Of a stretch of DNA of 64,000 bases, positions 1-64,000 are shown piece after piece; within the stretch, counting starts at the first letter, position 1; every line of letters begins with the position of its first letter. A program made the translations under genes and the position numbers. The DNA is from Myxococcales bacterium (GTDB lineage: Bacteria; Myxococcota_A; Polyangia; Polyangiales; Houyiibacteriaceae), in contig JAOTVB010000001.1 in the NCBI GenBank assembly GCA_029863605.1, positions 410,187 to 474,186 of the forward strand, given 5' to 3'. The notes under the pieces are model-generated. The model worked only from the letters and a program-made list of their open reading frames with translations. It was not told the DNA's origin and did no database searches.

Positions 1-1
1 C

Positions 2-157
2 GGGCCGCGCCGGACGAAAGTGGGCTTGGGACTTCTGGGCGTCGGAGCCGCCGGGGTCATCGGGGGTGTCATTTGGCAACTCACAGGAGGTCACGAGGAA
101 GAGGTTCCCGAAGTCAGCATCGGGCCGACCGGTATCTCCGTCAGGGGGAAGTTCTGA
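2..157 (+). CDS. C-terminus of a membrane-anchored protein (partial)
   Basis: An open frame runs from the left edge to a TGA at 155-157, so only the last 51 residues are visible. They contain a basic stretch (RRTK), one hydrophobic Gly/Ala/Val/Leu helix of about 20 residues that looks like a transmembrane segment, and a 28-residue tail with an acidic patch (HEEE). The TGA overlaps the ATG of the next gene (157-159), which suggests translational coupling. This arrangement is common at the C-terminus of myxobacterial TPR/PEGA-type proteins or kinases, but nothing here identifies the family, so the function is unknown. Confidence 0.6.
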   Translation, partial: GPRRTKVGLGLLGVGAAGVIGGVIWQLTGGHEEEVPEVSIGPTGISVRGKF

Positions 158-1440
158 TGAAACATCTCATAGTATTGTCGCTCGGTCTCCTCCTGCTTGG
201 TGGTTGCAACCTCGCGATCCCCAACGGTCTGTTCGGCTGTGGCCAGCAGTCGGACTGTCCTTCGGGATACTTCTGTTGGAGCAGCGATAGTCGGTGCTAC
301 GACGCACAAGAACCAGGCTGCGAGCCCAAGACGTGCGAGCAGGTCATTGCCGAGTTTGCGTCCCTCGGGATCCCGATCGAATGCGGCTCACTTCCCGACG
401 GTTGCGAAGGCTCGATCGAGTGCGGCAACTGCCCCGAGGGGACTGAGTGCGGGGCGAATGGACAGAACTTCTTGTGTGGATGCGAAGAGCTCACGTGTGC
501 CACCGCCGGCACGGGCGCCGAGTGCGGCACGATACAGACTCGTTGCGGTGGAGCGTCGGCAGCGATCTATTGCGGTGAATGTTTTGGTCAGCAGGTCTGC
601 GACAACAACAAGTGCGTCTGCCCCGCGGGTGTCAACTGCAATCAGGGTTGTGGCACTTGCCCCGAGGGCCAGGTTTGTGTGGCCGGTGCATGCTGTGCCC
701 CGACCTTTCCATGCTCCCGGAATGAGTGCTCCCCGCCCGGAGGCCTCGATGACGGCTGCGGCGGCAAAGCACAGTGCCCTCCGTGTACCGATGACGAGCA
801 ATGTGTGCTTACCGAAGACCTGACCTTTCAATGCCTCGGAGACTGCACCTGTGAGGCTCAGGGCGTCGAATGCGGAAGCGCGACCATCTGCAATCAGCCG
901 ACCTTGTGCGGCACCTGTCAGGACAATGGCTTCCAAGACGGTTTCCGGTGCAGCAGCGGCAATTGTGTCTGCGACGACGTATACGAATACAACGACACTC
1001 TCGAGAACATCGCGATCGTCTGTGGGGGCCTCACTTGTCTACAACCCGCGTGGGGGATCGAGGTTCCGGCCACGCTGCACCACAAGGGCGACATCGACTA
1101 CTACGCGCTCGAGGTTCTCGATGCCGATACGGCGATCGTCGCCGAGATCTTCGAGGGTTCGGGTCAATACACCCTACACCTCACCTACATCTGTCCCGAC
1201 GGCCGGCCCGGGCTTGTAGACTGTAGCGAGTCGACCGACGATCTCGGAGGCATCGAGTTCTGCAAATCTGACGGTGGTTTCGTCGCGCTCTCTCGCTACT
1301 GCCCAGCGAGTACCGCTTCTGCGAACGGGACGGTGTTGGTCGGGGTGCGCTCGAAGGAATTCGCGCAGGACTGCGATGCCTACGGGCTGCGGATCTTCGC
1401 AACTTTCGGCCCTTCCCAACCGTCGGAACCGCCGTTCTAA
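157..1440 (+). CDS. Cys-rich lipoprotein with C-terminal PPC-like domain
   Basis: The start at 157 gives a textbook lipoprotein signal (MKHLIVLSLGLLLLGGC), so Cys17 would be lipidated; an upstream in-frame start at 73 would bury it. Residues 17-290 hold dozens of cysteines in repeated motifs of the ECG, CPEGxxC and CGxCxxG type, probably a disulfide-bonded, exposed repeat region. From about residue 290 the motif DVYEYNDT followed by DIDYYALEV matches the pattern of pre-peptidase C-terminal (PPC) beta-sandwich domains. No catalytic motif is visible. Proteins of this layout are frequent in Myxococcota and usually lack an assigned function. The start overlaps the preceding stop codon. A surface or outer-membrane role is inferred from the signal only. 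Confidence 0.85.
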   Translation: MKHLIVLSLGLLLLGGCNLAIPNGLFGCGQQSDCPSGYFCWSSDSRCYDAQEPGCEPKTCEQVIAEFASLGIPIECGSLPDGCEGSIECGNCPEGTECGANGQNFLCGCEELTCATAGTGAECGTIQTRCGGASAAIYCGECFGQQVCDNNKCVCPAGVNCNQGCGTCPEGQVCVAGACCAPTFPCSRNECSPPGGLDDGCGGKAQCPPCTDDEQCVLTEDLTFQCLGDCTCEAQGVECGSATICNQPTLCGTCQDNGFQDGFRCSSGNCVCDDVYEYNDTLENIAIVCGGLTCLQPAWGIEVPATLHHKGDIDYYALEVLDADTAIVAEIFEGSGQYTLHLTYICPDGRPGLVDCSESTDDLGGIEFCKSDGGFVALSRYCPASTASANGTVLVGVRSKEFAQDCDAYGLRIFATFGPSQPSEPPF

Positions 1441-1447
1441 GCTCCGT

Positions 1448-1474
1448 TTGACTAGCGGCTATGCGGCGTATAAG
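1448..1474 (+). promoter_or_regulatory. putative sigma-70 promoter of metK
   Basis: TTGACT at 1448-1453 and TATAAG at 1469-1474 are separated by 15 bp. Transcription would begin near 1481, only about 5 nt before the metK ATG. No Shine-Dalgarno is visible before that ATG, consistent with a near-leaderless message. There is no room for a SAM riboswitch in the 45-bp gap. Confidence 0.5.
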
Positions 1475-1485
1475 AGCCATCGCCT

Positions 1486-2739
1486 ATGAGCGGATACCTG
1501 TTTACTTCCGAGTCGGTGACGGAAGGCCATCCCGACAAAATCTGCGATAAGATCAGCGACTCCCTGCTCGATGCATACATAGGCCAAGACACACGGTCGC
1601 GCGTCGCACTTGAGACCATGGTGAAGACCGGTTTCGTCGTGGTGGGAGGCGAGGTCACCTCGAAGGCTACGATCGACATCGCGGCGATCGTCCGCGACGC
1701 GATCACTGGAATCGGCTACACGGACTCCTCGATGGGCTTTGACGCCGCCACCTGCGGCGTCCTGACGGCCGTCGAGCAGCAGTCGCCTGACATCGCGCAA
1801 GGCGTGGATCGGGCCAAGGGGCAGGAGCAAGGCGCCGGAGACCAAGGCCTGATGTTCGGCTACGCCGTCGACGAAACGCGCCAGCTCATGCCAATGCCGA
1901 TCGACCTCTCGCACAAGCTCGCGAGGCGGCTGGCTCAAGTCCGCAAGCGTGGCGTCCTTCCCTGGCTTCGTCCCGACGGGAAGACCCAGGTTACAGTGGA
2001 GTACGACGACGGCCGGCCCATCCGATTCGACGCGATTGTCGTCTCGACGCAGCACGCGGAGGACGTGAAACATCGAGCTTTGAAAGAAGCGATCGTGGAA
2101 GAGGTCATCAAGCCGACGCTTCCCACCAAGATGATCGACAGGTCGACCAAGTTTCACGTGAACCCAACCGGACGATTCGTGGTCGGTGGCCCCTATGGGG
2201 ATGCCGGCCTGACCGGGCGCAAGATCATCGTCGACACGTACGGTGGCATGGGCCGGCATGGCGGTGGCGCTTTCAGCGGGAAGGACCCCTCGAAGGTAGA
2301 CCGGAGCGCGGCCTACTTCGCTCGCTACGTCGCGAAGAACATCGTCGCCTCGAAAGTCGCTTCTCGTTGCGAGGTGCAGGTCGCCTACGCGATCGGCGTT
2401 GCGAAACCGATGGGCATTTACGTCACCACGTTCGGCACCGGACGCGTGGACGACGCGAAAATCGCCAAGACTGTTTCCAGTATATTCGACTTTCGGCCCC
2501 GGGCGATCATCGAGACGCTCGATCTGTTGCGACCGATCTACACGCCCACCGCGGCCTACGGGCACTTCGGGCGCACCGAAAAGACGTTTACGTGGGAGCG
2601 CACCGACCGAGCGGACGAGCTCCGACGTGCGCTGCTACCGAAGTCGGGTCGTTCTGGGTCGAACGGCAAGCCGGCCAAGAAGCGGTCGTCCACGACGAAG
2701 CGCACGAAGGAGACCCGGCCGCGGGCCAGCACACGCTAA
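1486..2739 (+). CDS. metK: S-adenosylmethionine synthase
   Basis: Makes S-adenosylmethionine from methionine and ATP in the cytoplasm. The family signatures are all present: [12 protein letters not shown] at the N-terminus with the catalytic His in GHPDK, the GAGDQG loop near residue 120, [18 protein letters not shown] near residue 250 (phosphate and metal binding), and YAIGVAKP. The protein is 417 residues, about 30 longer than usual: after the normal end there is a Lys/Arg/Ser/Thr-rich tail (roughly 387-417) with no recognisable fold. ATG start at 1486; translation may be leaderless because the predicted promoter lies directly upstream. The gene appears monocistronic or reads into the dprE1-like gene 48 bp downstream. 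Confidence 0.97.
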
Positions 2740-2787
2740 GGCTGCCTTTTAGGGCTCCGGTTGTCGTCGCGCTACACTACCGGCGCC

Positions 2788-4116
2788 ATGGGTGAGCCAC
2801 CGCTTTCGACCATTTCGGGCTGGGGCCGGCACTCCGCGCAAGGACGGGAGCGGGTTGGGGAGGATCTCGAGCGAATCAGCGCCAACGTGAGTCTGTCACG
2901 AGGTCTCGGGCGGTCCTACGGCGATGCGTCGCTTCCTTCTCCAGATGCGCCCGACGTGCTCAACACCACGTATGCCGATCGCATTCTGCGTTTCGACGAA
3001 GACACTGGGCTGTTTCGTGCCGAGTCGGGGTTTGCGCTGAGCGAGCTGAATCGGCTCTTCATGCCACGCGGTTGGTTCACCCCCGTTTCGCCCGGAACCA
3101 AGTTCGTGACCCTCGGGGGCATGGTGGCAGCCGACGTTCACGGGAAGAACCAGCATTGCGACGGCAACTTCGGAGATCACGTAACGTCCCTCAAGATGCG
3201 CGTGGCCGACGGCCGTGTGCTCGAGTGTTCTCCGGAACAGCATTCCGACCTCTTCAAGGCCACCATCGGTGGCATGGGGCTCACCGGGCACATTCTCGAA
3301 GTCGAGTTCGGGCTTCAGTCCATTCCGTCGCAGTGGATCTGGCAGGAGAGCCGGCGCATCCACGACATCGACGAGTTTCAGGAGTCGCTCGAGAGCGCCG
3401 CTCCCAATTGGCCTTACACCATGGGGTGGATCGACGGTCTTGCCCGCGGTAGTCGCACCGGCCGCGGCACTCTCATGTGCGGCAGATGGGCGGACCCGGA
3501 ACAAGCGCCTCCCAAGCCTCCCAAGACTCGTTTCCGACCGAGGCTTCGGTTCGATTGGCCGTCCTGGATCTTGAACCGCGCGACGATCCGCATATTCAAC
3601 GAGCTCTACTACCGAAAGCAGTGGCGACGCGTTTCATGCGGCATCGTGAGTCACGAGTCCTTCTATTACCCGCTCGACGCCATCCGGTCTTGGAACCGCA
3701 TGTACGGGAGGCGCGGATTCACTCAGTATCAGTGCGTGCTGCCGAGAGAGGCCGGCCGCAGCTCTGCTCGCAGAGTCCTAGAAGTATTGACCGCCCGCGG
3801 CGGGGCATCGTTTCTCTGCGTGATCAAGGATTTCGGTCGCGAGGGCCGGGGTGTTCTGTCGTTTCCGCGCCCCGGCATCACGTTGGCGCTCGACATTGCG
3901 GTGCGTGACGACACCCAAGACCTGGTGGATTCTCTCAATGAGCAGGTCCTGCAAGAGGGTGGACGCGTCTATCTGGCCAAGGATTCGTTCACCCGGCGTG
4001 AACACTTCGAAGCGATGGAAGGGGCGCGGCTCGCAGAGTTCAATGCCATTCGGGATCGCTGGGATCCAAATCGCAGATTTCGCAGTGCGCTATCGGTGCG
4101 GCTGCTGGGGGATTGA
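2788..4116 (+). CDS. DprE1-like FAD-dependent oxidase
   Basis: A 442-residue FAD-binding oxidoreductase of the VAO/PCMH type. The N-terminal half has GLGRSYGDASLP, SPGTKFVTLGGMVAADVHGKN and GGMGLTGHI, which closely follow the FAD-binding and HGKN motifs of decaprenylphosphoryl-ribose 2-oxidase (DprE1), half of the epimerase that makes polyprenyl-phosphoryl arabinose in actinobacteria. In-frame TTG at 2761 is possible, but ATG at 2788 fits the family start (SGWGRHS). The SDR gene follows after 1 bp, exactly as dprE2 follows dprE1, which supports a two-step 2-epimerisation of a lipid-linked sugar. The actual substrate in this organism is unknown. Confidence 0.85.
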   Translation: MGEPPLSTISGWGRHSAQGRERVGEDLERISANVSLSRGLGRSYGDASLPSPDAPDVLNTTYADRILRFDEDTGLFRAESGFALSELNRLFMPRGWFTPVSPGTKFVTLGGMVAADVHGKNQHCDGNFGDHVTSLKMRVADGRVLECSPEQHSDLFKATIGGMGLTGHILEVEFGLQSIPSQWIWQESRRIHDIDEFQESLESAAPNWPYTMGWIDGLARGSRTGRGTLMCGRWADPEQAPPKPPKTRFRPRLRFDWPSWILNRATIRIFNELYYRKQWRRVSCGIVSHESFYYPLDAIRSWNRMYGRRGFTQYQCVLPREAGRSSARRVLEVLTARGGASFLCVIKDFGREGRGVLSFPRPGITLALDIAVRDDTQDLVDSLNEQVLQEGGRVYLAKDSFTRREHFEAMEGARLAEFNAIRDRWDPNRRFRSALSVRLLGD

Positions 4117-4117
4117 C

Positions 4118-4855
4118 ATGAGAGTTGCGTTTTTGGGAGCGACGAAAGGAATGGGGCGCGCGCTGGCACGACTCAGCGCTGAGCGTAGAGACAGGATCTG
4201 CTTGCTCGGTAGAAACGAAGTCGATCTCGAGCGAAGCGCCGCAGACCTGAGCGTGCGAGGAGCTGACGGCCTGGTTCGATGTTTCTCGTGTGACCTCGAA
4301 CAAGTCGACACCTTTGCCTCCGCCATTGGTTCGGCCCGAGAAGCCTTGGGGGGGTTGGATGCCGTCGTGGTCTCGGCCGGGATCTTCGCGACGCAAGAGG
4401 AGCTCGAAGCCGATCCGGTCCTGGCGGAGCGACTGGTGCGCGTCAACTTCTCAAACACAGTCATGTTCTGCGAGGCCGCCAAGAAGGTCCTCCTCGACGA
4501 GGGCGGCGGGACCTTGTGCGTATTCAGCTCCGTTGCAGGCGAGCGCGGTCGCAAGCCGGTCATCATCTACGGCGCTGCCAAGGCCGGGCTCACTCGCTAC
4601 CTCGAGGGCCTCGACCACAAACATCGCGCCGATGGGCTTCGCGTCATCACGGTCAAGCCGGGCTTCGTCAAAACCAGTATGACGGCCGGGCTATCGCCGC
4701 CCCCGTTCGCGGGAGAGCCAGACGCCGTCGCCGCGCGGGTCCTGTCGGCCATCGATCGAGGAGCACCGGTCGTATATGCGCCGGCACCTTGGCGTTACAT
4801 CATGGCGATCATCCGAGCGATGCCACGTGCGATCATGCGTCGTGTGGAGTTCTGA
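4118..4855 (+). CDS. DprE2-like short-chain dehydrogenase
   Basis: A 245-residue SDR. The Rossmann glycine motif is GATKGMG near residue 7, a Ser sits in FSSVAG, and the active-site YxxxK appears as YGAAK. The C-terminus carries hydrophobic and amphipathic residues (WRYIMAIIRAMPRAIMRR), as in DprE2, which would keep it at the membrane with its lipid substrate. It starts 1 bp after the dprE1-like gene, so the two are co-translated. By analogy with DprE1/DprE2 it would reduce the 2-keto intermediate with NAD(P)H. The inference rests on pairing plus the SDR fold; the SDR family is broad, so substrate is unproven. Confidence 0.82.
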   Translation: MRVAFLGATKGMGRALARLSAERRDRICLLGRNEVDLERSAADLSVRGADGLVRCFSCDLEQVDTFASAIGSAREALGGLDAVVVSAGIFATQEELEADPVLAERLVRVNFSNTVMFCEAAKKVLLDEGGGTLCVFSSVAGERGRKPVIIYGAAKAGLTRYLEGLDHKHRADGLRVITVKPGFVKTSMTAGLSPPPFAGEPDAVAARVLSAIDRGAPVVYAPAPWRYIMAIIRAMPRAIMRRVEF

Positions 4856-4893
4856 TCGGGCCGCGTGGTGATCCCGGTTGGGCCTGCGGCCCG

Positions 4894-5424
4894 TCAATTG
4901 GTCCCGCCCCCTTCGATGAACGCTTTGATGTCGGGTCGCGAGACGCGCCAGGCAGCTGCAACGTGGAGAGCCGCGCTGATGAGGCTTCCCAAAACCACGT
5001 TGGAGATCAACTCGGTCAAGGTGGCCCCGCCCGGGCTCTGTGCCGGCAGCGAAGGGAACACCAGCTTGAGGTGATAGACCAAGGTTGCGGTGTACGCGAC
5101 GATCCATATCAGCTTCGCCGTGACCGCCTGCCTGATCCACCATTGAGCCAGCTTGCGGCGCCAGCTCAGCATGAAGCTTCCGATGAGGACCAGCCCCGAA
5201 ACGACGATGTTGGCGGCGGCCATCGGCCGTCGGTATGGGTTGGTGGCCTGCGCCTCTAGAAATTGCAGCTTCAGCTGACCCAGGTCCTGCAGGTCTTCGG
5301 GAAGGGGACCGGACTGCAAGTCATAGGTACCCATGAGGACGCCCGCGATGCCAAGCATCGTCAGCAGGGTCGAGGTCAGTAGGATGGCAATCATGACCCG
5401 TCTATCGCTTGATTCGCCTGCCAT
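4894..5424 (-). CDS. four-helix membrane protein, unknown function
   Basis: A 176-residue protein with four predicted membrane helices (about residues 10-30, 65-83, 97-117 and 137-155). The ATG at 5424 (MAGESSDRR) places a short charged N-terminus before the first helix; an upstream in-frame start at 5499 would add 25 residues that overlap the divergent kinase gene, so it is less likely. No catalytic or ligand-binding motif stands out. It is convergent to the dprE2-like gene (38 bp apart) and divergent from the sensor kinase at 5485 with 60 bp between them, so the two may share a promoter region. I do not recognise the family. Confidence 0.75.
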   Translation of the reverse strand: MAGESSDRRVMIAILLTSTLLTMLGIAGVLMGTYDLQSGPLPEDLQDLGQLKLQFLEAQATNPYRRPMAAANIVVSGLVLIGSFMLSWRRKLAQWWIRQAVTAKLIWIVAYTATLVYHLKLVFPSLPAQSPGGATLTELISNVVLGSLISAALHVAAAWRVSRPDIKAFIEGGGTN

Positions 5425-5484
5425 CGTCTGGTCCAGTCCTTGTAACCTGGCGCGTAACCCCGATCGACCCCAAAACAAGAACAC

Positions 5485-7218
5485 ATGAGCCAGGACCAAA
5501 AACGTCCTCCCGTATTCGCGGAACGCAGCGCGCGCGACGACTTCAGCGCCGACCGCATTCGTTGGTTGATCTCGCTGCGCTGGGTTGCGATGGCGGGGGT
5601 TCTGATTGCGACTGGGTTCGTCGTCGCGGGGTTCTTTCCAGGCGTCGCGTGGCCTGTGTTTCTGTTGGTGGTGGTCGGGGGTAGTGCGTACAATTATTCG
5701 CTCACTCGTTCACGTCTCGAGCCTCGGGGGGGGCGGCGGGCGGCCGTGTCGCAGGCTTTGGTCGACCTAGTGATGTTGACCATCGTTCTATGGGCAGCAG
5801 GCGGCATCTCCTCCCCGTTTCTCGGATTTTACGTGTTTCATCTCGCCTTGATCGGAATCCTCGGTGGTCCCCGGGCGACGTTCGTGGCTACGGCCGCGGC
5901 TTTTGCTGGGACGGGTTTCCTAGCGCTCACCGAGTGGATTCCGGTGCTGAAGATCGGTAAGTGGGATCCGATTCCGCCATGGGACACGATCGCCGATGTC
6001 ACCGCGTTCATGATGACAATGGGCGCGGTGGCCTACGTGGTGCTCCATGCCGTCCGCGAATTGCGCGATCGCGAGCATGCTCTAGAGGGCGCGCGCGACC
6101 AAGCCGAGCTCGAGTACCAAGTCATCGCCAATACGCTGGACGAGATCGAGGCAGGCCTCGAGGTCGTCGACGCCGAGGGCCGGATCGAATGGCGAAATCG
6201 ATTGGCCGAAGACCTGGCCCCAACGCCCAACCAAGACGGCATGTGGGAGTGTCCAAGGCAGATTCGCGCGTGCGAAACCGATCCGGCGGGACCGTGTCCC
6301 TTTTGGCGAGCTCGTGACGAAGACACGCCGGGGCGATGCCGCTTTTCCGCGGGCGACCGAACCTATGAGATGCTCTCGTTTCCGTTGGCGTCTCGCGATG
6401 AAGGGACGCCCCGCATCATGAACCTCTACGTCGATCGAACCCAGATGCTTCACGCAGAGCGGCGTTTAATTCAAGCTGAACGTCTGGCGAGCTTGGGCCG
6501 CGTCGCCCAAGGCGTCGCACACGAGCTGAACACGCCGCTTGCGACAATCCGTACTCTCGCGGCGGACATGCGCGAAGCGATTCGGTCTCTTGGAGCGGAC
6601 GAATCATTGCAGTCAGATCTTGCCGAGTCTGCTGCGTTGATCCGCGACGAAACCGGTCGGCTCGGACGGATTACGCAAGCGCTCCTCACGGGGGGGACGT
6701 TGCCCCGCCTTCAGCTCGATACGGCGGCGCATCTGCTCCCACTTGTCCAACGCGCAAGGGCACTGGTGTTTGCTGGGGTTCGCGATGGCCCGGAGCTCTT
6801 GGTCGACGACACGGTGGCAGAGCACAGCGTCTCGGCAGACCGGGACCGCCTTCTCCAGGTTCTGGTCAACCTCTTTCAAAACGCCCTCGACGCAAATCGG
6901 GAAACAGGGCGAAAATCGGTGTGGGTCTCTGCCAAACGAGATAGTGAGATGGTCGAGCTCACCGTTGAAGACGAGGGTTCTGGGCTACAGCCGGATATCG
7001 AAGGACGGCTTTTCGAACCGTTCGCGACCACGAAGCCTCCCGGCGAGGGGACGGGCCTCGGTCTCTACGCTTCCTACATGCTCATCCAGACGATGGGTGG
7101 GGAGTTGACGATCGAGAACCGCGCGCAAGGCGGGGCGCGTGCCTGCATCCGACTTCCCGCTGGAGCCGGCACGCTTGCAAACAAACCGGGAGTGGCTCAC
7201 GGTGCGACGTTGTCATGA
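5485..7218 (+). CDS. RegB-like membrane sensor histidine kinase
   Basis: 577 residues. The first 190 residues carry about six membrane helices and the loop GGISSPF, close to the GGxxNPF quinone-binding loop of RegB/PrrB redox sensors. A PAS-like segment follows (about 205-315) containing several cysteines (WECPRQIRACETDPAGPCPF), then the phosphoacceptor H346 in GVAHELNTPL and an HATPase domain (NALDAN, DEGSG, GTGLGLY). The last 4 bp overlap the NtrC-type regulator, which is therefore the likely partner. RegB normally pairs with the small RegA; here the partner is a sigma-54 activator. Redox or quinone sensing is inferred from the loop, not shown. Confidence 0.9.
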   Translation: MSQDQKRPPVFAERSARDDFSADRIRWLISLRWVAMAGVLIATGFVVAGFFPGVAWPVFLLVVVGGSAYNYSLTRSRLEPRGGRRAAVSQALVDLVMLTIVLWAAGGISSPFLGFYVFHLALIGILGGPRATFVATAAAFAGTGFLALTEWIPVLKIGKWDPIPPWDTIADVTAFMMTMGAVAYVVLHAVRELRDREHALEGARDQAELEYQVIANTLDEIEAGLEVVDAEGRIEWRNRLAEDLAPTPNQDGMWECPRQIRACETDPAGPCPFWRARDEDTPGRCRFSAGDRTYEMLSFPLASRDEGTPRIMNLYVDRTQMLHAERRLIQAERLASLGRVAQGVAHELNTPLATIRTLAADMREAIRSLGADESLQSDLAESAALIRDETGRLGRITQALLTGGTLPRLQLDTAAHLLPLVQRARALVFAGVRDGPELLVDDTVAEHSVSADRDRLLQVLVNLFQNALDANRETGRKSVWVSAKRDSEMVELTVEDEGSGLQPDIEGRLFEPFATTKPPGEGTGLGLYASYMLIQTMGGELTIENRAQGGARACIRLPAGAGTLANKPGVAHGATLS

Positions 7219-8540
7219 ACGGCAGCGTCCTCATCATCGACGACGATGCAGCTTTTCGCTTTGCGATGGCAAAGGCGCTGCGCCGTGGTGGCTATTCGGT
7301 TTCCGAGGCCAGTAGCGGTGAGGAGGCGGTCGAGGTTCTCTGCAACAGCTCCCCGCCCGACGTTGCCTTGCTCGACCTGAAGATGAAGGGGATCGGCGGG
7401 CTTGAGGTCCTGCGACGCTGCGGGTCGATTCAGACCAATGTCATCGTCCTCACGGGCCACGGAACGGTCAAAGCGGCCGTGGAGGCGATGCAGCTCGGTG
7501 CATTTTCGTTCCTAGAGAAGCCGGTCGACGCCCAAATGCTCCAGCCGTTGCTGCGCCAGGCGCTCTTGGAGCGGGGAGCCGCTGCGGCTGGGGAGGCCGG
7601 TGAGCCGATCCCCCTGATCGGTGTGAGCGCGATGATGGAGGAGGTTCGGCAGTTCGTCCGCACCGTAGCGCCAACGAACGAAACGGTCCTGGTGTTTGGT
7701 GAGACGGGCACTGGTAAAGAAGTCGTAGCTAGGCAGATTCACGCCCAGAGTGGTAGAAGCAGCGGCCCCTTCGTCGCGATGAACGCCGCTTGTGTGCCGC
7801 GCGAGCTCTTCGAAAGCGAGCTCTTCGGTCACAAGCGTGGCGCCTTCACCGGTGCGCACATCGACCGAGCAGGCCTGTTCCGCGAGGCCGACGGCGGAAC
7901 GCTTTTCATCGATGAGCTTGCCGAGCTTCCTCTCGAGAGCCAGGCCAAGCTACTCCGCGCAATCGAAACGAAGATGATCCGCCCCGTCGGTGAATCGGGC
8001 GAGGTCGAGGTCGACGTGCGAATCGTGGCGGCGACCAACCGTGACCTGTGGGCCGAAACCCAAGCCGGTCGGTTTCGCGAAGACCTCTATTTCCGACTCC
8101 AGGTCTTTCCCGTGCTCGTTCGTCCGCTTCGCGAGCGGCCCGAGGACGTCGAGGGCCTCGCTGCGCATTTGCTTCAACGCTTGGGCAAAGCGGAGATTGT
8201 GCTCGAGCCCGAGGCTCTTGGCGCCCTTCGAGAATATGACTGGCCTGGCAACGTCCGTGAGCTCTTGAACGTGCTCCGACGGGCTGCTCTCTTTTCGATT
8301 TCCAACAAGCTCGGCGCAGACCTCGTCCGCCGGATGATCGCCGCCAGCGTATTTGGAAGCGCCCGGGAGTCCACCCCGCCCACGGGCCCCGCCAGCCAAA
8401 CCAACCTCGCCGCCCTAGAACGCGAGCACATCGAGCGAGTGCTGCAAGAGATGGACGGAAACATCACCAAGGCAGCGTCGGCCCTCGGAATCGATCGACG
8501 AACGCTCCAGCGTAAACTCAGATCCTACGGGATCGAATAA
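7215..8540 (+). CDS. NtrC-family sigma-54 response regulator
   Basis: 441 residues in the classic order. Receiver domain 1-120 with acidic pair DDD near the N-terminus and phosphoacceptor D54; AAA+ ATPase with Walker A GETGTGKE at 162-169, the sigma-54 contact loop GAFTGA at 209-214 and the Walker B region GGTLFIDE; C-terminal Fis-type helix-turn-helix from about 400 (NITKAASALGIDRRTLQRKL). All catalytic motifs are intact, so it should activate sigma-54 promoters when phosphorylated. The 4-bp overlap with the upstream RegB-like kinase makes them a pair. One candidate sigma-54 promoter in this window lies before radC (28764-28780); whether this regulator acts there is unknown. Confidence 0.95.
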   Translation: MNGSVLIIDDDAAFRFAMAKALRRGGYSVSEASSGEEAVEVLCNSSPPDVALLDLKMKGIGGLEVLRRCGSIQTNVIVLTGHGTVKAAVEAMQLGAFSFLEKPVDAQMLQPLLRQALLERGAAAAGEAGEPIPLIGVSAMMEEVRQFVRTVAPTNETVLVFGETGTGKEVVARQIHAQSGRSSGPFVAMNAACVPRELFESELFGHKRGAFTGAHIDRAGLFREADGGTLFIDELAELPLESQAKLLRAIETKMIRPVGESGEVEVDVRIVAATNRDLWAETQAGRFREDLYFRLQVFPVLVRPLRERPEDVEGLAAHLLQRLGKAEIVLEPEALGALREYDWPGNVRELLNVLRRAALFSISNKLGADLVRRMIAASVFGSARESTPPTGPASQTNLAALEREHIERVLQEMDGNITKAASALGIDRRTLQRKLRSYGIE

Positions 8541-8639
8541 TGGAAGACAGTGGCCTCTCCCATTGCACCCTGCTCCAGATCCAGTCGGCGCCAACGCTAT
8601 CGCTGCCCGCGAGCAGCCATCCGTAAAGCGAATCTCGGT

Positions 8640-9311
8640 CTACGGGTTCACGCACTGAGCCGTGGGAACTTCCCCGGCATGCGGGCAATGGAATCCAGGA
8701 TCCCCGGCGGCAGGAAAACTCGCGTGGTAGGCACGGCATTCAACCGTATCCCCAGTGGTGTCGTCCCACGCGCCGACGTTGAAGCCAGCGCAGGCTGTTT
8801 CGCAGTCACCCCTGGTCGGATAGAGCTCGTTGGCGCCTGTACAGTTGGCCATCGCCTGGTCGCAATAGGCCTCGCACGCTGTTCCGCATACGTCGTCATC
8901 GCTCGAGACGCTTGTGTGTGGACAATGGAGTCCAGGATTCCCGGCCGCTGGATCACCCGCGTGGTAAGCGCGGCACCAAACGCTATTGACGCCCTGGTCG
9001 GACGGGTCGCCCTTCGGCATGGCCGCACACGTCGACTGACAATTCGCCGCGTCGCTGTACACAACGTTGTTCCCGGTGCAGTTCGCGATGACGTTGTCGC
9101 AATACGTGTCGCAAGCTGACTTCGGTGTACCTCCGGTGCCGCCGTCGCCGCCCATTCCACCCGCGCCACCGCCACCGCTGCCGCCAGTGCCACCCGTTCC
9201 GCCAGTGCCACCGCTGCCGCCCGCTGCGGTCGTGTCGTCACCGCAGCCAAAGGCCAATAAAGCAACCAGAGCAGCGCCGATCACGATGCCCATAGTGGAT
9301 TGTCTTCTCAT
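8640..9311 (-). CDS. Gly-linker lipoprotein with two Cys-rich repeats
   Basis: 223 residues. The signal peptide ends in a lipobox (LLAFGC), so Cys23 would be lipidated. A Gly-rich linker (residues 30-62, repeated GGTGG) leads to two copies of a roughly 75-residue Cys-rich module. Each copy has CxxYCDxxxANCTGxN, then a C-x3-C pair, then VxCRAYHAxxPAAGxPGxHCPH; the copies start near residues 66 and 143. SD AGGGG lies 7 nt before the ATG. This is the sort of surface-displayed lipoprotein that is abundant in Myxococcota; no enzymatic motif is visible. The gene ends convergently 99 bp from the NtrC-type regulator. Confidence 0.88.
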   Translation of the reverse strand: MRRQSTMGIVIGAALVALLAFGCGDDTTAAGGSGGTGGTGGTGGSGGGGAGGMGGDGGTGGTPKSACDTYCDNVIANCTGNNVVYSDAANCQSTCAAMPKGDPSDQGVNSVWCRAYHAGDPAAGNPGLHCPHTSVSSDDDVCGTACEAYCDQAMANCTGANELYPTRGDCETACAGFNVGAWDDTTGDTVECRAYHASFPAAGDPGFHCPHAGEVPTAQCVNP

Positions 9312-9442
9312 GATGTTTCCCCTTCGAGTGGCTTGCCCACCGCGAGACTAGTTGTCGGACAAGCAGCCGGCAAATTGGCGGACGCGCCCACCTATAAAGT
9401 CATCGGCTGACGAAGTCGCTTACGGAGTGCCGCTGACCCTAT

Positions 9443-11035
9443 TTACTGGGGGAGGGTGACTGTAAACGTGGTCTTTCCCGGTCTCGACTCGACGTCGATC
9501 CTTCCCCGGTGCTCGGTGACGATTCGGCTCGTGATGGCCAGCCCAAGCCCGGTGCCTCCCTTCTTGTCGGTGAAGTAGGGCTCGAAGATCAGATCGGCTT
9601 GGTCGTCCGGGATCCCTGCGCCGTTGTCTTCGACTCGGACGCGGACTTCATGAAGCATTTCCTCCAGGGTGACCCGCACGCGACCTCCGCCGTTCGGATG
9701 CGCTTTGCGCGCGGCATCGCTCGCGTTTTGCAGCAGGTTGTGCAGCACTTGCGTAATCTGGTCAGGATCGACCTGCGCCCGGACGGGGTGTCCAGGAAGC
9801 TCTGCGCTCACGGCGACTTCCTCCGACGCGTAGAGCGACACGGCCTGGGGAACAATTTCTCGGAGGTCGGTTTCGCGCAGCGTTGGAGCGGGAAGCCTGG
9901 CGAACCGACTGAACTCGTCGACAATTTGCCGAAGGCGTTCGACTTCTTGAAGGATGGTTTTGGTCGATTCGTCGAACAGCGCATCGAAGTCGTCCCGGGA
10001 GCGGGCGTGAGCCTTGCGAAGTGTTTCGATGGAGAGACGGATTGGCGATAAGGGATTCTTGAGCTCGTGCGCGAGGCGTTTCGCGATTTCCTGCCATGCC
10101 GCAACCCGTTCGGTCTGGCGAAGCTGTTCTTGAGCGTTTCGTAGGTCGCGGGTCATACGGTTGAAAGCGGTCGCCGTTGCTCGAAAGGCCCCGGGTTGGC
10201 CTTCGCGAAGCGTGGTAGCGAAGTCGCCGGCGCCGATCCGAGTGGCAGCCTCGGTGAGCTCGTTGATCGACGACTGCAGCCAGCGATTGAGGTAGCCGCC
10301 GAACAGGAGCGCCAGCCCGAGGGCGAGGAGGGCAACGCAGCCCATCCAAAGGAAAAGCGGTGGCACAGCTCGATCGATCCCGGAGCGCCAGATGACGGCT
10401 GCTTTTGCAACACCCTCGGCATCTGCAAGCTCGGCGATGGGGAGGTCTCTGGCCGACGCTTCGTCGACGATGAGGATCCGGTCCGGGTCTAGAGCGCGGA
10501 TGTCGGTGAATCGGTGCGCGCCCACCACCGTGACGCCCGCGCCACCCCGCTCGATCGTACAGGCGCGCGCCACGAATTTCTGATGATCTTGCTCGCCAAG
10601 TGTAAGGGTGAAGGGCTGCTCCCCCGCGAGCCGCGCCTGCCGAATCAGGGCGGACCCATCACGGCCGATGATGCGGTTCGTGTGTCCTGCGGCAATTACC
10701 TCACCCGACCTCGAATCGAGAATCCACAGCGCTTGAAGCCCGGCACCCCGCATCGCACCTCGGAACAACCGATCGTAGTCGAGCTCCGAGGGCGTATCCT
10801 CGGTTCGGCTCGTCAAAAGTCGATCGACCACCAGGTCGTCTCGACAGAGCCCGGTCACCGCAACGTCACGCTGCTCGTCGAGCATTCGCACGTGGCGCTC
10901 CACGAGCTCGGCTTCGCGGTTCGTCTCGTCCCCGCCCCAAGCCGCCATCCCGAACCACACGACGGCCGTCAACGCGACCGGAAATATCGCGACGAGGGCA
11001 AAGAGCACGACCACGCGCGTGCTCAACGAGCTCAT
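9443..11035 (-). CDS. NtrY-like membrane histidine kinase
   Basis: 530 residues. One membrane helix near residue 10-30, an extracytoplasmic region to about 225, a second helix (225-248), then a HAMP-type linker. The H-box AWQEIAKRLAHELKNPLSP with phosphoacceptor H323 is the NtrY-style signature, followed by an HATPase domain with NLLQNASDA, DNGAGI and GTGLGLAI. Its ATG overlaps the stop of the upstream PBP1A gene by 4 bp, so sensing may concern the envelope. No response regulator is adjacent on this strand; the NtrC-type regulator at 7215-8540 is 0.9 kb away on the other strand and already has its own kinase. Confidence 0.92.
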   Translation of the reverse strand: MSSLSTRVVVLFALVAIFPVALTAVVWFGMAAWGGDETNREAELVERHVRMLDEQRDVAVTGLCRDDLVVDRLLTSRTEDTPSELDYDRLFRGAMRGAGLQALWILDSRSGEVIAAGHTNRIIGRDGSALIRQARLAGEQPFTLTLGEQDHQKFVARACTIERGGAGVTVVGAHRFTDIRALDPDRILIVDEASARDLPIAELADAEGVAKAAVIWRSGIDRAVPPLFLWMGCVALLALGLALLFGGYLNRWLQSSINELTEAATRIGAGDFATTLREGQPGAFRATATAFNRMTRDLRNAQEQLRQTERVAAWQEIAKRLAHELKNPLSPIRLSIETLRKAHARSRDDFDALFDESTKTILQEVERLRQIVDEFSRFARLPAPTLRETDLREIVPQAVSLYASEEVAVSAELPGHPVRAQVDPDQITQVLHNLLQNASDAARKAHPNGGGRVRVTLEEMLHEVRVRVEDNGAGIPDDQADLIFEPYFTDKKGGTGLGLAITSRIVTEHRGRIDVESRPGKTTFTVTLPQ

Positions 11036-13434
11036 GGCGGAGCCACACCACCGAGGACGCGATCCTCGCGGCGCGTCGTTGCCGAAGAGGTGTCTTCGTC
11101 GTCGAACTGCTCCATCAGGAACATGTTTGGATCGGCAACATCAGGAGGGCGAGCGACGTCGACCGGCGCGGTTCCCCTGAGAAAGACTTCATCGAGCGCG
11201 TCTTCTTGCCCATCATAGGCGAGTAACCCCGATGCCGGGTCGATCGGCACGACGATGACACCGCTCGGCATCGCGAAATTCGTCTCCTTCGGGGTTTGGT
11301 CGGCGACTTCCATGACTTCGATCCAGATTGGAAGGGCGCTGCGCGTGCCGGTCTCCCGCTTTCCGAGAGAGCGCGAATCATCGAAACCCACCCACACGCC
11401 GGCCACCACCGACGGTGAGTAGCCGATGAACCAAGCATCACGCGCCTCGTTGCTCGTTCCAGTCTTGCCCCCGACCGCCCGCGCGAGGCGAAGCGCAGGT
11501 GCACCCGTGCCGGAGGTCACGACGCTCCGGAGCATGCTGGTCATGACGTAGGCCTCGTCCGGGGTCATCACGTCCCTTGCAGGCTCAAGTGGTTGCAGTG
11601 GAATGTTGGCTCCATCGGGGCTGACGATCTTGCTGACGATTCGGGTCGGGGCCCAACGCCCCCCCGCGGCGAAGGTCGCGTACGCATTGGTTAGCTCGAT
11701 CGGTTTCACCCCGCTTGCGCCGAGCGCGAGCGCCATGTCTTCTTCGAGCTTGGTCGTGATCCCGTCCTGCCGTGCAAACTCTGCGACATCTCGAACCCCG
11801 AGGTCTTCGATCACTCGGATCGCCACCATGTTGATCGACCTGGCGAGCGCTTCACGGAGGCGTACGGCGCCCTGATAGTTCCACTGCTCGTAGTTACGGG
11901 GTTTCCATTCGTCGTAGACAGCCGGCGCATCCATCACCAACGACGCAGGGCTGAAGCGCCGAGACTGGATTGCCCTCGCATAAACGATCGGCTTGAACGC
12001 GCTTCCCGGCTGGCGAATTGCTTGGGTCGCCCGATTGAAACCGTTGCGTGCCGCGAATCCGCCCACCAGCGCCAGTACGTCCCTCGATCGGGGCTCGATC
12101 ACCACCACAGACCCTTCGGGCCCTCGTTCGGCCCGGGCGACCGCAGGGTCTTCCTCGCTTCCAAGTTGCGTGATCGAAACCGGGAGCATGTCTCCCGGCT
12201 TGGCGAACTTCGAGGCCGGGAGACCCTTGCGATTGAAGCGTTTGAGCTCATGCATTGGCAGGATGGCGAAGTGACCCGCGACTTCGAGCCGCAGTTGATC
12301 CTTGTCGTCGTCGGCCTCCGTCACTTTCGCCACGTAGGTGCGACCCATGCGCAACCTCTCGGCCGAGGGTGTGGCCTTTGGGCGGCGGCGTTGGTTCTTA
12401 GGGCGGTAAGGGCCCTGATACCCTTGGCGCTCGTCGATCGCGCTAAGTCCGCGTTGGAGTGCCTTCCGCGAATGCTTTTGCAACGCGAGGTCGATCGTCG
12501 TGTGAACGGCATAACCGCCTTCGTCGAGCGCCTCGTCCCCGGCGGCCGTGCGAAGCGCCCGTTTCGCGATCGCGAGAACCTCGGGCGCGCTGCCTGAGGC
12601 TTCCGGCAGGGGGATCGTCTCTACCTTCTCTTCGCGTGCGGCCTCTATCGCTTCCTCGCTGAGGTCCGGCCAATACACTTCGCGTTTTGAGGCCAGCTGG
12701 CTGAGCACGTACTCCTGCCTCCGCGCTGCGGCCTCGGGATTGTTCCTAGGTGAGAGCCGCGCCGGCGCCTGCGGGACGCCGGCCAAGAGCGTGGCCTCGG
12801 CCAGGGTGAGCTCACTTGCGTTCTTGCCGAAGTAGTACTGAGCGGCTTCCTGAATTCCGTACCGTCCACGACCGAAGTTTACGTGGTTCAAGTACATATG
12901 CAGAATCTCGTCTTTCGAGAGTTCGTTTTCGAGGCGCCTCGCCAAGATCAGCTCCCGGATTTTTCGAGACAGAGTGCGTTCCGGGGTGAGCAGCATCAGT
13001 TTGACGACCTGCTGGGTGATCGTGCTTCCCCCCTGGGCCGCCCGCCCGCTGATGATATCGCGGCCCACGGCGCGCAAGATGCCTGCGTAGTCGAGCCCCT
13101 CGTGCTCATAGAAATCAGCGTCCTCTGCGGCGAGCACCGACAGGACTACGTACCGCGGGACTTCCGAGAGAGGGATCACCGTTCGGCGCTCGGTGAAGAT
13201 CTCACCGATCACCTGTCGATGCCGATCGTAGACGCGAGTCGTTTGCGGAGGTTTGTAGTCACGGAGTGCGCTCACGGAAGGAAGATCGCGGCTGAAGTAG
13301 GCGTATGTCCCCATCACCACCACCGCGCCCACGATCAGCCCCGCGCCAATCCATTTCGGCAGCATCGAATCGGCCCGCCGCTTCTTGCGCTTGCGCCCCT
13401 TCGCTCGCCCCTTCTTCGTCCGTTTGCCTGCCAT
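11032..13434 (-). CDS. penicillin-binding protein 1A (class A PBP)
   Basis: Bifunctional peptidoglycan synthase of 800 residues. A basic cytoplasmic tail (KRTKKGRAKGRKRKKRR) precedes one membrane anchor at about 27-46. The glycosyltransferase domain has AAEDADFYEHEGLD, GGSTITQQ and the NHVNFGRGRYGIQEAA block. An OB-like insert follows. The transpeptidase domain has the active Ser478 in GSAFK, the SxN motif as SIN, and KTGTS. Length and order match PonA/MrcA. It heads towards the NtrY-like kinase, whose start overlaps its stop, and lies 75 bp downstream of trmH in a long same-strand run that begins with the ECF sigma factor. Confidence 0.95.
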   Translation of the reverse strand: MAGKRTKKGRAKGRKRKKRRADSMLPKWIGAGLIVGAVVVMGTYAYFSRDLPSVSALRDYKPPQTTRVYDRHRQVIGEIFTERRTVIPLSEVPRYVVLSVLAAEDADFYEHEGLDYAGILRAVGRDIISGRAAQGGSTITQQVVKLMLLTPERTLSRKIRELILARRLENELSKDEILHMYLNHVNFGRGRYGIQEAAQYYFGKNASELTLAEATLLAGVPQAPARLSPRNNPEAAARRQEYVLSQLASKREVYWPDLSEEAIEAAREEKVETIPLPEASGSAPEVLAIAKRALRTAAGDEALDEGGYAVHTTIDLALQKHSRKALQRGLSAIDERQGYQGPYRPKNQRRRPKATPSAERLRMGRTYVAKVTEADDDKDQLRLEVAGHFAILPMHELKRFNRKGLPASKFAKPGDMLPVSITQLGSEEDPAVARAERGPEGSVVVIEPRSRDVLALVGGFAARNGFNRATQAIRQPGSAFKPIVYARAIQSRRFSPASLVMDAPAVYDEWKPRNYEQWNYQGAVRLREALARSINMVAIRVIEDLGVRDVAEFARQDGITTKLEEDMALALGASGVKPIELTNAYATFAAGGRWAPTRIVSKIVSPDGANIPLQPLEPARDVMTPDEAYVMTSMLRSVVTSGTGAPALRLARAVGGKTGTSNEARDAWFIGYSPSVVAGVWVGFDDSRSLGKRETGTRSALPIWIEVMEVADQTPKETNFAMPSGVIVVPIDPASGLLAYDGQEDALDEVFLRGTAPVDVARPPDVADPNMFLMEQFDDEDTSSATTRREDRVLGGVAPP

Positions 13435-13509
13435 CGGTCCCTGCGGTCCGCGGGGCTATAGCATCCCCCGTTCCCGGACTTCCCCCTAATTCATGACACT
13501 CCGGGGACC

Positions 13510-14202
13510 CTAATCATTCCCGACGTACTCATTGATGATTTCGTCTGCGTTCTTCACGGAATTCATGAGGAATCTCGCCTCGAGCGCGCGTCGGCGCGCG
13601 TGGCTCAGGGGCGCACGGGTCCCTGCGGCGAGTGTTTGCATCGTGACTGCCGCGGCGACCGACACGTTTAGGCTCTCGACGAATCCCCGCATCGGGATGG
13701 AGAACGTACCGTCGGCTAGCTCAGCCCACTCGGGCGACGCACCGCGATGCTCGTTGCCAAACACCACTGCCAGGCGCGTTTGCGTTCGGAGAGCCTCCGC
13801 GTGGTGGTCTCCGCCCGTGGCGGCGACGTAGATCGCATAACCGGCATCCCTCAGTCGCTTCGCGCATGCCTCTGCGGTCTCGTATCGAATCAGATCGATC
13901 CATCGATGCGTCCCCTTCGAAACTCCCCGTGACGCCCGAAAACCGTAGCTCCCGACGATCACATGCACCGTTTGAACACCAAACGCATCCGCGCTTCGCA
14001 GCACGGCGCTCGCGTTGTGGGGGTCGGAGATCGAGTCGAGCACCACGACCAGGTCGTCGGTTCGTTGCGAAACGACTTGCTCGATTCTCCTTCTGCGCTC
14101 CGGTGTGACCACGGGCGAAAGCGCTTGGATCACCACCTCGGCGGGATGAGAGAGCGGTGGCGGACCTTCGATTTCGATCACGTCGGGATCGTCTGCGCGC
14201 AT
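13510..14202 (-). CDS. trmH: tRNA (guanosine-18-2'-O)-methyltransferase TrmH
   Basis: A 230-residue SPOUT-family RNA 2'-O-methyltransferase. The three SpoU motifs are present: motif 1 DPHNASAVLRSADAFG with its catalytic Arg, motif 2 VFGNEHRGAS, and motif 3 IPMRGFVESLNVSVAAA which forms the knotted cofactor pocket. The extra C-terminal segment (RRALEARFLMNSVKNADEII) matches TrmH rather than RlmB. It would methylate G18 in tRNA D-loops. It is 41 bp after the secreted-protein gene and 75 bp before the PBP1A gene, in the same direction, so it may be carried in the same transcript. Confidence 0.92.
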   Translation of the reverse strand: MRADDPDVIEIEGPPPLSHPAEVVIQALSPVVTPERRRRIEQVVSQRTDDLVVVLDSISDPHNASAVLRSADAFGVQTVHVIVGSYGFRASRGVSKGTHRWIDLIRYETAEACAKRLRDAGYAIYVAATGGDHHAEALRTQTRLAVVFGNEHRGASPEWAELADGTFSIPMRGFVESLNVSVAAAVTMQTLAAGTRAPLSHARRRALEARFLMNSVKNADEIINEYVGND

Positions 14203-14243
14203 GGCGATCTTTCAGTCGTATGAACCGGCCGGCGAATCGACGG

Positions 14244-14750
14244 TTAGGGGACCCGGACCGTCTTCTTCGGCTCTACGGTGACCCCGACGACCAGTGTGCC
14301 GCCCTTGTACGTCTGTCCTGCGACGAAAAAAGGATCGCCAGCCGAGGCTACGACCTGCAAAAGCGGCAGATAGTCGAACTTGTCGGGCCGGTTGATCGAG
14401 ACCTTCATCTTGTAGCGGCCGTCGGGCATGATTTGGAGCAAGGCAACTTTCAGCCGACGGCCGTTCGGCAGCGACACGACCGCGTCTCGTCCGGGGATGA
14501 GCTTCAGCTTGGGTTTGGACAAGATCTGCATCGAGCGGAACGAGTTGAAGGGAGGACGGCGCAGCGCAGTCAGCTTTTTGAGCTCCGGGTCGATCGACCC
14601 GGCTTTCTCTTCGGCGAGCACCACGAGCACTTCCGCGGGAACGCCCCCTGCACTTGCACGATCGGACTGCACTAGGTTGGAGCCCTGCGCCAAAGCGACG
14701 GAGGAACCCAGCAGCAGACTGAGCACGAGCATGTACCGAACTGCATTCAT
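14244..14750 (-). CDS. secreted protein of the ECF sigma operon
   Basis: 168 residues with a clear Sec signal peptide (MNAVRYMLVLSLLLGSSVALAQG). The mature part is rich in beta-prone, basic segments (LPNGRRLKVALLQIMPDGRYKMKVSI) and ends in a valine-rich strand. It has no cysteines in the mature part and no recognisable catalytic motif. Its start overlaps the stop of the anti-sigma gene by 4 bp, so it is made with that protein and is probably the envelope-side member or a target of the sigma/anti-sigma switch. I do not recognise the family. Confidence 0.8.
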   Translation of the reverse strand: MNAVRYMLVLSLLLGSSVALAQGSNLVQSDRASAGGVPAEVLVVLAEEKAGSIDPELKKLTALRRPPFNSFRSMQILSKPKLKLIPGRDAVVSLPNGRRLKVALLQIMPDGRYKMKVSINRPDKFDYLPLLQVVASAGDPFFVAGQTYKGGTLVVGVTVEPKKTVRVP

Positions 14751-15259
14751 GGGATCGCAACCTCCTCATCGTTGATCCAAACCACGCTCAACGACTGCCC
14801 CGCGTTGCCTTTCACCATGAAGACCGTGCCGGCGTACTCGCCGAAATCGACTTCGAGCACTTCGGAACCGCGCGTCACCCCGGCCATCTCCGTAGGGGAC
14901 TGCTCGCCGGGCAGCGCAAGCACCGCCAACAGGATCGCGGCCGCAGCCGCAAGGCCAGCTGCCATTCCTCCCCACACCCGGCGCTCGCGACCCCCGGGAA
15001 GGACGCGCAAGGCCGGCGCCTCTTCGGCTGCCTGAAGCTGCTGCTCGATCCGGTTGAACAGAGCATTGGAATCGATGTCACCGGTCCACTCCGCCGATGC
15101 GCTTTGCATGGCAGCGCGGAGCTGATCCCACTCGGCGACTTGAGCGGCCTGGTCGGGTGAGCCTTCAAGGCGCCGACGCACAGCGGCCTCCTCTTCAGGG
15201 GGGAGCTCCCCGTCAAAGAACATCTGGAGCTTCTCATTTTCGATTTTCGAGCTCTCCAT
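14747..15259 (-). CDS. transmembrane anti-sigma factor
   Basis: 170 residues. The N-terminal 75 residues are a soluble, acidic helical region (EKLQMFFDGELPPEEEAAVRRRLE) that fits the anti-sigma fold seen in zf-HC2/RskA-type proteins, but the zinc motif HxxxCxxC is absent. A membrane helix follows at about 97-115, then a short extracytoplasmic tail (55 residues). The gene begins 2 bp after the ECF sigma stop codon and overlaps the next gene by 4 bp. Binding and holding the sigma factor is inferred from position and topology; the fold assignment is moderate. Confidence 0.85.
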   Translation of the reverse strand: MESSKIENEKLQMFFDGELPPEEEAAVRRRLEGSPDQAAQVAEWDQLRAAMQSASAEWTGDIDSNALFNRIEQQLQAAEEAPALRVLPGGRERRVWGGMAAGLAAAAAILLAVLALPGEQSPTEMAGVTRGSEVLEVDFGEYAGTVFMVKGNAGQSLSVVWINDEEVAIP

Positions 15260-15261
15260 GA

Positions 15262-15921
15262 CTATCCTTCGGAAGGTTCCTCTCCAGAAAGGTAAGGCGC
15301 AAGCGCTGCTTGCATCTTCTTTCTGGCATGAAATAGGCGGCTCATGATCGTCCCTTTGGGCACTCCGAGCACCTCGGCCATCTCTTCATAGCTCATCCCC
15401 TCGACCTCACGAAGTACGATGACAGCGCGATGGTGCTCGGGGAGCTCCCCCAATGCAGCCTGGATCGCCCCTCCTAGCTCGCGGCGGAGCGCAGCCCGGC
15501 CCGGGTTCGAGTTGGTGACACTCGGCAAGAGCGCTCCATCTCCGGCGACCTCGCTTTGCTCGTGAAGCGCACGCTCGTCGAAATCGAGATTCTTCCTCCT
15601 GCTTGTGCGTCGAACGTGGTCGATGGAGACATTCATGACGATCCGGTAGAGCCATGTGTAGAAGCTCGAGGAGCCCTGGAACTTGTGTATGTTCTTGTGC
15701 ACCTTGACGAAAGCCTCCTGAACGGCATCGAGCGCGTCGTCCTGGTTTTTGACGACGCCCATGGCCACGGCGAACGCACGACGATGGTATTTCTCGAAAA
15801 GCGTTCGGAAAGCTTTCGAGTCACCTGCTTGTACGCGTTTGACGAGTTCATGGTCGTCCTCACTCGGAGAGCCGTCAGAGGCCCCTTTCGCCTTGGACGC
15901 GGTGGACAGTGGTTGATTCAC
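15262..15921 (-). CDS. ECF-type RNA polymerase sigma factor
   Basis: 219 residues. Region 2 (ELVKRVQAGDSKAFRTLFEKYHRRAF, DALDAVQEAFVKVHKN, SFYTWLYRIVMN) and region 4 (ALGELPEHHRAVIVLREVEG, YEEMAEVLGVPKGTIMSRL) are both complete. The open frame extends far upstream, antisense to pcrA, but the GTG at 15921 is preceded by GAGG at an 8-nt spacing and yields the usual ECF length plus a short Ser/Lys-rich lead. It precedes an anti-sigma gene and a secreted protein, the usual arrangement for an envelope-stress switch. A 10-bp inverted repeat lies just upstream (15932-15997). Confidence 0.93.
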   Translation of the reverse strand: MNQPLSTASKAKGASDGSPSEDDHELVKRVQAGDSKAFRTLFEKYHRRAFAVAMGVVKNQDDALDAVQEAFVKVHKNIHKFQGSSSFYTWLYRIVMNVSIDHVRRTSRRKNLDFDERALHEQSEVAGDGALLPSVTNSNPGRAALRRELGGAIQAALGELPEHHRAVIVLREVEGMSYEEMAEVLGVPKGTIMSRLFHARKKMQAALAPYLSGEEPSEG

Positions 15922-15931
15922 CAATAGATCC

Positions 15932-15997
15932 TCGACGTTTTCCACGTTAGTCGGCGTCACGACCCACTTCAGAATTGGTTTACGCGCAAAACGTCGA
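15932..15997. repeat. 10-bp inverted repeat upstream of the ECF sigma gene
   Basis: TCGACGTTTT at 15932-15941 and its exact reverse complement AAAACGTCGA at 15988-15997 are separated by 46 bp in the 159-bp gap between the divergent sigma and pcrA genes. The near arm lies 10 bp upstream of the chosen sigma start. It could be a regulator binding pair or loop site; no factor is identified. Confidence 0.5.
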
Positions 15998-16080
15998 CGG
16001 GGCCAGCTTTCTCCCCATCGGTGTGAACACAACCACGGTTTTGCCTGGTTTCCACGGGTGGGCGCAGCTAGGGTCCCGCG

Positions 16081-18258
16081 GTGCTCGACCTCGGGTCTCT
16101 GAATCCCCGCCAGCGGGACGCTGTCGTTCACCAGGGCGGCCCGCTCGTCGTGTTTGCGGGCGCGGGGAGCGGAAAGACGCGGGTGATCACTTATCGCGTG
16201 GCGCACCTCATCTCGGCCCATGACGTCGCCCCATGGCGAATCCTGGCGGTGACGTTCACCAACAAGGCGGCTGGCGAGATGCAGGACCGGCTTCTCGGGC
16301 TTCTTGGCGATCGGGGCAGCGCGGTGCGGGTGGGAACCTTCCACTCGACGTGCGCCCGATTCCTGCGCCGCCATGGAGAGACCCTTGGTATCTCCAAGGA
16401 TTTCACGATCTATGATGACCAGGACCAGCTCGCGCTGGTGAAACGAGTCTTGCGTGATCTCGGACTGGACGAAAAGCGCTACCAGCCAAAGGCGATCGCC
16501 GGTCGCATCAATCGTGCCAAGCAAGAAGTTCAGGGACCTGGGAGCATCGAAACTCCCGACCCGTGGACCGAGGTGGTGCGCCGCGTCTACCAGACCTATG
16601 AGGACAGGCTCGATCAAGCCAATGCCCTCGACTTCGGGGACTTGATCTGCCGCACGGTGAGAGGCCTCGAATCGGACGAATCATTTCGCGACGCGCTCGC
16701 GGGCAGGTTCTCGCACGTCTTGGTCGATGAGTTTCAAGACACCAATCAGGCACAATTTCGCCTCGTGCGATCGCTTTCGGAGGGCCACCGAAACCTCTGT
16801 GTCGTCGGAGACGACGACCAAAGCATCTATCGCTGGCGTGGCGCCGATCGTCGAAACATTCTCGACTTTCGCGCTTCTTTCCCGGACGCGACCCTGGTGA
16901 AGCTCGAACAGAACTACCGATCCACACAGCGGATCCTTCGTGCCGCCAACGCTGTCATCGCTCGCAATACCGATCGGGAGCCCAAGGAGCTCTGGACTGC
17001 GAATGAAGAGGGGGATGCGGTCCTGGTCGTTCGTACGATGGACGAACGAGATGAGGCACGTCTCGTGTTGCGTGGGGTGCAGGAGCTCGTGGCTCAGGGA
17101 TATGGTGCCTCCGACGTCGCCGTTTTCTACCGCACGCATGCCCAATCGCGTGTGATCGAAGAGGCGCTACGGAGCGCCAACATCGGCTATCGGATCGTGG
17201 GTGGTATGCGTTTCTACGATCGCGCGGAGGTGAAAGACTTGCTGGCCTACCTACGCGTTACGATCAATCCAGCCGACGACATGAGTTTGCTCCGCATCAT
17301 CAACACTCCTGCACGCGGGATCGGAAAGACCACGATCACGCGACTCCTCGACGCGGCCGCGGAGCACGGCCGAAGCCTTTGGGGCGTCCTCGAAGAAGAT
17401 GGTCTGGGAGCTCTTGGAAATGCGGCGCAGAAGCGTCTGGCTGGGTTCCGGACGTTGATTTCCGACTTACGCGATGTCGCGACCTCCGATGCGCCCCTCG
17501 GCGAGATCGGTGCGGAGTTGGTGGAACGCACCGGTTACGCCGAGATGCTGAAGCACGACGACACGCCCGAGGCCGACGCTCGCTTCCAGAACGTGCAGGA
17601 GCTGGTGGCTTCGATGGACGAGTTTCAGCGAGAGCACCCCGATGCGACACTCGCCGATTTCCTCGAGAACGTGACCCTTCACACGTCGGCGGACGAGCGA
17701 GTCGAGGGAGATCGGGTCACCTTGATGACGGTACACGCAGCCAAGGGGCTCGAGTTCCCAATCGTCATGGTGACTGGGCTCGAGGAGCAGGTGTTCCCCT
17801 TTAGGGGAGTCGACCCCTGGGAAGACCCCGAGGAGCTTGAAGAGGAGCGGCGGCTCGCATACGTGGCCTTCACACGGGCCAAGGAGCGCCTCGTGCTGAG
17901 CTTCGCGGCGGTGCGGCGCATCTTCGGCCAGCAGCGCGTAGGGATCCCGTCGAGATTCTTGCATGAGCTTCCGGCGGAGGACACGAGCTGGATCGGTGCG
18001 CGGTCGAGCTCTCCGTCACCGCGACCCACCGAGCCGCGTGCCTCCGAACGCGCGTCGACCGATAGCTACGTCGACTACAGCGAAGGCTCCGACGTCACCG
18101 ACATCTCGAGCCTTCGTCGGGGCATGCAGGTCCGCCACCCGAAGTTCGGGGTAGGCGAAGTGCGCGAGGTCATGGTCGGGTCACCGCCGCGCGTGTCGGT
18201 CCGCTTTCCAGGGTGGGGTACGCGGAAGATCATCGCGTCCTATCTCGAACGGGCGTAG
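16081..18258 (+). CDS. UvrD/PcrA-type ATP-dependent DNA helicase
   Basis: 725 residues, superfamily 1A. Q-motif LNPRQRDAV, Walker A AGAGSGKTR, motif II VDEFQDTN, motif III GDDDQSIYRWRGA, motif IV QNYRST, and later motifs TVHAAKGLEFP and VAFTRAKERL are all present. The C-terminal 50 residues (VRHPKFGVGEV to the end) form the Tudor-like domain that binds RNA polymerase in PcrA/UvrD. GTG start at 16081 directly before the Q-motif. The function is repair, replication-fork and transcription-coupled unwinding. It stands alone on the plus strand, divergent from the ECF operon and convergent to the FmdB gene. Confidence 0.96.
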   Translation: MLDLGSLNPRQRDAVVHQGGPLVVFAGAGSGKTRVITYRVAHLISAHDVAPWRILAVTFTNKAAGEMQDRLLGLLGDRGSAVRVGTFHSTCARFLRRHGETLGISKDFTIYDDQDQLALVKRVLRDLGLDEKRYQPKAIAGRINRAKQEVQGPGSIETPDPWTEVVRRVYQTYEDRLDQANALDFGDLICRTVRGLESDESFRDALAGRFSHVLVDEFQDTNQAQFRLVRSLSEGHRNLCVVGDDDQSIYRWRGADRRNILDFRASFPDATLVKLEQNYRSTQRILRAANAVIARNTDREPKELWTANEEGDAVLVVRTMDERDEARLVLRGVQELVAQGYGASDVAVFYRTHAQSRVIEEALRSANIGYRIVGGMRFYDRAEVKDLLAYLRVTINPADDMSLLRIINTPARGIGKTTITRLLDAAAEHGRSLWGVLEEDGLGALGNAAQKRLAGFRTLISDLRDVATSDAPLGEIGAELVERTGYAEMLKHDDTPEADARFQNVQELVASMDEFQREHPDATLADFLENVTLHTSADERVEGDRVTLMTVHAAKGLEFPIVMVTGLEEQVFPFRGVDPWEDPEELEEERRLAYVAFTRAKERLVLSFAAVRRIFGQQRVGIPSRFLHELPAEDTSWIGARSSSPSPRPTEPRASERASTDSYVDYSEGSDVTDISSLRRGMQVRHPKFGVGEVREVMVGSPPRVSVRFPGWGTRKIIASYLERA

Positions 18259-18311
18259 GCGATAGTGGGGGTGGTGGGGGCGGGACAAACAGACGTCGAA
18301 GGCGAATCGGT

Positions 18312-18617
18312 CTAATCGTCAGACTTGCTGCTCGTCGAGCTCGGCTTCTTCGGGCTACTATCAGAGCTCGAGCTCTCACTACTGCTGGTCGAGACGCTGT
18401 TAGATTCCGCGCTCTTGCTTTTCGACCGGTTCGAAGGGCCCGAGTACAGATCCGACTCCCAGCCACCACCCTTGAGAATGAAGCCGCCGCCGCCAATCAT
18501 TCGTCGCGCCTTAAGTTTGCCGCACTCGGGGCACTTTTTGATCGGTTTCTCCGTGATGCGCTGCTCGCGCTCAAACTCGTGGCCACAGCTGTCGCAGGTG
18601 TAGTCGTACGTCGGCAT
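18312..18617 (-). CDS. FmdB-family zinc ribbon protein
   Basis: 101 residues. The N-terminal 45 residues are the FmdB regulatory domain: PTYDYTCDSCGHEFE, then CPECGKLKARRMIGGGGF, with two CxxC pairs for one zinc. After a short linker the protein ends in a 45-residue Ser/Lys-rich tail with no predicted structure. The ATG at 18617 gives the canonical MPTYDY start; the longer in-frame ORF upstream is an artefact overlapping the next gene. The cellular role of the family is poorly known. It is 46 bp downstream of the GNAT-like gene on the same strand. Confidence 0.92.
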   Translation of the reverse strand: MPTYDYTCDSCGHEFEREQRITEKPIKKCPECGKLKARRMIGGGGFILKGGGWESDLYSGPSNRSKSKSAESNSVSTSSSESSSSDSSPKKPSSTSSKSDD

Positions 18618-18663
18618 ATGGAATCCGGGCGGCAACTTAAGAGGCGAAGGGCCCGTGTCAAGA

Positions 18664-19575
18664 TCACTCGTAGTCTTCGCCGAGCGGGTTGGCGAGCTTC
18701 CGCGTCCAAAGGATGGCGTCTTTTCGGCCACCAGCCCCGTCGAGGATGCCTTGAGCGAGCAGGCCCGTCTTTCGGTAGCCGGCCACGACGAACGCCGTGG
18801 AAAGCTCCACATTGTCATTCGGCGCAAAGGAAAACGCGGCCACGATGCCTCGTTCTTGTAGGTCATCGCCGAGCGTGCTCAAACCGCTCGCGATCGCCAG
18901 CATTTCGTTTTCGCTGTTTGGCAGACGAAGCACTTCGATCAGTGCGTGGCCAAAGCAGTCTTGGTACTCTGCAGAAATAAAGTTCGCCTTGCTCCGCTTG
19001 ACGCTCGCTTCGTAGTAGATGCGTCCAGCATCGCGACCGAACATGTCAAAAGCGCCTAACGCGGGATTCTTTCGCCAGGCCGTGTCACGAGCGGTGAGGG
19101 CGTCTTTTTCGTTGGCCTTGCGGACCGACGCCCCACGGATTTTCTCCGGGATGTCTTTCGCCGCTCTTTTCGCAGCATTGATGGTCTTGTCGGTCAGTTT
19201 CTCGGAAGCGTCGCTTACCTCGACCGATGCTGTCCTATCGCCGATGACACACCCGCACAGATGACCATCGCTGCGCTTGTAGAAGCCGGGGATCGTACCT
19301 TCGCGAACGAAACCTACCCGCGTCCAAGAAGACACCTCGTCCTTTTCGACCAGGGTGATGACCTTCTCGACCCTCTCTTGGGTCGCGACCGACTGTATGT
19401 ACAGACGCTTGGCCGGAAGCGCACCAGCCCGAAAGTCAATCACGCGAATGCAGCGTGTCCGACGGTTCAACAGCAGGCACAGATACGCGCTGTCACTTCG
19501 GAAATAGAGCTCTTCGACGGTGGGCTTCTTCTTGGTTCGTTTGGCGGCGACAACTTTCGCCTTGGCGGGGACCAT
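18664..19575 (-). CDS. unknown protein, possible divergent GNAT fold
   Basis: 303 residues, soluble, without signal or membrane segment. The N-terminus is Lys/Ala-rich (AKAKVVAAKRTKKKP), then a region RLYIQSVATQERVEKVITLVEKDEVSS with GFVREGTIPGFYKR, which resembles the turn between a core helix and strand in beta-lysine acetyltransferase (AblB)-like GNAT proteins. A second half (EYQDCFGHALIEVLRLPNSENEM and FVVAGYRKTGLLAQG) could be another acetyltransferase-like lobe, since GYRKTG is typical of GNAT ends. This is a weak structural guess. ATG at 19575; an intergenic space of about 120 bp separates it from the triple-DsbA gene. Confidence 0.6.
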   Translation of the reverse strand: MVPAKAKVVAAKRTKKKPTVEELYFRSDSAYLCLLLNRRTRCIRVIDFRAGALPAKRLYIQSVATQERVEKVITLVEKDEVSSWTRVGFVREGTIPGFYKRSDGHLCGCVIGDRTASVEVSDASEKLTDKTINAAKRAAKDIPEKIRGASVRKANEKDALTARDTAWRKNPALGAFDMFGRDAGRIYYEASVKRSKANFISAEYQDCFGHALIEVLRLPNSENEMLAIASGLSTLGDDLQERGIVAAFSFAPNDNVELSTAFVVAGYRKTGLLAQGILDGAGGRKDAILWTRKLANPLGEDYE

Positions 19576-19696
19576 GCGTCAACACCTCGAAAATACGTTG
19601 GTTTTCAGCAACGGCCGGGAATGTAGTGTGCCGATCCGCCTATGTCAAAAGGACTGGGGCAGGCCCAGGCATGGACCCGCCCCGATCCGTCGCGCG

Positions 19697-21676
19697 CTAG
19701 TTGTTGAGCTCCTCGTCGATCGCAGCCTTGAATGCCGCGTACGGCTGAGCGCCTTGAACGAGCTTACCGTTGATGAAGAACGACGGCGTGCCGATCCGTG
19801 CGCCGGCCTTGTCGATCGCCTGGATGTCCGCATCCACGGCCGCCTTGTGCTTGCCCGAGTCGAGCGCCGCCTTGAAGGCTTTCATGTCGATACCCCCGAT
19901 CTGTGCCGCGTACTTCTCGAGGTTCGGACGCGAAAGCGCCTTTTGGTTTTGGAAGAGAATGTCGTGGTACTGCCAGAAAGCCTTGTTGCCCTTCTGTGCG
20001 AACACCTCGAGCGAAGCCTGTGCGGCTGGGTGCGCGTCCTTGTGGAAGGGCAGCGGGTAGTTGCGCCAAACGATCTCGACCTTGTCGCCGTACTCGTCCA
20101 TCACTTGGGACATGGTCGGATTCACGCGGCTACAGAACGGGCACTGGAAGTCGCTGAACTCCTGGATCACCACCTTGGCCTTTGCGGAGCCCTTGCTCGG
20201 CGCATTCTTTGGCTTGGGAATGTCGTACACCTTGTTCGCGTCCGGTGCGGCTGGGGTCGGCGCCGTCTTGGGTGCGGTTTCGCCCTTGGCGATGGTCTTC
20301 TCGTAAACCTTGGAACGCGGTGTTCCCTTCGCCACGAGGTCCTTGGCCTTCTTTAGCTCTTCGTCGATCACGATCTCGAACGATGCAAGCGGCTGGGCGC
20401 CGCGGAGGTTGCGGCCGTTGATGAAGAACGCGGGGGTTCCACGAGCACCGAGACTCGACGACAGCGCCTGCTGTTTTTGGATAGTGGAGGCGTACTTGTC
20501 TTCCTCGATGGCCGCTTTGAACTTCTTCATGTTCAGGCCGAGCTCTTTGGCGTATTTATCGAGATTTTCGGTCGTGAGCCCTCGCTGATTGGAGAAGAGC
20601 TTCTCGTGCATGGCCCAAAAACCCTTGTCGCCCTTCTGCGCGTGGGCCTCAAGCGCGGCGTTGGCCGCGGGTTTCGCATTCTTGTGGAATGGCAGCGGAT
20701 TGTTCATCCACACAACGCGAACATCTTTGCCGTACTTGTCCTGAACCGCTTTGAGTGTTGGCTCGACCCGTCCACAGAACGGACATTCGAAGTCGCTGAA
20801 CTCGACGATCGTGACGAGTGCATCGTCCGGTCCCTTCTGGGGCTCGTCGCCCTGGAGAGGAACCTTGTACACGGCTTTCGGGTCAGGCTGGCCGGGCTGC
20901 TGTTGCGGCTTGGGGGGGGCAGCCTTGGTCAGACCGTTCTTCGTGATGGTCGCGTACATCTGCGCCCTCGTCACGCCCTGCTCTTCCAGCTTCTTGGCGG
21001 TCGCAAGCTCCTGGTCGATGACCGTCTTGAACGCAGCAAAAGGCTGCGCGCCACGGAGGTTGCGTCCGTTGACGAAGAAGTTTGGCGTGCCGCGCGCCCC
21101 GATCGTGCCCGCCAACGCCGTGTCCTCTTGGATTTGCTTCGAGTGAGCCTTTTCGTCCAAGGCCTTCTTGACCTTGTTCATGTCGAGACCCGCCTGCTTC
21201 GCGTAGTTCTCCAGATCCGCGCGGGTGAGCGCCTTTTGGTTTGCAAAGAGCAGGTCGTGCACCTCCCAGAACTTGTCGTTGCCACCTTGTGCGTAGGCTT
21301 CCATGGCGAGCTGGGCTGCAGGATCCGCATTCTGGTGGAAGGCTAGTGGCAAATTTCGCCATACGATGCGCACGTCATTTCCGTACGTGTCCGCGATCTC
21401 CTTCGTGGCCGGAAGCACCCGCGCGCAGAAGGGGCATTGGAATTCGCTGAACTCGACGATCGTGACGAGCGCGTCCTTCGGTCCCTTCGAAGGCTGTGCG
21501 TCGCTGACGGGAACCTTGTATCGTTCGACATCCGTCGCGACCTCGACGTCTGCGGCTTCGACCGCGGCCGTTTCGCCGCCTTCGCTATCGGAGTCCGGAC
21601 CGAGGTATACGTATGTGAGGGCAAAAACGGCGATGCCGACTACGGCAGCCAATAATATGGATGAACCTTTACTCAT
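19697..21676 (-). CDS. membrane-anchored protein with three DsbA-like domains
   Basis: 659 residues. A single N-terminal helix (about 7-25) anchors it facing the periplasm. Three tandem thioredoxin-fold modules follow, each opening with a similar lead-in (KGPxDALVTIVEFS) and an active site CPFC: ECPFC and QCPFC types with Ala, Gly and Ser after the second Cys. Each ends with the cis-Pro loop (GARGTPNFFVNGRNLRGAQP, GARGTPAFFINGRNL, RIGTPSFFINGKLV). Pro/Gln/Ala-rich linkers join them. The normal DsbA/thioredoxin relatives have one domain. All three CxxC and cis-Pro pairs are intact, so it should be a thiol-disulfide oxidoreductase or isomerase acting on the many Cys-rich exported proteins of this organism. 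Confidence 0.92.
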   Translation of the reverse strand: MSKGSSILLAAVVGIAVFALTYVYLGPDSDSEGGETAAVEAADVEVATDVERYKVPVSDAQPSKGPKDALVTIVEFSEFQCPFCARVLPATKEIADTYGNDVRIVWRNLPLAFHQNADPAAQLAMEAYAQGGNDKFWEVHDLLFANQKALTRADLENYAKQAGLDMNKVKKALDEKAHSKQIQEDTALAGTIGARGTPNFFVNGRNLRGAQPFAAFKTVIDQELATAKKLEEQGVTRAQMYATITKNGLTKAAPPKPQQQPGQPDPKAVYKVPLQGDEPQKGPDDALVTIVEFSDFECPFCGRVEPTLKAVQDKYGKDVRVVWMNNPLPFHKNAKPAANAALEAHAQKGDKGFWAMHEKLFSNQRGLTTENLDKYAKELGLNMKKFKAAIEEDKYASTIQKQQALSSSLGARGTPAFFINGRNLRGAQPLASFEIVIDEELKKAKDLVAKGTPRSKVYEKTIAKGETAPKTAPTPAAPDANKVYDIPKPKNAPSKGSAKAKVVIQEFSDFQCPFCSRVNPTMSQVMDEYGDKVEIVWRNYPLPFHKDAHPAAQASLEVFAQKGNKAFWQYHDILFQNQKALSRPNLEKYAAQIGGIDMKAFKAALDSGKHKAAVDADIQAIDKAGARIGTPSFFINGKLVQGAQPYAAFKAAIDEELNN

Positions 21677-21750
21677 TTCTCTATCCTTCCGCCGCCATTG
21701 AGCGACGAGTGAAAAAACTCAAACGTTAGAATCAACAGACCAATTGCCGA

Positions 21751-21776
21751 AAGACCGCCCGCAAGGGCGGCCGGTC
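21751..21776 (-). terminator. GC-rich hairpin terminator
   Basis: Immediately after the stop codon of the leftward gene at 21777, a stem of GACCGGCCGCCC against GGGCGGTC closes over a TTGC loop and is followed on the minus strand by TTTC. It fits a rho-independent terminator with a short T run. Confidence 0.65.
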
Positions 21777-22136
21777 TCAGCGAGGCGGCCGTTCGACTCT
21801 TCGCGCGTGGGCGTGTCTAAAGCCCCCTTCGACCGAGATCGCCGTTAGCGATCCGGTGCGGGGCGGCATCGTCCATCGGAGTTGTTGCTTCCAACCCGTG
21901 GCCAGCGGAATCAGTGTCTGGAACGCACCGCTGTGGGTGCTGGCGGGCATGCAACGGGGATCGTCGGTTCGCTCGCACCACATCGGAGGCAGCCTCGGCT
22001 CGTCCTGGGCTTCGACAGTTTCGATGCAGGTCTCGATCGATGACGAGCGGTCGCACAAACAGTCCGCGGCGTCTGCAGAAGACGCGGGCAGCAACATCAT
22101 CGTGGCGACGGCGATAGCCGGGGAGAGGTTCCTCAT
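21777..22136 (-). CDS. small secreted Cys-containing protein
   Basis: 119 residues. ATG at 22136 gives a signal peptide (MRNLSPAIAVATMMLLPASSADAA) ahead of a mature protein with five cysteines (DCLCDRSSSIETC, WCERTDDPRC). An upstream in-frame start at 22184 would only bury the signal. No motif identifies it. A terminator follows at once, and the gene is about 100 bp from the triple-DsbA gene, which could form its disulfides. Unknown function; the reading frame is supported by the signal peptide and the terminator. Confidence 0.62.
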   Translation of the reverse strand: MRNLSPAIAVATMMLLPASSADAADCLCDRSSSIETCIETVEAQDEPRLPPMWCERTDDPRCMPASTHSGAFQTLIPLATGWKQQLRWTMPPRTGSLTAISVEGGFRHAHARRVERPPR

Positions 22137-22318
22137 GGAGGCAAATCCGAAACCGCAGTCTACCGCCCAAGGCAACGGTCGCAAGGAATGCGGCGAAGAA
22201 GTTAACTGAGGAGGGTGAAACCGCGCTGCGAGGTGTGGGATAGTGGGAGAGGAGAGAGTACAGTTTCGTAAGCGGCTTCACCCCCCTGACTCATGGGTGA
22301 ACACGACGTATGACTGCG

Positions 22319-23380
22319 TTATTCCAGGACCGATGCCGGCTTGGCGATCGAATCCGGAAAACCTGGAATTTCGGCGCGCAACAAGCCACCGAGCGGGCCG
22401 AAGCGTCCAATCTGAGCCAAAGCACGCCCAACATAGGCAAGGCTCTGCGGATACCACTGTAAAAAACCTGCATCATTGCGCTTTCGATCGATGAACACGA
22501 AACGCCCTGCGTCTTTGAGCTTTCGATGCAGCGTCACGACCCAGAATTCCCGACGAACCTGCTCGGTATCGATTCGACGCGCCGAAGCATATCGCTCGAT
22601 CATCCCTTCTTGTAAATCGATGTCGAGGGACACGTAGGAATCGCAGAGAAGGGCGACCAGGTCGTAGGTCCGTGGCCCGATGAGCGCGTCTTGAAAGTCG
22701 ATAATCGTGAGCTCGCCTCCCTCGGGAACCATGAGATTTCGGGATTGGTAATCGCGGTGGACGAACCCGGTCGGCATCGCTTCGATTTCTGCGACGATTG
22801 TGGAAAAGGCCTCCGACGCGACCCGAGCCGATGCAGGGGCGAGGTTTCCGAACAATTCCTCGAGGCCCCAGCGCAGAAAGTGATTGAGCTCCCATTCGAG
22901 GAGTGGTCGGTCGAATTTGCGCCGCGCGACGATCGAGCTCGGTGGCAGGTCGTTGCAGCGCTCATGAATCTCGGCCAGCAGGTCGACCGCCTGGCTGTAA
23001 GGTTCTTTCCATCGTGCCCGTGGGATCTCGAGCAATCGCCGTTCGAATGTCGTCTCGCCAAGATCCTCGAGCAGGATTTGTCCACGCTCGAGATGCTCCA
23101 GATAGATCTTCGGTACCGGGATTCCCCGGCCGCGGAGTAGCTCTCCGACCTCGAGGAAGGGTAGCCTGGTCGTCTCCGGTTGAGCACCCCCCTCATCGCT
23201 TCCGAAGGCGTCGTCCGGCAACTGCATCACGATGATCGTCGACGGGCCTTTGCCTGCTTCCTTCGAATGGACGCGAAAATAGCTGCGCGTCGAGGCGTCC
23301 CCTTTGAGTCTTTCGACCACGACCGCGGGAAGTGGTGTTCCGAAGAGCTTCTCGAGAGCTTCGTCGAGGTCGGGGGTCAT
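22319..23380 (-). CDS. AmgK-like sugar kinase (APH family)
   Basis: 353 residues of the aminoglycoside-phosphotransferase fold. The lead DASTRSYFRV, the nucleotide-binding hinge LLEDLG, the catalytic loop HRDYQSRNLMV and the metal-binding DFQDALIGP all match the COG3178/AmgK group, which phosphorylates N-acetylmuramate or N-acetylglucosamine at the anomeric position in peptidoglycan recycling. The ATG at 23380 gives the usual family length; the longer ORF upstream runs antisense over the Ser/Thr kinase. It is divergent from that kinase across 66 bp. NagZ (38611-39696) in the same window supports recycling, but substrate is inferred. Confidence 0.83.
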   Translation of the reverse strand: MTPDLDEALEKLFGTPLPAVVVERLKGDASTRSYFRVHSKEAGKGPSTIIVMQLPDDAFGSDEGGAQPETTRLPFLEVGELLRGRGIPVPKIYLEHLERGQILLEDLGETTFERRLLEIPRARWKEPYSQAVDLLAEIHERCNDLPPSSIVARRKFDRPLLEWELNHFLRWGLEELFGNLAPASARVASEAFSTIVAEIEAMPTGFVHRDYQSRNLMVPEGGELTIIDFQDALIGPRTYDLVALLCDSYVSLDIDLQEGMIERYASARRIDTEQVRREFWVVTLHRKLKDAGRFVFIDRKRNDAGFLQWYPQSLAYVGRALAQIGRFGPLGGLLRAEIPGFPDSIAKPASVLE

Positions 23381-23446
23381 GATCGCGCGCGCCGAGCCTA
23401 CGTCAGTTTGGGCGACTTTGCGAAAGAGGGGTATCGTCGGAGCGAC

Positions 23447-24292
23447 ATGCGCAAGCAGCAACCGATTGGGATTGGCACGAGGCTCGCGGGTCGTTACGAG
23501 CTGGTTTCCGAGATCGCGCGGGGGGCGATGGGGGACGTGTATCGGGCAACCGACCATCAAGAACGCTGTCAGGTTGTGGTCAAGATACTCCGAGCCGAAT
23601 ACCTCACCAACGAAGCGATGCGTAGACGTTTGCGACGGGAAGGCGCAGTGCTGAAGGCCCTCGACCATCCTTCGATCGTTCGGCTCCTCGATCTCGGGAT
23701 CGATGAAAACGGTCTCGTCTTTCTCGTGACCGAGCTCGTCGAGGGCCGGACCCTCGCGGAGCGGCTCACCGAAGGTCCGGTCGATCTCGAGTCGGCGGCC
23801 CAGTTGCTCACCGCCCTCAGCGGCGCGCTCACTGCGGCACACGATCACGGCGTCCTCCACGGCGATCTCAAGCCGGCCAATGTGCTGTGGGTGCTCCCGG
23901 TACCGCGCTTGATCGACTTTGGGGCGTCCAAGGTGCTGGGGCTCGACCGGCTTACGGCGACGGGGGAGGTGGCCGGTACGCCCGCCTACATGGCGCCTGA
24001 AGTGCTGACGGGAAAGGCCGATGTCGACGAGAGGATCGACGTCTACGGCCTCGGCGTGCTGCTCTACGAGGCCCTGAGCGCCCAGCGCCCATTCCAAGAT
24101 GCGCACGTCGGCCGATTGCTGATGAAGATCGACGCCGGTGATCGACTCCCACTCGACGCCCTCGTCGAGATTCCCGAGGCGATCGCGAATGTGATCCACC
24201 GAGCCATGCATCGGGACAAAGAATCGAGGTTTGGAACCGTGATGGAGCTCGAGGCCGCCTGGCAGCAAGCGGCGGGGTCGGGGGTTGCTTGA
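23447..24292 (+). CDS. Hanks-type Ser/Thr protein kinase
   Basis: 281 residues consisting of little more than the kinase domain. The Gly loop is GARGAMGDVY-like (IARGAMGDVY), the invariant Lys sits in VVKIL, the catalytic loop is HGDLKPANVL with H138 and D140 (Gly replaces the usual Arg), the metal motif is DFGASK, and APEV with a DVYGLGVLLYE helix follows. Because the catalytic Asp is kept while the Arg of HRD is absent, it may not depend on activation-loop phosphorylation. No membrane segment or sensor domain. The stop overlaps the start of the rsmG-like gene, so they are co-translated. ATG at 23447; an in-frame start at 23180 would lie inside the divergent gene. Confidence 0.9.
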   Translation: MRKQQPIGIGTRLAGRYELVSEIARGAMGDVYRATDHQERCQVVVKILRAEYLTNEAMRRRLRREGAVLKALDHPSIVRLLDLGIDENGLVFLVTELVEGRTLAERLTEGPVDLESAAQLLTALSGALTAAHDHGVLHGDLKPANVLWVLPVPRLIDFGASKVLGLDRLTATGEVAGTPAYMAPEVLTGKADVDERIDVYGLGVLLYEALSAQRPFQDAHVGRLLMKIDAGDRLPLDALVEIPEAIANVIHRAMHRDKESRFGTVMELEAAWQQAAGSGVA

Positions 24293-24885
24293 TCGTGATC
24301 GAGGAGCTTTGCCGTGTGGTTGGGATCCCTGCGCCGGCTGGGTGGCCCGACTATTTCGAGACCGTCAAGGCCTGGGGAGCTCGCACCGATCTCACCGGGG
24401 CGCGCACGGATGCTGAGCTTGCCGAGATTCTCTTTCTCGATGCCGCGAGGTTGATCGAAGCTGCTTGGCTTCAGTCCGTCGGTTCGCTGGTCGACATCGG
24501 TGCTGGTGTCGGTGCGCCAACGATTCCATTACTTCTCGCCAGTCCGGGTCACCGCGCCACTTTGGTGGAGCCGCGGCGCAAACGCACCGCGTTTCTCCGG
24601 TCCGCCATCGGGTCACTCGACTTGGCAGATCGTGCGCTGGTGCTCGAGCAAAGCGTCGATCCCGACGCCCCCCTCGTGACAGGCGCGCCCTTTGACGTGG
24701 CCCTCTCGCGCGCCACGTTTTCGGCAGGGCGCTGGCGCGAGATCGGGTCTCGATTGGCCGACGAGGTCTGGGTGTTCACGGCCGGCACGGACCCAGTCGA
24801 GTCGGATTTGCGGTTGCTTCGCCGCATAGATTATGAGGTCCCATCGACCGGCGCCCCGCGGTCAACTCTAGCCTATTCACGATGA
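24289..24885 (+). CDS. RsmG-like 16S rRNA methyltransferase
   Basis: 198 residues of the class I methyltransferase fold. The SAM motif DIGAGVGAPTIPLLL is close to the DIGTGAGFPGIPL of RsmG, followed by VEPRRKRTAFL with the acidic residue that holds the ribose, and SRATFSAGRW near the position of RsmG's VxSRA motif. The usual enzyme methylates G527 N7 of 16S rRNA. It is slightly short and divergent. TTG at 24289 overlaps the kinase stop; GTG at 24295 is an alternative. It is convergent to jag with 2 bp between stops, so it sits where rsmG commonly lies near the rpmH-yidC cluster, but on the opposite strand. Confidence 0.75.
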   Translation: MIVIEELCRVVGIPAPAGWPDYFETVKAWGARTDLTGARTDAELAEILFLDAARLIEAAWLQSVGSLVDIGAGVGAPTIPLLLASPGHRATLVEPRRKRTAFLRSAIGSLDLADRALVLEQSVDPDAPLVTGAPFDVALSRATFSAGRWREIGSRLADEVWVFTAGTDPVESDLRLLRRIDYEVPSTGAPRSTLAYSR

Positions 24886-24887
24886 CA

Positions 24888-25433
24888 CTATCGCCGCTTG
24901 TGGGCGGGGATGATTTGGATTCGCCGTCGCATGCCTTCGCCCTGGGACATCGTGTTCACGCCGTCGAACTTCGCCAACGACATGTGGATGACGCGGCGGT
25001 CGCGGGCGTTCATCGGCTGGAGGGTCACCACTTTGCCCTCGGTGACTGCGCGTTGTGCCTGTCGTTTCGCGAGGGAGACCAGCCCATCGTCGTGTCGCTC
25101 TCGGTAGTCGCCGGAATCTACAATCACGTGTCGTCGCGCTTCGGGGAAGCGGTTGACCATCTTGTTGATCAGGAACTGCAACGCATCGAGCGTCGCGCCC
25201 TTTTTCCCGATCACACGTCCCGAGTCTGGGCCCGTGGCGTCGAGCTCGATCCTCTCAGCGTCCGCACGAATCTCGACTTGGACATCGAGGTCCATCAGAT
25301 TCAAGAGTTCCTCGAGAATCTCGGCCGCTTCTTCGGCTTTGCCGTCCCCCGCGTACTGCGACGGATCTTCCTGTGGTGGCTGACCACCCAGGATCAGCGC
25401 GCCGTCTCTTGGTTTAGTCTTAAGCTCGTCCAC
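24888..25433 (-). CDS. jag: KH/R3H RNA-binding protein Jag (KhpB)
   Basis: 181 residues. The acidic mid-part leads into a KH domain with the GRVIGKKGATLDALQFLINK loop and a following R3H region carrying RRVIHMSLAKFDGVNTMS. Both are typical of Jag/KhpB/SpoIIIJ-associated RNA-binding proteins. The GTG at 25433 (MDELKTK) lies 14 bp inside the end of yidC and has a weak purine-rich site upstream; the longer ORF to 25523 is less likely. It is the last member of the rpmH-rnpA-yidD-yidC-jag operon, the standard order, which supports both the identity and co-expression. Confidence 0.92.
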   Translation of the reverse strand: MDELKTKPRDGALILGGQPPQEDPSQYAGDGKAEEAAEILEELLNLMDLDVQVEIRADAERIELDATGPDSGRVIGKKGATLDALQFLINKMVNRFPEARRHVIVDSGDYRERHDDGLVSLAKRQAQRAVTEGKVVTLQPMNARDRRVIHMSLAKFDGVNTMSQGEGMRRRIQIIPAHKRR

Positions 25434-27192
25434 GGCGAGTCCTCTTCTTTCTACGGGGTTTGGCCCGCTTGGGTGCGGCGGCCGTCTCCGTCTCGGCCGC
25501 GTGATCTTCGGGTTCGTCGCCATCGATGGCGGATACGACAGTGAGGCGTTCTTTGTCCATCTTCCAATACATGTACCGCTGTTGTGTGATGCCGATGGCG
25601 GAGCTGGTAACCATGTACAGGCAGAGGCCGGTCGGAAGCAAGAGCATGAAGAAGGTCATCATCAGCGGCATCGCGTAGAGCATGACCTTGGCCTGCATTT
25701 GGTCCATTTGGATGGGGGTCAGCTTCTGCTGGATGAACATAAGCGCCCCAAGCACGACCGGAAGGACGTAATAGGGGTCGGGAGACGACAGGTCGGCCCA
25801 CCACCAGACGAACGGCGCATGGTAGAGTTCGATGCTCGTCGATAGGGTCTGATAGAGGGCGAAGAAGATCGGCATCTGCAGGAGCACGGGCAGACAGCCA
25901 CCGAGGGGGTTCACCTTGTTCTTGCGCCAGAGCTCCATCATCGCGGCGCCCTTTTTCTCGCGGTCGTCTTTGTAGAGCTCGTTGATTTTGTCGATCTCGG
26001 GTTTGAGGGCGCGCTGCTTGGCCATGTTTCGAAATTGCGGAATCACGAATGGCAAGAGTAGAACCCGCACGAGAATGGTGAGCAGGATGATCGCAACGCC
26101 CCAGTTCCCGATGAAGTCGTAGATCGTGCGGAGAAGCCAGCTCATTCCGCGAGCGATGAAGCTGAACCAACCGAGGTCGATCACGTTGGTCGCCCGATGC
26201 CCGAACTCCTCGAGCGCATCGAAGTCCTTCGGTCCCGCGTAAACCAAAGTTCGGAACGTGGCGGTCTCGCCGGGACCGATTTCGATGGGTGCGGAAGCCA
26301 GCTCGGCTTCAAACAGACTCCCATCTGGATCGTCGGGTGTTCCGCCCCGGTCGGTCGTCAGAAGGTCGCAACGCTCGGCGGTCTGTCCTTCGGGGGCTGC
26401 GATAATCGCGAAATATACACTGCTGAGCGCGACGTACTCGACGCCTGGGCCATAGGTGTGCGGCTGCATCGGTCGCGACTCGTCTTCGCTCAACAGCCCG
26501 TCGCGATCCTCGCGAATAGTCTCGTCGGCCACCTGGCAGATCCCGTGGCTCAACGCGGGGGAAGGGCGCCCAAAAAAGCCTCCCTTTTCGTCTTCTCTGC
26601 GAACGTAGTGAGCCGACGTGATGCTAAACCCGAGCTGTCTCGGGGTCTCCTGCTGGTTGTGCACCTCGACCGACGAGCGGAACTGATAAGGCGGCTCGGC
26701 CAGCTCCCAGAGTCTGTCGATCGTGACGCCGTCGCCCGACCAACGGAAATGGATCTTTCGTTTGGAAGCCTCGACCACGGTCCACCGGACGGTTGGCGGT
26801 ATTGCGATACCAGTGAAATTGGGCCTCAGCGGTAGGTACCGCTCCTTGTCTGTCGTGACGAGCTCGAACGGCTTGCCTTCTTCGTCGAGGTAGCGGTCGC
26901 CTTTGACGCGAAGGCTCACGAGCCCCGTGTTCAAGTTCGTAAACGAGGCGACGAGACGATCGTCTTCGAGCTGGTGAGTCGTTTCCGATCCTAGGCGGGC
27001 CCGCGCCTCGGCCGCCGGAAGGTCCACGCCGGCTCGCGTGGGTGCAGTCTCGGCCTGGTCGGTGGATCCGTCGACCGCAGGTTCGTCGGTCTGTGTCTGG
27101 TTGGGAGCGAAGTACTGCACGCCCAACACGACGCCCAGGACCGCGACCGGGAGCACCAACAACAGGATCGGCGGTTGTTTGCGCTCAGCCAT
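25420..27192 (-). CDS. yidC: membrane protein insertase YidC
   Basis: 590 residues of the long Gram-negative type. An N-terminal membrane anchor, a large periplasmic beta-domain (about 70-340) and a C-terminal five-helix insertase core with the GNWGVAIILLTILVRVLLLP helix, the charged loop (PEIDKINELYKDDREKKGAAMMELWRKNKVNPLGGCLPVLLQMPIFFALYQ shortened here) and its conserved hydrophilic-groove Arg. The tail is Lys/Arg-rich (KPRRKKRTRRGRA), which may bind ribosomes. It inserts inner-membrane proteins with or without SecYEG. The start overlaps yidD by 8 bp; the end overlaps jag. Confidence 0.96.
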   Translation of the reverse strand: MAERKQPPILLLVLPVAVLGVVLGVQYFAPNQTQTDEPAVDGSTDQAETAPTRAGVDLPAAEARARLGSETTHQLEDDRLVASFTNLNTGLVSLRVKGDRYLDEEGKPFELVTTDKERYLPLRPNFTGIAIPPTVRWTVVEASKRKIHFRWSGDGVTIDRLWELAEPPYQFRSSVEVHNQQETPRQLGFSITSAHYVRREDEKGGFFGRPSPALSHGICQVADETIREDRDGLLSEDESRPMQPHTYGPGVEYVALSSVYFAIIAAPEGQTAERCDLLTTDRGGTPDDPDGSLFEAELASAPIEIGPGETATFRTLVYAGPKDFDALEEFGHRATNVIDLGWFSFIARGMSWLLRTIYDFIGNWGVAIILLTILVRVLLLPFVIPQFRNMAKQRALKPEIDKINELYKDDREKKGAAMMELWRKNKVNPLGGCLPVLLQMPIFFALYQTLSTSIELYHAPFVWWWADLSSPDPYYVLPVVLGALMFIQQKLTPIQMDQMQAKVMLYAMPLMMTFFMLLLPTGLCLYMVTSSAIGITQQRYMYWKMDKERLTVVSAIDGDEPEDHAAETETAAAPKRAKPRRKKRTRRGRA

Positions 27193-27433
27193 GATGCGCC
27201 TCGTGGTGGTGCCGTTCGACTTGCGGCGGCGGGTCGAACCCTCCTGGGTTGAGCGGATGACAGCGAGCGATGCGCTTGATGCCCAGCCACGAACCCCGCG
27301 CCGCCCCGAAACGCTCGATGCATGTGGCGGAATAGTGGGAGCACGAAGGCTCGAACCGGCAACTGGGGCCGATCAGTCGCGACAGCGTCATTTGGTAGAG
27401 GCGAATCGTGAAGAGAAGGAACGCCCTGATCAT
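27185..27433 (-). CDS. yidD: membrane protein insertion efficiency factor YidD
   Basis: 82 residues. It has the YidD hallmark: YQMTLSRLIGPSCRFEPSCSHY and the later RCHPLNPGGFDPPP. The amphipathic N-terminal helix and conserved cysteines are all there. The ATG overlaps the rnpA stop by 4 bp and the stop overlaps the yidC start by 8 bp, so the three are translated together. YidD assists YidC in membrane insertion. The last few residues are His-rich (HHHEAHH). Confidence 0.93.
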   Translation of the reverse strand: MIRAFLLFTIRLYQMTLSRLIGPSCRFEPSCSHYSATCIERFGAARGSWLGIKRIARCHPLNPGGFDPPPQVERHHHEAHHG

Positions 27434-27825
27434 CGTTCGGCCCCGCCCTCTCTGAGCTTGACGGCGGCGCGCCGGAGCTCTTTCAACAGTGCGTCGTAAC
27501 CGACGGCATCCGCGTCCCGCTTCGCGACGAACACGATGTCGTGGGACGGTGGGAAGAGATGGCGGTTTCGCCGAAAGACCTCGCGCACCACACGCTTGAT
27601 GCGGTTTCTTTGAACGGCGTTGCCCACTTTCTTCGTCACGGTGATCCCAAGTCGCGTGTTCTCTAGAGAATTTGGTTGGAGGACGATGAGGAAGTGAGGT
27701 GTGTGGATACGCCGTCCGGTGAGTTGTACTTGCCTGAACTCGTAGCGCTTCTTCAGTCGATCGGCGCGCCGAAGGCCTTGGCCTCCGCTGCTCGGACCAC
27801 CCCCCGTTCCAGATGCACCACGCAT
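27430..27825 (-). CDS. rnpA: ribonuclease P protein component
   Basis: 131 residues. The signature RNR motif is present as GNAVQRNRIKRVVREVFR, with the FxVxxxP-like strand (HFLIVLQPN) and LGITVTKKV before it. These residues bind P RNA and the pre-tRNA leader. There is a Gly/Ser-rich N-terminal extension of about 20 residues (MRGASGTGGG...) before the conserved RLKKRYEFR start. The gene follows rpmH after 16 bp and overlaps yidD, the classic order. Confidence 0.95.
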   Translation of the reverse strand: MRGASGTGGGPSSGGQGLRRADRLKKRYEFRQVQLTGRRIHTPHFLIVLQPNSLENTRLGITVTKKVGNAVQRNRIKRVVREVFRRNRHLFPPSHDIVFVAKRDADAVGYDALLKELRRAAVKLREGGAER

Positions 27826-27841
27826 CTTCGCACCGATTCGG

Positions 27842-27991
27842 CTACTTCTTGTAGCAGGAAACGGTCAGGTGCTTCCGGCCCTTGCGGCGGCGGGCGTTGA
27901 GCACACTCCGACCACCTTTGGTCTTCATGCGTGCGCGGAACCCGTGTGTCCGAAGACGGCGCTTACGATGTGGTTGATAGGTCCGCTTCAC
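27842..27991 (-). CDS. rpmH: 50S ribosomal protein L34
   Basis: About 49 residues, the standard size. The sequence starts KRTYQPH and contains [21 protein letters not shown] and KHLTVS, all invariant in L34. A GGGAG site lies 7 nt before the GTG at 27991, giving the canonical M-KRTYQPH start; the ATG at 27997 (MVVKRTYQP) is only 1 nt from that site and is an alternative. The first 29 bp lie inside the end of radC, so a promoter for the whole rpmH-jag operon must lie within the radC coding region or further upstream. Confidence 0.95.
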
Positions 27992-28751
27992 GACCATGCT
28001 CCCGAAAAATAGAGTGCCGGAAGAAAGCACGGGCCCGGGGGGGTGTCAAGCCGCCCCCTGATCGGCAAAGTGCAACGGAAGCATCTGATTTTGCTGGTGT
28101 ATTCGGCCAGACCCCGGCATCTCGGAGGCTGGTGTATCGCCCGCTCCCGACGATGACGTGATCGAGAATGCGGATCTCGAGCAGAGTGCCTGCGGCGACC
28201 AGGCGTTCGGTGAGCGCGAGGTCGTGTGGGCTCGGGTCGGGGTCTCCGCTGGGGTGATTGTGGATGAAGACCGCGCCCGACGCCGAATCCGCGACTAGTA
28301 TTCGAAAGACCTCGGCTGGATCGACCTGGCAGCTCATTCGACCTCCGCGGGCCACCTCCCTTTCGACCCCAGGCCGGTTCTTCGCGTCGACCGAAACCAC
28401 CAGGAAGCGCTCGACAGGGCTGTTCATCATCGCCTTTCCGTAGCGTTTGAAGACCGCCTCGCTGTTGGTGAGCGGTGCCGTTGCCTCCTGGGGAACGAGG
28501 GCGCGCGTGCCCGCTTCGAAGGCGGCGGCCAGACGAGATGCTTTCGCGGGACCGATGCCTCCAATGTGCTCGAGCTCCGCTGGGGTCAAACGAGCGAGCG
28601 CCCACAGACCGCCGGTGCGGCGAAGAATCCTTGCGGCAAACGAGGTGACGTCTTCGCCAGCGCGGCCGGTACCTAAAAGGACGGCGAGCAGCTCGACGTC
28701 AGCGAGCGCTGTGACGCCGAGGCGAGCCAACCTTTCGCGAGGGCCCTCCAT
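27963..28751 (-). CDS. radC: RadC-family JAB1/MPN metalloprotein
   Basis: 262 residues. N-terminal helix-hairpin-helix-like part ([26 protein letters not shown], shortened) with IGGIGPAK, then the JAMM zinc site: [14 protein letters not shown] with its preceding conserved Ser/Arg region. Length is about 30 residues longer than usual because of a C-terminal tail (after GVWPNTPAK) that runs past the operon start into rpmH by 29-35 bp. RadC proteins are annotated as DNA-repair factors, but the activity is not settled. A sigma-54-like promoter sequence lies just upstream (28764-28780), with a predicted start of transcription only a few nucleotides from the ATG. Confidence 0.9.
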
Positions 28752-28763
28752 GAACGAGGGTTG

Positions 28764-28780
28764 TGCAGGGCCCGTGCCAA
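28764..28780 (-). promoter_or_regulatory. candidate sigma-54 promoter before radC
   Basis: On the minus strand TTGGCACGGGCCCTGCA reads from 28780 to 28764. It fits TGGCACG-N4-TTGCW with a single change (CTGC for TTGC) at the -12 element and correct spacing. It is 13 bp from the radC ATG. A match to a 16-bp pattern in a GC-rich genome can be chance, and no factor-binding sites are known. Confidence 0.4.
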
Positions 28781-28865
28781 CCGAGGGGATAGTGAATTCG
28801 CGCTATTGGCGTGGTCGTGCTGGTGGATGCAAGCCACCCCGCCGGCGGCCAACACCACATCAGCG

Positions 28866-28897
28866 ACACCGTCACTGTCAGCGCCAGCGTCAATCTA
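28866..28897. repeat. degenerate hexamer repeat, CAG/GTC type
   Basis: A run of degenerate TCAGCG/ACACCG/TCACTG/TCAGCG/CCAGCG-like units in the 199-bp gap between radC and the DnaJ-like gene. The same type appears at 35452-35512, 44394-44419 and 46256-46432. The gap holds no gene I can support. Confidence 0.5.
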
Positions 28898-28950
28898 CTC
28901 AAACTGCGTCAACCGGTGACCCAGGCCGCATCGCCGGTTGATCGTCGATT

Positions 28951-30585
28951 CTACTTCTTGAAGAGCTTGCCAAAAATGCTTGGGCGCTTGCCGCCTTTGC
29001 CGGGTGGTGCGCTCGAACGGCCTCTCGATTGACGCATCGAGCCTATGCGGACCTCGCGGATCGCCTCGAGGTTCTTCGGGTCGAGCTTGGCGACCTTCTT
29101 GAAGTGCTTCAACGCTTTGTCGTGCTTGCCCATCCGCTTGAGGAAGTGGGCGCGTACGAAGTGGCCCTGCACGTGATCGGTGTTGAGCAGAAAGGTCTGT
29201 TTGAGCAGAGACCTGATCTCGTCGGCGACCTCGTCGTCCTCGATTCCGTGTTTGAGCATGAGGACCCACGCTTTCATGGCTGGGTAGTCGGCTTCCTTGC
29301 GAACGACTTCCATGACTTCGTCGCAGATCCGTAGCGCCTCGTCGTACCGTCGCCGCTTCACAAGCACGTCGACCTTCTGGAAGTTGATCGCGGACTCGAC
29401 CATTACATTGAGCTTTCGCTCGGATTCTGGGGTCCCACCCCCTTGCATGACAGTCTTCTGATAGTCCACACGAGACTTGTCGTTCGCTAGTGTGTCGCGC
29501 GCCACCGTGAATAGGTGGAAGATCTCCTCTACCCACGGTCGCAAGGGCGACAGCTCGTTGGGCAGGCGGTCGGGGTGCCACTTCTTGGCGAGCTTCATGT
29601 ATTTCCCGCGTATTTCGTTGGAGTCTGCCGACTCTTTGACGCCGAGCATTTCGAAGTAGTTCTGGCGGTCCATCATGCTGATCACGCGCACCACCTCTTC
29701 CCAGCGCTTCCGATGCTCGTCAGAAAAACCCGCAGGAGGTGGCGGTGGCATCTGGCGCGGTGCGACGATCTCCCCGGAAAGGCTTTTCGCAGGTGGCAGG
29801 TTGCTGATCGACGTTGGGAGCACCGAATCGCCGCCCGGTCGGTTCGAGTCGCGACGGCCCGGCGGGGAAGAGCGGCGCATCCTCGGCGGCGTCGTGCTTC
29901 CCGATGACGCCCTTCTCCCAAAGGGGGGCGACGAGGGTCGATCCCCCTGCGACGAAGGCGATACGGCTCTCAACTTCTGGCGCGAGATCGGCCGATACAC
30001 TTCGAGGCTCTCCGTGATTGCGAGCAGGTAGAGCATCCGTCTTGCGACTTTGGGATCGCCGAACTGTTCGATCAGAACCGCGGCCGTGGCTGGCTCCGCG
30101 CGCATCAGCTCGACGAACGCCTTTTCGTTCGACTGCAGAGAGAATCTCGCGAGTGGCGCGCCGCTCTTGACCCGCTGTCGCTCGTCCCCCAGCTTTCGAA
30201 TCACCCGAGTCATCGCGTCCTTCGGGACATCGCCTCGAAGCGAGGTGGCGATGACTTCGAGCACGTCGACCGAACCACGCATCGTCCCATCGCCCTCACC
30301 GACCAAATCGGCTTCGTAGAATGCGTAGGGGCCGCGCTCCCTGGGGAAGATGGTGAGCAACCCTCGATCCAAGCTCGCCACCGGCTCGATGAAGCGCCCG
30401 ATGGCGGGCACGCCACTGCGAAACAGAATGCGATCCTGTCCGGGTTGGTCGTCGTCCGGCCACACCGCGAGCGTGCCTGAAAGTCCCTTTTTCTGAATCG
30501 ACAGTAGAACGTGACCGAAAGGTGTAGCGCTCAACGCCCCTTCGGCGAGTGGCTTGGGAACAGAGGATGGCAACGAGTGTTCCAA
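28951..30585 (-). CDS. DUF4388 / J-domain / TPR-like protein
   Basis: 544 residues. Residues 10-120 resemble the DUF4388 (PATAN-like) domain: ALSATPFGHVLLSIQKKGLSGTL (shortened) with an ILFRSGVPAIGRF segment. A Pro/Ser/Arg-rich linker follows (220-290), then a J domain with helix II KKWHPDRLP and the diagnostic HPD tripeptide near residue 335. The last 130 residues are helical repeats (DALRICDEVMEVV and AHFLKRMGKHDKALKHFKKVAKLDP) of TPR type. J domains recruit Hsp70/DnaK. This three-part layout is common in Myxococcota and its role is not known. The 110-bp gap to cysS is upstream. Confidence 0.85.
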   Translation of the reverse strand: MEHSLPSSVPKPLAEGALSATPFGHVLLSIQKKGLSGTLAVWPDDDQPGQDRILFRSGVPAIGRFIEPVASLDRGLLTIFPRERGPYAFYEADLVGEGDGTMRGSVDVLEVIATSLRGDVPKDAMTRVIRKLGDERQRVKSGAPLARFSLQSNEKAFVELMRAEPATAAVLIEQFGDPKVARRMLYLLAITESLEVYRPISRQKLRAVSPSSQGDRPSSPPFGRRASSGSTTPPRMRRSSPPGRRDSNRPGGDSVLPTSISNLPPAKSLSGEIVAPRQMPPPPPAGFSDEHRKRWEEVVRVISMMDRQNYFEMLGVKESADSNEIRGKYMKLAKKWHPDRLPNELSPLRPWVEEIFHLFTVARDTLANDKSRVDYQKTVMQGGGTPESERKLNVMVESAINFQKVDVLVKRRRYDEALRICDEVMEVVRKEADYPAMKAWVLMLKHGIEDDEVADEIRSLLKQTFLLNTDHVQGHFVRAHFLKRMGKHDKALKHFKKVAKLDPKNLEAIREVRIGSMRQSRGRSSAPPGKGGKRPSIFGKLFKK

Positions 30586-30695
30586 GAACTAACAGATTGA
30601 CATAACCGGGCGGCGAGCGACAGATCGAGGTTGATACCGCCCCGCGAAAAACCCTAATTAGTGGCTGCGTGAGGGACCAACCCCTGATTGTTTCA

Positions 30696-32195
30696 TCAGT
30701 CGGTCATCGTCCAGCCGGTCCCCTCGGGGCCGTCCAGCAGCTCGACACCCTGATCTGCGAGCGAATCGCGGATTCGGTCAGCTTCTGCAAAGTCCTTCGA
30801 CTGCCGTGCCGCCGTACGCGCCGCGATTTGCCGTTCGATCTCTGCGGCATCGAGCCCACGTTCCCCCGCTCGGCGGTCCCGGATTCGGCGGAGGACCTCG
30901 TCCGCGGCCTGCGCCCCCAACCCTAGCTCGGCCTCGAGCGCGGCAAAGCCCGCCCTGGCTAGGTCGACCGTTTCCTTTGACGCCTTGCCCTTTTTTCGAG
31001 ACGCCTGGTCGCAAAGCTCGTTCACGGCCTTGAGAAACTCGGCCACCTTCGCCAGCGCCACGGGCATGTTGAGGTCGTCGTCGAGCGCCTCTCTCAGCGC
31101 CGCTGAGAAACCTAGGATCTCTGCCGCCCCCGACGTTCCGCCGTCGGCAATGCGCTTCGGTGGCAACCCGAGGAGCCGTTGTTTGGTCTTGTAAAGATAG
31201 GTCACACGACGCTCCGCGTCTTCGAATTGCGGAAAGCCGGTCACGTTGCCAACGTCGTCGAGCGTCCAGTCCAAGTTGAGAGGCGCTCGATAGTGCACGG
31301 TCATCATGAAGTACCGAATCGCCTCGGGCTCCATGCGATCGAAGAGGTCTCGAGCCGTAAAAAAGTTCCCGAGACTCTTGCTCATCTTTTCTTTATCGAC
31401 CTCGACGAAACCGTTGTGCATCCAGCACCGCGAAAAAGTCTTGCCGGTCGCGGCCTCGCTTTGTGCAATTTCGTTTTCGTGATGAGGGAACACCAAGTCG
31501 AGCCCCCCGCCGTGGAGGTCGAGCGTCTCGCCGAGGTGCTTCATTGACATGGCTGAGCATTCGATGTGCCAGCCCGGCCTGCCCCGACCCCATGGGCTAT
31601 CCCAACCCCAGGCGTCCTCGGCGCTTTTCTTCCACAATGCAAAGTCGGCGGGATGTCGCTTTCTGGCGGTCTGTTGCTCGTCCAGCCGCTCGCTTGCCCC
31701 AAGCCTCATCTGCTCGAGATTGCGGTGGCTGAGCTTGCCGTACTCAGGAAACGACTCGACCGAGAAGTACACGTCACCGTCCGATACGTAGGCGTGATCC
31801 CGGTCGATCAGTCGTTCCACCAAATCGAATATGTCTTGAAGGTGTGTGCTCACGGTCGGTTCAACGTCGGGGTCGAGATTGCCGAGGCGGTGCATATCCT
31901 CGGCATACGCCTCAGCGAATCGGGCGGCCAGCGTGGTCGGCTCCGTTCCTGACTCCGAGGCACGTTTGAGAATCTTGTCGTCGACGTCGGTGATGTTCCG
32001 GACGTAAGTGACGCGCATTCCGTTGGTGCGGAGGTGACGGACGAGCACGTCGTAGACGACATAGCAGCGGGCATGACCGAGATGTGCGTAGTCGTAGACG
32101 GTCGGCCCGCAGACGTAGATTCGTGCGTGGCCAGGCTCTCGAGGCTCGAATGGCTCCTTTTGGCTGGTCAGGGTGTTGTAGAGGCGAACGCTCAC
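30696..32195 (-). CDS. cysS: cysteinyl-tRNA synthetase
   Basis: 499 residues if GTG 32195 is used (MSVRLYNTLT, the usual start); an in-frame TTG at 32234 adds 13. The HIGH motif is HLGHAR after CGPTVYDYA, the KMSKS motif is KMSKSLGNF, and the zinc-binding WHIECSAM and HHENEIAQSE segments are in place. The enzyme charges tRNA-Cys. The gene is divergent from hisD with about 83 bp between them. The upstream gap contains no recognisable T-box or attenuator. Confidence 0.95.
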   Translation of the reverse strand: MSVRLYNTLTSQKEPFEPREPGHARIYVCGPTVYDYAHLGHARCYVVYDVLVRHLRTNGMRVTYVRNITDVDDKILKRASESGTEPTTLAARFAEAYAEDMHRLGNLDPDVEPTVSTHLQDIFDLVERLIDRDHAYVSDGDVYFSVESFPEYGKLSHRNLEQMRLGASERLDEQQTARKRHPADFALWKKSAEDAWGWDSPWGRGRPGWHIECSAMSMKHLGETLDLHGGGLDLVFPHHENEIAQSEAATGKTFSRCWMHNGFVEVDKEKMSKSLGNFFTARDLFDRMEPEAIRYFMMTVHYRAPLNLDWTLDDVGNVTGFPQFEDAERRVTYLYKTKQRLLGLPPKRIADGGTSGAAEILGFSAALREALDDDLNMPVALAKVAEFLKAVNELCDQASRKKGKASKETVDLARAGFAALEAELGLGAQAADEVLRRIRDRRAGERGLDAAEIERQIAARTAARQSKDFAEADRIRDSLADQGVELLDGPEGTGWTMTD

Positions 32196-32278
32196 GGTCG
32201 GCGAAGTCTGAGCATTTTCCCGACCAAAGGGCAAGCTCGCGCGGTTGACCCCGTCCTGCGGCCCGCTAGAAAGAGCAA

Positions 32279-33550
32279 ATGCTCGCGATCCACGAACGAG
32301 GGCAGGCTAGCTACGAAGCTACACTCGACTCCTTGAGTCGTCGCGGCACAGAAGATCTCGCGCGCGTCGAGCCAGACGTGCGCGAAATTCTCGAAGCGGT
32401 GCGCGACCGGGGCGACGAGGCGGTGCTCGAGTACAGCGAACGATTCGACCGGCGTCGCCCCGAAACGCTCGTGCTCGACCGGGAGACCTGGCTGGCCGAG
32501 GCGGGGCGCGTCGACCCTGCCATTCGAAAAGCGTTGACCGACGCAGCAGAGCGTATCCGTCGTTACCATGAACATCAGCGCGAGCCAGGCTTCCGCTACG
32601 AAGAGGATGGTATCGAGCTCGGACAACGCGTTCGCCCGATCGCTGCCGCTGCCGTCTATACACCTGGCGGCAAGGCCCGATATCCGTCCACAGTTCTGAT
32701 GACGGCCATTCCAGCAGCGGTGGCGGGTGTAAAGCGCATCGTTCTCGTCACGCCCAATCCAACCCCGGAGATCTTGGCAGCAGCCGAAGTCGCTGGTGTG
32801 ACCGAAGTGGTCGACGCAGGCGGCGCGCAAGCGATCGCTGCCGTCGCGTACGGGACGGAGTCGATCGCCCAAGTCGACAAGGTCGTAGGGCCCGGAAACA
32901 TCTATGTGGCATGCGCCAAGCGGCTCGTTTTCGGCGCGGTCGGCATCGATTCGATCGCCGGGCCGAGTGAGATTTTGGTGGTGGCCGACGAGGGAGCGGA
33001 CCCCGAGGTGGTGGCCGCCGACCTGTTGTCGCAAGCCGAACACGACGAGGCGGCCTACCCGCTTCTCGTCACGTTGTCTCGAAGCCAGGCCGAGGCGGTC
33101 GATGCCGCGCTAGAACGGCAGCTCGAATCGCTTTCGAGGAAGGCGATCGCAAAGGAGGCAGTCGCCAAGAACGGCTACGCCTTTGTCACAAGCGACCTGA
33201 CCGAGGCGGGTCGCGTCGCGACGGTACTGGCCGCGGAGCACTTGAGCCTCTCTGTGGAGGACCCGGACAGTCTGCTCGAGCAGATCGGAGCCGCGGGTGC
33301 GGTGTTTCTCGGTTACCATACTCCCGAGGCTGCAGGTGACTATGCTGCCGGGCCGAGCCACGTGCTGCCGACGGGCGGCGGGGTCCGGTTTTCGTCGCCG
33401 CTGGGCGTTTATGATTTCGTGATTCGTTCGTCGCTCATTCGCTACTCGCCGGCGGCCATCGCCGATCAGGCCGACCTCCTCGAGGGGCTCGCCCGGCTCG
33501 AAGGGCTCGAAGCCCACGCGCGTGCGGTCGCGATTCGCCGACGAAGCTAA
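32279..33550 (+). CDS. hisD: histidinol dehydrogenase
   Basis: 423 residues. YTPGGKARYPSTVLMTAIPA, the NAD-binding GPGNIYVACAKRLVFG, IAGPSEILVVAD, and the zinc/catalytic Q-AEHDEAAYP and EHLSL blocks are all present. It catalyses the last two steps of histidine biosynthesis. ATG at 32279 follows a purine-poor leader, so no clear SD is seen. The ttcA-like gene follows 43 bp later on the same strand, but no other his gene is near. Confidence 0.95.
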   Translation: MLAIHERGQASYEATLDSLSRRGTEDLARVEPDVREILEAVRDRGDEAVLEYSERFDRRRPETLVLDRETWLAEAGRVDPAIRKALTDAAERIRRYHEHQREPGFRYEEDGIELGQRVRPIAAAAVYTPGGKARYPSTVLMTAIPAAVAGVKRIVLVTPNPTPEILAAAEVAGVTEVVDAGGAQAIAAVAYGTESIAQVDKVVGPGNIYVACAKRLVFGAVGIDSIAGPSEILVVADEGADPEVVAADLLSQAEHDEAAYPLLVTLSRSQAEAVDAALERQLESLSRKAIAKEAVAKNGYAFVTSDLTEAGRVATVLAAEHLSLSVEDPDSLLEQIGAAGAVFLGYHTPEAAGDYAAGPSHVLPTGGGVRFSSPLGVYDFVIRSSLIRYSPAAIADQADLLEGLARLEGLEAHARAVAIRRRS

Positions 33551-33593
33551 TCCGGGCCTTGCGGCCCAGCCGTGCGGCGAGTACCCATCCGGC

Positions 33594-34334
33594 GTGGCTC
33601 TGGATCCCTTGGAGAGGCAGCTCGCGCACGAAATGGGGCGCTGCATCGCGGACTTTCAGCTCATCGAGGCGGGGGATCGGGTGATGGTGGCGGTGAGCGG
33701 GGGCAAGGATAGTTACGCCCTTCTCCATCTCCTCGGGCGTTTGCGGCGACGGGCGCCAGTCGCCTTCGACATCATCGCGGTGCATCTCAACCAAGGGCAC
33801 CCCGGTTACGATGGGACACCGCTAAAGGCCTGGCTATGCGCACATGGTTACGAACATCGCATCATCCACAGAGACACATACCAGCTGGTGACCACGCGAA
33901 TCCCCGAAGGGAAGACCTATTGCAGCATGTGCTCGCGCCTTAGGCGTGGGATTCTCTACAACCTCGCGCAAGAGCTCGGCTGCACGAAGATCGCGCTCGG
34001 CCATCACCGGGACGACGCGATCGAGACCCTCATGCTGAATCTCATGTTCAATGGCTCGTTGAGTGCGATGCCCGCCAAGTTGGCGAGCGATGACGGCCGC
34101 AACATGGTCATTCGACCATTGCTTTACTGCGCCGAGCGGGACCTTGCCGCATATGCGGAGGACATGAGCTTTCCGATCTTGCCTTGTAATCTTTGCGGCT
34201 CCCAAAAAAACCTCTGGCGCCAACAGGTCAAACAGATGCTCGACGATCTCGAGCAACGCGCGCCAAGAGTTCGCCAAAGCATGCTTGCAGCGCTCAAGAA
34301 CGTCCACGCCTCTCACCTGCTGGCTCCGAGCTAG
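33594..34334 (+). CDS. TtcA-like tRNA 2-thiocytidine synthetase
   Basis: 246 residues. N-type PP-loop SGGKDSYALL, a conserved pair CSMC and another CNLC that ligate the Fe-S cluster of TtcA, plus GHHRDDAIETLMLNL and LYCAERDLAAYA. The enzyme thiolates C32 of certain tRNAs. Start ambiguous: GTG 33594 (MALDPLERQL) matches the family N-terminus; an upstream GTG at 33522 would overlap hisD. The outer-membrane protein gene starts 5 bp after its stop. Confidence 0.88.
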   Translation: MALDPLERQLAHEMGRCIADFQLIEAGDRVMVAVSGGKDSYALLHLLGRLRRRAPVAFDIIAVHLNQGHPGYDGTPLKAWLCAHGYEHRIIHRDTYQLVTTRIPEGKTYCSMCSRLRRGILYNLAQELGCTKIALGHHRDDAIETLMLNLMFNGSLSAMPAKLASDDGRNMVIRPLLYCAERDLAAYAEDMSFPILPCNLCGSQKNLWRQQVKQMLDDLEQRAPRVRQSMLAALKNVHASHLLAPS

Positions 34335-34339
34335 GTTGC

Positions 34340-35440
34340 ATGGCCCGGTTTGCTTCCGCGTTGCTCCTCGTCCTGACCCTCGCTTCAACCGGCGGGGCGT
34401 CGGCCCAAGCTGTCAACGTGGAACGCTTTCGCCCGAGCCTCGACCGCTTTGGTTTTCTCGGAATTCAGGGGAGCGCCACACCCGGCCATTTGCGATGGAA
34501 TCTCGCGCTCTGGACTTGGTATTCAAACAAGCCGCTGCGGGTTCGCTTCGCGGACGGTACGACCGAGACGGCGATCGACAATAGACTCACCTCGGATTTG
34601 CTTTTCCAGCTCGGGCTGTTTGGGAGATGGTCGCTGGCTCTGGAGGTGCCTCTGGTACTCTACCAAGACGGCGACACCTCGATGCCACTCAACGGTCGGA
34701 CGTCGTTTACCGGCTTTGGAGTGGAGGATCCGCGCTTTACCACCAAGATCAGGCTCGTGGGCAAGAAGACGGAAAAGATCCAGAACAAACCGGACGGCCC
34801 TGGCCTCGGTTTGCTCGTGACCATGCCGGTTCCAATCGGCAGCGAGAGCTCTTACGCAAGCGAAAGTCAATTCTCCTTCGATCTCCAGGCGCTCGCGGAC
34901 TTCCACCTGATCGGGGCGGGGGCTGGCCTCATGCTCGGGTGGCGATACCGTGTGAACGCACGCAACGTCGCAGCCACCGAGCTCGGCCAAGAGATGCTTT
35001 ATGGCTTTTCGCTGAAGCCGCCGATTCCGCCCGCCAAGAATTTGTTTGGCCTGCTCGAGTTTCGTGGTTCGACCAGCTTTCGAGGGCGGAGCACCAACAC
35101 GCTTGAGGGCGACATCGGCGTTCGCTACACGAAGAGAGACGTGACGATGACCGCCGCCTTTGGCGGTGGTCTCGTGCGCGGTCTCGGTCAGCCTAACTTC
35201 CGGGCGATCTTCGGCTTTTCTTGGTCTCCAAAGAGCAACGATATGGACAACGACGGGATTCCGGACTCGCGAGACGAGTGCCCGAGGCTCCCCGAAGACA
35301 TCGACGGCTTCGAAGATGCGGACGGGTGCATGGATCCCGACAACGACAACGACTTCATCCCAGATGCCGATGACCGATGCCCCAACGAGGAAGCCATCGA
35401 GGGGCGGGATGAAAACGAAGACGGCTGCACCGATCCGTGA
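34340..35440 (+). CDS. outer-membrane beta-barrel protein with TSP3 repeats, no OmpA domain
   Basis: 366 residues. Signal peptide MARFASALLLVLTLASTGGASAQA, then about 260 residues of alternating hydrophobic strands typical of a beta-barrel (RWSLALEVPLVLY, LLGLLV..., GAGLMLGWRYRVN). The C-terminal 65 residues are thrombospondin type-3-like calcium-binding repeats: DNDGIPDSRDECPRLPED, DGFEDADGC, DNDNDFIPDADDRCPNE. In related myxobacterial proteins such repeats are usually followed by an OmpA-like peptidoglycan-binding domain; here the frame stops right after the repeats. The ATG at 34340 is the only start that keeps the signal peptide. It follows the ttcA-like gene by 5 bp. Confidence 0.88.
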   Translation: MARFASALLLVLTLASTGGASAQAVNVERFRPSLDRFGFLGIQGSATPGHLRWNLALWTWYSNKPLRVRFADGTTETAIDNRLTSDLLFQLGLFGRWSLALEVPLVLYQDGDTSMPLNGRTSFTGFGVEDPRFTTKIRLVGKKTEKIQNKPDGPGLGLLVTMPVPIGSESSYASESQFSFDLQALADFHLIGAGAGLMLGWRYRVNARNVAATELGQEMLYGFSLKPPIPPAKNLFGLLEFRGSTSFRGRSTNTLEGDIGVRYTKRDVTMTAAFGGGLVRGLGQPNFRAIFGFSWSPKSNDMDNDGIPDSRDECPRLPEDIDGFEDADGCMDPDNDNDFIPDADDRCPNEEAIEGRDENEDGCTDP

Positions 35441-35451
35441 GGGAGGAGTCC

Positions 35452-35512
35452 AGCGACAGTGTCAGCGACAGTACCAGGGACAGGGACAGGGTCAGGGACA
35501 GCGATAGTGTCC
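35452..35512. repeat. hexamer repeat between surface-protein genes
   Basis: A run of units of the form ACAGNG/TCAGCG (ACAGTGTCAGCGACAGTACC and AGGGACAGGGACAGGG) spans the gap and the first codons of the next gene. It therefore encodes the odd leading residues (TGTGSGT) of that lipoprotein. Same family as the repeat at 46256-46432. Confidence 0.7.
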
Positions 35513-36112
35513 CTGGCGTTGCTCGTGCTGGTGGGTTGCACGCCTCAGGGCGATCCGGGGATTGGCTCGGGGTACACGGACGGCTTTGAGCGCTCTCAGC
35601 TCGGGAAAGATTGGAAGAAGACGGGAGGCAATTGGCGCATCGAGGGGGGTGAGCTTCACGTTCGGGGCGCGCGCAACCATCCGCTTTGGCTCCTGCGAAC
35701 CTTGCCACGCGACGTGCGGGTCGAGTTCGACGTTCGCAGCGAGACTCCAGATGGGGACATCAAGGTCGAGATTTACGGGGACGGCGCGTCATTCGCGAAA
35801 ACCGACAGCTACAAGGCTACGAGTTACGTCATCATCTTTGGTGGATGGAACAACTCCCGAAACGTCTTGGCCCGAATGGATGAGCATGGCGCCGATCGCG
35901 TGGAGGGCGCGCCCCGAAAAGTGGAGGCCGGACGGATTTATCACTTCCGGATCGAGCGCGTCGGCGCGAAGCTCTCGGTATGGGTTGACGGCGAGGTTCT
36001 GCTGCAAATGAGCGATTCCAACCCTTTACATGGTCGCGGGCACGATCATTTTGGGTTCAATAACTGGCAATCGGACCTCTGGTTCGACAATTTGGAGATT
36101 ACGCCTCTCTGA
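35459..36112 (+). CDS. lipoprotein with concanavalin-like (DUF1080-type) domain
   Basis: 217 residues. A weak signal with lipobox LVLVGC (Cys27) is preceded by a T/G/S-rich stretch coded by the hexamer repeat. The mature part is one jelly-roll-like domain: GGELHVRGARNHPLWLL, VRVEFDVRSETPDGDIKVEIYG, YHFRIERVGAKLSVWVDGEVL and FGFNNWQSDLWFDNLEI at the end, the pattern of the 3-keto-disaccharide hydrolase (DUF1080)/LamG-like fold. A GGGAGGAG site lies 11 nt before GTG 35459. Sugar binding is inferred from the fold; no catalytic residues are identifiable. Confidence 0.8.
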   Translation: MSATVPGTGTGSGTAIVSLALLVLVGCTPQGDPGIGSGYTDGFERSQLGKDWKKTGGNWRIEGGELHVRGARNHPLWLLRTLPRDVRVEFDVRSETPDGDIKVEIYGDGASFAKTDSYKATSYVIIFGGWNNSRNVLARMDEHGADRVEGAPRKVEAGRIYHFRIERVGAKLSVWVDGEVLLQMSDSNPLHGRGHDHFGFNNWQSDLWFDNLEITPL

Positions 36113-36122
36113 TGGCCAAGCC

Positions 36123-36962
36123 ATGACACCGAAAGAGTTCGAGATCATGTTGTCGGATGCCGAGATACAGCTCTCGCGCATCAAGCACCTCTACGAGCAG
36201 TGGTTCCAGGGGATTGAACGCATCGAGCCGCAGATCCCCCGCAAACAATTCGACCGCGCACTGCACGAGCTTCGAAAGATCAAGCCACGCAACACGGCGC
36301 TCCGCTTTCGATTTCAGACGCTCATCCAACGCTACACGACACTTCAGACGTACTGGCGGCGCATCGGACGTCAGATCGAAGAAGGCACCTACAGACGCGA
36401 TCTGCTTCGCGCTCGACGTCGGCGAGAGGAGTTACGGGCAGACCGTGAAAAAGAACGAGCCCGGGGAAGCACCGGTCCAGTCGAGCTCGACCCCAGTGAA
36501 GACGTCAACGTCGACAAGCTCATCGAGGACGCAAGTGACCGTGTAGACGAGCTGCTTCAAGACACGACGCCGCCTGCGAAACCGGGGAGCACACCTGCAC
36601 CGAAACCAGCGCCCTCCCAAAACCAGGCGACGGCTACGTTTGGCAAGCCCAAGCCGCGGACACCCGTGTCCCAGCGAGACACGTCGAGTCCGGCGATTGC
36701 GCCGAAACGACGGGCACCACCACCGATCACCCCGCGCTCCAAAGGTCCTGGTGACGCTCGCATGCGCCAAATCTACGAAAGTTACGTCGACGCCAAGCGC
36801 CGCAACAACGAGCGCACCGATAGGATCGACTACGAAACGGTCGCCAAGAGCCTCAGGAAGATGGTCCCGAAGCTCGATCGCAAGCACAAAGGCAAGCGCA
36901 TCGATTTCAAGGTCGTCGTCAAAGACGGCAAGGTCGGCATCAAGCCGGTTGTGAAGAAGTAG
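36123..36962 (+). CDS. Lys/Arg-rich protein, MXAN_5187-like C-terminus
   Basis: 279 residues. Residues 1-130 are strongly helical (EIMLSDAEIQLSRIKHLYEQW and RDLLRARRRREELRADREKERAR, shortened), probably coiled coil. A Pro/Thr/Lys-rich linker follows (160-215). The C-terminal 65 residues (MRQIYESYVDAKRRNNERTD, KSLRKMVPKLDRKHKGKRID, FKVVVKDGKVGIKPVVKK) resemble a conserved module I recall from myxobacterial proteins called MXAN_5187; this is from memory, so treat as tentative. No membrane segments. ATG at 36123, 10 bp after the lipoprotein gene stops. The last 23 bp overlap the end of hflX on the other strand. Confidence 0.7.
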   Translation: MTPKEFEIMLSDAEIQLSRIKHLYEQWFQGIERIEPQIPRKQFDRALHELRKIKPRNTALRFRFQTLIQRYTTLQTYWRRIGRQIEEGTYRRDLLRARRRREELRADREKERARGSTGPVELDPSEDVNVDKLIEDASDRVDELLQDTTPPAKPGSTPAPKPAPSQNQATATFGKPKPRTPVSQRDTSSPAIAPKRRAPPPITPRSKGPGDARMRQIYESYVDAKRRNNERTDRIDYETVAKSLRKMVPKLDRKHKGKRIDFKVVVKDGKVGIKPVVKK

Positions 36963-38610
36963 GCTCGGGTGCCTTCGCGATCGGGTTCGACACCGCGATA
37001 CGCTTGTCGATCTCGGCTCTGAGGGCACCCAAGGAGCTCGGATCGATGGCGCTGATCGCGATGCCGCGATTCTGAATCATCGCTGCGGGTGCTTCGAGGC
37101 GGTCGCATTTGTTGAACACGAGGATTCGCGGAACCCGCTCGAGGCCGAGGTCGACCAAGAGCTCTTCGGTCGTCTCGACGTGCTCGTTCCTGCAGGGATC
37201 GGAGGCGTCGATTACGTGCAGGAGCAAGTCCGCGTCCTGCGTTTCGTCGAAAGTAGCTCGGAACGCGGCGAACAAGTCTTTCGGAAGATCGCGGATGAAG
37301 CCGACAGTGTCGGTAAAGATCACATTGCGCCCCGAGGGCAGCAGCAGGCTGCGGGACCGAGTGTCGAGCGTCGCGAACAGCTTGTCTTCCGCAATCACGT
37401 CGCTTCCCGTCAGCGAGTTGAGCAAAGTGCTCTTGCCTGCGTTGGTATAGCCCACGATCGCGACGGTCGGCGTGCCACTTCGTTGGCGCCGTGAACGCCG
37501 CTGCCGTCTCTGACGCCCAAGCTGTTTGAGTTGAGACTGAAGACGCGTGATTCGCTCCCGTGCGCGCCGACGACCAACCTCGAGCTTCGTTTCACCTGGG
37601 CCGCGTCCACCGATGCCACCGGTGAGCCGTGACAACGCATCGTCACGTTGGCCGAGGCGGGGGAGGAGATACCGCATCTGCGCTAGCTCGACCTGGAGCT
37701 TGCCGTCCCGGCTCTCGGCGTGTTGCGCGAAGATGTCGAGAATCAACTGAGTGCGATCGACGACCTTGAGGTCGGTCATGCGTGCGATGTTATTCGCCTG
37801 CGCGGGACGAAGGTCGCGATCGAAGATCAGCGTCTCCACATCGAGTTGCATTGCGCGAATCACTAGGTCCTCGAGCTTTCCGCGTCCTAGCGCGTACCGC
37901 GGATCGACGCGCTCCCGAACCTGAAGCACACGATCGGCCACGTCGACTCCCGCTGTCCGAGCCAGCTCTTCCAGCTCTCGTAGTGAATCTTCGGCCTGGC
38001 CTGCGCTGCGCTTGTCGCACACATGCACTAGGATCGCGCGACCATCCTTTGCCGCGACCCCCCTGGCTCTCGCGGCTCGCGCGAACTCTTGCTCAAGCGT
38101 TTCGATGATCGCAGCGGGGTTGTCTCGCGCCTTGGCGTAAGGAATTGGCCCAAACGTTTGAAACGGGGGTTCGTTTGAGCCCTCGGGCACTGGAAAGTTG
38201 TGTCCGTAGTAAACGCAAAGGGCTCGCTCTTCGCCGGGCGCCAGGCAGATCGCAACGATGAGATCGAGGCGCAAGCGGGTGAGGTCGACGAGATCGTCGC
38301 GGCTGAGAGGCTCGTTTCGGAGATGCGTATGGATCAGGCGCAGCCCGCGGAGCCGTCCGGCACCGGCGCGGAGTCGACCGACATCGGGTAACATGAGCTT
38401 CGACGCGTCGCCGAGAATGACGTGATGCACGGTGCCCCGGCGGTCGACCAGCACCCCCACCTGCCGGCCAGTCGCATGTGAGACGCCCACTAGCGCCCGC
38501 GTCAGCTCTGGAGTCGTCAATCGGTCCAAGGGGACGCGCCTTCGGTAGATTCGCTGAAGCGCCTTGGTTTCCGAGGGGCTGAGGTCGCTAGTGTCGCCGT
38601 AGATCTGCAC
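36940..38610 (-). CDS. hflX: GTPase HflX
   Basis: 556 residues, about 130 longer than E. coli HflX because of an extra N-terminal domain (about 1-170: RYRR..., GVSHATGRQVGVLVDRRGTVHHVILGD) seen in several bacterial HflX proteins. The GTP-binding domain has G1 GYTNAGKST, G3 DTVGFI, G4 NKCD, and the upstream conserved DRDLRPAQ and GGIGGRGPGETKLE blocks. It splits stalled or hibernating ribosomes. Its start codon abuts the stop of nagZ, so the two form an operon. Its end overlaps the convergent Lys/Arg-rich gene by 23 bp. Confidence 0.95.
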   Translation of the reverse strand: MQIYGDTSDLSPSETKALQRIYRRRVPLDRLTTPELTRALVGVSHATGRQVGVLVDRRGTVHHVILGDASKLMLPDVGRLRAGAGRLRGLRLIHTHLRNEPLSRDDLVDLTRLRLDLIVAICLAPGEERALCVYYGHNFPVPEGSNEPPFQTFGPIPYAKARDNPAAIIETLEQEFARAARARGVAAKDGRAILVHVCDKRSAGQAEDSLRELEELARTAGVDVADRVLQVRERVDPRYALGRGKLEDLVIRAMQLDVETLIFDRDLRPAQANNIARMTDLKVVDRTQLILDIFAQHAESRDGKLQVELAQMRYLLPRLGQRDDALSRLTGGIGGRGPGETKLEVGRRRARERITRLQSQLKQLGRQRRQRRSRRQRSGTPTVAIVGYTNAGKSTLLNSLTGSDVIAEDKLFATLDTRSRSLLLPSGRNVIFTDTVGFIRDLPKDLFAAFRATFDETQDADLLLHVIDASDPCRNEHVETTEELLVDLGLERVPRILVFNKCDRLEAPAAMIQNRGIAISAIDPSSLGALRAEIDKRIAVSNPIAKAPEPTSSQPA

Positions 38611-39696
38611 TTATTCCAATCGCTGAAGCTGCTCCTCGAGAGCGCGGGCTTCGGGGTGACTTAGCGCGTTTTCGAGTGTCATGGGAGGTGGCAGCGTGGT
38701 GACGCGTCGGCGGAGGGCGTCGGCACGGGATCGGGCTTCCTCCAGCCGCTGACGAAACGCTCGGTGTCGGCCGGCCTCCTTGGCGAGGGCTTCGCGCAAC
38801 CTTCCCGCCGCTTCGACGTCGGAGCAGACCAAGAGGATGTCGCACCCTGCCTCGATCGCAAGAAGGCCTGACTCTTCGATGGGGTAGAGCGCGCTCATCG
38901 CCTTCATCTCCAAATCATCGGTGAACACCGCGCCGCCATAGCCGAGGTCGTCGCGGAGGAGCTCGACGATCGCCCGGCATGAGATCGTCGCAGGTACCGA
39001 ATCCAAAGCGTCCAAGACCACATGGGCCGTCATGAAGGCGGGGAGCCGGCCGACGGCGGCTCGAAACGGAGAGAGCTCCACCTCCTCGAGCCGCTCCCGA
39101 TCGTGTCGCAGGATCGGCAGGGCGAGATGACTATCGACATCGGTGTCTCCGTGCCCCGGGAAATGCTTGCCGCAAGAAAGGACACCGCCGGTGTGCAGGC
39201 CGTCGGCAAACGCCAACGCATGCTCGATCACCACCTCGGGCGTGCTGCCAAAAGCCCTGTCGCCGATGATGGGGTTTCGAGGGTTCGTATCCACATCGAG
39301 CACAGGCGCGAAGTCGAGATTGACGCCGAGCGCCCGAAGCTGACGCGCAAGGACGGTGCCGGCCGCTGTAGTGAGCCCTAGGTCGGCTGCTTCGGCTAAC
39401 TTACGCATCGCGGGTAACTGCACGATAGGATCGCCAAACCGTGCGACCCGACCGCCTTCTTGATCGACGCAAACCAGAACTGGCAGCGCGGGATCCTCTG
39501 TCTCGGTGCACGACGTGATCAGCTCGCCGGTTTGCTGAAGGTCATCGATGTTGCGTTTGAAGAGGATCACTCCCGCTACGGAGTCGTCGGCCAACCACGA
39601 ACGAATCTCCGGGGGCGTCTCGACGCCGGGAAAGCCGCAAACCATGACCCTGCCTGCCAATTGCTCGAGCTCATTCACGGTACGCGCTCCGGCCAC
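38611..39696 (-). CDS. nagZ: beta-N-acetylhexosaminidase NagZ
   Basis: 361 residues, glycoside hydrolase family 3. The diagnostic catalytic-loop KHFPGHGDTDVDSHL with the His/Asp dyad is present, along with CVDQEGGRV, DFAPVLDVDTNPRNPI and the nucleophile-containing VFTDDLEM. It releases GlcNAc from anhydro-muropeptides. GTG 39696 or GTG 39678 (MNELEQLAG) are possible starts. It runs straight into hflX, with no intergenic base. Together with the AmgK-like kinase (22319-23380) it suggests peptidoglycan recycling. Confidence 0.94.
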   Translation of the reverse strand: MAGARTVNELEQLAGRVMVCGFPGVETPPEIRSWLADDSVAGVILFKRNIDDLQQTGELITSCTETEDPALPVLVCVDQEGGRVARFGDPIVQLPAMRKLAEAADLGLTTAAGTVLARQLRALGVNLDFAPVLDVDTNPRNPIIGDRAFGSTPEVVIEHALAFADGLHTGGVLSCGKHFPGHGDTDVDSHLALPILRHDRERLEEVELSPFRAAVGRLPAFMTAHVVLDALDSVPATISCRAIVELLRDDLGYGGAVFTDDLEMKAMSALYPIEESGLLAIEAGCDILLVCSDVEAAGRLREALAKEAGRHRAFRQRLEEARSRADALRRRVTTLPPPMTLENALSHPEARALEEQLQRLE

Positions 39697-39789
39697 GACG
39701 TTAGCACCGCGCGAACGTTGCCGTAAGCCGTGGTTATTGCTACAAGACGGTAACTAAACTTCTTTGGCCCTCGTGGCCTTTGGTATTCG

Positions 39790-41139
39790 ATGACCCAAAT
39801 TCTAGATCCTGGCTTCCGTCGGGGAGGCGACCCGGGCGCTCTCGATGCAGAGCCCCCCGAACCAGTCGTCTACGCGCACACCATTCCACGTCGATTGCTC
39901 GACGCGGATGCCGCGAAAGTCATTCGGCGTCTCAATCGGCACGGGCACACTGCCTATCTGGTCGGCGGCGGCGTGCGTGACCTGATGCTCGGACGCAAGC
40001 CCAAAGACTTCGACCTCGCGACCAGCGCGCGGCCATACGAGGTGCGAGACCTCTTTCGTAACTGCCGCGTGATCGGCCGGCGGTTCCGGCTCGCTCACGT
40101 TTTGTTCTCGGGTGGCAAAGTCATCGAGGTGGCGACCTTCCGTCGTGACCCTTCACAACACTACGAAGTCATAAAGCCGAAGATCGCCAAGAAGATCCCG
40201 CTGTGCGCGGGGCCCGAGCCCGTTCGATTGATTCCGGCCCGCAACGCCGACGTCGATGGCGAGGATGAGGACCTGCTCATCACCAACGACAACGTATTCG
40301 GAGAGCCGCACGAAGACTCGATTCGCCGCGACTTCACGATCAACGGGCTCTTCTACGACCTCGAGCGCGGGGAGGTCATCGACTTCGTGGGCGGCGTCGC
40401 CGACTTGGAGGAACATCTCCTTCGCACCATCGGCGATCCGAACGTTCGGTTTCGAGAGGATCCCGTGCGGATCCTTCGCGCGATCAAGTTCAGCGCGCGC
40501 CTCGACATGGGCCTCGATCCGGCAGTCTACGATGCCATGGTTCGACACCGTGCGGATCTGCGGCGCGCTGCTGCCCCGCGTGTGCTCGAAGAAGTTCTTC
40601 GGTTCCTTCGCGGTGGAGCTGCACAGCGTTCGGTCTTCCTCGCCTGGGACGTGGGAGTCCTGAGCGAGGTTTTGCCCGAGGTCGCGTCGTTTCTCGACGA
40701 CGACCCCGAAGGCGCCACGCTTACTTTTGGCCGTTTGAAAGCGGTCGATGCATTGGCTGCCGAGGATCGGCTCCCGAATGACGCCGTTCTTCTCGCTGCC
40801 CTTCTCCAGGGGTCAATCGACGACGCGCTCGAAGGTGCGACCGACGTTCCGGTCGCCTACGAAGAGTTTATCCGAGAGTTCTCCTTGCGCCTTTCTCTTC
40901 CGCGCAGGCTCAAAGATCGAATCCGGCTCCTCACCATGGCGCAACGCCGCCTTCGCGCCGGACGCGTTCAATCGATCGCACGACGCGAATACTTTGCGGA
41001 TGCTGCGACTCTGTTCGCCCTCGATCGAATGGCCCGCGGAGAGGATATTCCAGCATGGGCCAACGAGCCGAGCGAAGCGCTCTACGACGCCGAACCCCGC
41101 AGTCGTCGTCGTCGTCGTCGTCGTCGAAGTCGTAGCTAG
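39790..41139 (+). CDS. pcnB: poly(A) polymerase I (PcnB-type)
   Basis: 449 residues. Nucleotidyltransferase head domain LVGGGVRDLMLGRKPKDFDLAT with the GxD-type metal-binding Asp pair, RRDFTINGLFYDL and EDPVRILRAIKFSARL, typical of class II poly(A)/CCA polymerases. The Arg-rich C-terminus (a run of Arg, coded by a CGT trinucleotide repeat) matches PcnB rather than CCA-adding enzymes. The first 20 residues (QILDPGFRRGGDPG) look like translated REP-type palindromic DNA. ATG 39790; divergent from nagZ over 93 bp. Its TAG is shared with the convergent gene at 41136. Confidence 0.92.
   Translation: MTQILDPGFRRGGDPGALDAEPPEPVVYAHTIPRRLLDADAAKVIRRLNRHGHTAYLVGGGVRDLMLGRKPKDFDLATSARPYEVRDLFRNCRVIGRRFRLAHVLFSGGKVIEVATFRRDPSQHYEVIKPKIAKKIPLCAGPEPVRLIPARNADVDGEDEDLLITNDNVFGEPHEDSIRRDFTINGLFYDLERGEVIDFVGGVADLEEHLLRTIGDPNVRFREDPVRILRAIKFSARLDMGLDPAVYDAMVRHRADLRRAAAPRVLEEVLRFLRGGAAQRSVFLAWDVGVLSEVLPEVASFLDDDPEGATLTFGRLKAVDALAAEDRLPNDAVLLAALLQGSIDDALEGATDVPVAYEEFIREFSLRLSLPRRLKDRIRLLTMAQRRLRAGRVQSIARREYFADAATLFALDRMARGEDIPAWANEPSEALYDAEPRSRRRRRRRRSRS
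41101..41133 (+). repeat. GTC/CGT triplet repeat at the 3' end of pcnB
   Basis: About nine tandem GTC/CGT triplets encode the Arg run at the end of PcnB. Such a tract can vary in length by slippage, changing the number of basic residues without shifting the frame. Confidence 0.85.
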
Positions 41140-42479
41140 TTTTCCGCACGGTCCACGATCAGCTCGAATGAACGCTGATTGACTTCCGGTTCGTCCGCGT
41201 CTGGAAGTCGACTCGACAGGTTGGTGACCACGAAGAGCACTTGGCGCGTTCGACTGTCGAGCTCGATCGGAATGTAGGCGGTCGGAGTAGGGCCCGTGTG
41301 CGGCGCAGCGATACGACGAAGCTCTGTTCCGTTTTCGTCGAGCTGCACGGCGACGAACGACCACCGGACACCGTATTCTCCCCTCATCCATGCCCGAAGG
41401 CTCTCACCAGGCGTCCAGGCGGAGCCCTCGAGAATCAAGTAAGCGCTGCCAAAGGGCCTCAGCGCAATGGTGGCACTCGCTCGCGTCGGGAGTCGCTTGA
41501 GGTGGCGCGAAGCTGGGACTTGGGCGTCGCTGTCGATCGCGGCGATCAGGACGCTTTTGGACTTCCCTCTCCCCACGAACCAGCGGAGCACCGCGAGCTC
41601 CTCGATATTGTCGAGGAGTCGGTCGCCGCTTCGCTCTACCGAGGTCTCGATGGCCGCCCAAAGGTCCGGCTCGGCACGTAGGCCATCGCCCTCCCACGTG
41701 CGCTGACTCGAGAGCTCCCATGCATCTCGGACGAACCGCCAATCGCCATCGTCGTGCCTTGCCGAGAGATAGGCGAGCAGGAGCGCACCGCCTGCCCCCT
41801 CTGCGGCACCGCCTCTCACCCACGAGCGATACGGCTCTGCCTGTTGTTCCCAGACCGCGTCCTCGCAACCAAAGCGGCCGGTCAGCACCCACGTCAGCCA
41901 CGCAGCGGTGGCCCGTCGCCATGCTCTGGCTTCGGCTGGGTCCATGCTGAGGAGAAGCGCTTCGGCATACGCCGCGGTGACACAAGCCTCGATCGCTTGG
42001 TTGGGGGTCTCGGGATCGATCACGGCGAACGCCGATGCACGGTCGAGATACGTCCACCAGACCGCCCCATCCGAATGGGCGGCCGTAGGAAGACGCGCTG
42101 GGCTGAGATACAAATCGAGCTCCGGACCGCCACCGAGGTCGGCGTCGGGCACAGGGGAGGGCCAACCCATCGTCTCGAGCTGGGATCGGGCGTACTCGAG
42201 GGCCTCCATGACCCGGCCCATCGTTTTCGGTGCCACGCCCGGTCCCCCATGAACCGCCAGCAGAGCCGAGGTCGAGCGGATCGTGATTGATGCATCGCTC
42301 GGTCGCGTCACCTCCGCAGGCCCTGGGGTTCTAGGCCCCGTCCAGACCGGCCTGGTCATCGAGACGATCGCCTCTGCGATGTCATCCGTTCCCAGCAGAT
42401 CGTCCTCCGCCTGTCCGCTTGCCGCGGACGAGGCGATCGCCAGGGTTAGGACGACGACCTTGGATTTCATCCGTGCCAT
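41136..42479 (-). CDS. large secreted protein, unknown
   Basis: 447 residues with a signal peptide (KVVVLTLAIASSAASG) after a basic start (MARMKSK). The mature part has few cysteines (VTAC... region ACVTAAY and FGCED), many Trp-containing helices (ARAWRRATAAWLTWVLTG, SWVRGGA) and a C-terminal beta-rich region (TAYIPIELDSRTRQVLFVVTNLS, SFELIVDRAEN). The middle looks like a helical peptidase-associated fold, but I see no HExxH motif. ATG 42479 or 42470. It shares the palindromic stop CTAG with pcnB (41136-41139). Confidence 0.72.
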   Translation of the reverse strand: MARMKSKVVVLTLAIASSAASGQAEDDLLGTDDIAEAIVSMTRPVWTGPRTPGPAEVTRPSDASITIRSTSALLAVHGGPGVAPKTMGRVMEALEYARSQLETMGWPSPVPDADLGGGPELDLYLSPARLPTAAHSDGAVWWTYLDRASAFAVIDPETPNQAIEACVTAAYAEALLLSMDPAEARAWRRATAAWLTWVLTGRFGCEDAVWEQQAEPYRSWVRGGAAEGAGGALLLAYLSARHDDGDWRFVRDAWELSSQRTWEGDGLRAEPDLWAAIETSVERSGDRLLDNIEELAVLRWFVGRGKSKSVLIAAIDSDAQVPASRHLKRLPTRASATIALRPFGSAYLILEGSAWTPGESLRAWMRGEYGVRWSFVAVQLDENGTELRRIAAPHTGPTPTAYIPIELDSRTRQVLFVVTNLSSRLPDADEPEVNQRSFELIVDRAEN

Positions 42480-42507
42480 TTGACACGATCCAGCTAAACC
42501 TTCTACA
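42480..42507 (+). promoter_or_regulatory. putative promoter of the 42526 gene
   Basis: TTGACA at 42480-42485 and TCTACA at 42502-42507, 16 bp apart. A very strong SD (GGGGGGAGG, 42511-42519) sits 6 nt before the ATG at 42526. Divergent from the secreted-protein gene on the other strand, whose start is at 42479. Confidence 0.55.
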
Positions 42508-42525
42508 TCAGGGGGGAGGTTATCT

Positions 42526-43074
42526 ATGCACGACGGCCGTTTCGATCCCGGCGGCTTCTACGAGTTCAATCTCAGTGGGGGAACCATCCGTACTCGCACG
42601 CGCGAGCGCGTCATCGTGCTGAGCGAGACAGTGCTTTCCTCGTTGGTGGCGGCGGCAGCGCGCGATGGCGACCTGACACCGCTTCGTAGGTTGGGCGAGC
42701 TCCTGGGAAATCACGTGTTGAGCGGTCTCGATCGGCCTGCATCCGTTCTCAGTCCGGATGCCGTGTTGGGCCACGTATCGGCCGTTACAGCACTCTTCGG
42801 TTGGGGGCGCTTGACGTTCGAGCGCTGGGGCGCGGCACTCGTCATCGCTCTTCGAGACAAGCCCGAGCTCGACCAGGACGACCTCGGGGCCGCAGCGCTG
42901 CTGGGTGGCATGTTTTCCGAGATCTCCCAGCGGCAGGTGTCGTGCGTGCCCACCGGGGATTCCAAGTTCGTGATGGTTGACTTCGCGGTCGCCGAGACTG
43001 TCTGGGGCTGGTTCAAGGACGGTGCTGACTTGCCCGCGATCGTAGGCATGTTGCAACCGAAGAGGGCGTCATGA
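42526..43074 (+). CDS. small conserved-looking protein upstream of coaX
   Basis: 182 residues, no signal or membrane segment. A central helical part with RLGELLGNHVLSGLD and GWGRLTFERWGAALVI, then CVPTGDSKFVMVDFAVAETVWGWF near the end. It begins with HDGRFDPGGFYEFNL. The strong SD (GGGGGGAGG) and a plausible promoter support it as a real gene. Its stop overlaps the start of the next gene by 4 bp, so it heads a likely three-gene operon ending in coaX. I do not recognise the family. Confidence 0.7.
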   Translation: MHDGRFDPGGFYEFNLSGGTIRTRTRERVIVLSETVLSSLVAAAARDGDLTPLRRLGELLGNHVLSGLDRPASVLSPDAVLGHVSAVTALFGWGRLTFERWGAALVIALRDKPELDQDDLGAAALLGGMFSEISQRQVSCVPTGDSKFVMVDFAVAETVWGWFKDGADLPAIVGMLQPKRAS

Positions 43075-43628
43075 GTGACCGCGAAGACCGACTGAAGTCA
43101 CTTCTCGACAAAGTACGCGCAAAGCGCCCCGGGGAGCGGGCGACCCAGGCCGCCGACGTGATCGAACGGATCCGCACGGCTTCAGGTGCGATCCCCGCGG
43201 TGGAAGCAGCCCCAGCGACGCCTCCACCGGCTGCCATCGAATTGCCGGTCTCGAGCGATTTCCCAACCCAGTTGCCCTCCGCGCCCCTGCCTGAACCCGA
43301 CACTTCGCCCGCAATGGACAGCCCGACACGCTATTCGTCGCAGCCACCGCGAGTGGAGCGGCCGCTGTCGGTGGAGCCGCGTGCGAGGTCTGCCAGTCCC
43401 AGTTCGGGCGCTCCCGCAAGGTCGATCTCGGGTACGCCTCCAAGGCCCTCGTCAGGCGCTCCTGGCGCCGCAAGCTCATCGCCTGCACGTCGGCCGGACT
43501 CCATTCGGACTCAAAGCGTCGCACCAACAGGTCAGCCAATCGTGTATGCGACTGACGAACCCGAGTTCCCGAGGCCCAAGACGTTTGGTGACCTCCTCGA
43601 ACTCACCTTGTCTCTTCGGCCGCGGTAA
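43071..43628 (+). CDS. Pro/Ser-rich linker-type protein
   Basis: 185 residues. A basic helical start (REDRLKSLLDKVRAKRPGERA) is followed by about 110 residues of Pro/Ala/Ser-rich, disordered sequence with repeated SSGAP- and RP-type motifs, then a short ordered-looking end (GDLLELTLSLRPR). It overlaps the preceding gene by 4 bp and ends directly before the coaX ATG (43629). No domain is recognised; it may be a scaffold or partner of the preceding protein. Confidence 0.65.
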   Translation: MSDREDRLKSLLDKVRAKRPGERATQAADVIERIRTASGAIPAVEAAPATPPPAAIELPVSSDFPTQLPSAPLPEPDTSPAMDSPTRYSSQPPRVERPLSVEPRARSASPSSGAPARSISGTPPRPSSGAPGAASSSPARRPDSIRTQSVAPTGQPIVYATDEPEFPRPKTFGDLLELTLSLRPR

Positions 43629-44393
43629 ATGCTCCTCGTCGTCGACGTTGGGAATACGAACATGGTGCTCGGCCTGTACGATGGTGACCGCCTCGTTCAC
43701 GACTTCCGCATCGAGACTTGCAAAGGTCGGACGAGCGACGAGTATCACGTGCTGCTGCTCAACCTGTTGCAATTGGCCGGGGTGGAGCGCTCGGAGGTGC
43801 GCGCAAGCATCCTCGCGTCCGTGGTGCCGTCGCTCAACGACACCGTCACCGAAGCCGTGGATCGCGCCTTCGATCACGAGATTATGATCGTCGGACCCGG
43901 CATCAAAACCGGAATGCCAGTGCTTGCGGAAAACCCTCGCGAGGTGGGCGCCGACCGCATCGTCAACTCCGTAGCCGCATATGAGCGAGTCAAACAGGCC
44001 GCGATCGTTGTCGATTTCGGCACGGCCACCACGTTCGACTGCATTTCCAACAAGGGCGAGTACTTGGGGGGCGCGATCGCTCCCGGGATGCAGATAAGCG
44101 CGAACGCCCTGTTCGCGAGAGCTGCCAAGCTGCCGAGAAGTGAAATCGCGCGTCCCCCACGCGCCATCGGACGCAATACCGTTCACTCGATGCAGGCGGG
44201 AATCGTCTTTGGCTATGTCGGCCTGGTGGATGGCCTGGTCCGACGACTCGCATCGGAGATGGAGACCGAGGTCGCGGTGATCGCGACCGGTGGCTTGGCG
44301 ACCCTCATCGAGCCAGACAGCGAAACCATCGATGAGGTCGACGAGTTCCTGACGCTCGAAGGGCTCCGTTTGATCTACATGCGCAACGCGTAG
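43629..44393 (+). CDS. coaX: type III pantothenate kinase CoaX
   Basis: 254 residues. The family phosphate-binding start [19 protein letters not shown], the GPGIKTGMP loop, GADRIVN and the DFGTATTFD motif all match CoaX, an actin-fold kinase that phosphorylates pantothenate as the first step of coenzyme A biosynthesis and needs a monovalent cation. It starts immediately at the stop of the Pro-rich gene. No birA gene is adjacent, unlike in many other bacteria. Confidence 0.95.
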
Positions 44394-44419
44394 GACAGTC
44401 TCAGTGCCAGCGTCAGTAC
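44394..44419. repeat. short CAG-type hexamer run after coaX
   Basis: GACAGTCTCAGTGCCAGCG and following bases between the stops of coaX and the FHA gene carry four to five units of the same degenerate hexamer as at 28866, 35452 and 46256. Confidence 0.5.
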
Positions 44420-44425
44420 GGCCGC

Positions 44426-45052
44426 TCAACGCATTAGGAAGACCATCACCGCGACGCTTGCTGCGAGCAAGAGCCCTGCCAGCGAATAGACCACCAATTC
44501 GCTTGTCGACATGCGAGATCGCTCCTGCGTCGGTTGTGCGGGGGGCGGGGCTGACGTCCGCGGCGGCGGGTTGCTCGGCGATGTCTTCGGGATCGGCAGC
44601 AGCTGGACCGACTGATCGGCTCCGCTTTGGATCGCCTCAAGCTGGGCTTCCACGGACCTCTGCCCATCCGTGTCCTGCTCTGCCAGCATTTTGCGCGCGT
44701 ACTCGGTGGTGAGCCTGGCCGATATCGTCTGCGCCACCGGGACACCGACGTCGATCGTGAGCTGGTAGCCGCCGATGTCGATGGTGTCTTGCATTCGGAG
44801 GGGTTTGGGTCGTCCCGCGACTACGGGGGTTTCGTTCACACGCGTTCCATTCGTCGAACCTTCGTCGATGAGTATGTACCCAATATCTTCTGTGCGGATC
44901 GTCGCGTGGGTCGCGCTCACGGCCAAGTGGGGCAGCTGAACATCTGCGCTGCGCGAACGACCGATGACTATTCGAGACTGGGCGAACTCGTAGACGAAGG
45001 TAGAAGGCTCTTCCTTCGCCCAAAGCGACTGCACAGCGATACGCACGCCCAT
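44426..45052 (-). CDS. FHA-domain protein with C-terminal membrane anchor
   Basis: 208 residues. An FHA domain occupies about residues 10-110: IVIGRSRSADVQLPHLAVSATHA and DEGSTNGTRVN carry the Arg, Ser, His and Asn that bind phosphothreonine. A Pro-rich linker follows (150-180) and a single C-terminal membrane helix (LVVYSLAGLLLAASVAVMVFL) ends the protein, so it is tail-anchored with the FHA domain in the cytoplasm. The ATG at 45052 replaces an upstream TTG start at 45064. Two Ser/Thr kinases in this window could supply its phospho-ligands. It is convergent with coaX 32 bp away. Confidence 0.9.
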   Translation of the reverse strand: MGVRIAVQSLWAKEEPSTFVYEFAQSRIVIGRSRSADVQLPHLAVSATHATIRTEDIGYILIDEGSTNGTRVNETPVVAGRPKPLRMQDTIDIGGYQLTIDVGVPVAQTISARLTTEYARKMLAEQDTDGQRSVEAQLEAIQSGADQSVQLLPIPKTSPSNPPPRTSAPPPAQPTQERSRMSTSELVVYSLAGLLLAASVAVMVFLMR

Positions 45053-45183
45053 CGTGGCCGCCAAGGCTGGGGGCGGAGCGCGATGCGGTCAAGGAACCGG
45101 GTTGCAGAAAAGTGGACGGTTCGCCGGACTTTTGGGACCAGAGGAGACGGGGCGGCTTCCGTGTCGCCTCCAAGAGGCATTCG

Positions 45184-46746
45184 ATGAATACATCCGTCGG
45201 TTATTACCAAGCGCCTCGACCTCCGCGCGTGCCGCTCGACGAGGTTCTGATCAGGCTGTACCCGGAGGGTTTCCACGAGGAGGAGTTCGAAGCAGACGGC
45301 CTCAATGTAGGTCCGGGTGGGATCTCGATGCGCGCATCGGTCCTTCCGCAGGTCGGGTCGACTCTTCGGTGCCAGCTCGAGAGCCCGATCGGTGGAGCAC
45401 CGATTCAAATGGTGGGCCGGGTCGTCTGGGCGCACGATAGCGGCCCGCAGGTCGGCGAGTTCGGCATTCGCTTCACTCGACTCTCGGACGAGGACCAAAC
45501 CCGGATCGAGGCGCTCATCCAGCGTTGGGGTCGCAGCTCGGCTGAGGCGCCGTCTGTTCGACTGAGGCTCGACGGCGTTGGATCGCCGATAGTCGCAGAG
45601 CTCGCGTCTGAGACCGACACCGAGCTTGCCGTCGAGCAGAGCCTTCCGTTCCTTGCCATCGGAAGCGCGGTGGAGAACGAGACCGCCGGTCGCCGCGGAC
45701 ACCTCGAGGCGGTCGAACTGAAATTCGACGAAAGGACGCCGAAGCTCGTGCTCAACATCGGCTACGAGACCGAGGAGACGGCCGAGTCCGCGTCCGAAGA
45801 TTTGGACAGAGACACGCTTCCGGATGACGCCCCGAGGGCCTCGCGGCCGAACCGGCGCACTTCGAGCGCTCGGATCCACGATACGCCGCGCATCGTTCGC
45901 TACGACTCCACCGCCGAGGGGTCGCTTGAGAGAACCACGACGGAGCGCCTTCGCGACTATGCGCGTGCAGCATCAGACCAGCTTTCGAGCTCGCTCGCAA
46001 GCGTGGGCAAAGCCATCAAGCACGACATGATCCCGTCGATTGCGGTGACCACGCGTCGCAGCGCGACGGTGCTGGCGCGATTCGTCGAGGCGCTACGAGG
46101 CCGCCTCGATGACAAACCGCGTCGTAGGCAGGTTCCGCGTAGCCAGGCCGCTCGTGCGCATTTGAAGAATTCTCGACGCACCCGGAGGCGATATCTGATC
46201 ATCGCCGCCCTAGCTTTCGGCATCGTGATGGCGGGGTGGGGGATCTACCTTTGGGCAGCGTCTGGGACGGCGACAGCGTCTGGGTCAGAGACGGAGACGG
46301 CGTCAGCGGCAGAGACAGCGGCAGAGACGGCGTCAGCGTCAGAGGCAGCGTCGGCGTCAGAGTCAGCCGCGACGGCAGCGCCGGCGACAGCGTCCGTGAC
46401 CGAGTCAGCGTCGGCGACGGTGCCTTTGCCGCCTGAGCGGGTGCGAGGGATGGCCTTTGGCGCCGAACAAGTGCCGGGCGGCGAAAAGTACGTGCTTCGA
46501 ATGAGCAACCCAGTGACCGCCATGGACGGGCTCGTCGAGGATGACGGCTTTTCGGTGATGATCCCCGGAAGCCTTTCCCTTTCTCGGGCAGGTCCCATCG
46601 CTACTGCACACCCGGATGTGGAGCATGCCGGGATCCTCAATCGAGGGGACTTCTCCGAGCTCACGATCCGCTTCGTTGCGGGGCGCCATCCCGCCTACAG
46701 GGTGGAGGCCCGCGGACCCGCGATCGAGCTCACGATCGCCCGCTAA
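45184..46746 (+). CDS. PilZ-like membrane protein with Ala/Ser/Thr/Glu linker and AMIN-like end
   Basis: 520 residues. The N-terminal 110 residues resemble PilZ (GFHEEEFEADGLNVGPGGISMRAS, shortened, followed by GRVVWAH and GIRFTRLSDEDQ) but the RxxxR motif is missing and DxSxxG is altered to NVGPGG, so c-di-GMP binding is doubtful. A second similar half (110-210) follows. After a basic patch a membrane helix lies at about 337-357. Next is a linker (360-418) coded entirely by hexamer repeats, of Ala, Ser, Thr and Glu. The last 95 residues (VRGMAFGAEQVPGGEKYVLRM, FSELTIRFVAGRHPAYRVEARG, shortened) resemble an AMIN-like periplasmic domain. SD AAGAGG lies 6 nt before ATG 45184. Confidence 0.8.
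   Translation: MNTSVGYYQAPRPPRVPLDEVLIRLYPEGFHEEEFEADGLNVGPGGISMRASVLPQVGSTLRCQLESPIGGAPIQMVGRVVWAHDSGPQVGEFGIRFTRLSDEDQTRIEALIQRWGRSSAEAPSVRLRLDGVGSPIVAELASETDTELAVEQSLPFLAIGSAVENETAGRRGHLEAVELKFDERTPKLVLNIGYETEETAESASEDLDRDTLPDDAPRASRPNRRTSSARIHDTPRIVRYDSTAEGSLERTTTERLRDYARAASDQLSSSLASVGKAIKHDMIPSIAVTTRRSATVLARFVEALRGRLDDKPRRRQVPRSQAARAHLKNSRRTRRRYLIIAALAFGIVMAGWGIYLWAASGTATASGSETETASAAETAAETASASEAASASESAATAAPATASVTESASATVPLPPERVRGMAFGAEQVPGGEKYVLRMSNPVTAMDGLVEDDGFSVMIPGSLSLSRAGPIATAHPDVEHAGILNRGDFSELTIRFVAGRHPAYRVEARGPAIELTIAR
46256..46432 (+). repeat. hexamer repeats coding an Ala/Ser/Thr/Glu linker
   Basis: About 30 degenerate units of the form GACAGC/GTCAGC/GGCAGC/GACGGC in frame within the PilZ-like gene. 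They supply a low-complexity extracytoplasmic linker after the membrane helix. Same sequence family as the intergenic runs at 28866, 35452 and 44394. Confidence 0.85.
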
Positions 46747-46749
46747 CGC

Positions 46750-48144
46750 CTACCTCGAGCGACCGATCGACTGAAAGAAGCGTCGAGATTCGCGCTCCAC
46801 GTAGAGCAACGCCTTGCCGTCCTTCAGCGCGAGCTGTACGTCTTGCGCGGACTGCACGGGACGTTGGTCGGCCTGCAAGATGATGTCTCCAGGTTGCAGC
46901 CCCGCCCGGTCGGCATCCGAACCCGGCTGCACTCCCCTCACGAACACCCGTCCTTCCCCCTCGTATCGAAAGCGCTGTCGAAGCATCGGTGTGATCTCCT
47001 GCAAGGAGAGGCCCAAGGTGTCGCCGCTATCGGAGCCCTTCGGCTTCGCTTGCGCGTCATCTCCAGTGGGTCGCTCACCGGTGACCAGCTTCACTTTCCG
47101 GGTGTCGGCCCCACGCCAGACTTTCAGCGTGAGCCGCTCGCCCACGTCGTGACGCAACACCGTCCGGAGCAAGTCGTGGCCTTCTCGTATCTTGGTATCG
47201 CCGACAGCCACGACGACATCGCCCGCCTTCAAACCGGCTTTATCGGCAGGGCCTTCAGGAACCACCGCGTTGATCAAAGCGCCTCCATCGAAGTCACCCC
47301 CGAAATGCGAGGCGAGCTCCGGCGTGATCTCCTGGAACGAGACACCAAGCCACGCACGCTTCATCGCGCCGTGCTGAATCAACTGTTTGGCTACGCGCTG
47401 AGCGATCTCAGACGGAATCGCGAAGCCGATCCCCGAGCCGCGACCGATAATCATCGTGTTGATTCCGAGAACATCTCCGTTGAGATCGACCAGCGGGCCT
47501 CCCGAGTTGCCTGGGTTGATGCTCGCATCGGTCTGCAGATAGTCCTCGATCTCGTTGGCGCCAATGCCCCCTCGACCCTTCGCGCTCAGTACTCCGGTGG
47601 TCACCGTGTAGTCGAGCCCGAACGGCGATCCGATGGCGATCACGAACTGGCCGACCCTCGCATCCTGTGAGGAGGCAAAAGCGGCTTGTTTGAGTCCCGT
47701 GGCGTCGATCTTGAGAACGGCGAGATCGCTCGGCGGGTCGGCACCTATCAGGGTCGCAAGGTAGCTCTCGCCACTTTGGAGCCTGACGTCGATGCGCGTC
47801 GCCTCACGAACCACGTGATTGTTCGTCAGAATGTACCCGTCAGACCTCAGGATGACCCCGGAGCCACCCCCTCGAACGATGCCGCCCCGGTCGGGCATTC
47901 CGAAGAACGGAATCGGAAAGCCCATTTGCTGGGGCCGAGTCACCTCGACTTGAATGCTCACCACCGATGGCGATACCGCCTCGGCGACCCCGGTGAGCGC
48001 AGTCTCGAACGCGATCGCTCTCGACAGCGCTTCCTCGTCGACCCTGGCCTTCTTCGGGGAAGCGTACGCGGTACCCAGAACCGCGGCCATGGCGGCAGTG
48101 ACGAGCATGGCGACCCTGCGGCGCCGGACCTTGCTTTGAGTCAT
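46750..48144 (-). CDS. HtrA/DegP-type periplasmic serine protease
   Basis: 464 residues. Signal region KVRRRRVAMLVTAAMAAVLGTAYA. The trypsin-like domain has the triad His (TNNHVV), Asp (SDLAVLKID) and Ser214 (NPGNSGGPL). Two PDZ domains follow: RAWLGVSFQEITPELA... and LGLSLQEITPMLRQRF, each with a GxxxGDxI/V block. GGAGG lies 8 nt before ATG 48144 (MTQSKV), which favours this over starts at 48150 and 48171. It is a quality-control protease for the periplasm; the preceding convergent PilZ-like gene ends 3 bp away. Confidence 0.95.
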   Translation of the reverse strand: MTQSKVRRRRVAMLVTAAMAAVLGTAYASPKKARVDEEALSRAIAFETALTGVAEAVSPSVVSIQVEVTRPQQMGFPIPFFGMPDRGGIVRGGGSGVILRSDGYILTNNHVVREATRIDVRLQSGESYLATLIGADPPSDLAVLKIDATGLKQAAFASSQDARVGQFVIAIGSPFGLDYTVTTGVLSAKGRGGIGANEIEDYLQTDASINPGNSGGPLVDLNGDVLGINTMIIGRGSGIGFAIPSEIAQRVAKQLIQHGAMKRAWLGVSFQEITPELASHFGGDFDGGALINAVVPEGPADKAGLKAGDVVVAVGDTKIREGHDLLRTVLRHDVGERLTLKVWRGADTRKVKLVTGERPTGDDAQAKPKGSDSGDTLGLSLQEITPMLRQRFRYEGEGRVFVRGVQPGSDADRAGLQPGDIILQADQRPVQSAQDVQLALKDGKALLYVERESRRFFQSIGRSR

Positions 48145-48251
48145 GAGCATGACCTCCATATGGGGCCTCAACGGGCAAGCGGTACGGTTGATTCCGGCCC
48201 CCGTCGCTCAACCCGCGAGTGCTTCGACAAAAGAGCAATAATCACTGAGTG

Positions 48252-49943
48252 TTAGCCTTCTGCTGGGCAAGGCAGGACGATCGAGACGGTCGTGCGCTCG
48301 CCCGGCTTACTGTCGATCTGGATTCGCCCTTTGTGTTGTTCGACGATGTTCCTGACGATCGACAACCCGAGCCCCGTCCCCTTGCCCTTTCGGCGAGTCG
48401 AAAAGAACGGCTCGAAGACCTGCTCGAGGTGGCCCTCGGGGATGCCGATGCCGTTGTCTTCGACCACGATCTCAATCTGATCGTTGCCGTGGCGGCGGGT
48501 CCGGATCAACACGACTCCGCCGTCTTCGCCAGCCGCGTTGCAAGCATTGGTGATGACATTGACGAACACCTGATGAAGTTGCCCGGGGACCGCTTGGATT
48601 CGGGGGAGGCCCTCCGCATAGTCAGGGATGACGGTGATGTTCGACTCTCGTATCAGGTGGTCACAGAAGTCGACCGCCTCGCCGATAATCTCGTTGACTG
48701 CGACTTCGCGCGCCTCCTCCTTGGAGGGTCGAGCGTAGGTCAGCAAGTTGCGGGTAAATGACATGATGCGGTCCGAGCTTCGCAAGATCCGCTCGATTCG
48801 CTTGAGGTCGGACGACTCGGCGCCACTTCGGGTGAGCTTGCCGAGCAAGTACTCGCCATACACCGATATACTTGTGAGCGGGTTGTTGATCTCATGCACG
48901 ATGCCCGCTGCAAGTTGGCCGAGGGTCGCAAGCCTTTCTGCATGAATGACTTGCCCCTCGAGCTCTCGAACCTCGGTGCGATCCTGGCCGATCGCGATCA
49001 CTCCTGCGACGCGCCCCTCAGAATCCAAGATCGGTGCGAGCTTGAACGAAAGACGTGCTGACCCTCCTTTCGCTCTGGGGAGCTGAAGCTCGAATGGGGC
49101 GACGTTGCGCCCGCGCAACGCACCAACGAAGGCCGAGAGCAGGTGCACACGCTCGCTTTGTGGGGCGAGTTGCAAGAGGTCTTTCGCTATCAGCCGGTCA
49201 GGCGCGATGCCGGTGATTCGGGCAAACGCGCTACTGACGACACGGACACCTCGATCGCGCCCGACGACGAGCACCGGGATGTTGGCGTGCTCGAGAAGCT
49301 TGCCGACATAGTCGCGGAGATGGCTCGCTTCACGACGACGGCTCGCGATCTCGAGAGTGGCACTCGCCTGGCTGGCTGCGATGACGGCTGCGGTTTCGAG
49401 GTTCGCAGGGAGGGGTTCGCGACGGTCGAACTCTGCAAGCAGGACCCCGATTACCTCCCCCCCCCGAGTGAGGGGGGCGTCGAACCCGTCCGAGAAGGGC
49501 GCGTCGTCAGGCGGCGCTTCCAGGATCGGCTGGTACGTCCGTTGAAGGGTGATCTCCCCTAGTGCCGGGGCCGCCTCCCAAAGACCGCTTCGGACGAGCC
49601 CTGCTTCGGTGATCGTGACGGCATGGAGCGCCTCGGTCGCGATGTGATGGGTGGCGGTCTGTACCACTGCGGTAGGCTCGGCCGCCCCCTGTCGTGCGAG
49701 GCGCATGGCGAACCGGATTTTCGGATAGAGGTTTTCGAGTGCATGTACATAGGCGCGCAATATGTTTTCGTCTGTGGCAACCCCCCCGGCTTCGTCCTGC
49801 GCCTGGTTCAACGCCCCGAGGATTGCGGGTATCGTGGGCTCTTCGGTCCGTCGACGCGGGTTGACGATCGACTTCACAGCCGAGATCCTGGGTTGCAAAC
49901 TCTGTTGGCGACGCGGTTTCTTTGGAGCCGGATCGTCCATCAC
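48252..49943 (-). CDS. cytoplasmic GAF-PAS histidine kinase
   Basis: 563 residues. No membrane helix. A GAF-like region (about 60-205) is followed by a PAS domain (205-330: LLEHANIPVLVVGRDRGVR... and GVIAIGQDRTEVRELE), the H-box with phosphoacceptor H350 in AGIVHEINNPLTSIS, and a complete HATPase domain: NVITNACNAAG, EDNGIGIP, GTGLGLSIV. Its ATG overlaps the stop of the HisKA-only protein by 4 bp. No response regulator is next to it. The pair probably work together, this gene supplying the ATP-binding domain. Confidence 0.92.
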   Translation of the reverse strand: MMDDPAPKKPRRQQSLQPRISAVKSIVNPRRRTEEPTIPAILGALNQAQDEAGGVATDENILRAYVHALENLYPKIRFAMRLARQGAAEPTAVVQTATHHIATEALHAVTITEAGLVRSGLWEAAPALGEITLQRTYQPILEAPPDDAPFSDGFDAPLTRGGEVIGVLLAEFDRREPLPANLETAAVIAASQASATLEIASRRREASHLRDYVGKLLEHANIPVLVVGRDRGVRVVSSAFARITGIAPDRLIAKDLLQLAPQSERVHLLSAFVGALRGRNVAPFELQLPRAKGGSARLSFKLAPILDSEGRVAGVIAIGQDRTEVRELEGQVIHAERLATLGQLAAGIVHEINNPLTSISVYGEYLLGKLTRSGAESSDLKRIERILRSSDRIMSFTRNLLTYARPSKEEAREVAVNEIIGEAVDFCDHLIRESNITVIPDYAEGLPRIQAVPGQLHQVFVNVITNACNAAGEDGGVVLIRTRRHGNDQIEIVVEDNGIGIPEGHLEQVFEPFFSTRRKGKGTGLGLSIVRNIVEQHKGRIQIDSKPGERTTVSIVLPCPAEG

Positions 49944-51334
49944 CCCTCCGGTCCCCGGTCCGAGCTCGGCGCGTCTGCGGCGCGATCGAGATCGAAGATC
50001 TTCTGCTGACCCACGTACGAAGTCGTCTCGTACCGCGTGATCTTTCCGATTTTGCGAACGATCTCTGCCATGCGCTCGGCCTCACGGATCAGCACCTCTG
50101 CTGCCTTTGCGCCTGTAGAGCCTGCCTCGGACTGACGCAACAGAAGCTCGGCATAAGCCATCATGCTCGTGAGAGGTTGGTTGAGCTCGTGAGCTGCTGT
50201 CCCTGCCAGTTCGGCGAGCACGCCCTGCTTTTCGGTGAAAGCAAGCTTCTTCTGCGCTTCCGCGAGTCGCTCTTCGACGCGAATTCGGTCGCGGAGGTCT
50301 GCGAAGATCAGCACGATGGCCGACGGCTGACCGTGCTCGTAGATCAGTGAAGCCGATAGCTGCACCGGAATGTGCGCTCCGTGGACGTCGACGAGCTCGA
50401 GCATCGTAGGCTCGAGCCGCCCATCACCTCCGTGACCCTCCGTCAACAGTCTTCGCGTCACTAACTCGGAGGCTCCTCGCCCGAGGAGGTGCTCGAGCGT
50501 CAATACGCCAACGGCATCCGAGACATGGTGGCCAGTGATCCTCTCGGCACTCGGGTTGAACAGGACCACGCGTTGCTCCATGTCGGTCGCGATGATCGCG
50601 TCGACGCTCGCGTCGATCAGGGAGCCAAGGAACTCCATCGTCTTGAGTAACTCGCGTTCGGTCTTGCGCTCCTCACTCACGTCCTCGAAGGAGATCACCG
50701 TGTGATCGTCATCGTCGAGCAACGGTGCGAACGAAGAGCTGCAAAGGATCTTGGCGCCTTCGCGACGAATCAGATGAATGTCCATCCCCTGTGCCAACTC
50801 TCGACGCTCAAGCGCCTCGAGGATGCGCGGCCAATCCTCGCTGGCTACCAGCCGCGCCAGCTCCTCCCCACCGATCGTTTCTTCGCGGTATCCTACGATC
50901 TCGGAGGCTCGAGGGTTGGCGAAAACGATCCGCCGGTCAGGTCCCACGACGAGCACGCCTCGCGCGACCGAGGCCAAGGCATCGAGATGACGCCGTCGGA
51001 GATTCTCGAGGGGTGTCCTGGTGCGGAGTCTTTCGAGCCGCACGAGCAATTCTGCGGCTGGCGCACCTCGAAAGACGAGGTCGTCGACGAGCTCATCGAA
51101 CCTCTCAGTGCTTCCCTCTGTACCAAGAACCAAGAGGACAGACTTTCCGCGTGGCGCGTGCCAGCGACCGGCCAACGGATGCCCCGCATCCAAGACTACG
51201 ACGTCGTGTTCGATTGCGGCATCGTCGATAGCGCTCGACTCGAGCCATTCGACTGACCACTCGCTTCCCTCGAGAGCCTTTTTGACCTCGTCATACAGAC
51301 TCGAATCTGTCGAAATCAGTGCCAGCGTGGCCAT
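49940..51334 (-). CDS. pseudo-receiver / PAS-PAS / HisKA protein lacking the ATPase domain
   Basis: 464 residues. Residues 1-110 resemble a receiver that has lost its acidic pocket (TLALISTDSSLYD and HDVVVLDAG), so it is probably not phosphorylated. Two PAS domains follow (about 130-240 and 250-360). The dimerisation/phosphoacceptor helix has H382 in GTAAHELNQPLTSMM and runs to about 420. The protein then stops 40 residues later: there is no N, G1 or G2 box, so it cannot bind ATP by itself. ATG 51334 (MATLALIS). It overlaps the complete kinase gene at its 3' end by 4 bp. This is not a frameshift, because that next gene carries its own PAS and HisKA. Confidence 0.9.
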   Translation of the reverse strand: MATLALISTDSSLYDEVKKALEGSEWSVEWLESSAIDDAAIEHDVVVLDAGHPLAGRWHAPRGKSVLLVLGTEGSTERFDELVDDLVFRGAPAAELLVRLERLRTRTPLENLRRRHLDALASVARGVLVVGPDRRIVFANPRASEIVGYREETIGGEELARLVASEDWPRILEALERRELAQGMDIHLIRREGAKILCSSSFAPLLDDDDHTVISFEDVSEERKTERELLKTMEFLGSLIDASVDAIIATDMEQRVVLFNPSAERITGHHVSDAVGVLTLEHLLGRGASELVTRRLLTEGHGGDGRLEPTMLELVDVHGAHIPVQLSASLIYEHGQPSAIVLIFADLRDRIRVEERLAEAQKKLAFTEKQGVLAELAGTAAHELNQPLTSMMAYAELLLRQSEAGSTGAKAAEVLIREAERMAEIVRKIGKITRYETTSYVGQQKIFDLDRAADAPSSDRGPEG

Positions 51335-51413
51335 ACTCGTCCAGCCTACCAGAGACGCCTCGAATGGTGGCCCTTTCGGGATGGTTGTGTAACGTTGCCC
51401 CACACGGGGCACG

Positions 51414-52220
51414 GTGGCAAAGCCGATTGGAATCTTTGATTCGGGCCTAGGCGGGCTCACGGTGGCTCGTGCTGTCCGCGAGGCGCTTCCCGACGAAAAC
51501 CTCGTGTACCTAGGGGACACCGCGCGCGTCCCTTACGGAACCAGAAGTGCACGTACAGTGGTTCGCTATGCGCTGGCGTGCGCCGACCGCTTGATGAGCT
51601 TCGACATCAAGCTTCTCGTCGTCGCCTGCAACACAGCGAGCGGGTTCGCCCTCGAGACGCTCGAACAGCAACTGTCGATCCCCGTCATCGGCGTTATCGC
51701 GCCGGGTGCATGCGCCGGAGTCCGAGCGACTCGCAGCGGTCGTATCGGAGTCCTCGCCACCGCTGGCACGGTTGCCTCGGGCGCCTACGAGCGTGCGATT
51801 CACCGGGAAAACGAGGCGATTCGTGTGTTTGCGCAGCCGGCACCGCTCCTCGTTCCACTGGCCGAAGAAGGCTGGGTCACCGGGGAGGTGCCGACGTTGG
51901 CTGCCAAGCGCTATCTTCAACCCTTGGTAAAAGCCGATGTCGACACCATCGTTCTCGGCTGCACGCACTACCCACTCCTGTCGGAGACCATCCACGAGGT
52001 AGCTCGCGAGCTTCTTGGGCACGAGGTGGCGATCGTCGACAGCGCGCAGGCGACAGCGTCCGCGCTTCGCTCCCTGCTCGAGGTTCGGCCCAACGAGCCT
52101 GCCGGGGTCGGTTCGCTGCGGGTCCTCGTGACCGATCTACCTGGGCAATTTGCGACCGCGGCATCGAGGTTCCTCGGGGCTCCCCTCGAGGGCTTTGAGA
52201 CCCAGGCTATCGACCTATGA
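51414..52220 (+). CDS. murI: glutamate racemase
   Basis: 268 residues, GTG start. The two catalytic cysteines are C72 (CNTASG) and C183 (GCTHYP), with IGIFDSGLGGLTVA, GDTARVPYG and the RATRSGRIGVLATAGT segment. It makes D-glutamate for peptidoglycan. It is divergent from the PAS kinase operon with 79 bp between starts, and the AT-rich promoter of the kinase-receiver gene follows its stop. Confidence 0.95.
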   Translation: MAKPIGIFDSGLGGLTVARAVREALPDENLVYLGDTARVPYGTRSARTVVRYALACADRLMSFDIKLLVVACNTASGFALETLEQQLSIPVIGVIAPGACAGVRATRSGRIGVLATAGTVASGAYERAIHRENEAIRVFAQPAPLLVPLAEEGWVTGEVPTLAAKRYLQPLVKADVDTIVLGCTHYPLLSETIHEVARELLGHEVAIVDSAQATASALRSLLEVRPNEPAGVGSLRVLVTDLPGQFATAASRFLGAPLEGFETQAIDL

Positions 52221-52223
52221 GAG

Positions 52224-52265
52224 TTGCATATTACAGTGACATCAATATAGTATATAAATACTGAT
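52224..52265 (+). promoter_or_regulatory. AT-rich promoter with short inverted repeat
   Basis: TTGCAT at 52224-52229 with TATAGT at 52246-52251 (16 bp), or TTACAG at 52231-52236 with TATAAA at 52253-52258 (16 bp). An inverted repeat AGTAT-ATAA-ATACT (52249-52262) lies over the -10 region. The base composition is strikingly AT-rich against the surrounding GC-rich DNA. Transcription would start within about 10 nt of the first ATG (52266). Confidence 0.55.
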
Positions 52266-53597
52266 ATGCGGGATATGAGGGGACGAGCCGTGGCTGCAAG
52301 CGACCATCAGATCGATGGAGAAAACCGGATCTTCGCAACGGGTGAGCTGCTCGACGGTGTGTACGAGATCATGCAGCTGCTCGGACGCGGGGGTATGGGG
52401 CAAGTCTTCGAAGCCCACGACCATCTTCTAAACCGCCGAGTCGCCATCAAGGCGGCGTGGCCGAACCCGCTCACACCGCCGCTTCGCAATGAGGCACGAG
52501 CTCTGGCCGCCTTCCAACATCCTAGCCTTGTGAGTGTCCATACGCTCGGCGAGCATCGGGGGATCGACTATCTCGTGATGGAGCGCATCTACGGCGTTTC
52601 CATGACGCAACACGCGGTCACGCGTTGGAGCGCGGCCCAGCGGTTTAGCCCGGCCGAAGCGGTGCAGATCCTACTTCCAGTCGCCGAAGGCTTGAGCGTC
52701 GTGCATCGCGCGGGCTTGGTCCACCGCGATGTCAAGCCGGACAACATCATGCTGACACCGTCACATCGTGTCGTCTTGATGGACTTTGGGCTGGTGCTGC
52801 CCGAGTTCGACGTGAACAACAAGCAGACGGTCGCGGGTTCGCCACCCTACATGGCACCGGAAGTGATCTTGAGCACTGCCGAGTCCGGCAATGGGCATCT
52901 CTCCGACATCTTCAGTCTGGGCGTGATCGCCTACGAGCTTTTGGCCGGTGTGCGACCCTATCTGGGGAATACGATTCGCGAGATACTCGCTTCGCATGAA
53001 CGGGGCCCAGCCAATGCGTTGGCCGAGCTTCGCTCCGATTGCCCTCTTGCATTGTGTCAGCTGATTCACGAGATGTTGAATCACAATCCTCAGGTGCGTA
53101 TTCAAAGCGCAGAAGCTGTCGCGTGGCAGATGCGGGCGATTCGCGACGAGCGTGGTCGAAGCGATCTGCCCGATACCGATGTTCCTCCGAAGGAAAGTGC
53201 GTCGCCGGCCTCGGTGCTGATCGTCGATGACGACCGCGACCTCGCACGGATTCTCACCTTCTACGTTCATCAGATCATGGGTGGAGTCGACGTTCGCGTC
53301 GCTCACGACGGGGAAGAAGCCCTGAGCGCAGTCCAGGAGGCGGAACCAGATGTGATGCTTCTGGACTTGCATATGCCGCGGATGAATGGCGTGGAGCTTT
53401 GTATGCAGTTGAAAGGCGAGGGGCTCGCTGAGAGCTCATCGATCATTTCGGTGAGCGCGGGAGCCGCCGAACACGACGTCCAGCTACTTCATCAACTCGG
53501 AATTCATCACTTCGTCGAAAAGGGCTCGAATCTGCGCGAGCGCCTTCGGGCCGTCCTGGCCGAAGTCTGCGGCGACAAAGTGCTGGTGAACGAGTAG
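52266..53597 (+). CDS. Ser/Thr protein kinase fused to a receiver domain
   Basis: 443 residues from ATG 52266; GTG 52290, with AGGGG 7 nt upstream, is an equally good start. Kinase domain: Gly loop LGRGGMGQVFE, Lys in VAIKAAWP, catalytic loop HRDVKPDNIM with D155, DFGLVLPE, APEV and a helix SDIFSLGVIAYEL. From about residue 315 a response-regulator receiver follows: VLIVDDDRDLA, phosphoacceptor D367 in LLDLHMP, a Ser at the switch position (SVSAG) and Lys in VEKGS. All phosphotransfer residues are present, so a histidine kinase might control the Ser/Thr kinase, or the receiver might read it. No membrane segment; sensor input is unknown. Divergent gene partner at 51334 is a kinase lacking ATPase. 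Confidence 0.9.
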   Translation: MRDMRGRAVAASDHQIDGENRIFATGELLDGVYEIMQLLGRGGMGQVFEAHDHLLNRRVAIKAAWPNPLTPPLRNEARALAAFQHPSLVSVHTLGEHRGIDYLVMERIYGVSMTQHAVTRWSAAQRFSPAEAVQILLPVAEGLSVVHRAGLVHRDVKPDNIMLTPSHRVVLMDFGLVLPEFDVNNKQTVAGSPPYMAPEVILSTAESGNGHLSDIFSLGVIAYELLAGVRPYLGNTIREILASHERGPANALAELRSDCPLALCQLIHEMLNHNPQVRIQSAEAVAWQMRAIRDERGRSDLPDTDVPPKESASPASVLIVDDDRDLARILTFYVHQIMGGVDVRVAHDGEEALSAVQEAEPDVMLLDLHMPRMNGVELCMQLKGEGLAESSSIISVSAGAAEHDVQLLHQLGIHHFVEKGSNLRERLRAVLAEVCGDKVLVNE

Positions 53598-53623
53598 CAG
53601 CGCAATCGATGCTCTGGCCTAGC

Positions 53624-53881
53624 TCACTGGCCCGAGGTCCTGTCTCGAAGCTCTTCTTCCAAGCCTCGAATCGTACGCTTGAGCTCGCGCACCTCTCGGG
53701 CGGTCGCCAGATTCAACCGACGCGCCATGCGTTCCAAGCGCTGGTCGATCTGTTCTTGAACCCGACCGCGGAAGCGAAGCCCCTGCAGCAGCGCCTTCTG
53801 GGCTCGAGGATCTCCCAACAGCTTGGCGATCCGCGGATCTTGGAGCACCCTAAGCAGCCGATTGCGGAGATCGCCCATCAT
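53624..53881 (-). CDS. small coiled-coil protein
   Basis: 85 residues. A helical first half (LRNRLLRVLQDPRIAKLLGDPR) and a second half ending in a heptad-like stretch (LNLATAREVRELKRTIRGLEEEL). The ending has the look of phasin or UbiK-like proteins, which use an LxxxxEVxxLxxxIxxLE helix for oligomerisation. It is on the same strand and 25 bp downstream of the gene starting at 54428, in a two-gene unit. Start M or MM (53881/53878). No firm identity. Confidence 0.62.
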   Translation of the reverse strand: MMGDLRNRLLRVLQDPRIAKLLGDPRAQKALLQGLRFRGRVQEQIDQRLERMARRLNLATAREVRELKRTIRGLEEELRDRTSGQ

Positions 53882-53906
53882 TAGTCGGGATCTGGCCGGT
53901 GGAGGC

Positions 53907-54428
53907 TCAGGTGCCGGTCTCCAAATCCTGTGCGAGATACGCGAGGATCACTTCGTCCAAGGTCTTCTCAGTCAGCACGTCGTGCCCGAACGGAGTCATA
54001 GCCGGCTCGGACACCCTGCGGTTGGTGCCGGAAGGCGGTCGCACGCGTTCGTAGCTCGGGGAGCCCTCCACGAGTCGAGCGGCCGCGTGCTCCAACACCT
54101 CTGTAGTGATGCCGGGCTTGTCCGCCGTTTGGCCTTCGGCCCTCTTGTCGTCGCCATCCTCGTCATAAATCCCGTCACGAAGGGCGATGAATACGCGCTT
54201 GTGTTGCTCCTGCATGAGCTTCTTGACGAGCACACCCAGGTTTTCGGCGCCCACGTGTTCTTCGTACGAGGTTTTCTCAGACGCGATGATGCGTCCGCCA
54301 TCCGCAAAAAGCTGCGTGATGACGTGCGGGCGCTTCACCCCGGAATCCTCGGTTTGAATGTGGTAGAGGTTTCCCTTATGGCGCACGTTCGTGTTGTACC
54401 CCACGAGCGGTGACGGATTCGCTGCCAT
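53907..54428 (-). CDS. conserved hypothetical protein (YNTNVRHKG family)
   Basis: 173 residues. The N-terminal half has the motif YNTNVRHKGNLYHIQTEDSG followed by HVITQLFADGG and SYEEHVG, which I recall as recurring in delta-proteobacterial proteins of unknown role. The region looks beta-rich and cytoplasmic. The C-terminal 60 residues are polar and probably disordered, then a short helix (LDEVILAYLAQDLE). It heads the small unit with the coiled-coil gene. An inverted repeat is just upstream (54449-54469). Confidence 0.7.
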   Translation of the reverse strand: MAANPSPLVGYNTNVRHKGNLYHIQTEDSGVKRPHVITQLFADGGRIIASEKTSYEEHVGAENLGVLVKKLMQEQHKRVFIALRDGIYDEDGDDKRAEGQTADKPGITTEVLEHAAARLVEGSPSYERVRPPSGTNRRVSEPAMTPFGHDVLTEKTLDEVILAYLAQDLETGT

Positions 54429-54448
54429 CCCTCAAATGATATCCCAGA

Positions 54449-54469
54449 AAAAGGGGACAGTCCCCTTTT
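54449..54469. repeat. 9-bp inverted repeat AAAAGGGGA/TCCCCTTTT
   Basis: AAAAGGGGA at 54449-54457 and TCCCCTTTT at 54461-54469 form a hairpin with a 3-nt loop (CAG) in the gap between two divergent genes. This core (GGGGACAGTCCCC) recurs widely in delta-proteobacterial and other genomes as a palindromic repeat. It could also act as a bidirectional hairpin. Confidence 0.75.
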
Positions 54470-54500
54470 CCCAGGGGTTAACAGAGAGCTCCCGTTGACC

Positions 54501-55538
54501 ATGGCTGGAAACAAGAAGAAAAGAACCGAAGTTCGACCGATGCTCGTGCGTCCCGGGGCTCGCTACACGTGCTTCGGCGATGGCTTGTGCTGCACGGATA
54601 TCCACGGGATCGGTCCGCTTACCAAGAAGGAGATGGCGGAGATGCGTCGCATCGATCGCCGCTCGGCCGGTTGGGATGACGACCACGAAGACTACATGCT
54701 GAAGACGGCAGCGGACGGCGGGTGCGTGTTCCTCATGTCTGATCAGCGCTGCTCGGTGCACGCTCAGAAGGGGCTCGAAGCCAAGCCAGACGGATGTCGT
54801 CGGTTTCCGCTCGGTCTGGTCGCAACGCCTCGCGGTGGCCGCGTCACCACCGAGCACCGCTGCCCTTGCCGAACGATGGGAGATCGACCAGTGCTGCGCC
54901 CAGAGGATGTCGAAAGTTCGATTTGCGACGGCAGCAAGAGACCAGTCGCCGATCGACGGATCAAGCGCATCCCGCTGAGCGCGAAGAAGCAGCTGAAGTT
55001 TTCCGAGTGGGAATCGATCGAAGCCGAATACCTACGCCGGTTCTCAGGTCGTGAAGCGCTGCTCGACATTCTCGATGCCAAACCCTTCCCGAAGCTCCAC
55101 GGGAGCAGTTGGGAAAAACAAGCAACCGAATTCATCGGCGCCCGCGATGGCACGCAGTTTGGGGTGGCGATGGCTTGGGTGGGAGACACGATCTTGACCC
55201 TTCAAAACGGGCATGAACCACGCCCTCCAGGCCGACCCTGGGCGCCGGCCTTCGATCGTGCACAGGCTCGTTCCACCAAGAAGCAGAGCAGCCGCGACGT
55301 CTTCGGCGACTGGTTGGCCGACGAGGTTTGGTCTCTCAAGTGGGCGGACGACTACAACTTCAATCTCGCGCGCACGGAGCTTGCCACCCGATTGGCGGTC
55401 GGAGAAAACATCTGCGCGCGTCTCGAGAGCTCGGGTGCGCGAGCGGACCGTGCGGCCGCCGAGGCCGTGATGATGGTCGAAGTCGTCGGTGAGTCGGATT
55501 TTTGGACCGAGGTCAAAGACCGCATGCGAATCTCATGA
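54501..55538 (+). CDS. YkgJ-family Cys-cluster protein
   Basis: 345 residues. YTCFGDGLCCTDIHGIGPLTK near residue 25 and CVFLMSDQRCSVHA followed by GCRRFPLGLVATP near residue 85-100 match the CxxCxxCC-type zinc/iron cluster (YkgJ/CxxCxxCC) layout. The remaining 200 residues are helical and unassigned. ATG 54501; an in-frame TTG at 54495 is less likely. The stop overlaps the DUF501 start (ATGA), so it leads a three-gene overlapping operon. Confidence 0.82.
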   Translation: MAGNKKKRTEVRPMLVRPGARYTCFGDGLCCTDIHGIGPLTKKEMAEMRRIDRRSAGWDDDHEDYMLKTAADGGCVFLMSDQRCSVHAQKGLEAKPDGCRRFPLGLVATPRGGRVTTEHRCPCRTMGDRPVLRPEDVESSICDGSKRPVADRRIKRIPLSAKKQLKFSEWESIEAEYLRRFSGREALLDILDAKPFPKLHGSSWEKQATEFIGARDGTQFGVAMAWVGDTILTLQNGHEPRPPGRPWAPAFDRAQARSTKKQSSRDVFGDWLADEVWSLKWADDYNFNLARTELATRLAVGENICARLESSGARADRAAAEAVMMVEVVGESDFWTEVKDRMRIS

Positions 55539-56074
55539 CCCGGGACGAGCAAGACAGCGATGTTCTTGCTCTGCAGATTGGTCGCCCCTTGCGTGCGACC
55601 TCGACGGTGCTTCGTCGCTGCAACCAGGGCCTGCCCATCGTCGCGGCGGTGCCGCCAATCCTAGACACTGGCGAGCCGTTCCCGACGCGCTACTGGCTCA
55701 CCTGTCCGCTCGCCCACCGTCGAATCGCTCGACTCGAAGCGGAAGGCGGTGTCCGTGCTGCCCAGGCCAAGCTCGAGGTGGACCAAGCCCTGGCGGCACG
55801 ACTGGCCTCTGCGCACGCCCGATACGAACGCGAACGCGATGCGTCGCTGTCGCCTGGGGTACATCCTCGACCGAGTGGTGGAGTCGGTGGCTCATCGGGA
55901 GGCGTAAAATGCCTGCACGCCCACTATGCGGATCATGCGGCCGGCAACACCAATCCCGTCGGACTGGACGTGGCCCGTACGATCGGAGAGCCTGGTTGTA
56001 CCGTGCCCTGTGTCATTCACACCGACGGTCGCTTCGAGCGAAATATCAATTGGCGCGAGACGGATGCCATCTGA
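55535..56074 (+). CDS. DUF501-family protein
   Basis: 179 residues. VLALQIGRPLRATSTVLRRCNQGLP, PFPTRYWLTCPLAHRRIARLE and VKCLHAHYADHAAGNTNPVG are the three hallmark blocks of DUF501, with conserved Cys residues in RC, TC and KC. The family is best known from actinobacteria and has no established function. ATG overlaps the preceding stop by 4 bp and the end overlaps the DUF2752 start by 11 bp, so it is translationally coupled to both. Confidence 0.88.
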   Translation: MTRDEQDSDVLALQIGRPLRATSTVLRRCNQGLPIVAAVPPILDTGEPFPTRYWLTCPLAHRRIARLEAEGGVRAAQAKLEVDQALAARLASAHARYERERDASLSPGVHPRPSGGVGGSSGGVKCLHAHYADHAAGNTNPVGLDVARTIGEPGCTVPCVIHTDGRFERNINWRETDAI

Positions 56075-56501
56075 TGCAACCCGCTCCCCCTCGGTTGCAG
56101 AGCGCCTCCTGTGGGCGAGCTTGGCAGCCGGTGGGTTTGCCGTCCTCGTCACGGCCGCGTGGATCGAGCCCGACCCGAGGGGCTACGGCACCCACACGCA
56201 GTTGGGTCTTCCTCCATGTGGGTTTCTCGCGCTCACGGGCTCCCCGTGCCCAGGTTGCGGGCTCACCACGGCGTTCGCCTACGCGGCTCGTGGACAATGG
56301 TGGCTGGCAGGGACGTCCAATCCGCTTGGTTTGGTCTTGTTTCTGATCGTGTGTGCGACCGTTCCGATGAGCGTCTTGGCCATCGTGCGCGGCTGGTCCT
56401 TCGCGGCGACGGTCGACCGCCTCTCATTGGATCGATGGGCGTTGGCCGTGGCGGGCTGCGGTGTCGTCCTTTGGGTCGTCCGGTTTGCCTCGGCGCTCTA
56501 G
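56064..56501 (+). CDS. DUF2752 membrane protein
   Basis: 145 residues. Three to four membrane helices (about 17-35, 50-65, 85-105, 120-140). The motif CGFLALTGSPCPGCGLTTAF with SNPLGLVLF is the DUF2752 signature. ATG 56064 (MPSDATRS). It is the last gene of the YkgJ-DUF501-DUF2752 set. Its TAG shares the palindrome CTAG with the convergent receiver gene at 56498. Confidence 0.88.
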   Translation: MPSDATRSPSVAERLLWASLAAGGFAVLVTAAWIEPDPRGYGTHTQLGLPPCGFLALTGSPCPGCGLTTAFAYAARGQWWLAGTSNPLGLVLFLIVCATVPMSVLAIVRGWSFAATVDRLSLDRWALAVAGCGVVLWVVRFASAL

Positions 56502-57388
56502 GCAGAGCCTTGAGTCGGCCTGCGGGCTTCGAGCTGGTGACGCGTTTGCTTGAGAAGATCGTCGCCGCTTTTCACCGTAGTCGCAGGTGTGCTGGTCACC
56601 GCAATCTCCATAGCGGGGCGGGGTGTGACCGCTTGTCCCCACAGCTCGCCGTTTTCGATCTGCCCTTCCAATCTGCGAAGCACGTATATCGCGCCGTCGC
56701 CGTCGGTCTCGGGGAGCAAGATGCAGAACTCGTCGCGCCGGATCCGAAAGAGATGGTCGACAGCACGAATGCATCCCCGCAACCCAGCGCCGATCAGGGC
56801 CATGACTTTATCCGTCGTGCCGTCCTCGCTTGCTTCGGCGATCGCGTTCGCGTTCCCGAGACGCACCACCATGCACGTGAGCGGATGTCCATACCGCTCC
56901 GCACGGGTGTGCTCGTAGTCCAAACTGATCAAGAGCTGCGAGGGTGTACCGGCCCCGGTGACTGGGTCGCGCTGGTCGGCAGGCGGCGTGCTTTCCGGAA
57001 TCCCAAGTCGATCCCGCCGCGTAGCGCGCAACACGTTGCGCACGCGCTGTTGGATCTCGAACACACGGTAGGGTCGCGTCAGGTAGTCTTCGGCCCCTAG
57101 CTCGATCCCTCGGCGACGCGAATCCAAATCACCCTCGTCGGTCACGAGCAGTACGGGGATGTTCTGCAGGCTGGCGTCGGCCTTCAGGATGCGCAAGATC
57201 TCGAACGCGTTCACCTGCGACATGTTGGCATCGAGCATCACCAAATCGGGTTGTCGCCGAGCCACCATGGCGAGTACCTCGGGCCCATCGGCCGCAGTCA
57301 CGACGTCATACCCTGCCGCCTCGCACGCTTCGTGTAGCAGGCGCAGATCGAATGGATCCGGATCAGCGACCAGCACCAAGGCACTCAT
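56498..57388 (-). CDS. receiver with degenerate GGDEF domain
   Basis: 296 residues. Receiver domain: VLVADPDPFDLRLL, phosphoacceptor region VMLDANMS, VLLVTDEGD and DYLTRPYRVFEI (Arg replaces the usual Lys). A GGDEF-type domain follows (about 140-270) with the family lead (DPVTGAGTPSQLL) and the active-site loop RRDEF in place of GGDEF. Loss of the two Gly residues normally abolishes cyclic-di-GMP synthesis, so it is probably a regulatory or protein-binding remnant. Ends convergently with the DUF2752 gene (shared CTAG). Confidence 0.88.
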   Translation of the reverse strand: MSALVLVADPDPFDLRLLHEACEAAGYDVVTAADGPEVLAMVARRQPDLVMLDANMSQVNAFEILRILKADASLQNIPVLLVTDEGDLDSRRRGIELGAEDYLTRPYRVFEIQQRVRNVLRATRRDRLGIPESTPPADQRDPVTGAGTPSQLLISLDYEHTRAERYGHPLTCMVVRLGNANAIAEASEDGTTDKVMALIGAGLRGCIRAVDHLFRIRRDEFCILLPETDGDGAIYVLRRLEGQIENGELWGQAVTPRPAMEIAVTSTPATTVKSGDDLLKQTRHQLEARRPTQGSA

Positions 57389-57508
57389 CGCCTCGCCTTT
57401 CGCTTTCGCGGTCGTTTTGACGCGTTCCCCACGGTCGTCACGATATCACGCGCCAGGCCGGCTCTCCAATGCCCGTGCCCAGCCTCGCCACGCGAGTAAG
57501 CTCCGCTG

Positions 57509-58834
57509 GTGGTTGCGCCAGCTAGACGGATCGCCACCCGAGTTCTTCATCGGATCGAGCACGACGATGCCTGGGCTGCGCCAACGCTCGATGCCGAGCT
57601 CCGACGCTCTTCATCGAGTCGTATAGATGCCGCGCTTGCAACCCAAATCGTCTACGGTGTGCTGCGCGTCCTGCCGGCGCTCGACGCAGCCATCAAACAG
57701 CACGCCAGCCGTCCTCTGCGCGTCGATGCTTGGACGCACGCAGCGTTGCTCGGCGGGACATTCCAGCTGTTGCATCTCGGCCGCGTGCCTTCTCATGCGG
57801 TCGTCAATGACACGGTCGACCTCGTCCGCGAAAAACGGGGCACGCGCGTCGCTGGCTTTGCGAACGCAATTCTTCGAAAGATCGCGGCGACGCGCCCCCA
57901 GGATCCGCAGCTTCCATCGAAGCTCGTCGTGCCCCCATGGCTCGATCGGGCGTTGCAGGATTCGATCGGAGCTGACCATACTGAGGCGCTTCTCAGGCTG
58001 GAAGAGGACGCGACGTCCATCGATCTTCGCCTCCGCGCCGACGCAGATCCGGATGAGGTCGCAGCGTCGATCCGCGCTGCTCGACCTGGTGCCCTAGTCG
58101 CGCCGACCGCTCTTTCTTCCCGGGGTCTGCGCGTGAGCGGCGGCGGCGATCTTCGAGCGTTGGAGACCTTCGTGCGAGGCGACTTCGCGGTGCAGGAGGA
58201 GGGCGCGCAGCTGGTTGGCGAGCTGCTCGGGGCTCTGCCAGGGGAGCGCGTGCTCGATGTTTGCGCGGGGCGCGGAGGAAAGACCGCGCAACTCATCGAG
58301 GCCGTCGGGCCCTCCGGCACCGTCGTCGCCACAGATCTCCACGAACACAAGCTCCTACAGATTCCGGACGAGCTCGAGCGCCTTCGCCTCAACGCGCCGT
58401 CGCTCGAGCGCGCCTGCGTGGACTGGACTATGGGCCCCGGCAACGTCTCCGGGCTGTTCGATCGGGTCCTAGTCGACGCGCCATGCACCGGCCTCGGGAC
58501 TCTTCGCCGTCGGCCTGAAATTTTACTGCGTATCGGTTCTGACGATGCGGCCCAGATGGGTCAGACCCAGCGGCTCATCCTCGAGCACGCCGCCGCCCGA
58601 GTAAGGCCTGGAGGAACCCTCCTGTTCGCCGTCTGCTCGCCCCTTCGCGAGGAAGGAACCCGCGTCGCTGAACGCGCCGATCTGTCCGGTTTCGAGCTCG
58701 CGAGCTCGCACTCTTTCGGTTCGAAATCATTGCCCTTTGCATCGAGTCCGCCGTTTGACTTCGGCCCTTGGGTTCCCGGGTCCGGGCCTTGGGCTGATGC
58801 CTACCAAATTCAGGTGTGGGTATATGTAGGATAG
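57509..58834 (+). CDS. rsmB: 16S rRNA (cytosine-967-C5)-methyltransferase RsmB
   Basis: 441 residues. NusB-like N-terminal domain (about 1-130) and a RsmB methyltransferase domain: SAM motif LDVCAGRGGKTAQLIE, motif IV VDAPCTGLGTLRRRPEILLR with the catalytic Cys, and VCSPLREEG carrying the second Cys (usually in a TCS motif). GTG 57509; divergent from the receiver gene by 120 bp. The tRNA gene begins 50 bp after its stop. Confidence 0.92.
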   Translation: MVAPARRIATRVLHRIEHDDAWAAPTLDAELRRSSSSRIDAALATQIVYGVLRVLPALDAAIKQHASRPLRVDAWTHAALLGGTFQLLHLGRVPSHAVVNDTVDLVREKRGTRVAGFANAILRKIAATRPQDPQLPSKLVVPPWLDRALQDSIGADHTEALLRLEEDATSIDLRLRADADPDEVAASIRAARPGALVAPTALSSRGLRVSGGGDLRALETFVRGDFAVQEEGAQLVGELLGALPGERVLDVCAGRGGKTAQLIEAVGPSGTVVATDLHEHKLLQIPDELERLRLNAPSLERACVDWTMGPGNVSGLFDRVLVDAPCTGLGTLRRRPEILLRIGSDDAAQMGQTQRLILEHAAARVRPGGTLLFAVCSPLREEGTRVAERADLSGFELASSHSFGSKSLPFASSPPFDFGPWVPGSGPWADAYQIQVWVYVG

Positions 58835-58838
58835 CTCG

Positions 58839-58867
58839 TTGACAGTTCTCCGCCACAACGCTAGATT
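58839..58867 (+). promoter_or_regulatory. sigma-70 promoter of tRNA-Pro
   Basis: TTGACA at 58839-58844 and TAGATT at 58862-58867, spacing 17 bp. The start of transcription would fall near 58874, 11 nt before the tRNA 5' end. This is the best canonical promoter in the window. Confidence 0.75.
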
Positions 58868-58884
58868 CCGCCGAGCTTGAAATA

Positions 58885-58960
<76 letters not shown>

Positions 58961-59000
58961 AGAATCGAACACTAAAGATAAAATTCTTGGCGGAGGCACA

Positions 59001-59609
59001 ATGGCAAAGGCGCTACCACCGGTAAAAGTTCTCGTCGTCGATGACGATCCCGCGATCTTGGAGTTCATGGAGACCTTCCTCACGAAGGATGGCTTCGAGG
59101 TCACCACGATTGCCGAGCCCAGGGACGCGCCCGATGAAGTCAAAGACGGCGGCTATCATCTCGTGGTGCTCGATCTCATGATGCCCGGTCTTGGTGGCGT
59201 CGAGGTACTAGAGCAGATCCGCAAGGTCGACAGCGATGTCGCGGTGGTGATCTTTACCGGCTATCCCTCCCTCGACACGGCCGTTCAGTCGATGAAGCTC
59301 GATGCCGTCGACTACCTCAAAAAGCCGTTCAACCCAGACGAGTTTCGCGAGGTCCTCGACCGGGTCATGCGCAAGAAGGGTCTTCTTCGAACGCCCGAAG
59401 AGAATCTTCACCGTGTCATCGGCGAAACCATCCGAGGGCTTCGGAAGGACCGGAGCCTCACGCTCAAACAGATGGCGCGCCGCACCGGGTTGAGTGTTTC
59501 ATTGCTGTCGCAAATCGAACGCGCGGAATCGAGTGCTTCGATCAGCTCGTTGTACAAGATCGCAACCGCGCTCGACGTCCGCATTCAGGACCTATTCGGC
59601 GAGTATTGA
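59001..59609 (+). CDS. receiver-XRE response regulator
   Basis: 202 residues. Receiver: VLVVDDDPAI, phosphoacceptor D58 in VVLDLMMPG, switch Thr in IFTGYP and Lys in YLKKPF, all intact. A short linker, then a HTH_3/XRE DNA-binding domain (about 140-195: LTLKQMARRTGLSVSLLSQIE and IATALDVRIQDLF). ATG 59001 has GGAGG 4 nt before it. Located 42 bp behind the tRNA-Pro gene with no terminator, so it may be processed from the same transcript. Its last 18 bp overlap the convergent TPR lipoprotein gene. Confidence 0.92.
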   Translation: MAKALPPVKVLVVDDDPAILEFMETFLTKDGFEVTTIAEPRDAPDEVKDGGYHLVVLDLMMPGLGGVEVLEQIRKVDSDVAVVIFTGYPSLDTAVQSMKLDAVDYLKKPFNPDEFREVLDRVMRKKGLLRTPEENLHRVIGETIRGLRKDRSLTLKQMARRTGLSVSLLSQIERAESSASISSLYKIATALDVRIQDLFGEY

Positions 59610-61121
59610 GACGAGATGTGCACGCAGACGTGAGTCGTCAACGAACGGCAAGGTCGCGAGGCCCCTCTCGGCTGCCGTCTTCGGTTGGCCCGCTTCCTTG
59701 AGGAGCTCGACCAAGCGGACCCGCGCGTAGAGATCGGCAGGCGCACTCGTGGTCCAGGCCTCGAGAATCGTCGTCGCGAGACCATAGGCCCTGCGCGCCG
59801 CCAAGCGTTCGGCGGTAGCGCGGGCGTGCGTGCGCGGATCAGCGGATGCGTTCACTTCCAGGGTGGCATAATAGGCTGCGGCTTCCTCGTAGTGTCCCGC
59901 GCGCTCTAGAATGGTGGCGACTGCGGCCCGATCGGACGCGAGCCTAGCGTCAAAAAGTCGTAGCGCAGCGCGGAGGTCTCCTTGCACGAGATAGAGCTCC
60001 GCAAGCCTGACGCGCACAGCGAGTGAGTCGTGAGGCGCGAGACTCAGAGCTTCGGCAGCCGCCCCCGTCCGTCGCAGAACTTCCGAGGACTTTGCACACG
60101 CGATGCGCGCGGCTTCGAATGTCGAGCTTCCAATGGGGACAATGCATAGAGCGCGTGAAGCTTCGAGATAGTCGCCTCGTTCGAGCATCGCCATCCCCTT
60201 GGCGTATTCCGCGCGCGGGGAGCTCGGGGCAGTTCTCAGAACGTCGAGCGCCCGATCAGGCTCGTCGACATCGATGAAGAGCTCTGCATGGGCGACTGGT
60301 CCGCCCAGCTCGTCGCTTTTGGCGCTCCCGAGGAATTCCCGCGCGGTCTTCCGATCGCCGCTCGCCATGAGAGCCTGCAGCCAAAGCATCCTGTTTTCGG
60401 GTGCACTGACCGTCTCCGCCAACAACCGTGCGGCAAGCGCGGGTTGACCCGTATCGAACGCGAGCTGCGCGGCCATGAGTGTCTTGCGTTCCCCGTTCGA
60501 TCCCTCGCCGAGGGAGACCGCACGGAGCAACGTTTCCGCGTCGCCCCCTCCGCGAGCGAGGTCGACGAGGACGCGACGGGCACCCTCTGCGTTCGCCTCG
60601 TGGGTCACGGTGATGTACTCGATCAGCACCGCATTGGCCCTGAGCCGGTGTCCCTGCGCTCGAAGCGTTTCCGCCAACGCGATCACCGGTTCTTCCCACT
60701 TTGGAGCCTGCCGCTTGGCTTCGAGAAACGATGTCAGGGCGCCATCGAGATCGCCCCTATGTCGTTTGATTTGCCCCGCGGTGAGGTCGACCAGCGCCGA
60801 TCTGGGGTGGCTGCGCCGCGCCAACGCCAGCGTCCGATCCGCACGTCGAGAAGCACCACTCCTCTCGTACTCCTCAGCGAGACGCGTCATGAGCAACACA
60901 TCCTCCGACGGCGCCGCGGTCGCGGTCTCGAGCGCGATGGCTGCATAGTCGTGCTCTTCCTTGGCGGCAGATACCTCTCCTTCGATGAACCACTCGTACG
61001 CGTACGGCGAGACGAAGGCTCCTTCTTCGACCAGGCCGTCGACGACCCTGGGGATGGTGCGCGGGGGAGGGGGCGTACACGCAGCGACTCCCAACAGAAT
61101 TATCGATACCGCACGGCCCAC
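59592..61121 (-). CDS. TPR-type lipoprotein
   Basis: 509 residues from GTG 61121. The signal is VGRAVSIILLGVAAC, giving a lipobox Cys near residue 15; an in-frame TTG at 61148 adds nine polar residues and no better RBS. The mature protein is built of about 12 helical TPR-like repeats (ALETATAAPSEDVLLMTRLAEEYERSG, shortened; LVRGDYLEASRALC; RAGHYEEAAAYYATLE). Such lipoproteins usually hold complexes at the inner face of the outer membrane. It is divergent from the EMO-like gene with about 143 bp between starts. Confidence 0.82.
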   Translation of the reverse strand: MGRAVSIILLGVAACTPPPPRTIPRVVDGLVEEGAFVSPYAYEWFIEGEVSAAKEEHDYAAIALETATAAPSEDVLLMTRLAEEYERSGASRRADRTLALARRSHPRSALVDLTAGQIKRHRGDLDGALTSFLEAKRQAPKWEEPVIALAETLRAQGHRLRANAVLIEYITVTHEANAEGARRVLVDLARGGGDAETLLRAVSLGEGSNGERKTLMAAQLAFDTGQPALAARLLAETVSAPENRMLWLQALMASGDRKTAREFLGSAKSDELGGPVAHAELFIDVDEPDRALDVLRTAPSSPRAEYAKGMAMLERGDYLEASRALCIVPIGSSTFEAARIACAKSSEVLRRTGAAAEALSLAPHDSLAVRVRLAELYLVQGDLRAALRLFDARLASDRAAVATILERAGHYEEAAAYYATLEVNASADPRTHARATAERLAARRAYGLATTILEAWTTSAPADLYARVRLVELLKEAGQPKTAAERGLATLPFVDDSRLRAHLVSILAE

Positions 61122-61264
61122 CCTCGCATCATAATCGAAAGGGGCCAAAGAGGCTCGGCTGCAGCGATGACGCCGGTTGACTTCGATGCGTTGCGCCCCT
61201 AGACCTTCGCGCAGCGCGCGCCTACGTTAGCTTTGCTTTCGCGCTCGAGGTCAGGGAGAAGTCG

Positions 61265-63487
61265 ATGGGACCGATTTGGATGACGTTGCTGTTGGCAAGC
61301 ACGCTCGGCTTGTTTTCTTGGTCGGCATACAGGCGACTACGGCAGGTCAAGGTGGGCGTTCCCGACCCGCGCTTCGCGTGGAACTCGGAGCAGATCTTCG
61401 ATCGGGTCAAAACGACACTGGTGTATGCCTTTGGCCAAAAGAGGATGCCCAACTACACCCTCGCGGGCTTTGCCCACGTCGGGATCTTCATCGCCTTCCA
61501 GGTCCTGTTGTTGAACAGCTTGATGTTGTGGGGCCGAGGCTTTCAATCCGGGTTCGACTTCTGGGGAGTGCTGAGCGAAAGCCACATCATCGGAAAGGGT
61601 TATTCCTTCGTCAAGGAGCTCGCGGCGTTTGCGGCGATCGTCGGCTCGGTAGCATTTCTCTATCTTCGCTGGGTCAAGCGCGGCTACGACAGCGGGGACC
61701 CCAAAGCCGTGAAGGACAAGCCGAGGATGACACTCGGCCATCAAGTCAATCGGTATGTCTTCACCGAGCCCATCCTGATCCTCTTCATCATTATCACGAT
61801 GATGCTGGCCGACTTCCTTTACGTCGGCTCCTCGCTCGTTCTGGATTCGCGGGCGTTTGGTGAGCCGATTCACGCCGGTTGGTGGGAGCCGTTCGGGGGT
61901 ATCACGGCGCAACTCCTGTCCGGCCTCGAAAGCGACTCTGTGGTTCGGGCACTCCAGCACGCGGGGTTCTGGTGGCACTCTGCGTTCGTGCTGATCTTCC
62001 TAAATATCTTGCCGTACTCGAAGCACTTCCACGTTTTGACCGTCATTCCAAACGTGTTCGCCTACGATCGACGCCCCAATGCTCTGCCCAAGGTCGAGGA
62101 TCTCGAGGGCAAGGTCGAGCGCGAGGAATCGCTCGGCATCAAGCAGCTCACCGACCTCACTTACAAACACATCATGGACCTGTACACTTGCACCGAGTGC
62201 GGTCGGTGCAGCGACAACTGCCCAGCATACATCACCAATAAGAAACTTTCCCCGAAGCACCTCACGCTTGCTTTGCGCGACCATTTGTACGCTACCGAGC
62301 AAGCGATGTTTGGCAAAGACGCTTTGGTGGCGGAACCGAGCGATGGTGCAGTCGAAATGCCGACGACCAGCTCGGGCGAAGAGCCGATTCACACCTTTCC
62401 TCAAGCCCCCGAAGGCGGCTACTTCGTCGGGGACACGGTGGTCGATCTGATTCCCAACATCTTGCACCCCGACGTGATCTGGGGGTGTACCTCGTGTCGC
62501 GCCTGCGAGGAACAGTGCCCGGTCATGATCTCCTATGTCGACAAGATCATCGGCATGCGCCGCGAAGAGGTCATGATGAAAAACGAGTTCCCGAGTGAGC
62601 TTCAAGGGGCATTCAACGGCATCGAGACCAATGGCAATCCCTGGAACCTCTCCTCGATGGACCGCGGCGACTGGGCCGACGGGCTGCAGATTCCCCTTCT
62701 CAGCGACAAACCGGACGCCGAAGTGTTGTACTGGGTCGGATGCGCGGCGAGTTACGACGACCGCGCCAAGAAGGTCGCTCGCTCGGTGGCCAAGCTACTG
62801 AAGAAGGCCCGTGTGGACTTCGCGATCCTCGGGACCGAAGAAACCTGCACTGGAGACCCGGCCCGGCGCGCAGGGAACGAATACCTTTTCCAGATGCTCG
62901 CGGAGCAAAACGTCCAGACTCTCAACGGCTACCAAGTGTCAAAGAAGGCAGTCATCACGGCATGCCCACACTGCTTCAACATTCTCGGTAACGAGTACGG
63001 CGATTTTGGGGGGCACTTCGATGTGGTTCATCACAGTGACTTCCTCAACGGGCTTCTTGTCGCGGGCAAGCTGGTCCCGTCGAAGGCGGTGAGGGGTAAA
63101 GTCGTATACCACGACAGTTGTTATCTCGGGCGTTACAACCAGGTCTACGATTCGCCGCGCCAGATACTCGAATCGATCGAGGGGCTCGAGCTTACTGAGG
63201 TTCCATATTGGAATCGCAACAAGGGCCTCTGCTGTGGGGCAGGCGGCGCGCAGATGTTCATGGAAGAGCAGGGCGAAGAGCGCGTCAACAACAAGCGCAC
63301 GCTCCAGCTCGTCGATGCGGGCGCCACGACTATCGCTAGCGCCTGTCCCTATTGTATGACGATGCTCACCGACGGCCTCAAGAAACTAGACAAGGATGAA
63401 GAGATCGGGCAACGCGACATCGCGGAGATTCTTGCGGATGCCATCGAGCTCGACGAGGTCGAGGACACGCCGGTCGCTGCGCAGTAG
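61265..63487 (+). CDS. membrane Fe-S oxidoreductase (ETF:menaquinone oxidoreductase-like)
   Basis: 740 residues. Five N-terminal membrane helices within residues 1-260, with several His residues in a NarI-like heme-type part. Two [4Fe-4S] ferredoxin motifs: CTECGRCSDNCP near 305 and CTSCRACEEQCP near 405. Two CCG-type cysteine domains at the C-terminus: one with EETCTGDPARR and CPHCFN, the other with CYLGRYN, CCGAGG and CPYCMTML. This is the layout of membrane electron-transfer flavoprotein:menaquinone oxidoreductases (EMO) linked to fatty-acid oxidation. AGGGAGAA lies before ATG 61265. No etf or acyl-CoA dehydrogenase genes are in the window, so the electron donor is inferred. Confidence 0.88.
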   Translation: MGPIWMTLLLASTLGLFSWSAYRRLRQVKVGVPDPRFAWNSEQIFDRVKTTLVYAFGQKRMPNYTLAGFAHVGIFIAFQVLLLNSLMLWGRGFQSGFDFWGVLSESHIIGKGYSFVKELAAFAAIVGSVAFLYLRWVKRGYDSGDPKAVKDKPRMTLGHQVNRYVFTEPILILFIIITMMLADFLYVGSSLVLDSRAFGEPIHAGWWEPFGGITAQLLSGLESDSVVRALQHAGFWWHSAFVLIFLNILPYSKHFHVLTVIPNVFAYDRRPNALPKVEDLEGKVEREESLGIKQLTDLTYKHIMDLYTCTECGRCSDNCPAYITNKKLSPKHLTLALRDHLYATEQAMFGKDALVAEPSDGAVEMPTTSSGEEPIHTFPQAPEGGYFVGDTVVDLIPNILHPDVIWGCTSCRACEEQCPVMISYVDKIIGMRREEVMMKNEFPSELQGAFNGIETNGNPWNLSSMDRGDWADGLQIPLLSDKPDAEVLYWVGCAASYDDRAKKVARSVAKLLKKARVDFAILGTEETCTGDPARRAGNEYLFQMLAEQNVQTLNGYQVSKKAVITACPHCFNILGNEYGDFGGHFDVVHHSDFLNGLLVAGKLVPSKAVRGKVVYHDSCYLGRYNQVYDSPRQILESIEGLELTEVPYWNRNKGLCCGAGGAQMFMEEQGEERVNNKRTLQLVDAGATTIASACPYCMTMLTDGLKKLDKDEEIGQRDIAEILADAIELDEVEDTPVAAQ

Positions 63488-63511
63488 GGCGCCAGCTTCG
63501 CAGCCCGGTAG

Positions 63512-63539
63512 TTGACACCTGCGGCGATGCGCCTAATTC
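63512..63539 (+). promoter_or_regulatory. promoter of the ion-channel gene
   Basis: TTGACA at 63512-63517 and TAATTC at 63534-63539, 16 bp apart. Transcription would begin about 63546, 3 nt before the ATG at 63549, so the message would be leaderless. Confidence 0.6.
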
Positions 63540-63548
63540 TCGGCCGGC

Positions 63549-64000
63549 ATGACCGTGCGCGACTTCCTGCACGCTGCGTTTCACGAACCTCGCTTTCCTG
63601 CGTACCGCGTCGTGGAGACGTTCGTTTGGTCCCTGATCGTCCTTTCGATCATTCTCTTGATCATCGAACCCTTCTTTCCTGTGGGTTCCCGGGGGGAGGT
63701 GGTCCTCCAGGGGTTCGATCGCGTGATCCTTTCGTTCTTCTCGGTCGAGGTCTCTCTTCGAATCCTCACGTATCGACCACCCGAGCTCGAGGTATTCCAT
63801 AAGTCGCCTCTTGGGCGTCTGCGGACGGAAATTGTGGCGCGGATCCGCTTCGCCCTGACGCCGATGATGCTGATCGACATCTTGACGGTACTTGCGCTGG
63901 TCCCCGCTCTCCGCGGTCTTCGGGTGCTTCGACTCTTGCGCCTGCTCCGAACGGCACGGCTCTTCAAGTATGCGAACCCGTTCTACGGGGTCATGCGAGC
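63549..64000 (+). CDS. voltage-sensor ion channel (partial, 3' end outside window)
   Basis: The frame is open to the right edge (150 codons). Four membrane segments of a voltage-sensor domain are visible: S1 VETFVWSLIVLSIILLI, S2 FDRVILSFFSVEVSLRIL, S3 PMMLIDILTVLALVPAL and S4 RGLRVLRLLRLLRTARLFKY with Arg every third residue. The pore should lie beyond the window, so ion selectivity cannot be judged; potassium or sodium channels are the usual relatives. The start has no SD and sits next to the promoter. Confidence 0.88.
   Translation, partial: MTVRDFLHAAFHEPRFPAYRVVETFVWSLIVLSIILLIIEPFFPVGSRGEVVLQGFDRVILSFFSVEVSLRILTYRPPELEVFHKSPLGRLRTEIVARIRFALTPMMLIDILTVLALVPALRGLRVLRLLRLLRTARLFKYANPFYGVMR

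Follow-up and report, generated by a model that had tools for sequence, protein, structure and literature searches.

A conserved histidine kinase without an ATPase domain and its complete operon neighbour in Myxococcota: two proteins that may share one ATPase domain

In the stretch of Myxococcales DNA analysed here (64,000 nucleotides, hereafter the window), two histidine-kinase genes lie in one operon, and the first of them, gene A, encodes a HisKA domain without the ATPase domain that would ordinarily phosphorylate it. The locus thus raises the question of whether A is a broken gene and, if it is a working one, from where its phosphoacceptor histidine would receive phosphate. The original prediction held that A lacks the ATPase domain but keeps intact PAS and HisKA parts behind a degenerate N-terminal receiver, and that it may be phosphorylated in a mixed dimer by the product of the second gene, B. 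All three anatomical claims stood. No HATPase match was found in A by Pfam, even at E≤1, and the protein ends 82 residues after its phosphoacceptor, H382 (codon 50189-50191). Two PAS domains and one HisKA were identified by Pfam, the latter at 47 bits against a PF00512 cut-off of 26.9 and with both the phosphoacceptor His and the adjacent acid present, and AlphaFold predicted both PAS domains and the HisKA hairpin with high confidence (Table 1). The receiver of the window's A gave no Pfam match to Response_reg, and alignment with orthologue receivers showed the Mg-site acids replaced by Ser or Thr and the Lys by Arg, with the central Asp alone retained; several A orthologues from other families do have Response_reg matches. 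In the window's genus, A has no GAF domain and its receiver is degraded; in other families of relatives, the arrangement is receiver-GAF-PAS-PAS-HisKA, also without HATPase.

Table 1. Features of the A-B locus (coordinates within the window).
Feature	Coordinates	Strand	Basis
Gene A, pseudo-receiver-PAS-PAS-HisKA-tail protein, 464 aa, without HATPase	49940..51334	-	ATG at 51334; Pfam, comparison with orthologues
Degenerate receiver of A (about residues 1-105)	51020..51334	-	Alignment with canonical receivers of orthologues; low pLDDT
PAS 1 of A (residues 122-223)	50666..50971	-	Pfam; AlphaFold
PAS 2 of A (residues 238-346)	50297..50623	-	Pfam; AlphaFold
HisKA (DHp) of A (residues 374-429), motif HELNQPLT	50048..50215	-	Pfam; motif alignment
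Conserved tail peptide of A (residues 433-449), TRYETTSYVGQQKIFDL, which takes the place of an ATPase domain	49988..50038	-	Near-invariant in homologues; pLDDT <50 over 441-458
Gene B, complete PAS-HisKA-HATPase histidine kinase, 563 aa, weak GAF	48252..49943	-	Pfam; DNA
HisKA of B, motif HEINNPLT, H350 at 48894-48896	48726..48923	-	Pfam; DNA
HATPase_c of B (E 9e-30)	48267..48587	-	Pfam; N, G1 and G2 boxes kept in B orthologues
murI (glutamate racemase, named from sequence), divergent from A	51414..52220	+	Frequent neighbour in relatives

Gene B starts either at GTG 49943, which gives the 4-bp overlap with the A stop described originally, or at ATG 49940, which reduces the overlap to 1 bp. The description of B as a complete GAF-PAS-HisKA-HATPase kinase was borne out for PAS, HisKA, and HATPase_c, but its GAF domain falls below the Pfam cut-off (19.2 vs 22.4 bits). 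No response regulator gene is present in the A-B operon; two genes for receiver-domain-like proteins, at 56498-57388 (-) and 58926-59609 (+), lie 5-8 kb from A and are candidate output regulators. The divergent murI gene occupies the same position in many relatives and marks the locus as orthologous. On the 3' side of the pair are genes for an HtrA-like protease (46750-48171, -), a PilZ-domain protein (45112-46746, +), and an FHA protein (44426-45064, -), the last two of which are neighbours in several further families of the order too.

Each of the 58 relatives searched had a match to A; identity was 65-90% across most of the genus, with orthologues sharing the end point. Because the same C-terminal end is retained at these identities, the missing ATPase domain is not a sequencing error or chance. 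As had been argued, the pair is not one gene split by a frameshift. With a profile of A, 154 of the 174 order genomes gave a single match, and a profile of HisKA plus tail found A in 190 of 373 genomes of the phylum (single copy in all but one among the matches listed). A HATPase domain continuing in frame downstream of A would have altered this picture; HATPase/CA profiles matched no A frame in the order and phylum locus surveys except that of an A-B fusion, considered below. On the evidence of sequence conservation, A is a real working part and not a broken gene.

The pairing with B is similarly widespread. The order survey comprised 121 loci. Setting aside L221, which stops at A, a CA-bearing frame lies directly 3' of A on the same strand in 102 of the 120 assessable loci, with a 4-bp overlap in 57, so the pair is far from absent in relatives. 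The remaining loci comprise the one fusion (L222) and about 17 with A, its motif intact, and no adjacent B; those of the B-less genomes that were searched for B elsewhere gave generic kinases only, or no match. Outside the order, the B gene was present in 15 of 28 sampled loci. Named records of the pair include Myxococcus vastator (L057), Labilithrix (L052), and two Deltaproteobacteria MAGs (L069, L070). The A-B pair is old and conserved. Mean-field DCA over 111 pairs (77 effective) gave A-B coupling above that of shuffled pairings, but this null takes no account of phylogeny, the method did poorly on contacts within each protein, and the strongest pairs did not fall on a HisKA-HisKA interface.

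A record labelled Comamonas sp. (L056, BNCN01000005.1) carries an A-B pair closely resembling that of Myxococcus vastator, and the organism is probably mislabelled. One genome (G014; L232 and L233) with A and B 0.8 Mb apart on a single contig was set aside, as both frames run into N gaps and the contig is probably mis-scaffolded. In four B-less loci of one family (L200, L203, L216, and L225, family f5), a groEL-like gene lies 3' of A in the place of B. Three A-type genes without B directly follow cheA (L059:2008-6077, L058:690-6017, and L067:148-5804), and CheA may be the kinase there. Finally, a frame at L102:4524-6248 encodes a receiver-HisKA-tail-receiver-GGDEF protein without an ATPase domain, its HisKA matched by A through the tail; this has the look of a phosphorelay contained in one chain and ending in a diguanylate cyclase.

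The fusion (L222, genome G158) is a single open frame encoding PAS-PAS-HisKA(HELNQPLT)-tail-HisKA(HEISNPLT)-HATPase, that is, two HisKA domains and one ATPase domain, with no receiver between the two HisKA domains. In a search of 379 phylum genomes, the best matches of its C-terminal half were B genes adjacent to A, from which we take the protein to be an A-B fusion that has lost the sensor part of B. No fusion was found in other genomes, and it is absent from the four congeners of G158.

The peptide that follows the HisKA of A (residues 433-449, T-x-Y-E-T-x-x-Y-V-G-x-x-x-I-x-D-L) is near-invariant across the order and further, while AlphaFold assigns a pLDDT below 50 to residues 441-458. Apart from the fusion, the tail was not found in any ATPase-bearing protein among the order and phylum survey loci. 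Its conserved sequence and lack of predicted structure are those of a predicted binding peptide, which suggests that the tail is a putative docking element.

The residues around the phosphoacceptor bear on what A could do in a complex. The motif HE(L/I)NQPL is present in 137 of 137 A homologues and HELNQP in 28 of 28 further loci outside the order; the His-Glu pair did not vary among the 165 A-type homologues with a checked motif, and the residue at +4 from His is Gln in every one. In B, the corresponding residue is Asn in 96 of 101, and the N, G1, and G2 boxes are retained in B orthologues. In CrdS of Myxococcus xanthus, loss of the acid adjoining the His affects the kinase reaction alone, the Asn/Thr is needed by the phosphatase reaction alone, and an N-to-Q change left ∼60% of kinase activity while phosphatase activity was not measurable (PMC3510030). 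Read against these mutants, the retained His-Glu pair and the Gln at +4 make A look phosphorylatable by an ATPase domain and, tentatively and by analogy, a poor phosphatase. Some HELNQPL kinases, FixL among them, may retain phosphatase activity, and Gln at +4 is thus no proof of its loss.

We favour the reading that the ATPase domain of B phosphorylates H382 of A within an A:B complex and that the PAS domains of A feed the same output, and we place its probability at roughly one half. A and B would form a single signalling unit in which only the B subunit carries an ATPase domain, and within a complex that may be a mixed dimer or two homodimers in contact, B would phosphorylate both its own H350 and the H382 of its partner. 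A would supply two PAS inputs and a phosphorylatable HisKA, probably without phosphatase function; B would be both kinase and phosphatase; and A~P would hand its phosphate to a distant response regulator. Phosphorylation by the neighbour, as originally proposed, fits what is seen: the operon is conserved, one genome has the two proteins fused, the His-Glu pair never varies, and the phosphatase residue of A is missing. An exclusive mixed dimer, however, does not sit well with the ∼17 order loci that have A, with the same motif, and no adjacent B. These loci count against the A:B model as well, as does the fact that B, with its own intact HisKA, has no obvious need of A. Given A without adjacent B, the A-type genes by CheA, and the L102 protein, members of the A family probably also make use of a relay fed by a receiver, or of a different kinase partner.

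Such a relay is the main rival to phosphorylation of A by B, and we consider it possible, if rather unlikely, for the A-B pair. A would be a sensory phosphorelay intermediate, its HisKA acting in the manner of an HPt domain, with phosphate passing from a phosphorylated receiver to H382 and on to a second regulator; the donor receiver would be A's own in other lineages, while here it would belong to a separate response regulator, and B, CheA, or another kinase would charge it. The ancestral form of A (receiver-GAF-PAS-PAS-HisKA) is in keeping with this, and about half of A orthologues, which counts against the A:B model, have a canonical receiver (54 of 100 B-paired and 7 of 17 B-less loci). 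CheA is encoded just 5' of A in L058, L059, and L067, the receiver being canonical in L059, and these genes, like the receiver-HisKA-receiver-GGDEF arrangement of L102 and the occurrence of A without B, speak for a relay and against the A:B model. There is also precedent: P2CS places HisKA-only proteins under phosphotransfer proteins (PMC2716373), and in the Red pathway of Myxococcus xanthus, a second transmitter obtains phosphate from a receiver domain (PMC3018481). However, the invariant Glu beside the His is a requirement of the kinase reaction with no known need in phosphotransfer (PMC3510030), the A-B operon contains no response regulator, and the fusion joins its two HisKA domains with no receiver between them. 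In the window's genus, moreover, the receiver of A is degenerate, so phosphate probably does not enter A by that route, and the relay is weakened there.

A second alternative is that A is never phosphorylated and serves as a regulatory partner, binding B much as RetS binds GacS, relaying its PAS signals, and raising or lowering B activity. The RetS precedent (PMC5992135), the lack of an ATPase domain in A, its operon and fusion with B, and a conserved tail that resembles a binding peptide would all accommodate this. Nevertheless, we judge it improbable: H382 and E383 never vary, even in B-less loci, and A does not have the Thr/Asn used in the RetS phosphatase mechanism (T428 in RetS). The view of A as a kinase gene in decay or cut short (a pseudogene, frameshift, or assembly artefact), which its missing HATPase and the degenerate receiver of the window's genus might suggest, is hardly credible and was rejected on its single-copy, order-wide retention with a constant C-terminal end and the restriction of HATPase to the fusion.

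Arrangements related to the one favoured here, in which B phosphorylates A, have been described. Split histidine kinases are known from Rhodobacter sphaeroides (CheA3/CheA4) and Synechocystis (Hik36/Hik43) (PMC3591291, PMC7656254); there, as in the A-B pair, the phosphoacceptor protein has no ATPase domain and a separately encoded partner carries one (in B, HATPase_c at E 9e-30). In the CheA-type split kinases, however, CheA4 has no phosphoacceptor and both halves are incomplete, whereas A and B each have a HisKA, that of B (HEINNPLT) being intact and its kinase complete; the PAS domains of A also make it a second sensor. RetS-GacS of Pseudomonas aeruginosa similarly joins a kinase-like sensor unable to autophosphorylate to a complete kinase (PMC5992135), but RetS keeps a degenerate HATPase and the phosphatase Thr, whereas A has no HATPase, has Gln at +4 in all homologues, and is encoded in the same operon as the kinase presumed to be its partner. 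RedCDEF of Myxococcus xanthus, also myxobacterial, resembles A in having a transmitter that apparently cannot autophosphorylate and draws phosphate from another protein, but there the source is a receiver protein of the same locus (PMC3018481), and no receiver gene is present in the A-B operon. The window's A, with a HisKA and neither HATPase nor receiver domain, belongs among the "phosphotransfer proteins" or "incomplete HKs" of P2CS, a bookkeeping class rather than a described family, and we found no mention of a conserved tail, synteny, or fusion in the P2CS description (PMC2716373). The 2013 survey by Amin et al. reported that 3.66% of HisKA proteins are without HATPase, 1.7% with HE/DxxN/T (PMC3591291); A, with its Gln, lies outside the HE/DxxN/T set. 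In the open-licence literature, we found no description of the A-B pair. The idea of a split or hetero histidine kinase is known; the A-B pair, in which the partner is itself complete, seems to be a variant of it that this literature does not describe.

Beyond the window, A may typify a family of ATPase-less histidine kinases (receiver-GAF-PAS-PAS-HisKA plus a docking peptide) that is ancient, single-copy, and spread throughout Myxococcota. Its members would be kinase-competent, phosphatase-dead acceptors that rely in trans on a complete partner kinase, a generalization that we offer tentatively. Split kinases have been predicted to yield ultrasensitive or bistable responses, with the CheA type as the worked example. 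In Myxococcota, the conserved tandem of two HisKA proteins, fused in one genome and cleanly divided as to kinase and phosphatase residues, makes this idea testable in ordinary sensor kinases and offers a role for HisKA-only genes that annotation calls incomplete. If the family-wide generalization is true, phosphodonor and phosphatase functions would be divided between two HisKA proteins, which could give a switch-like output.
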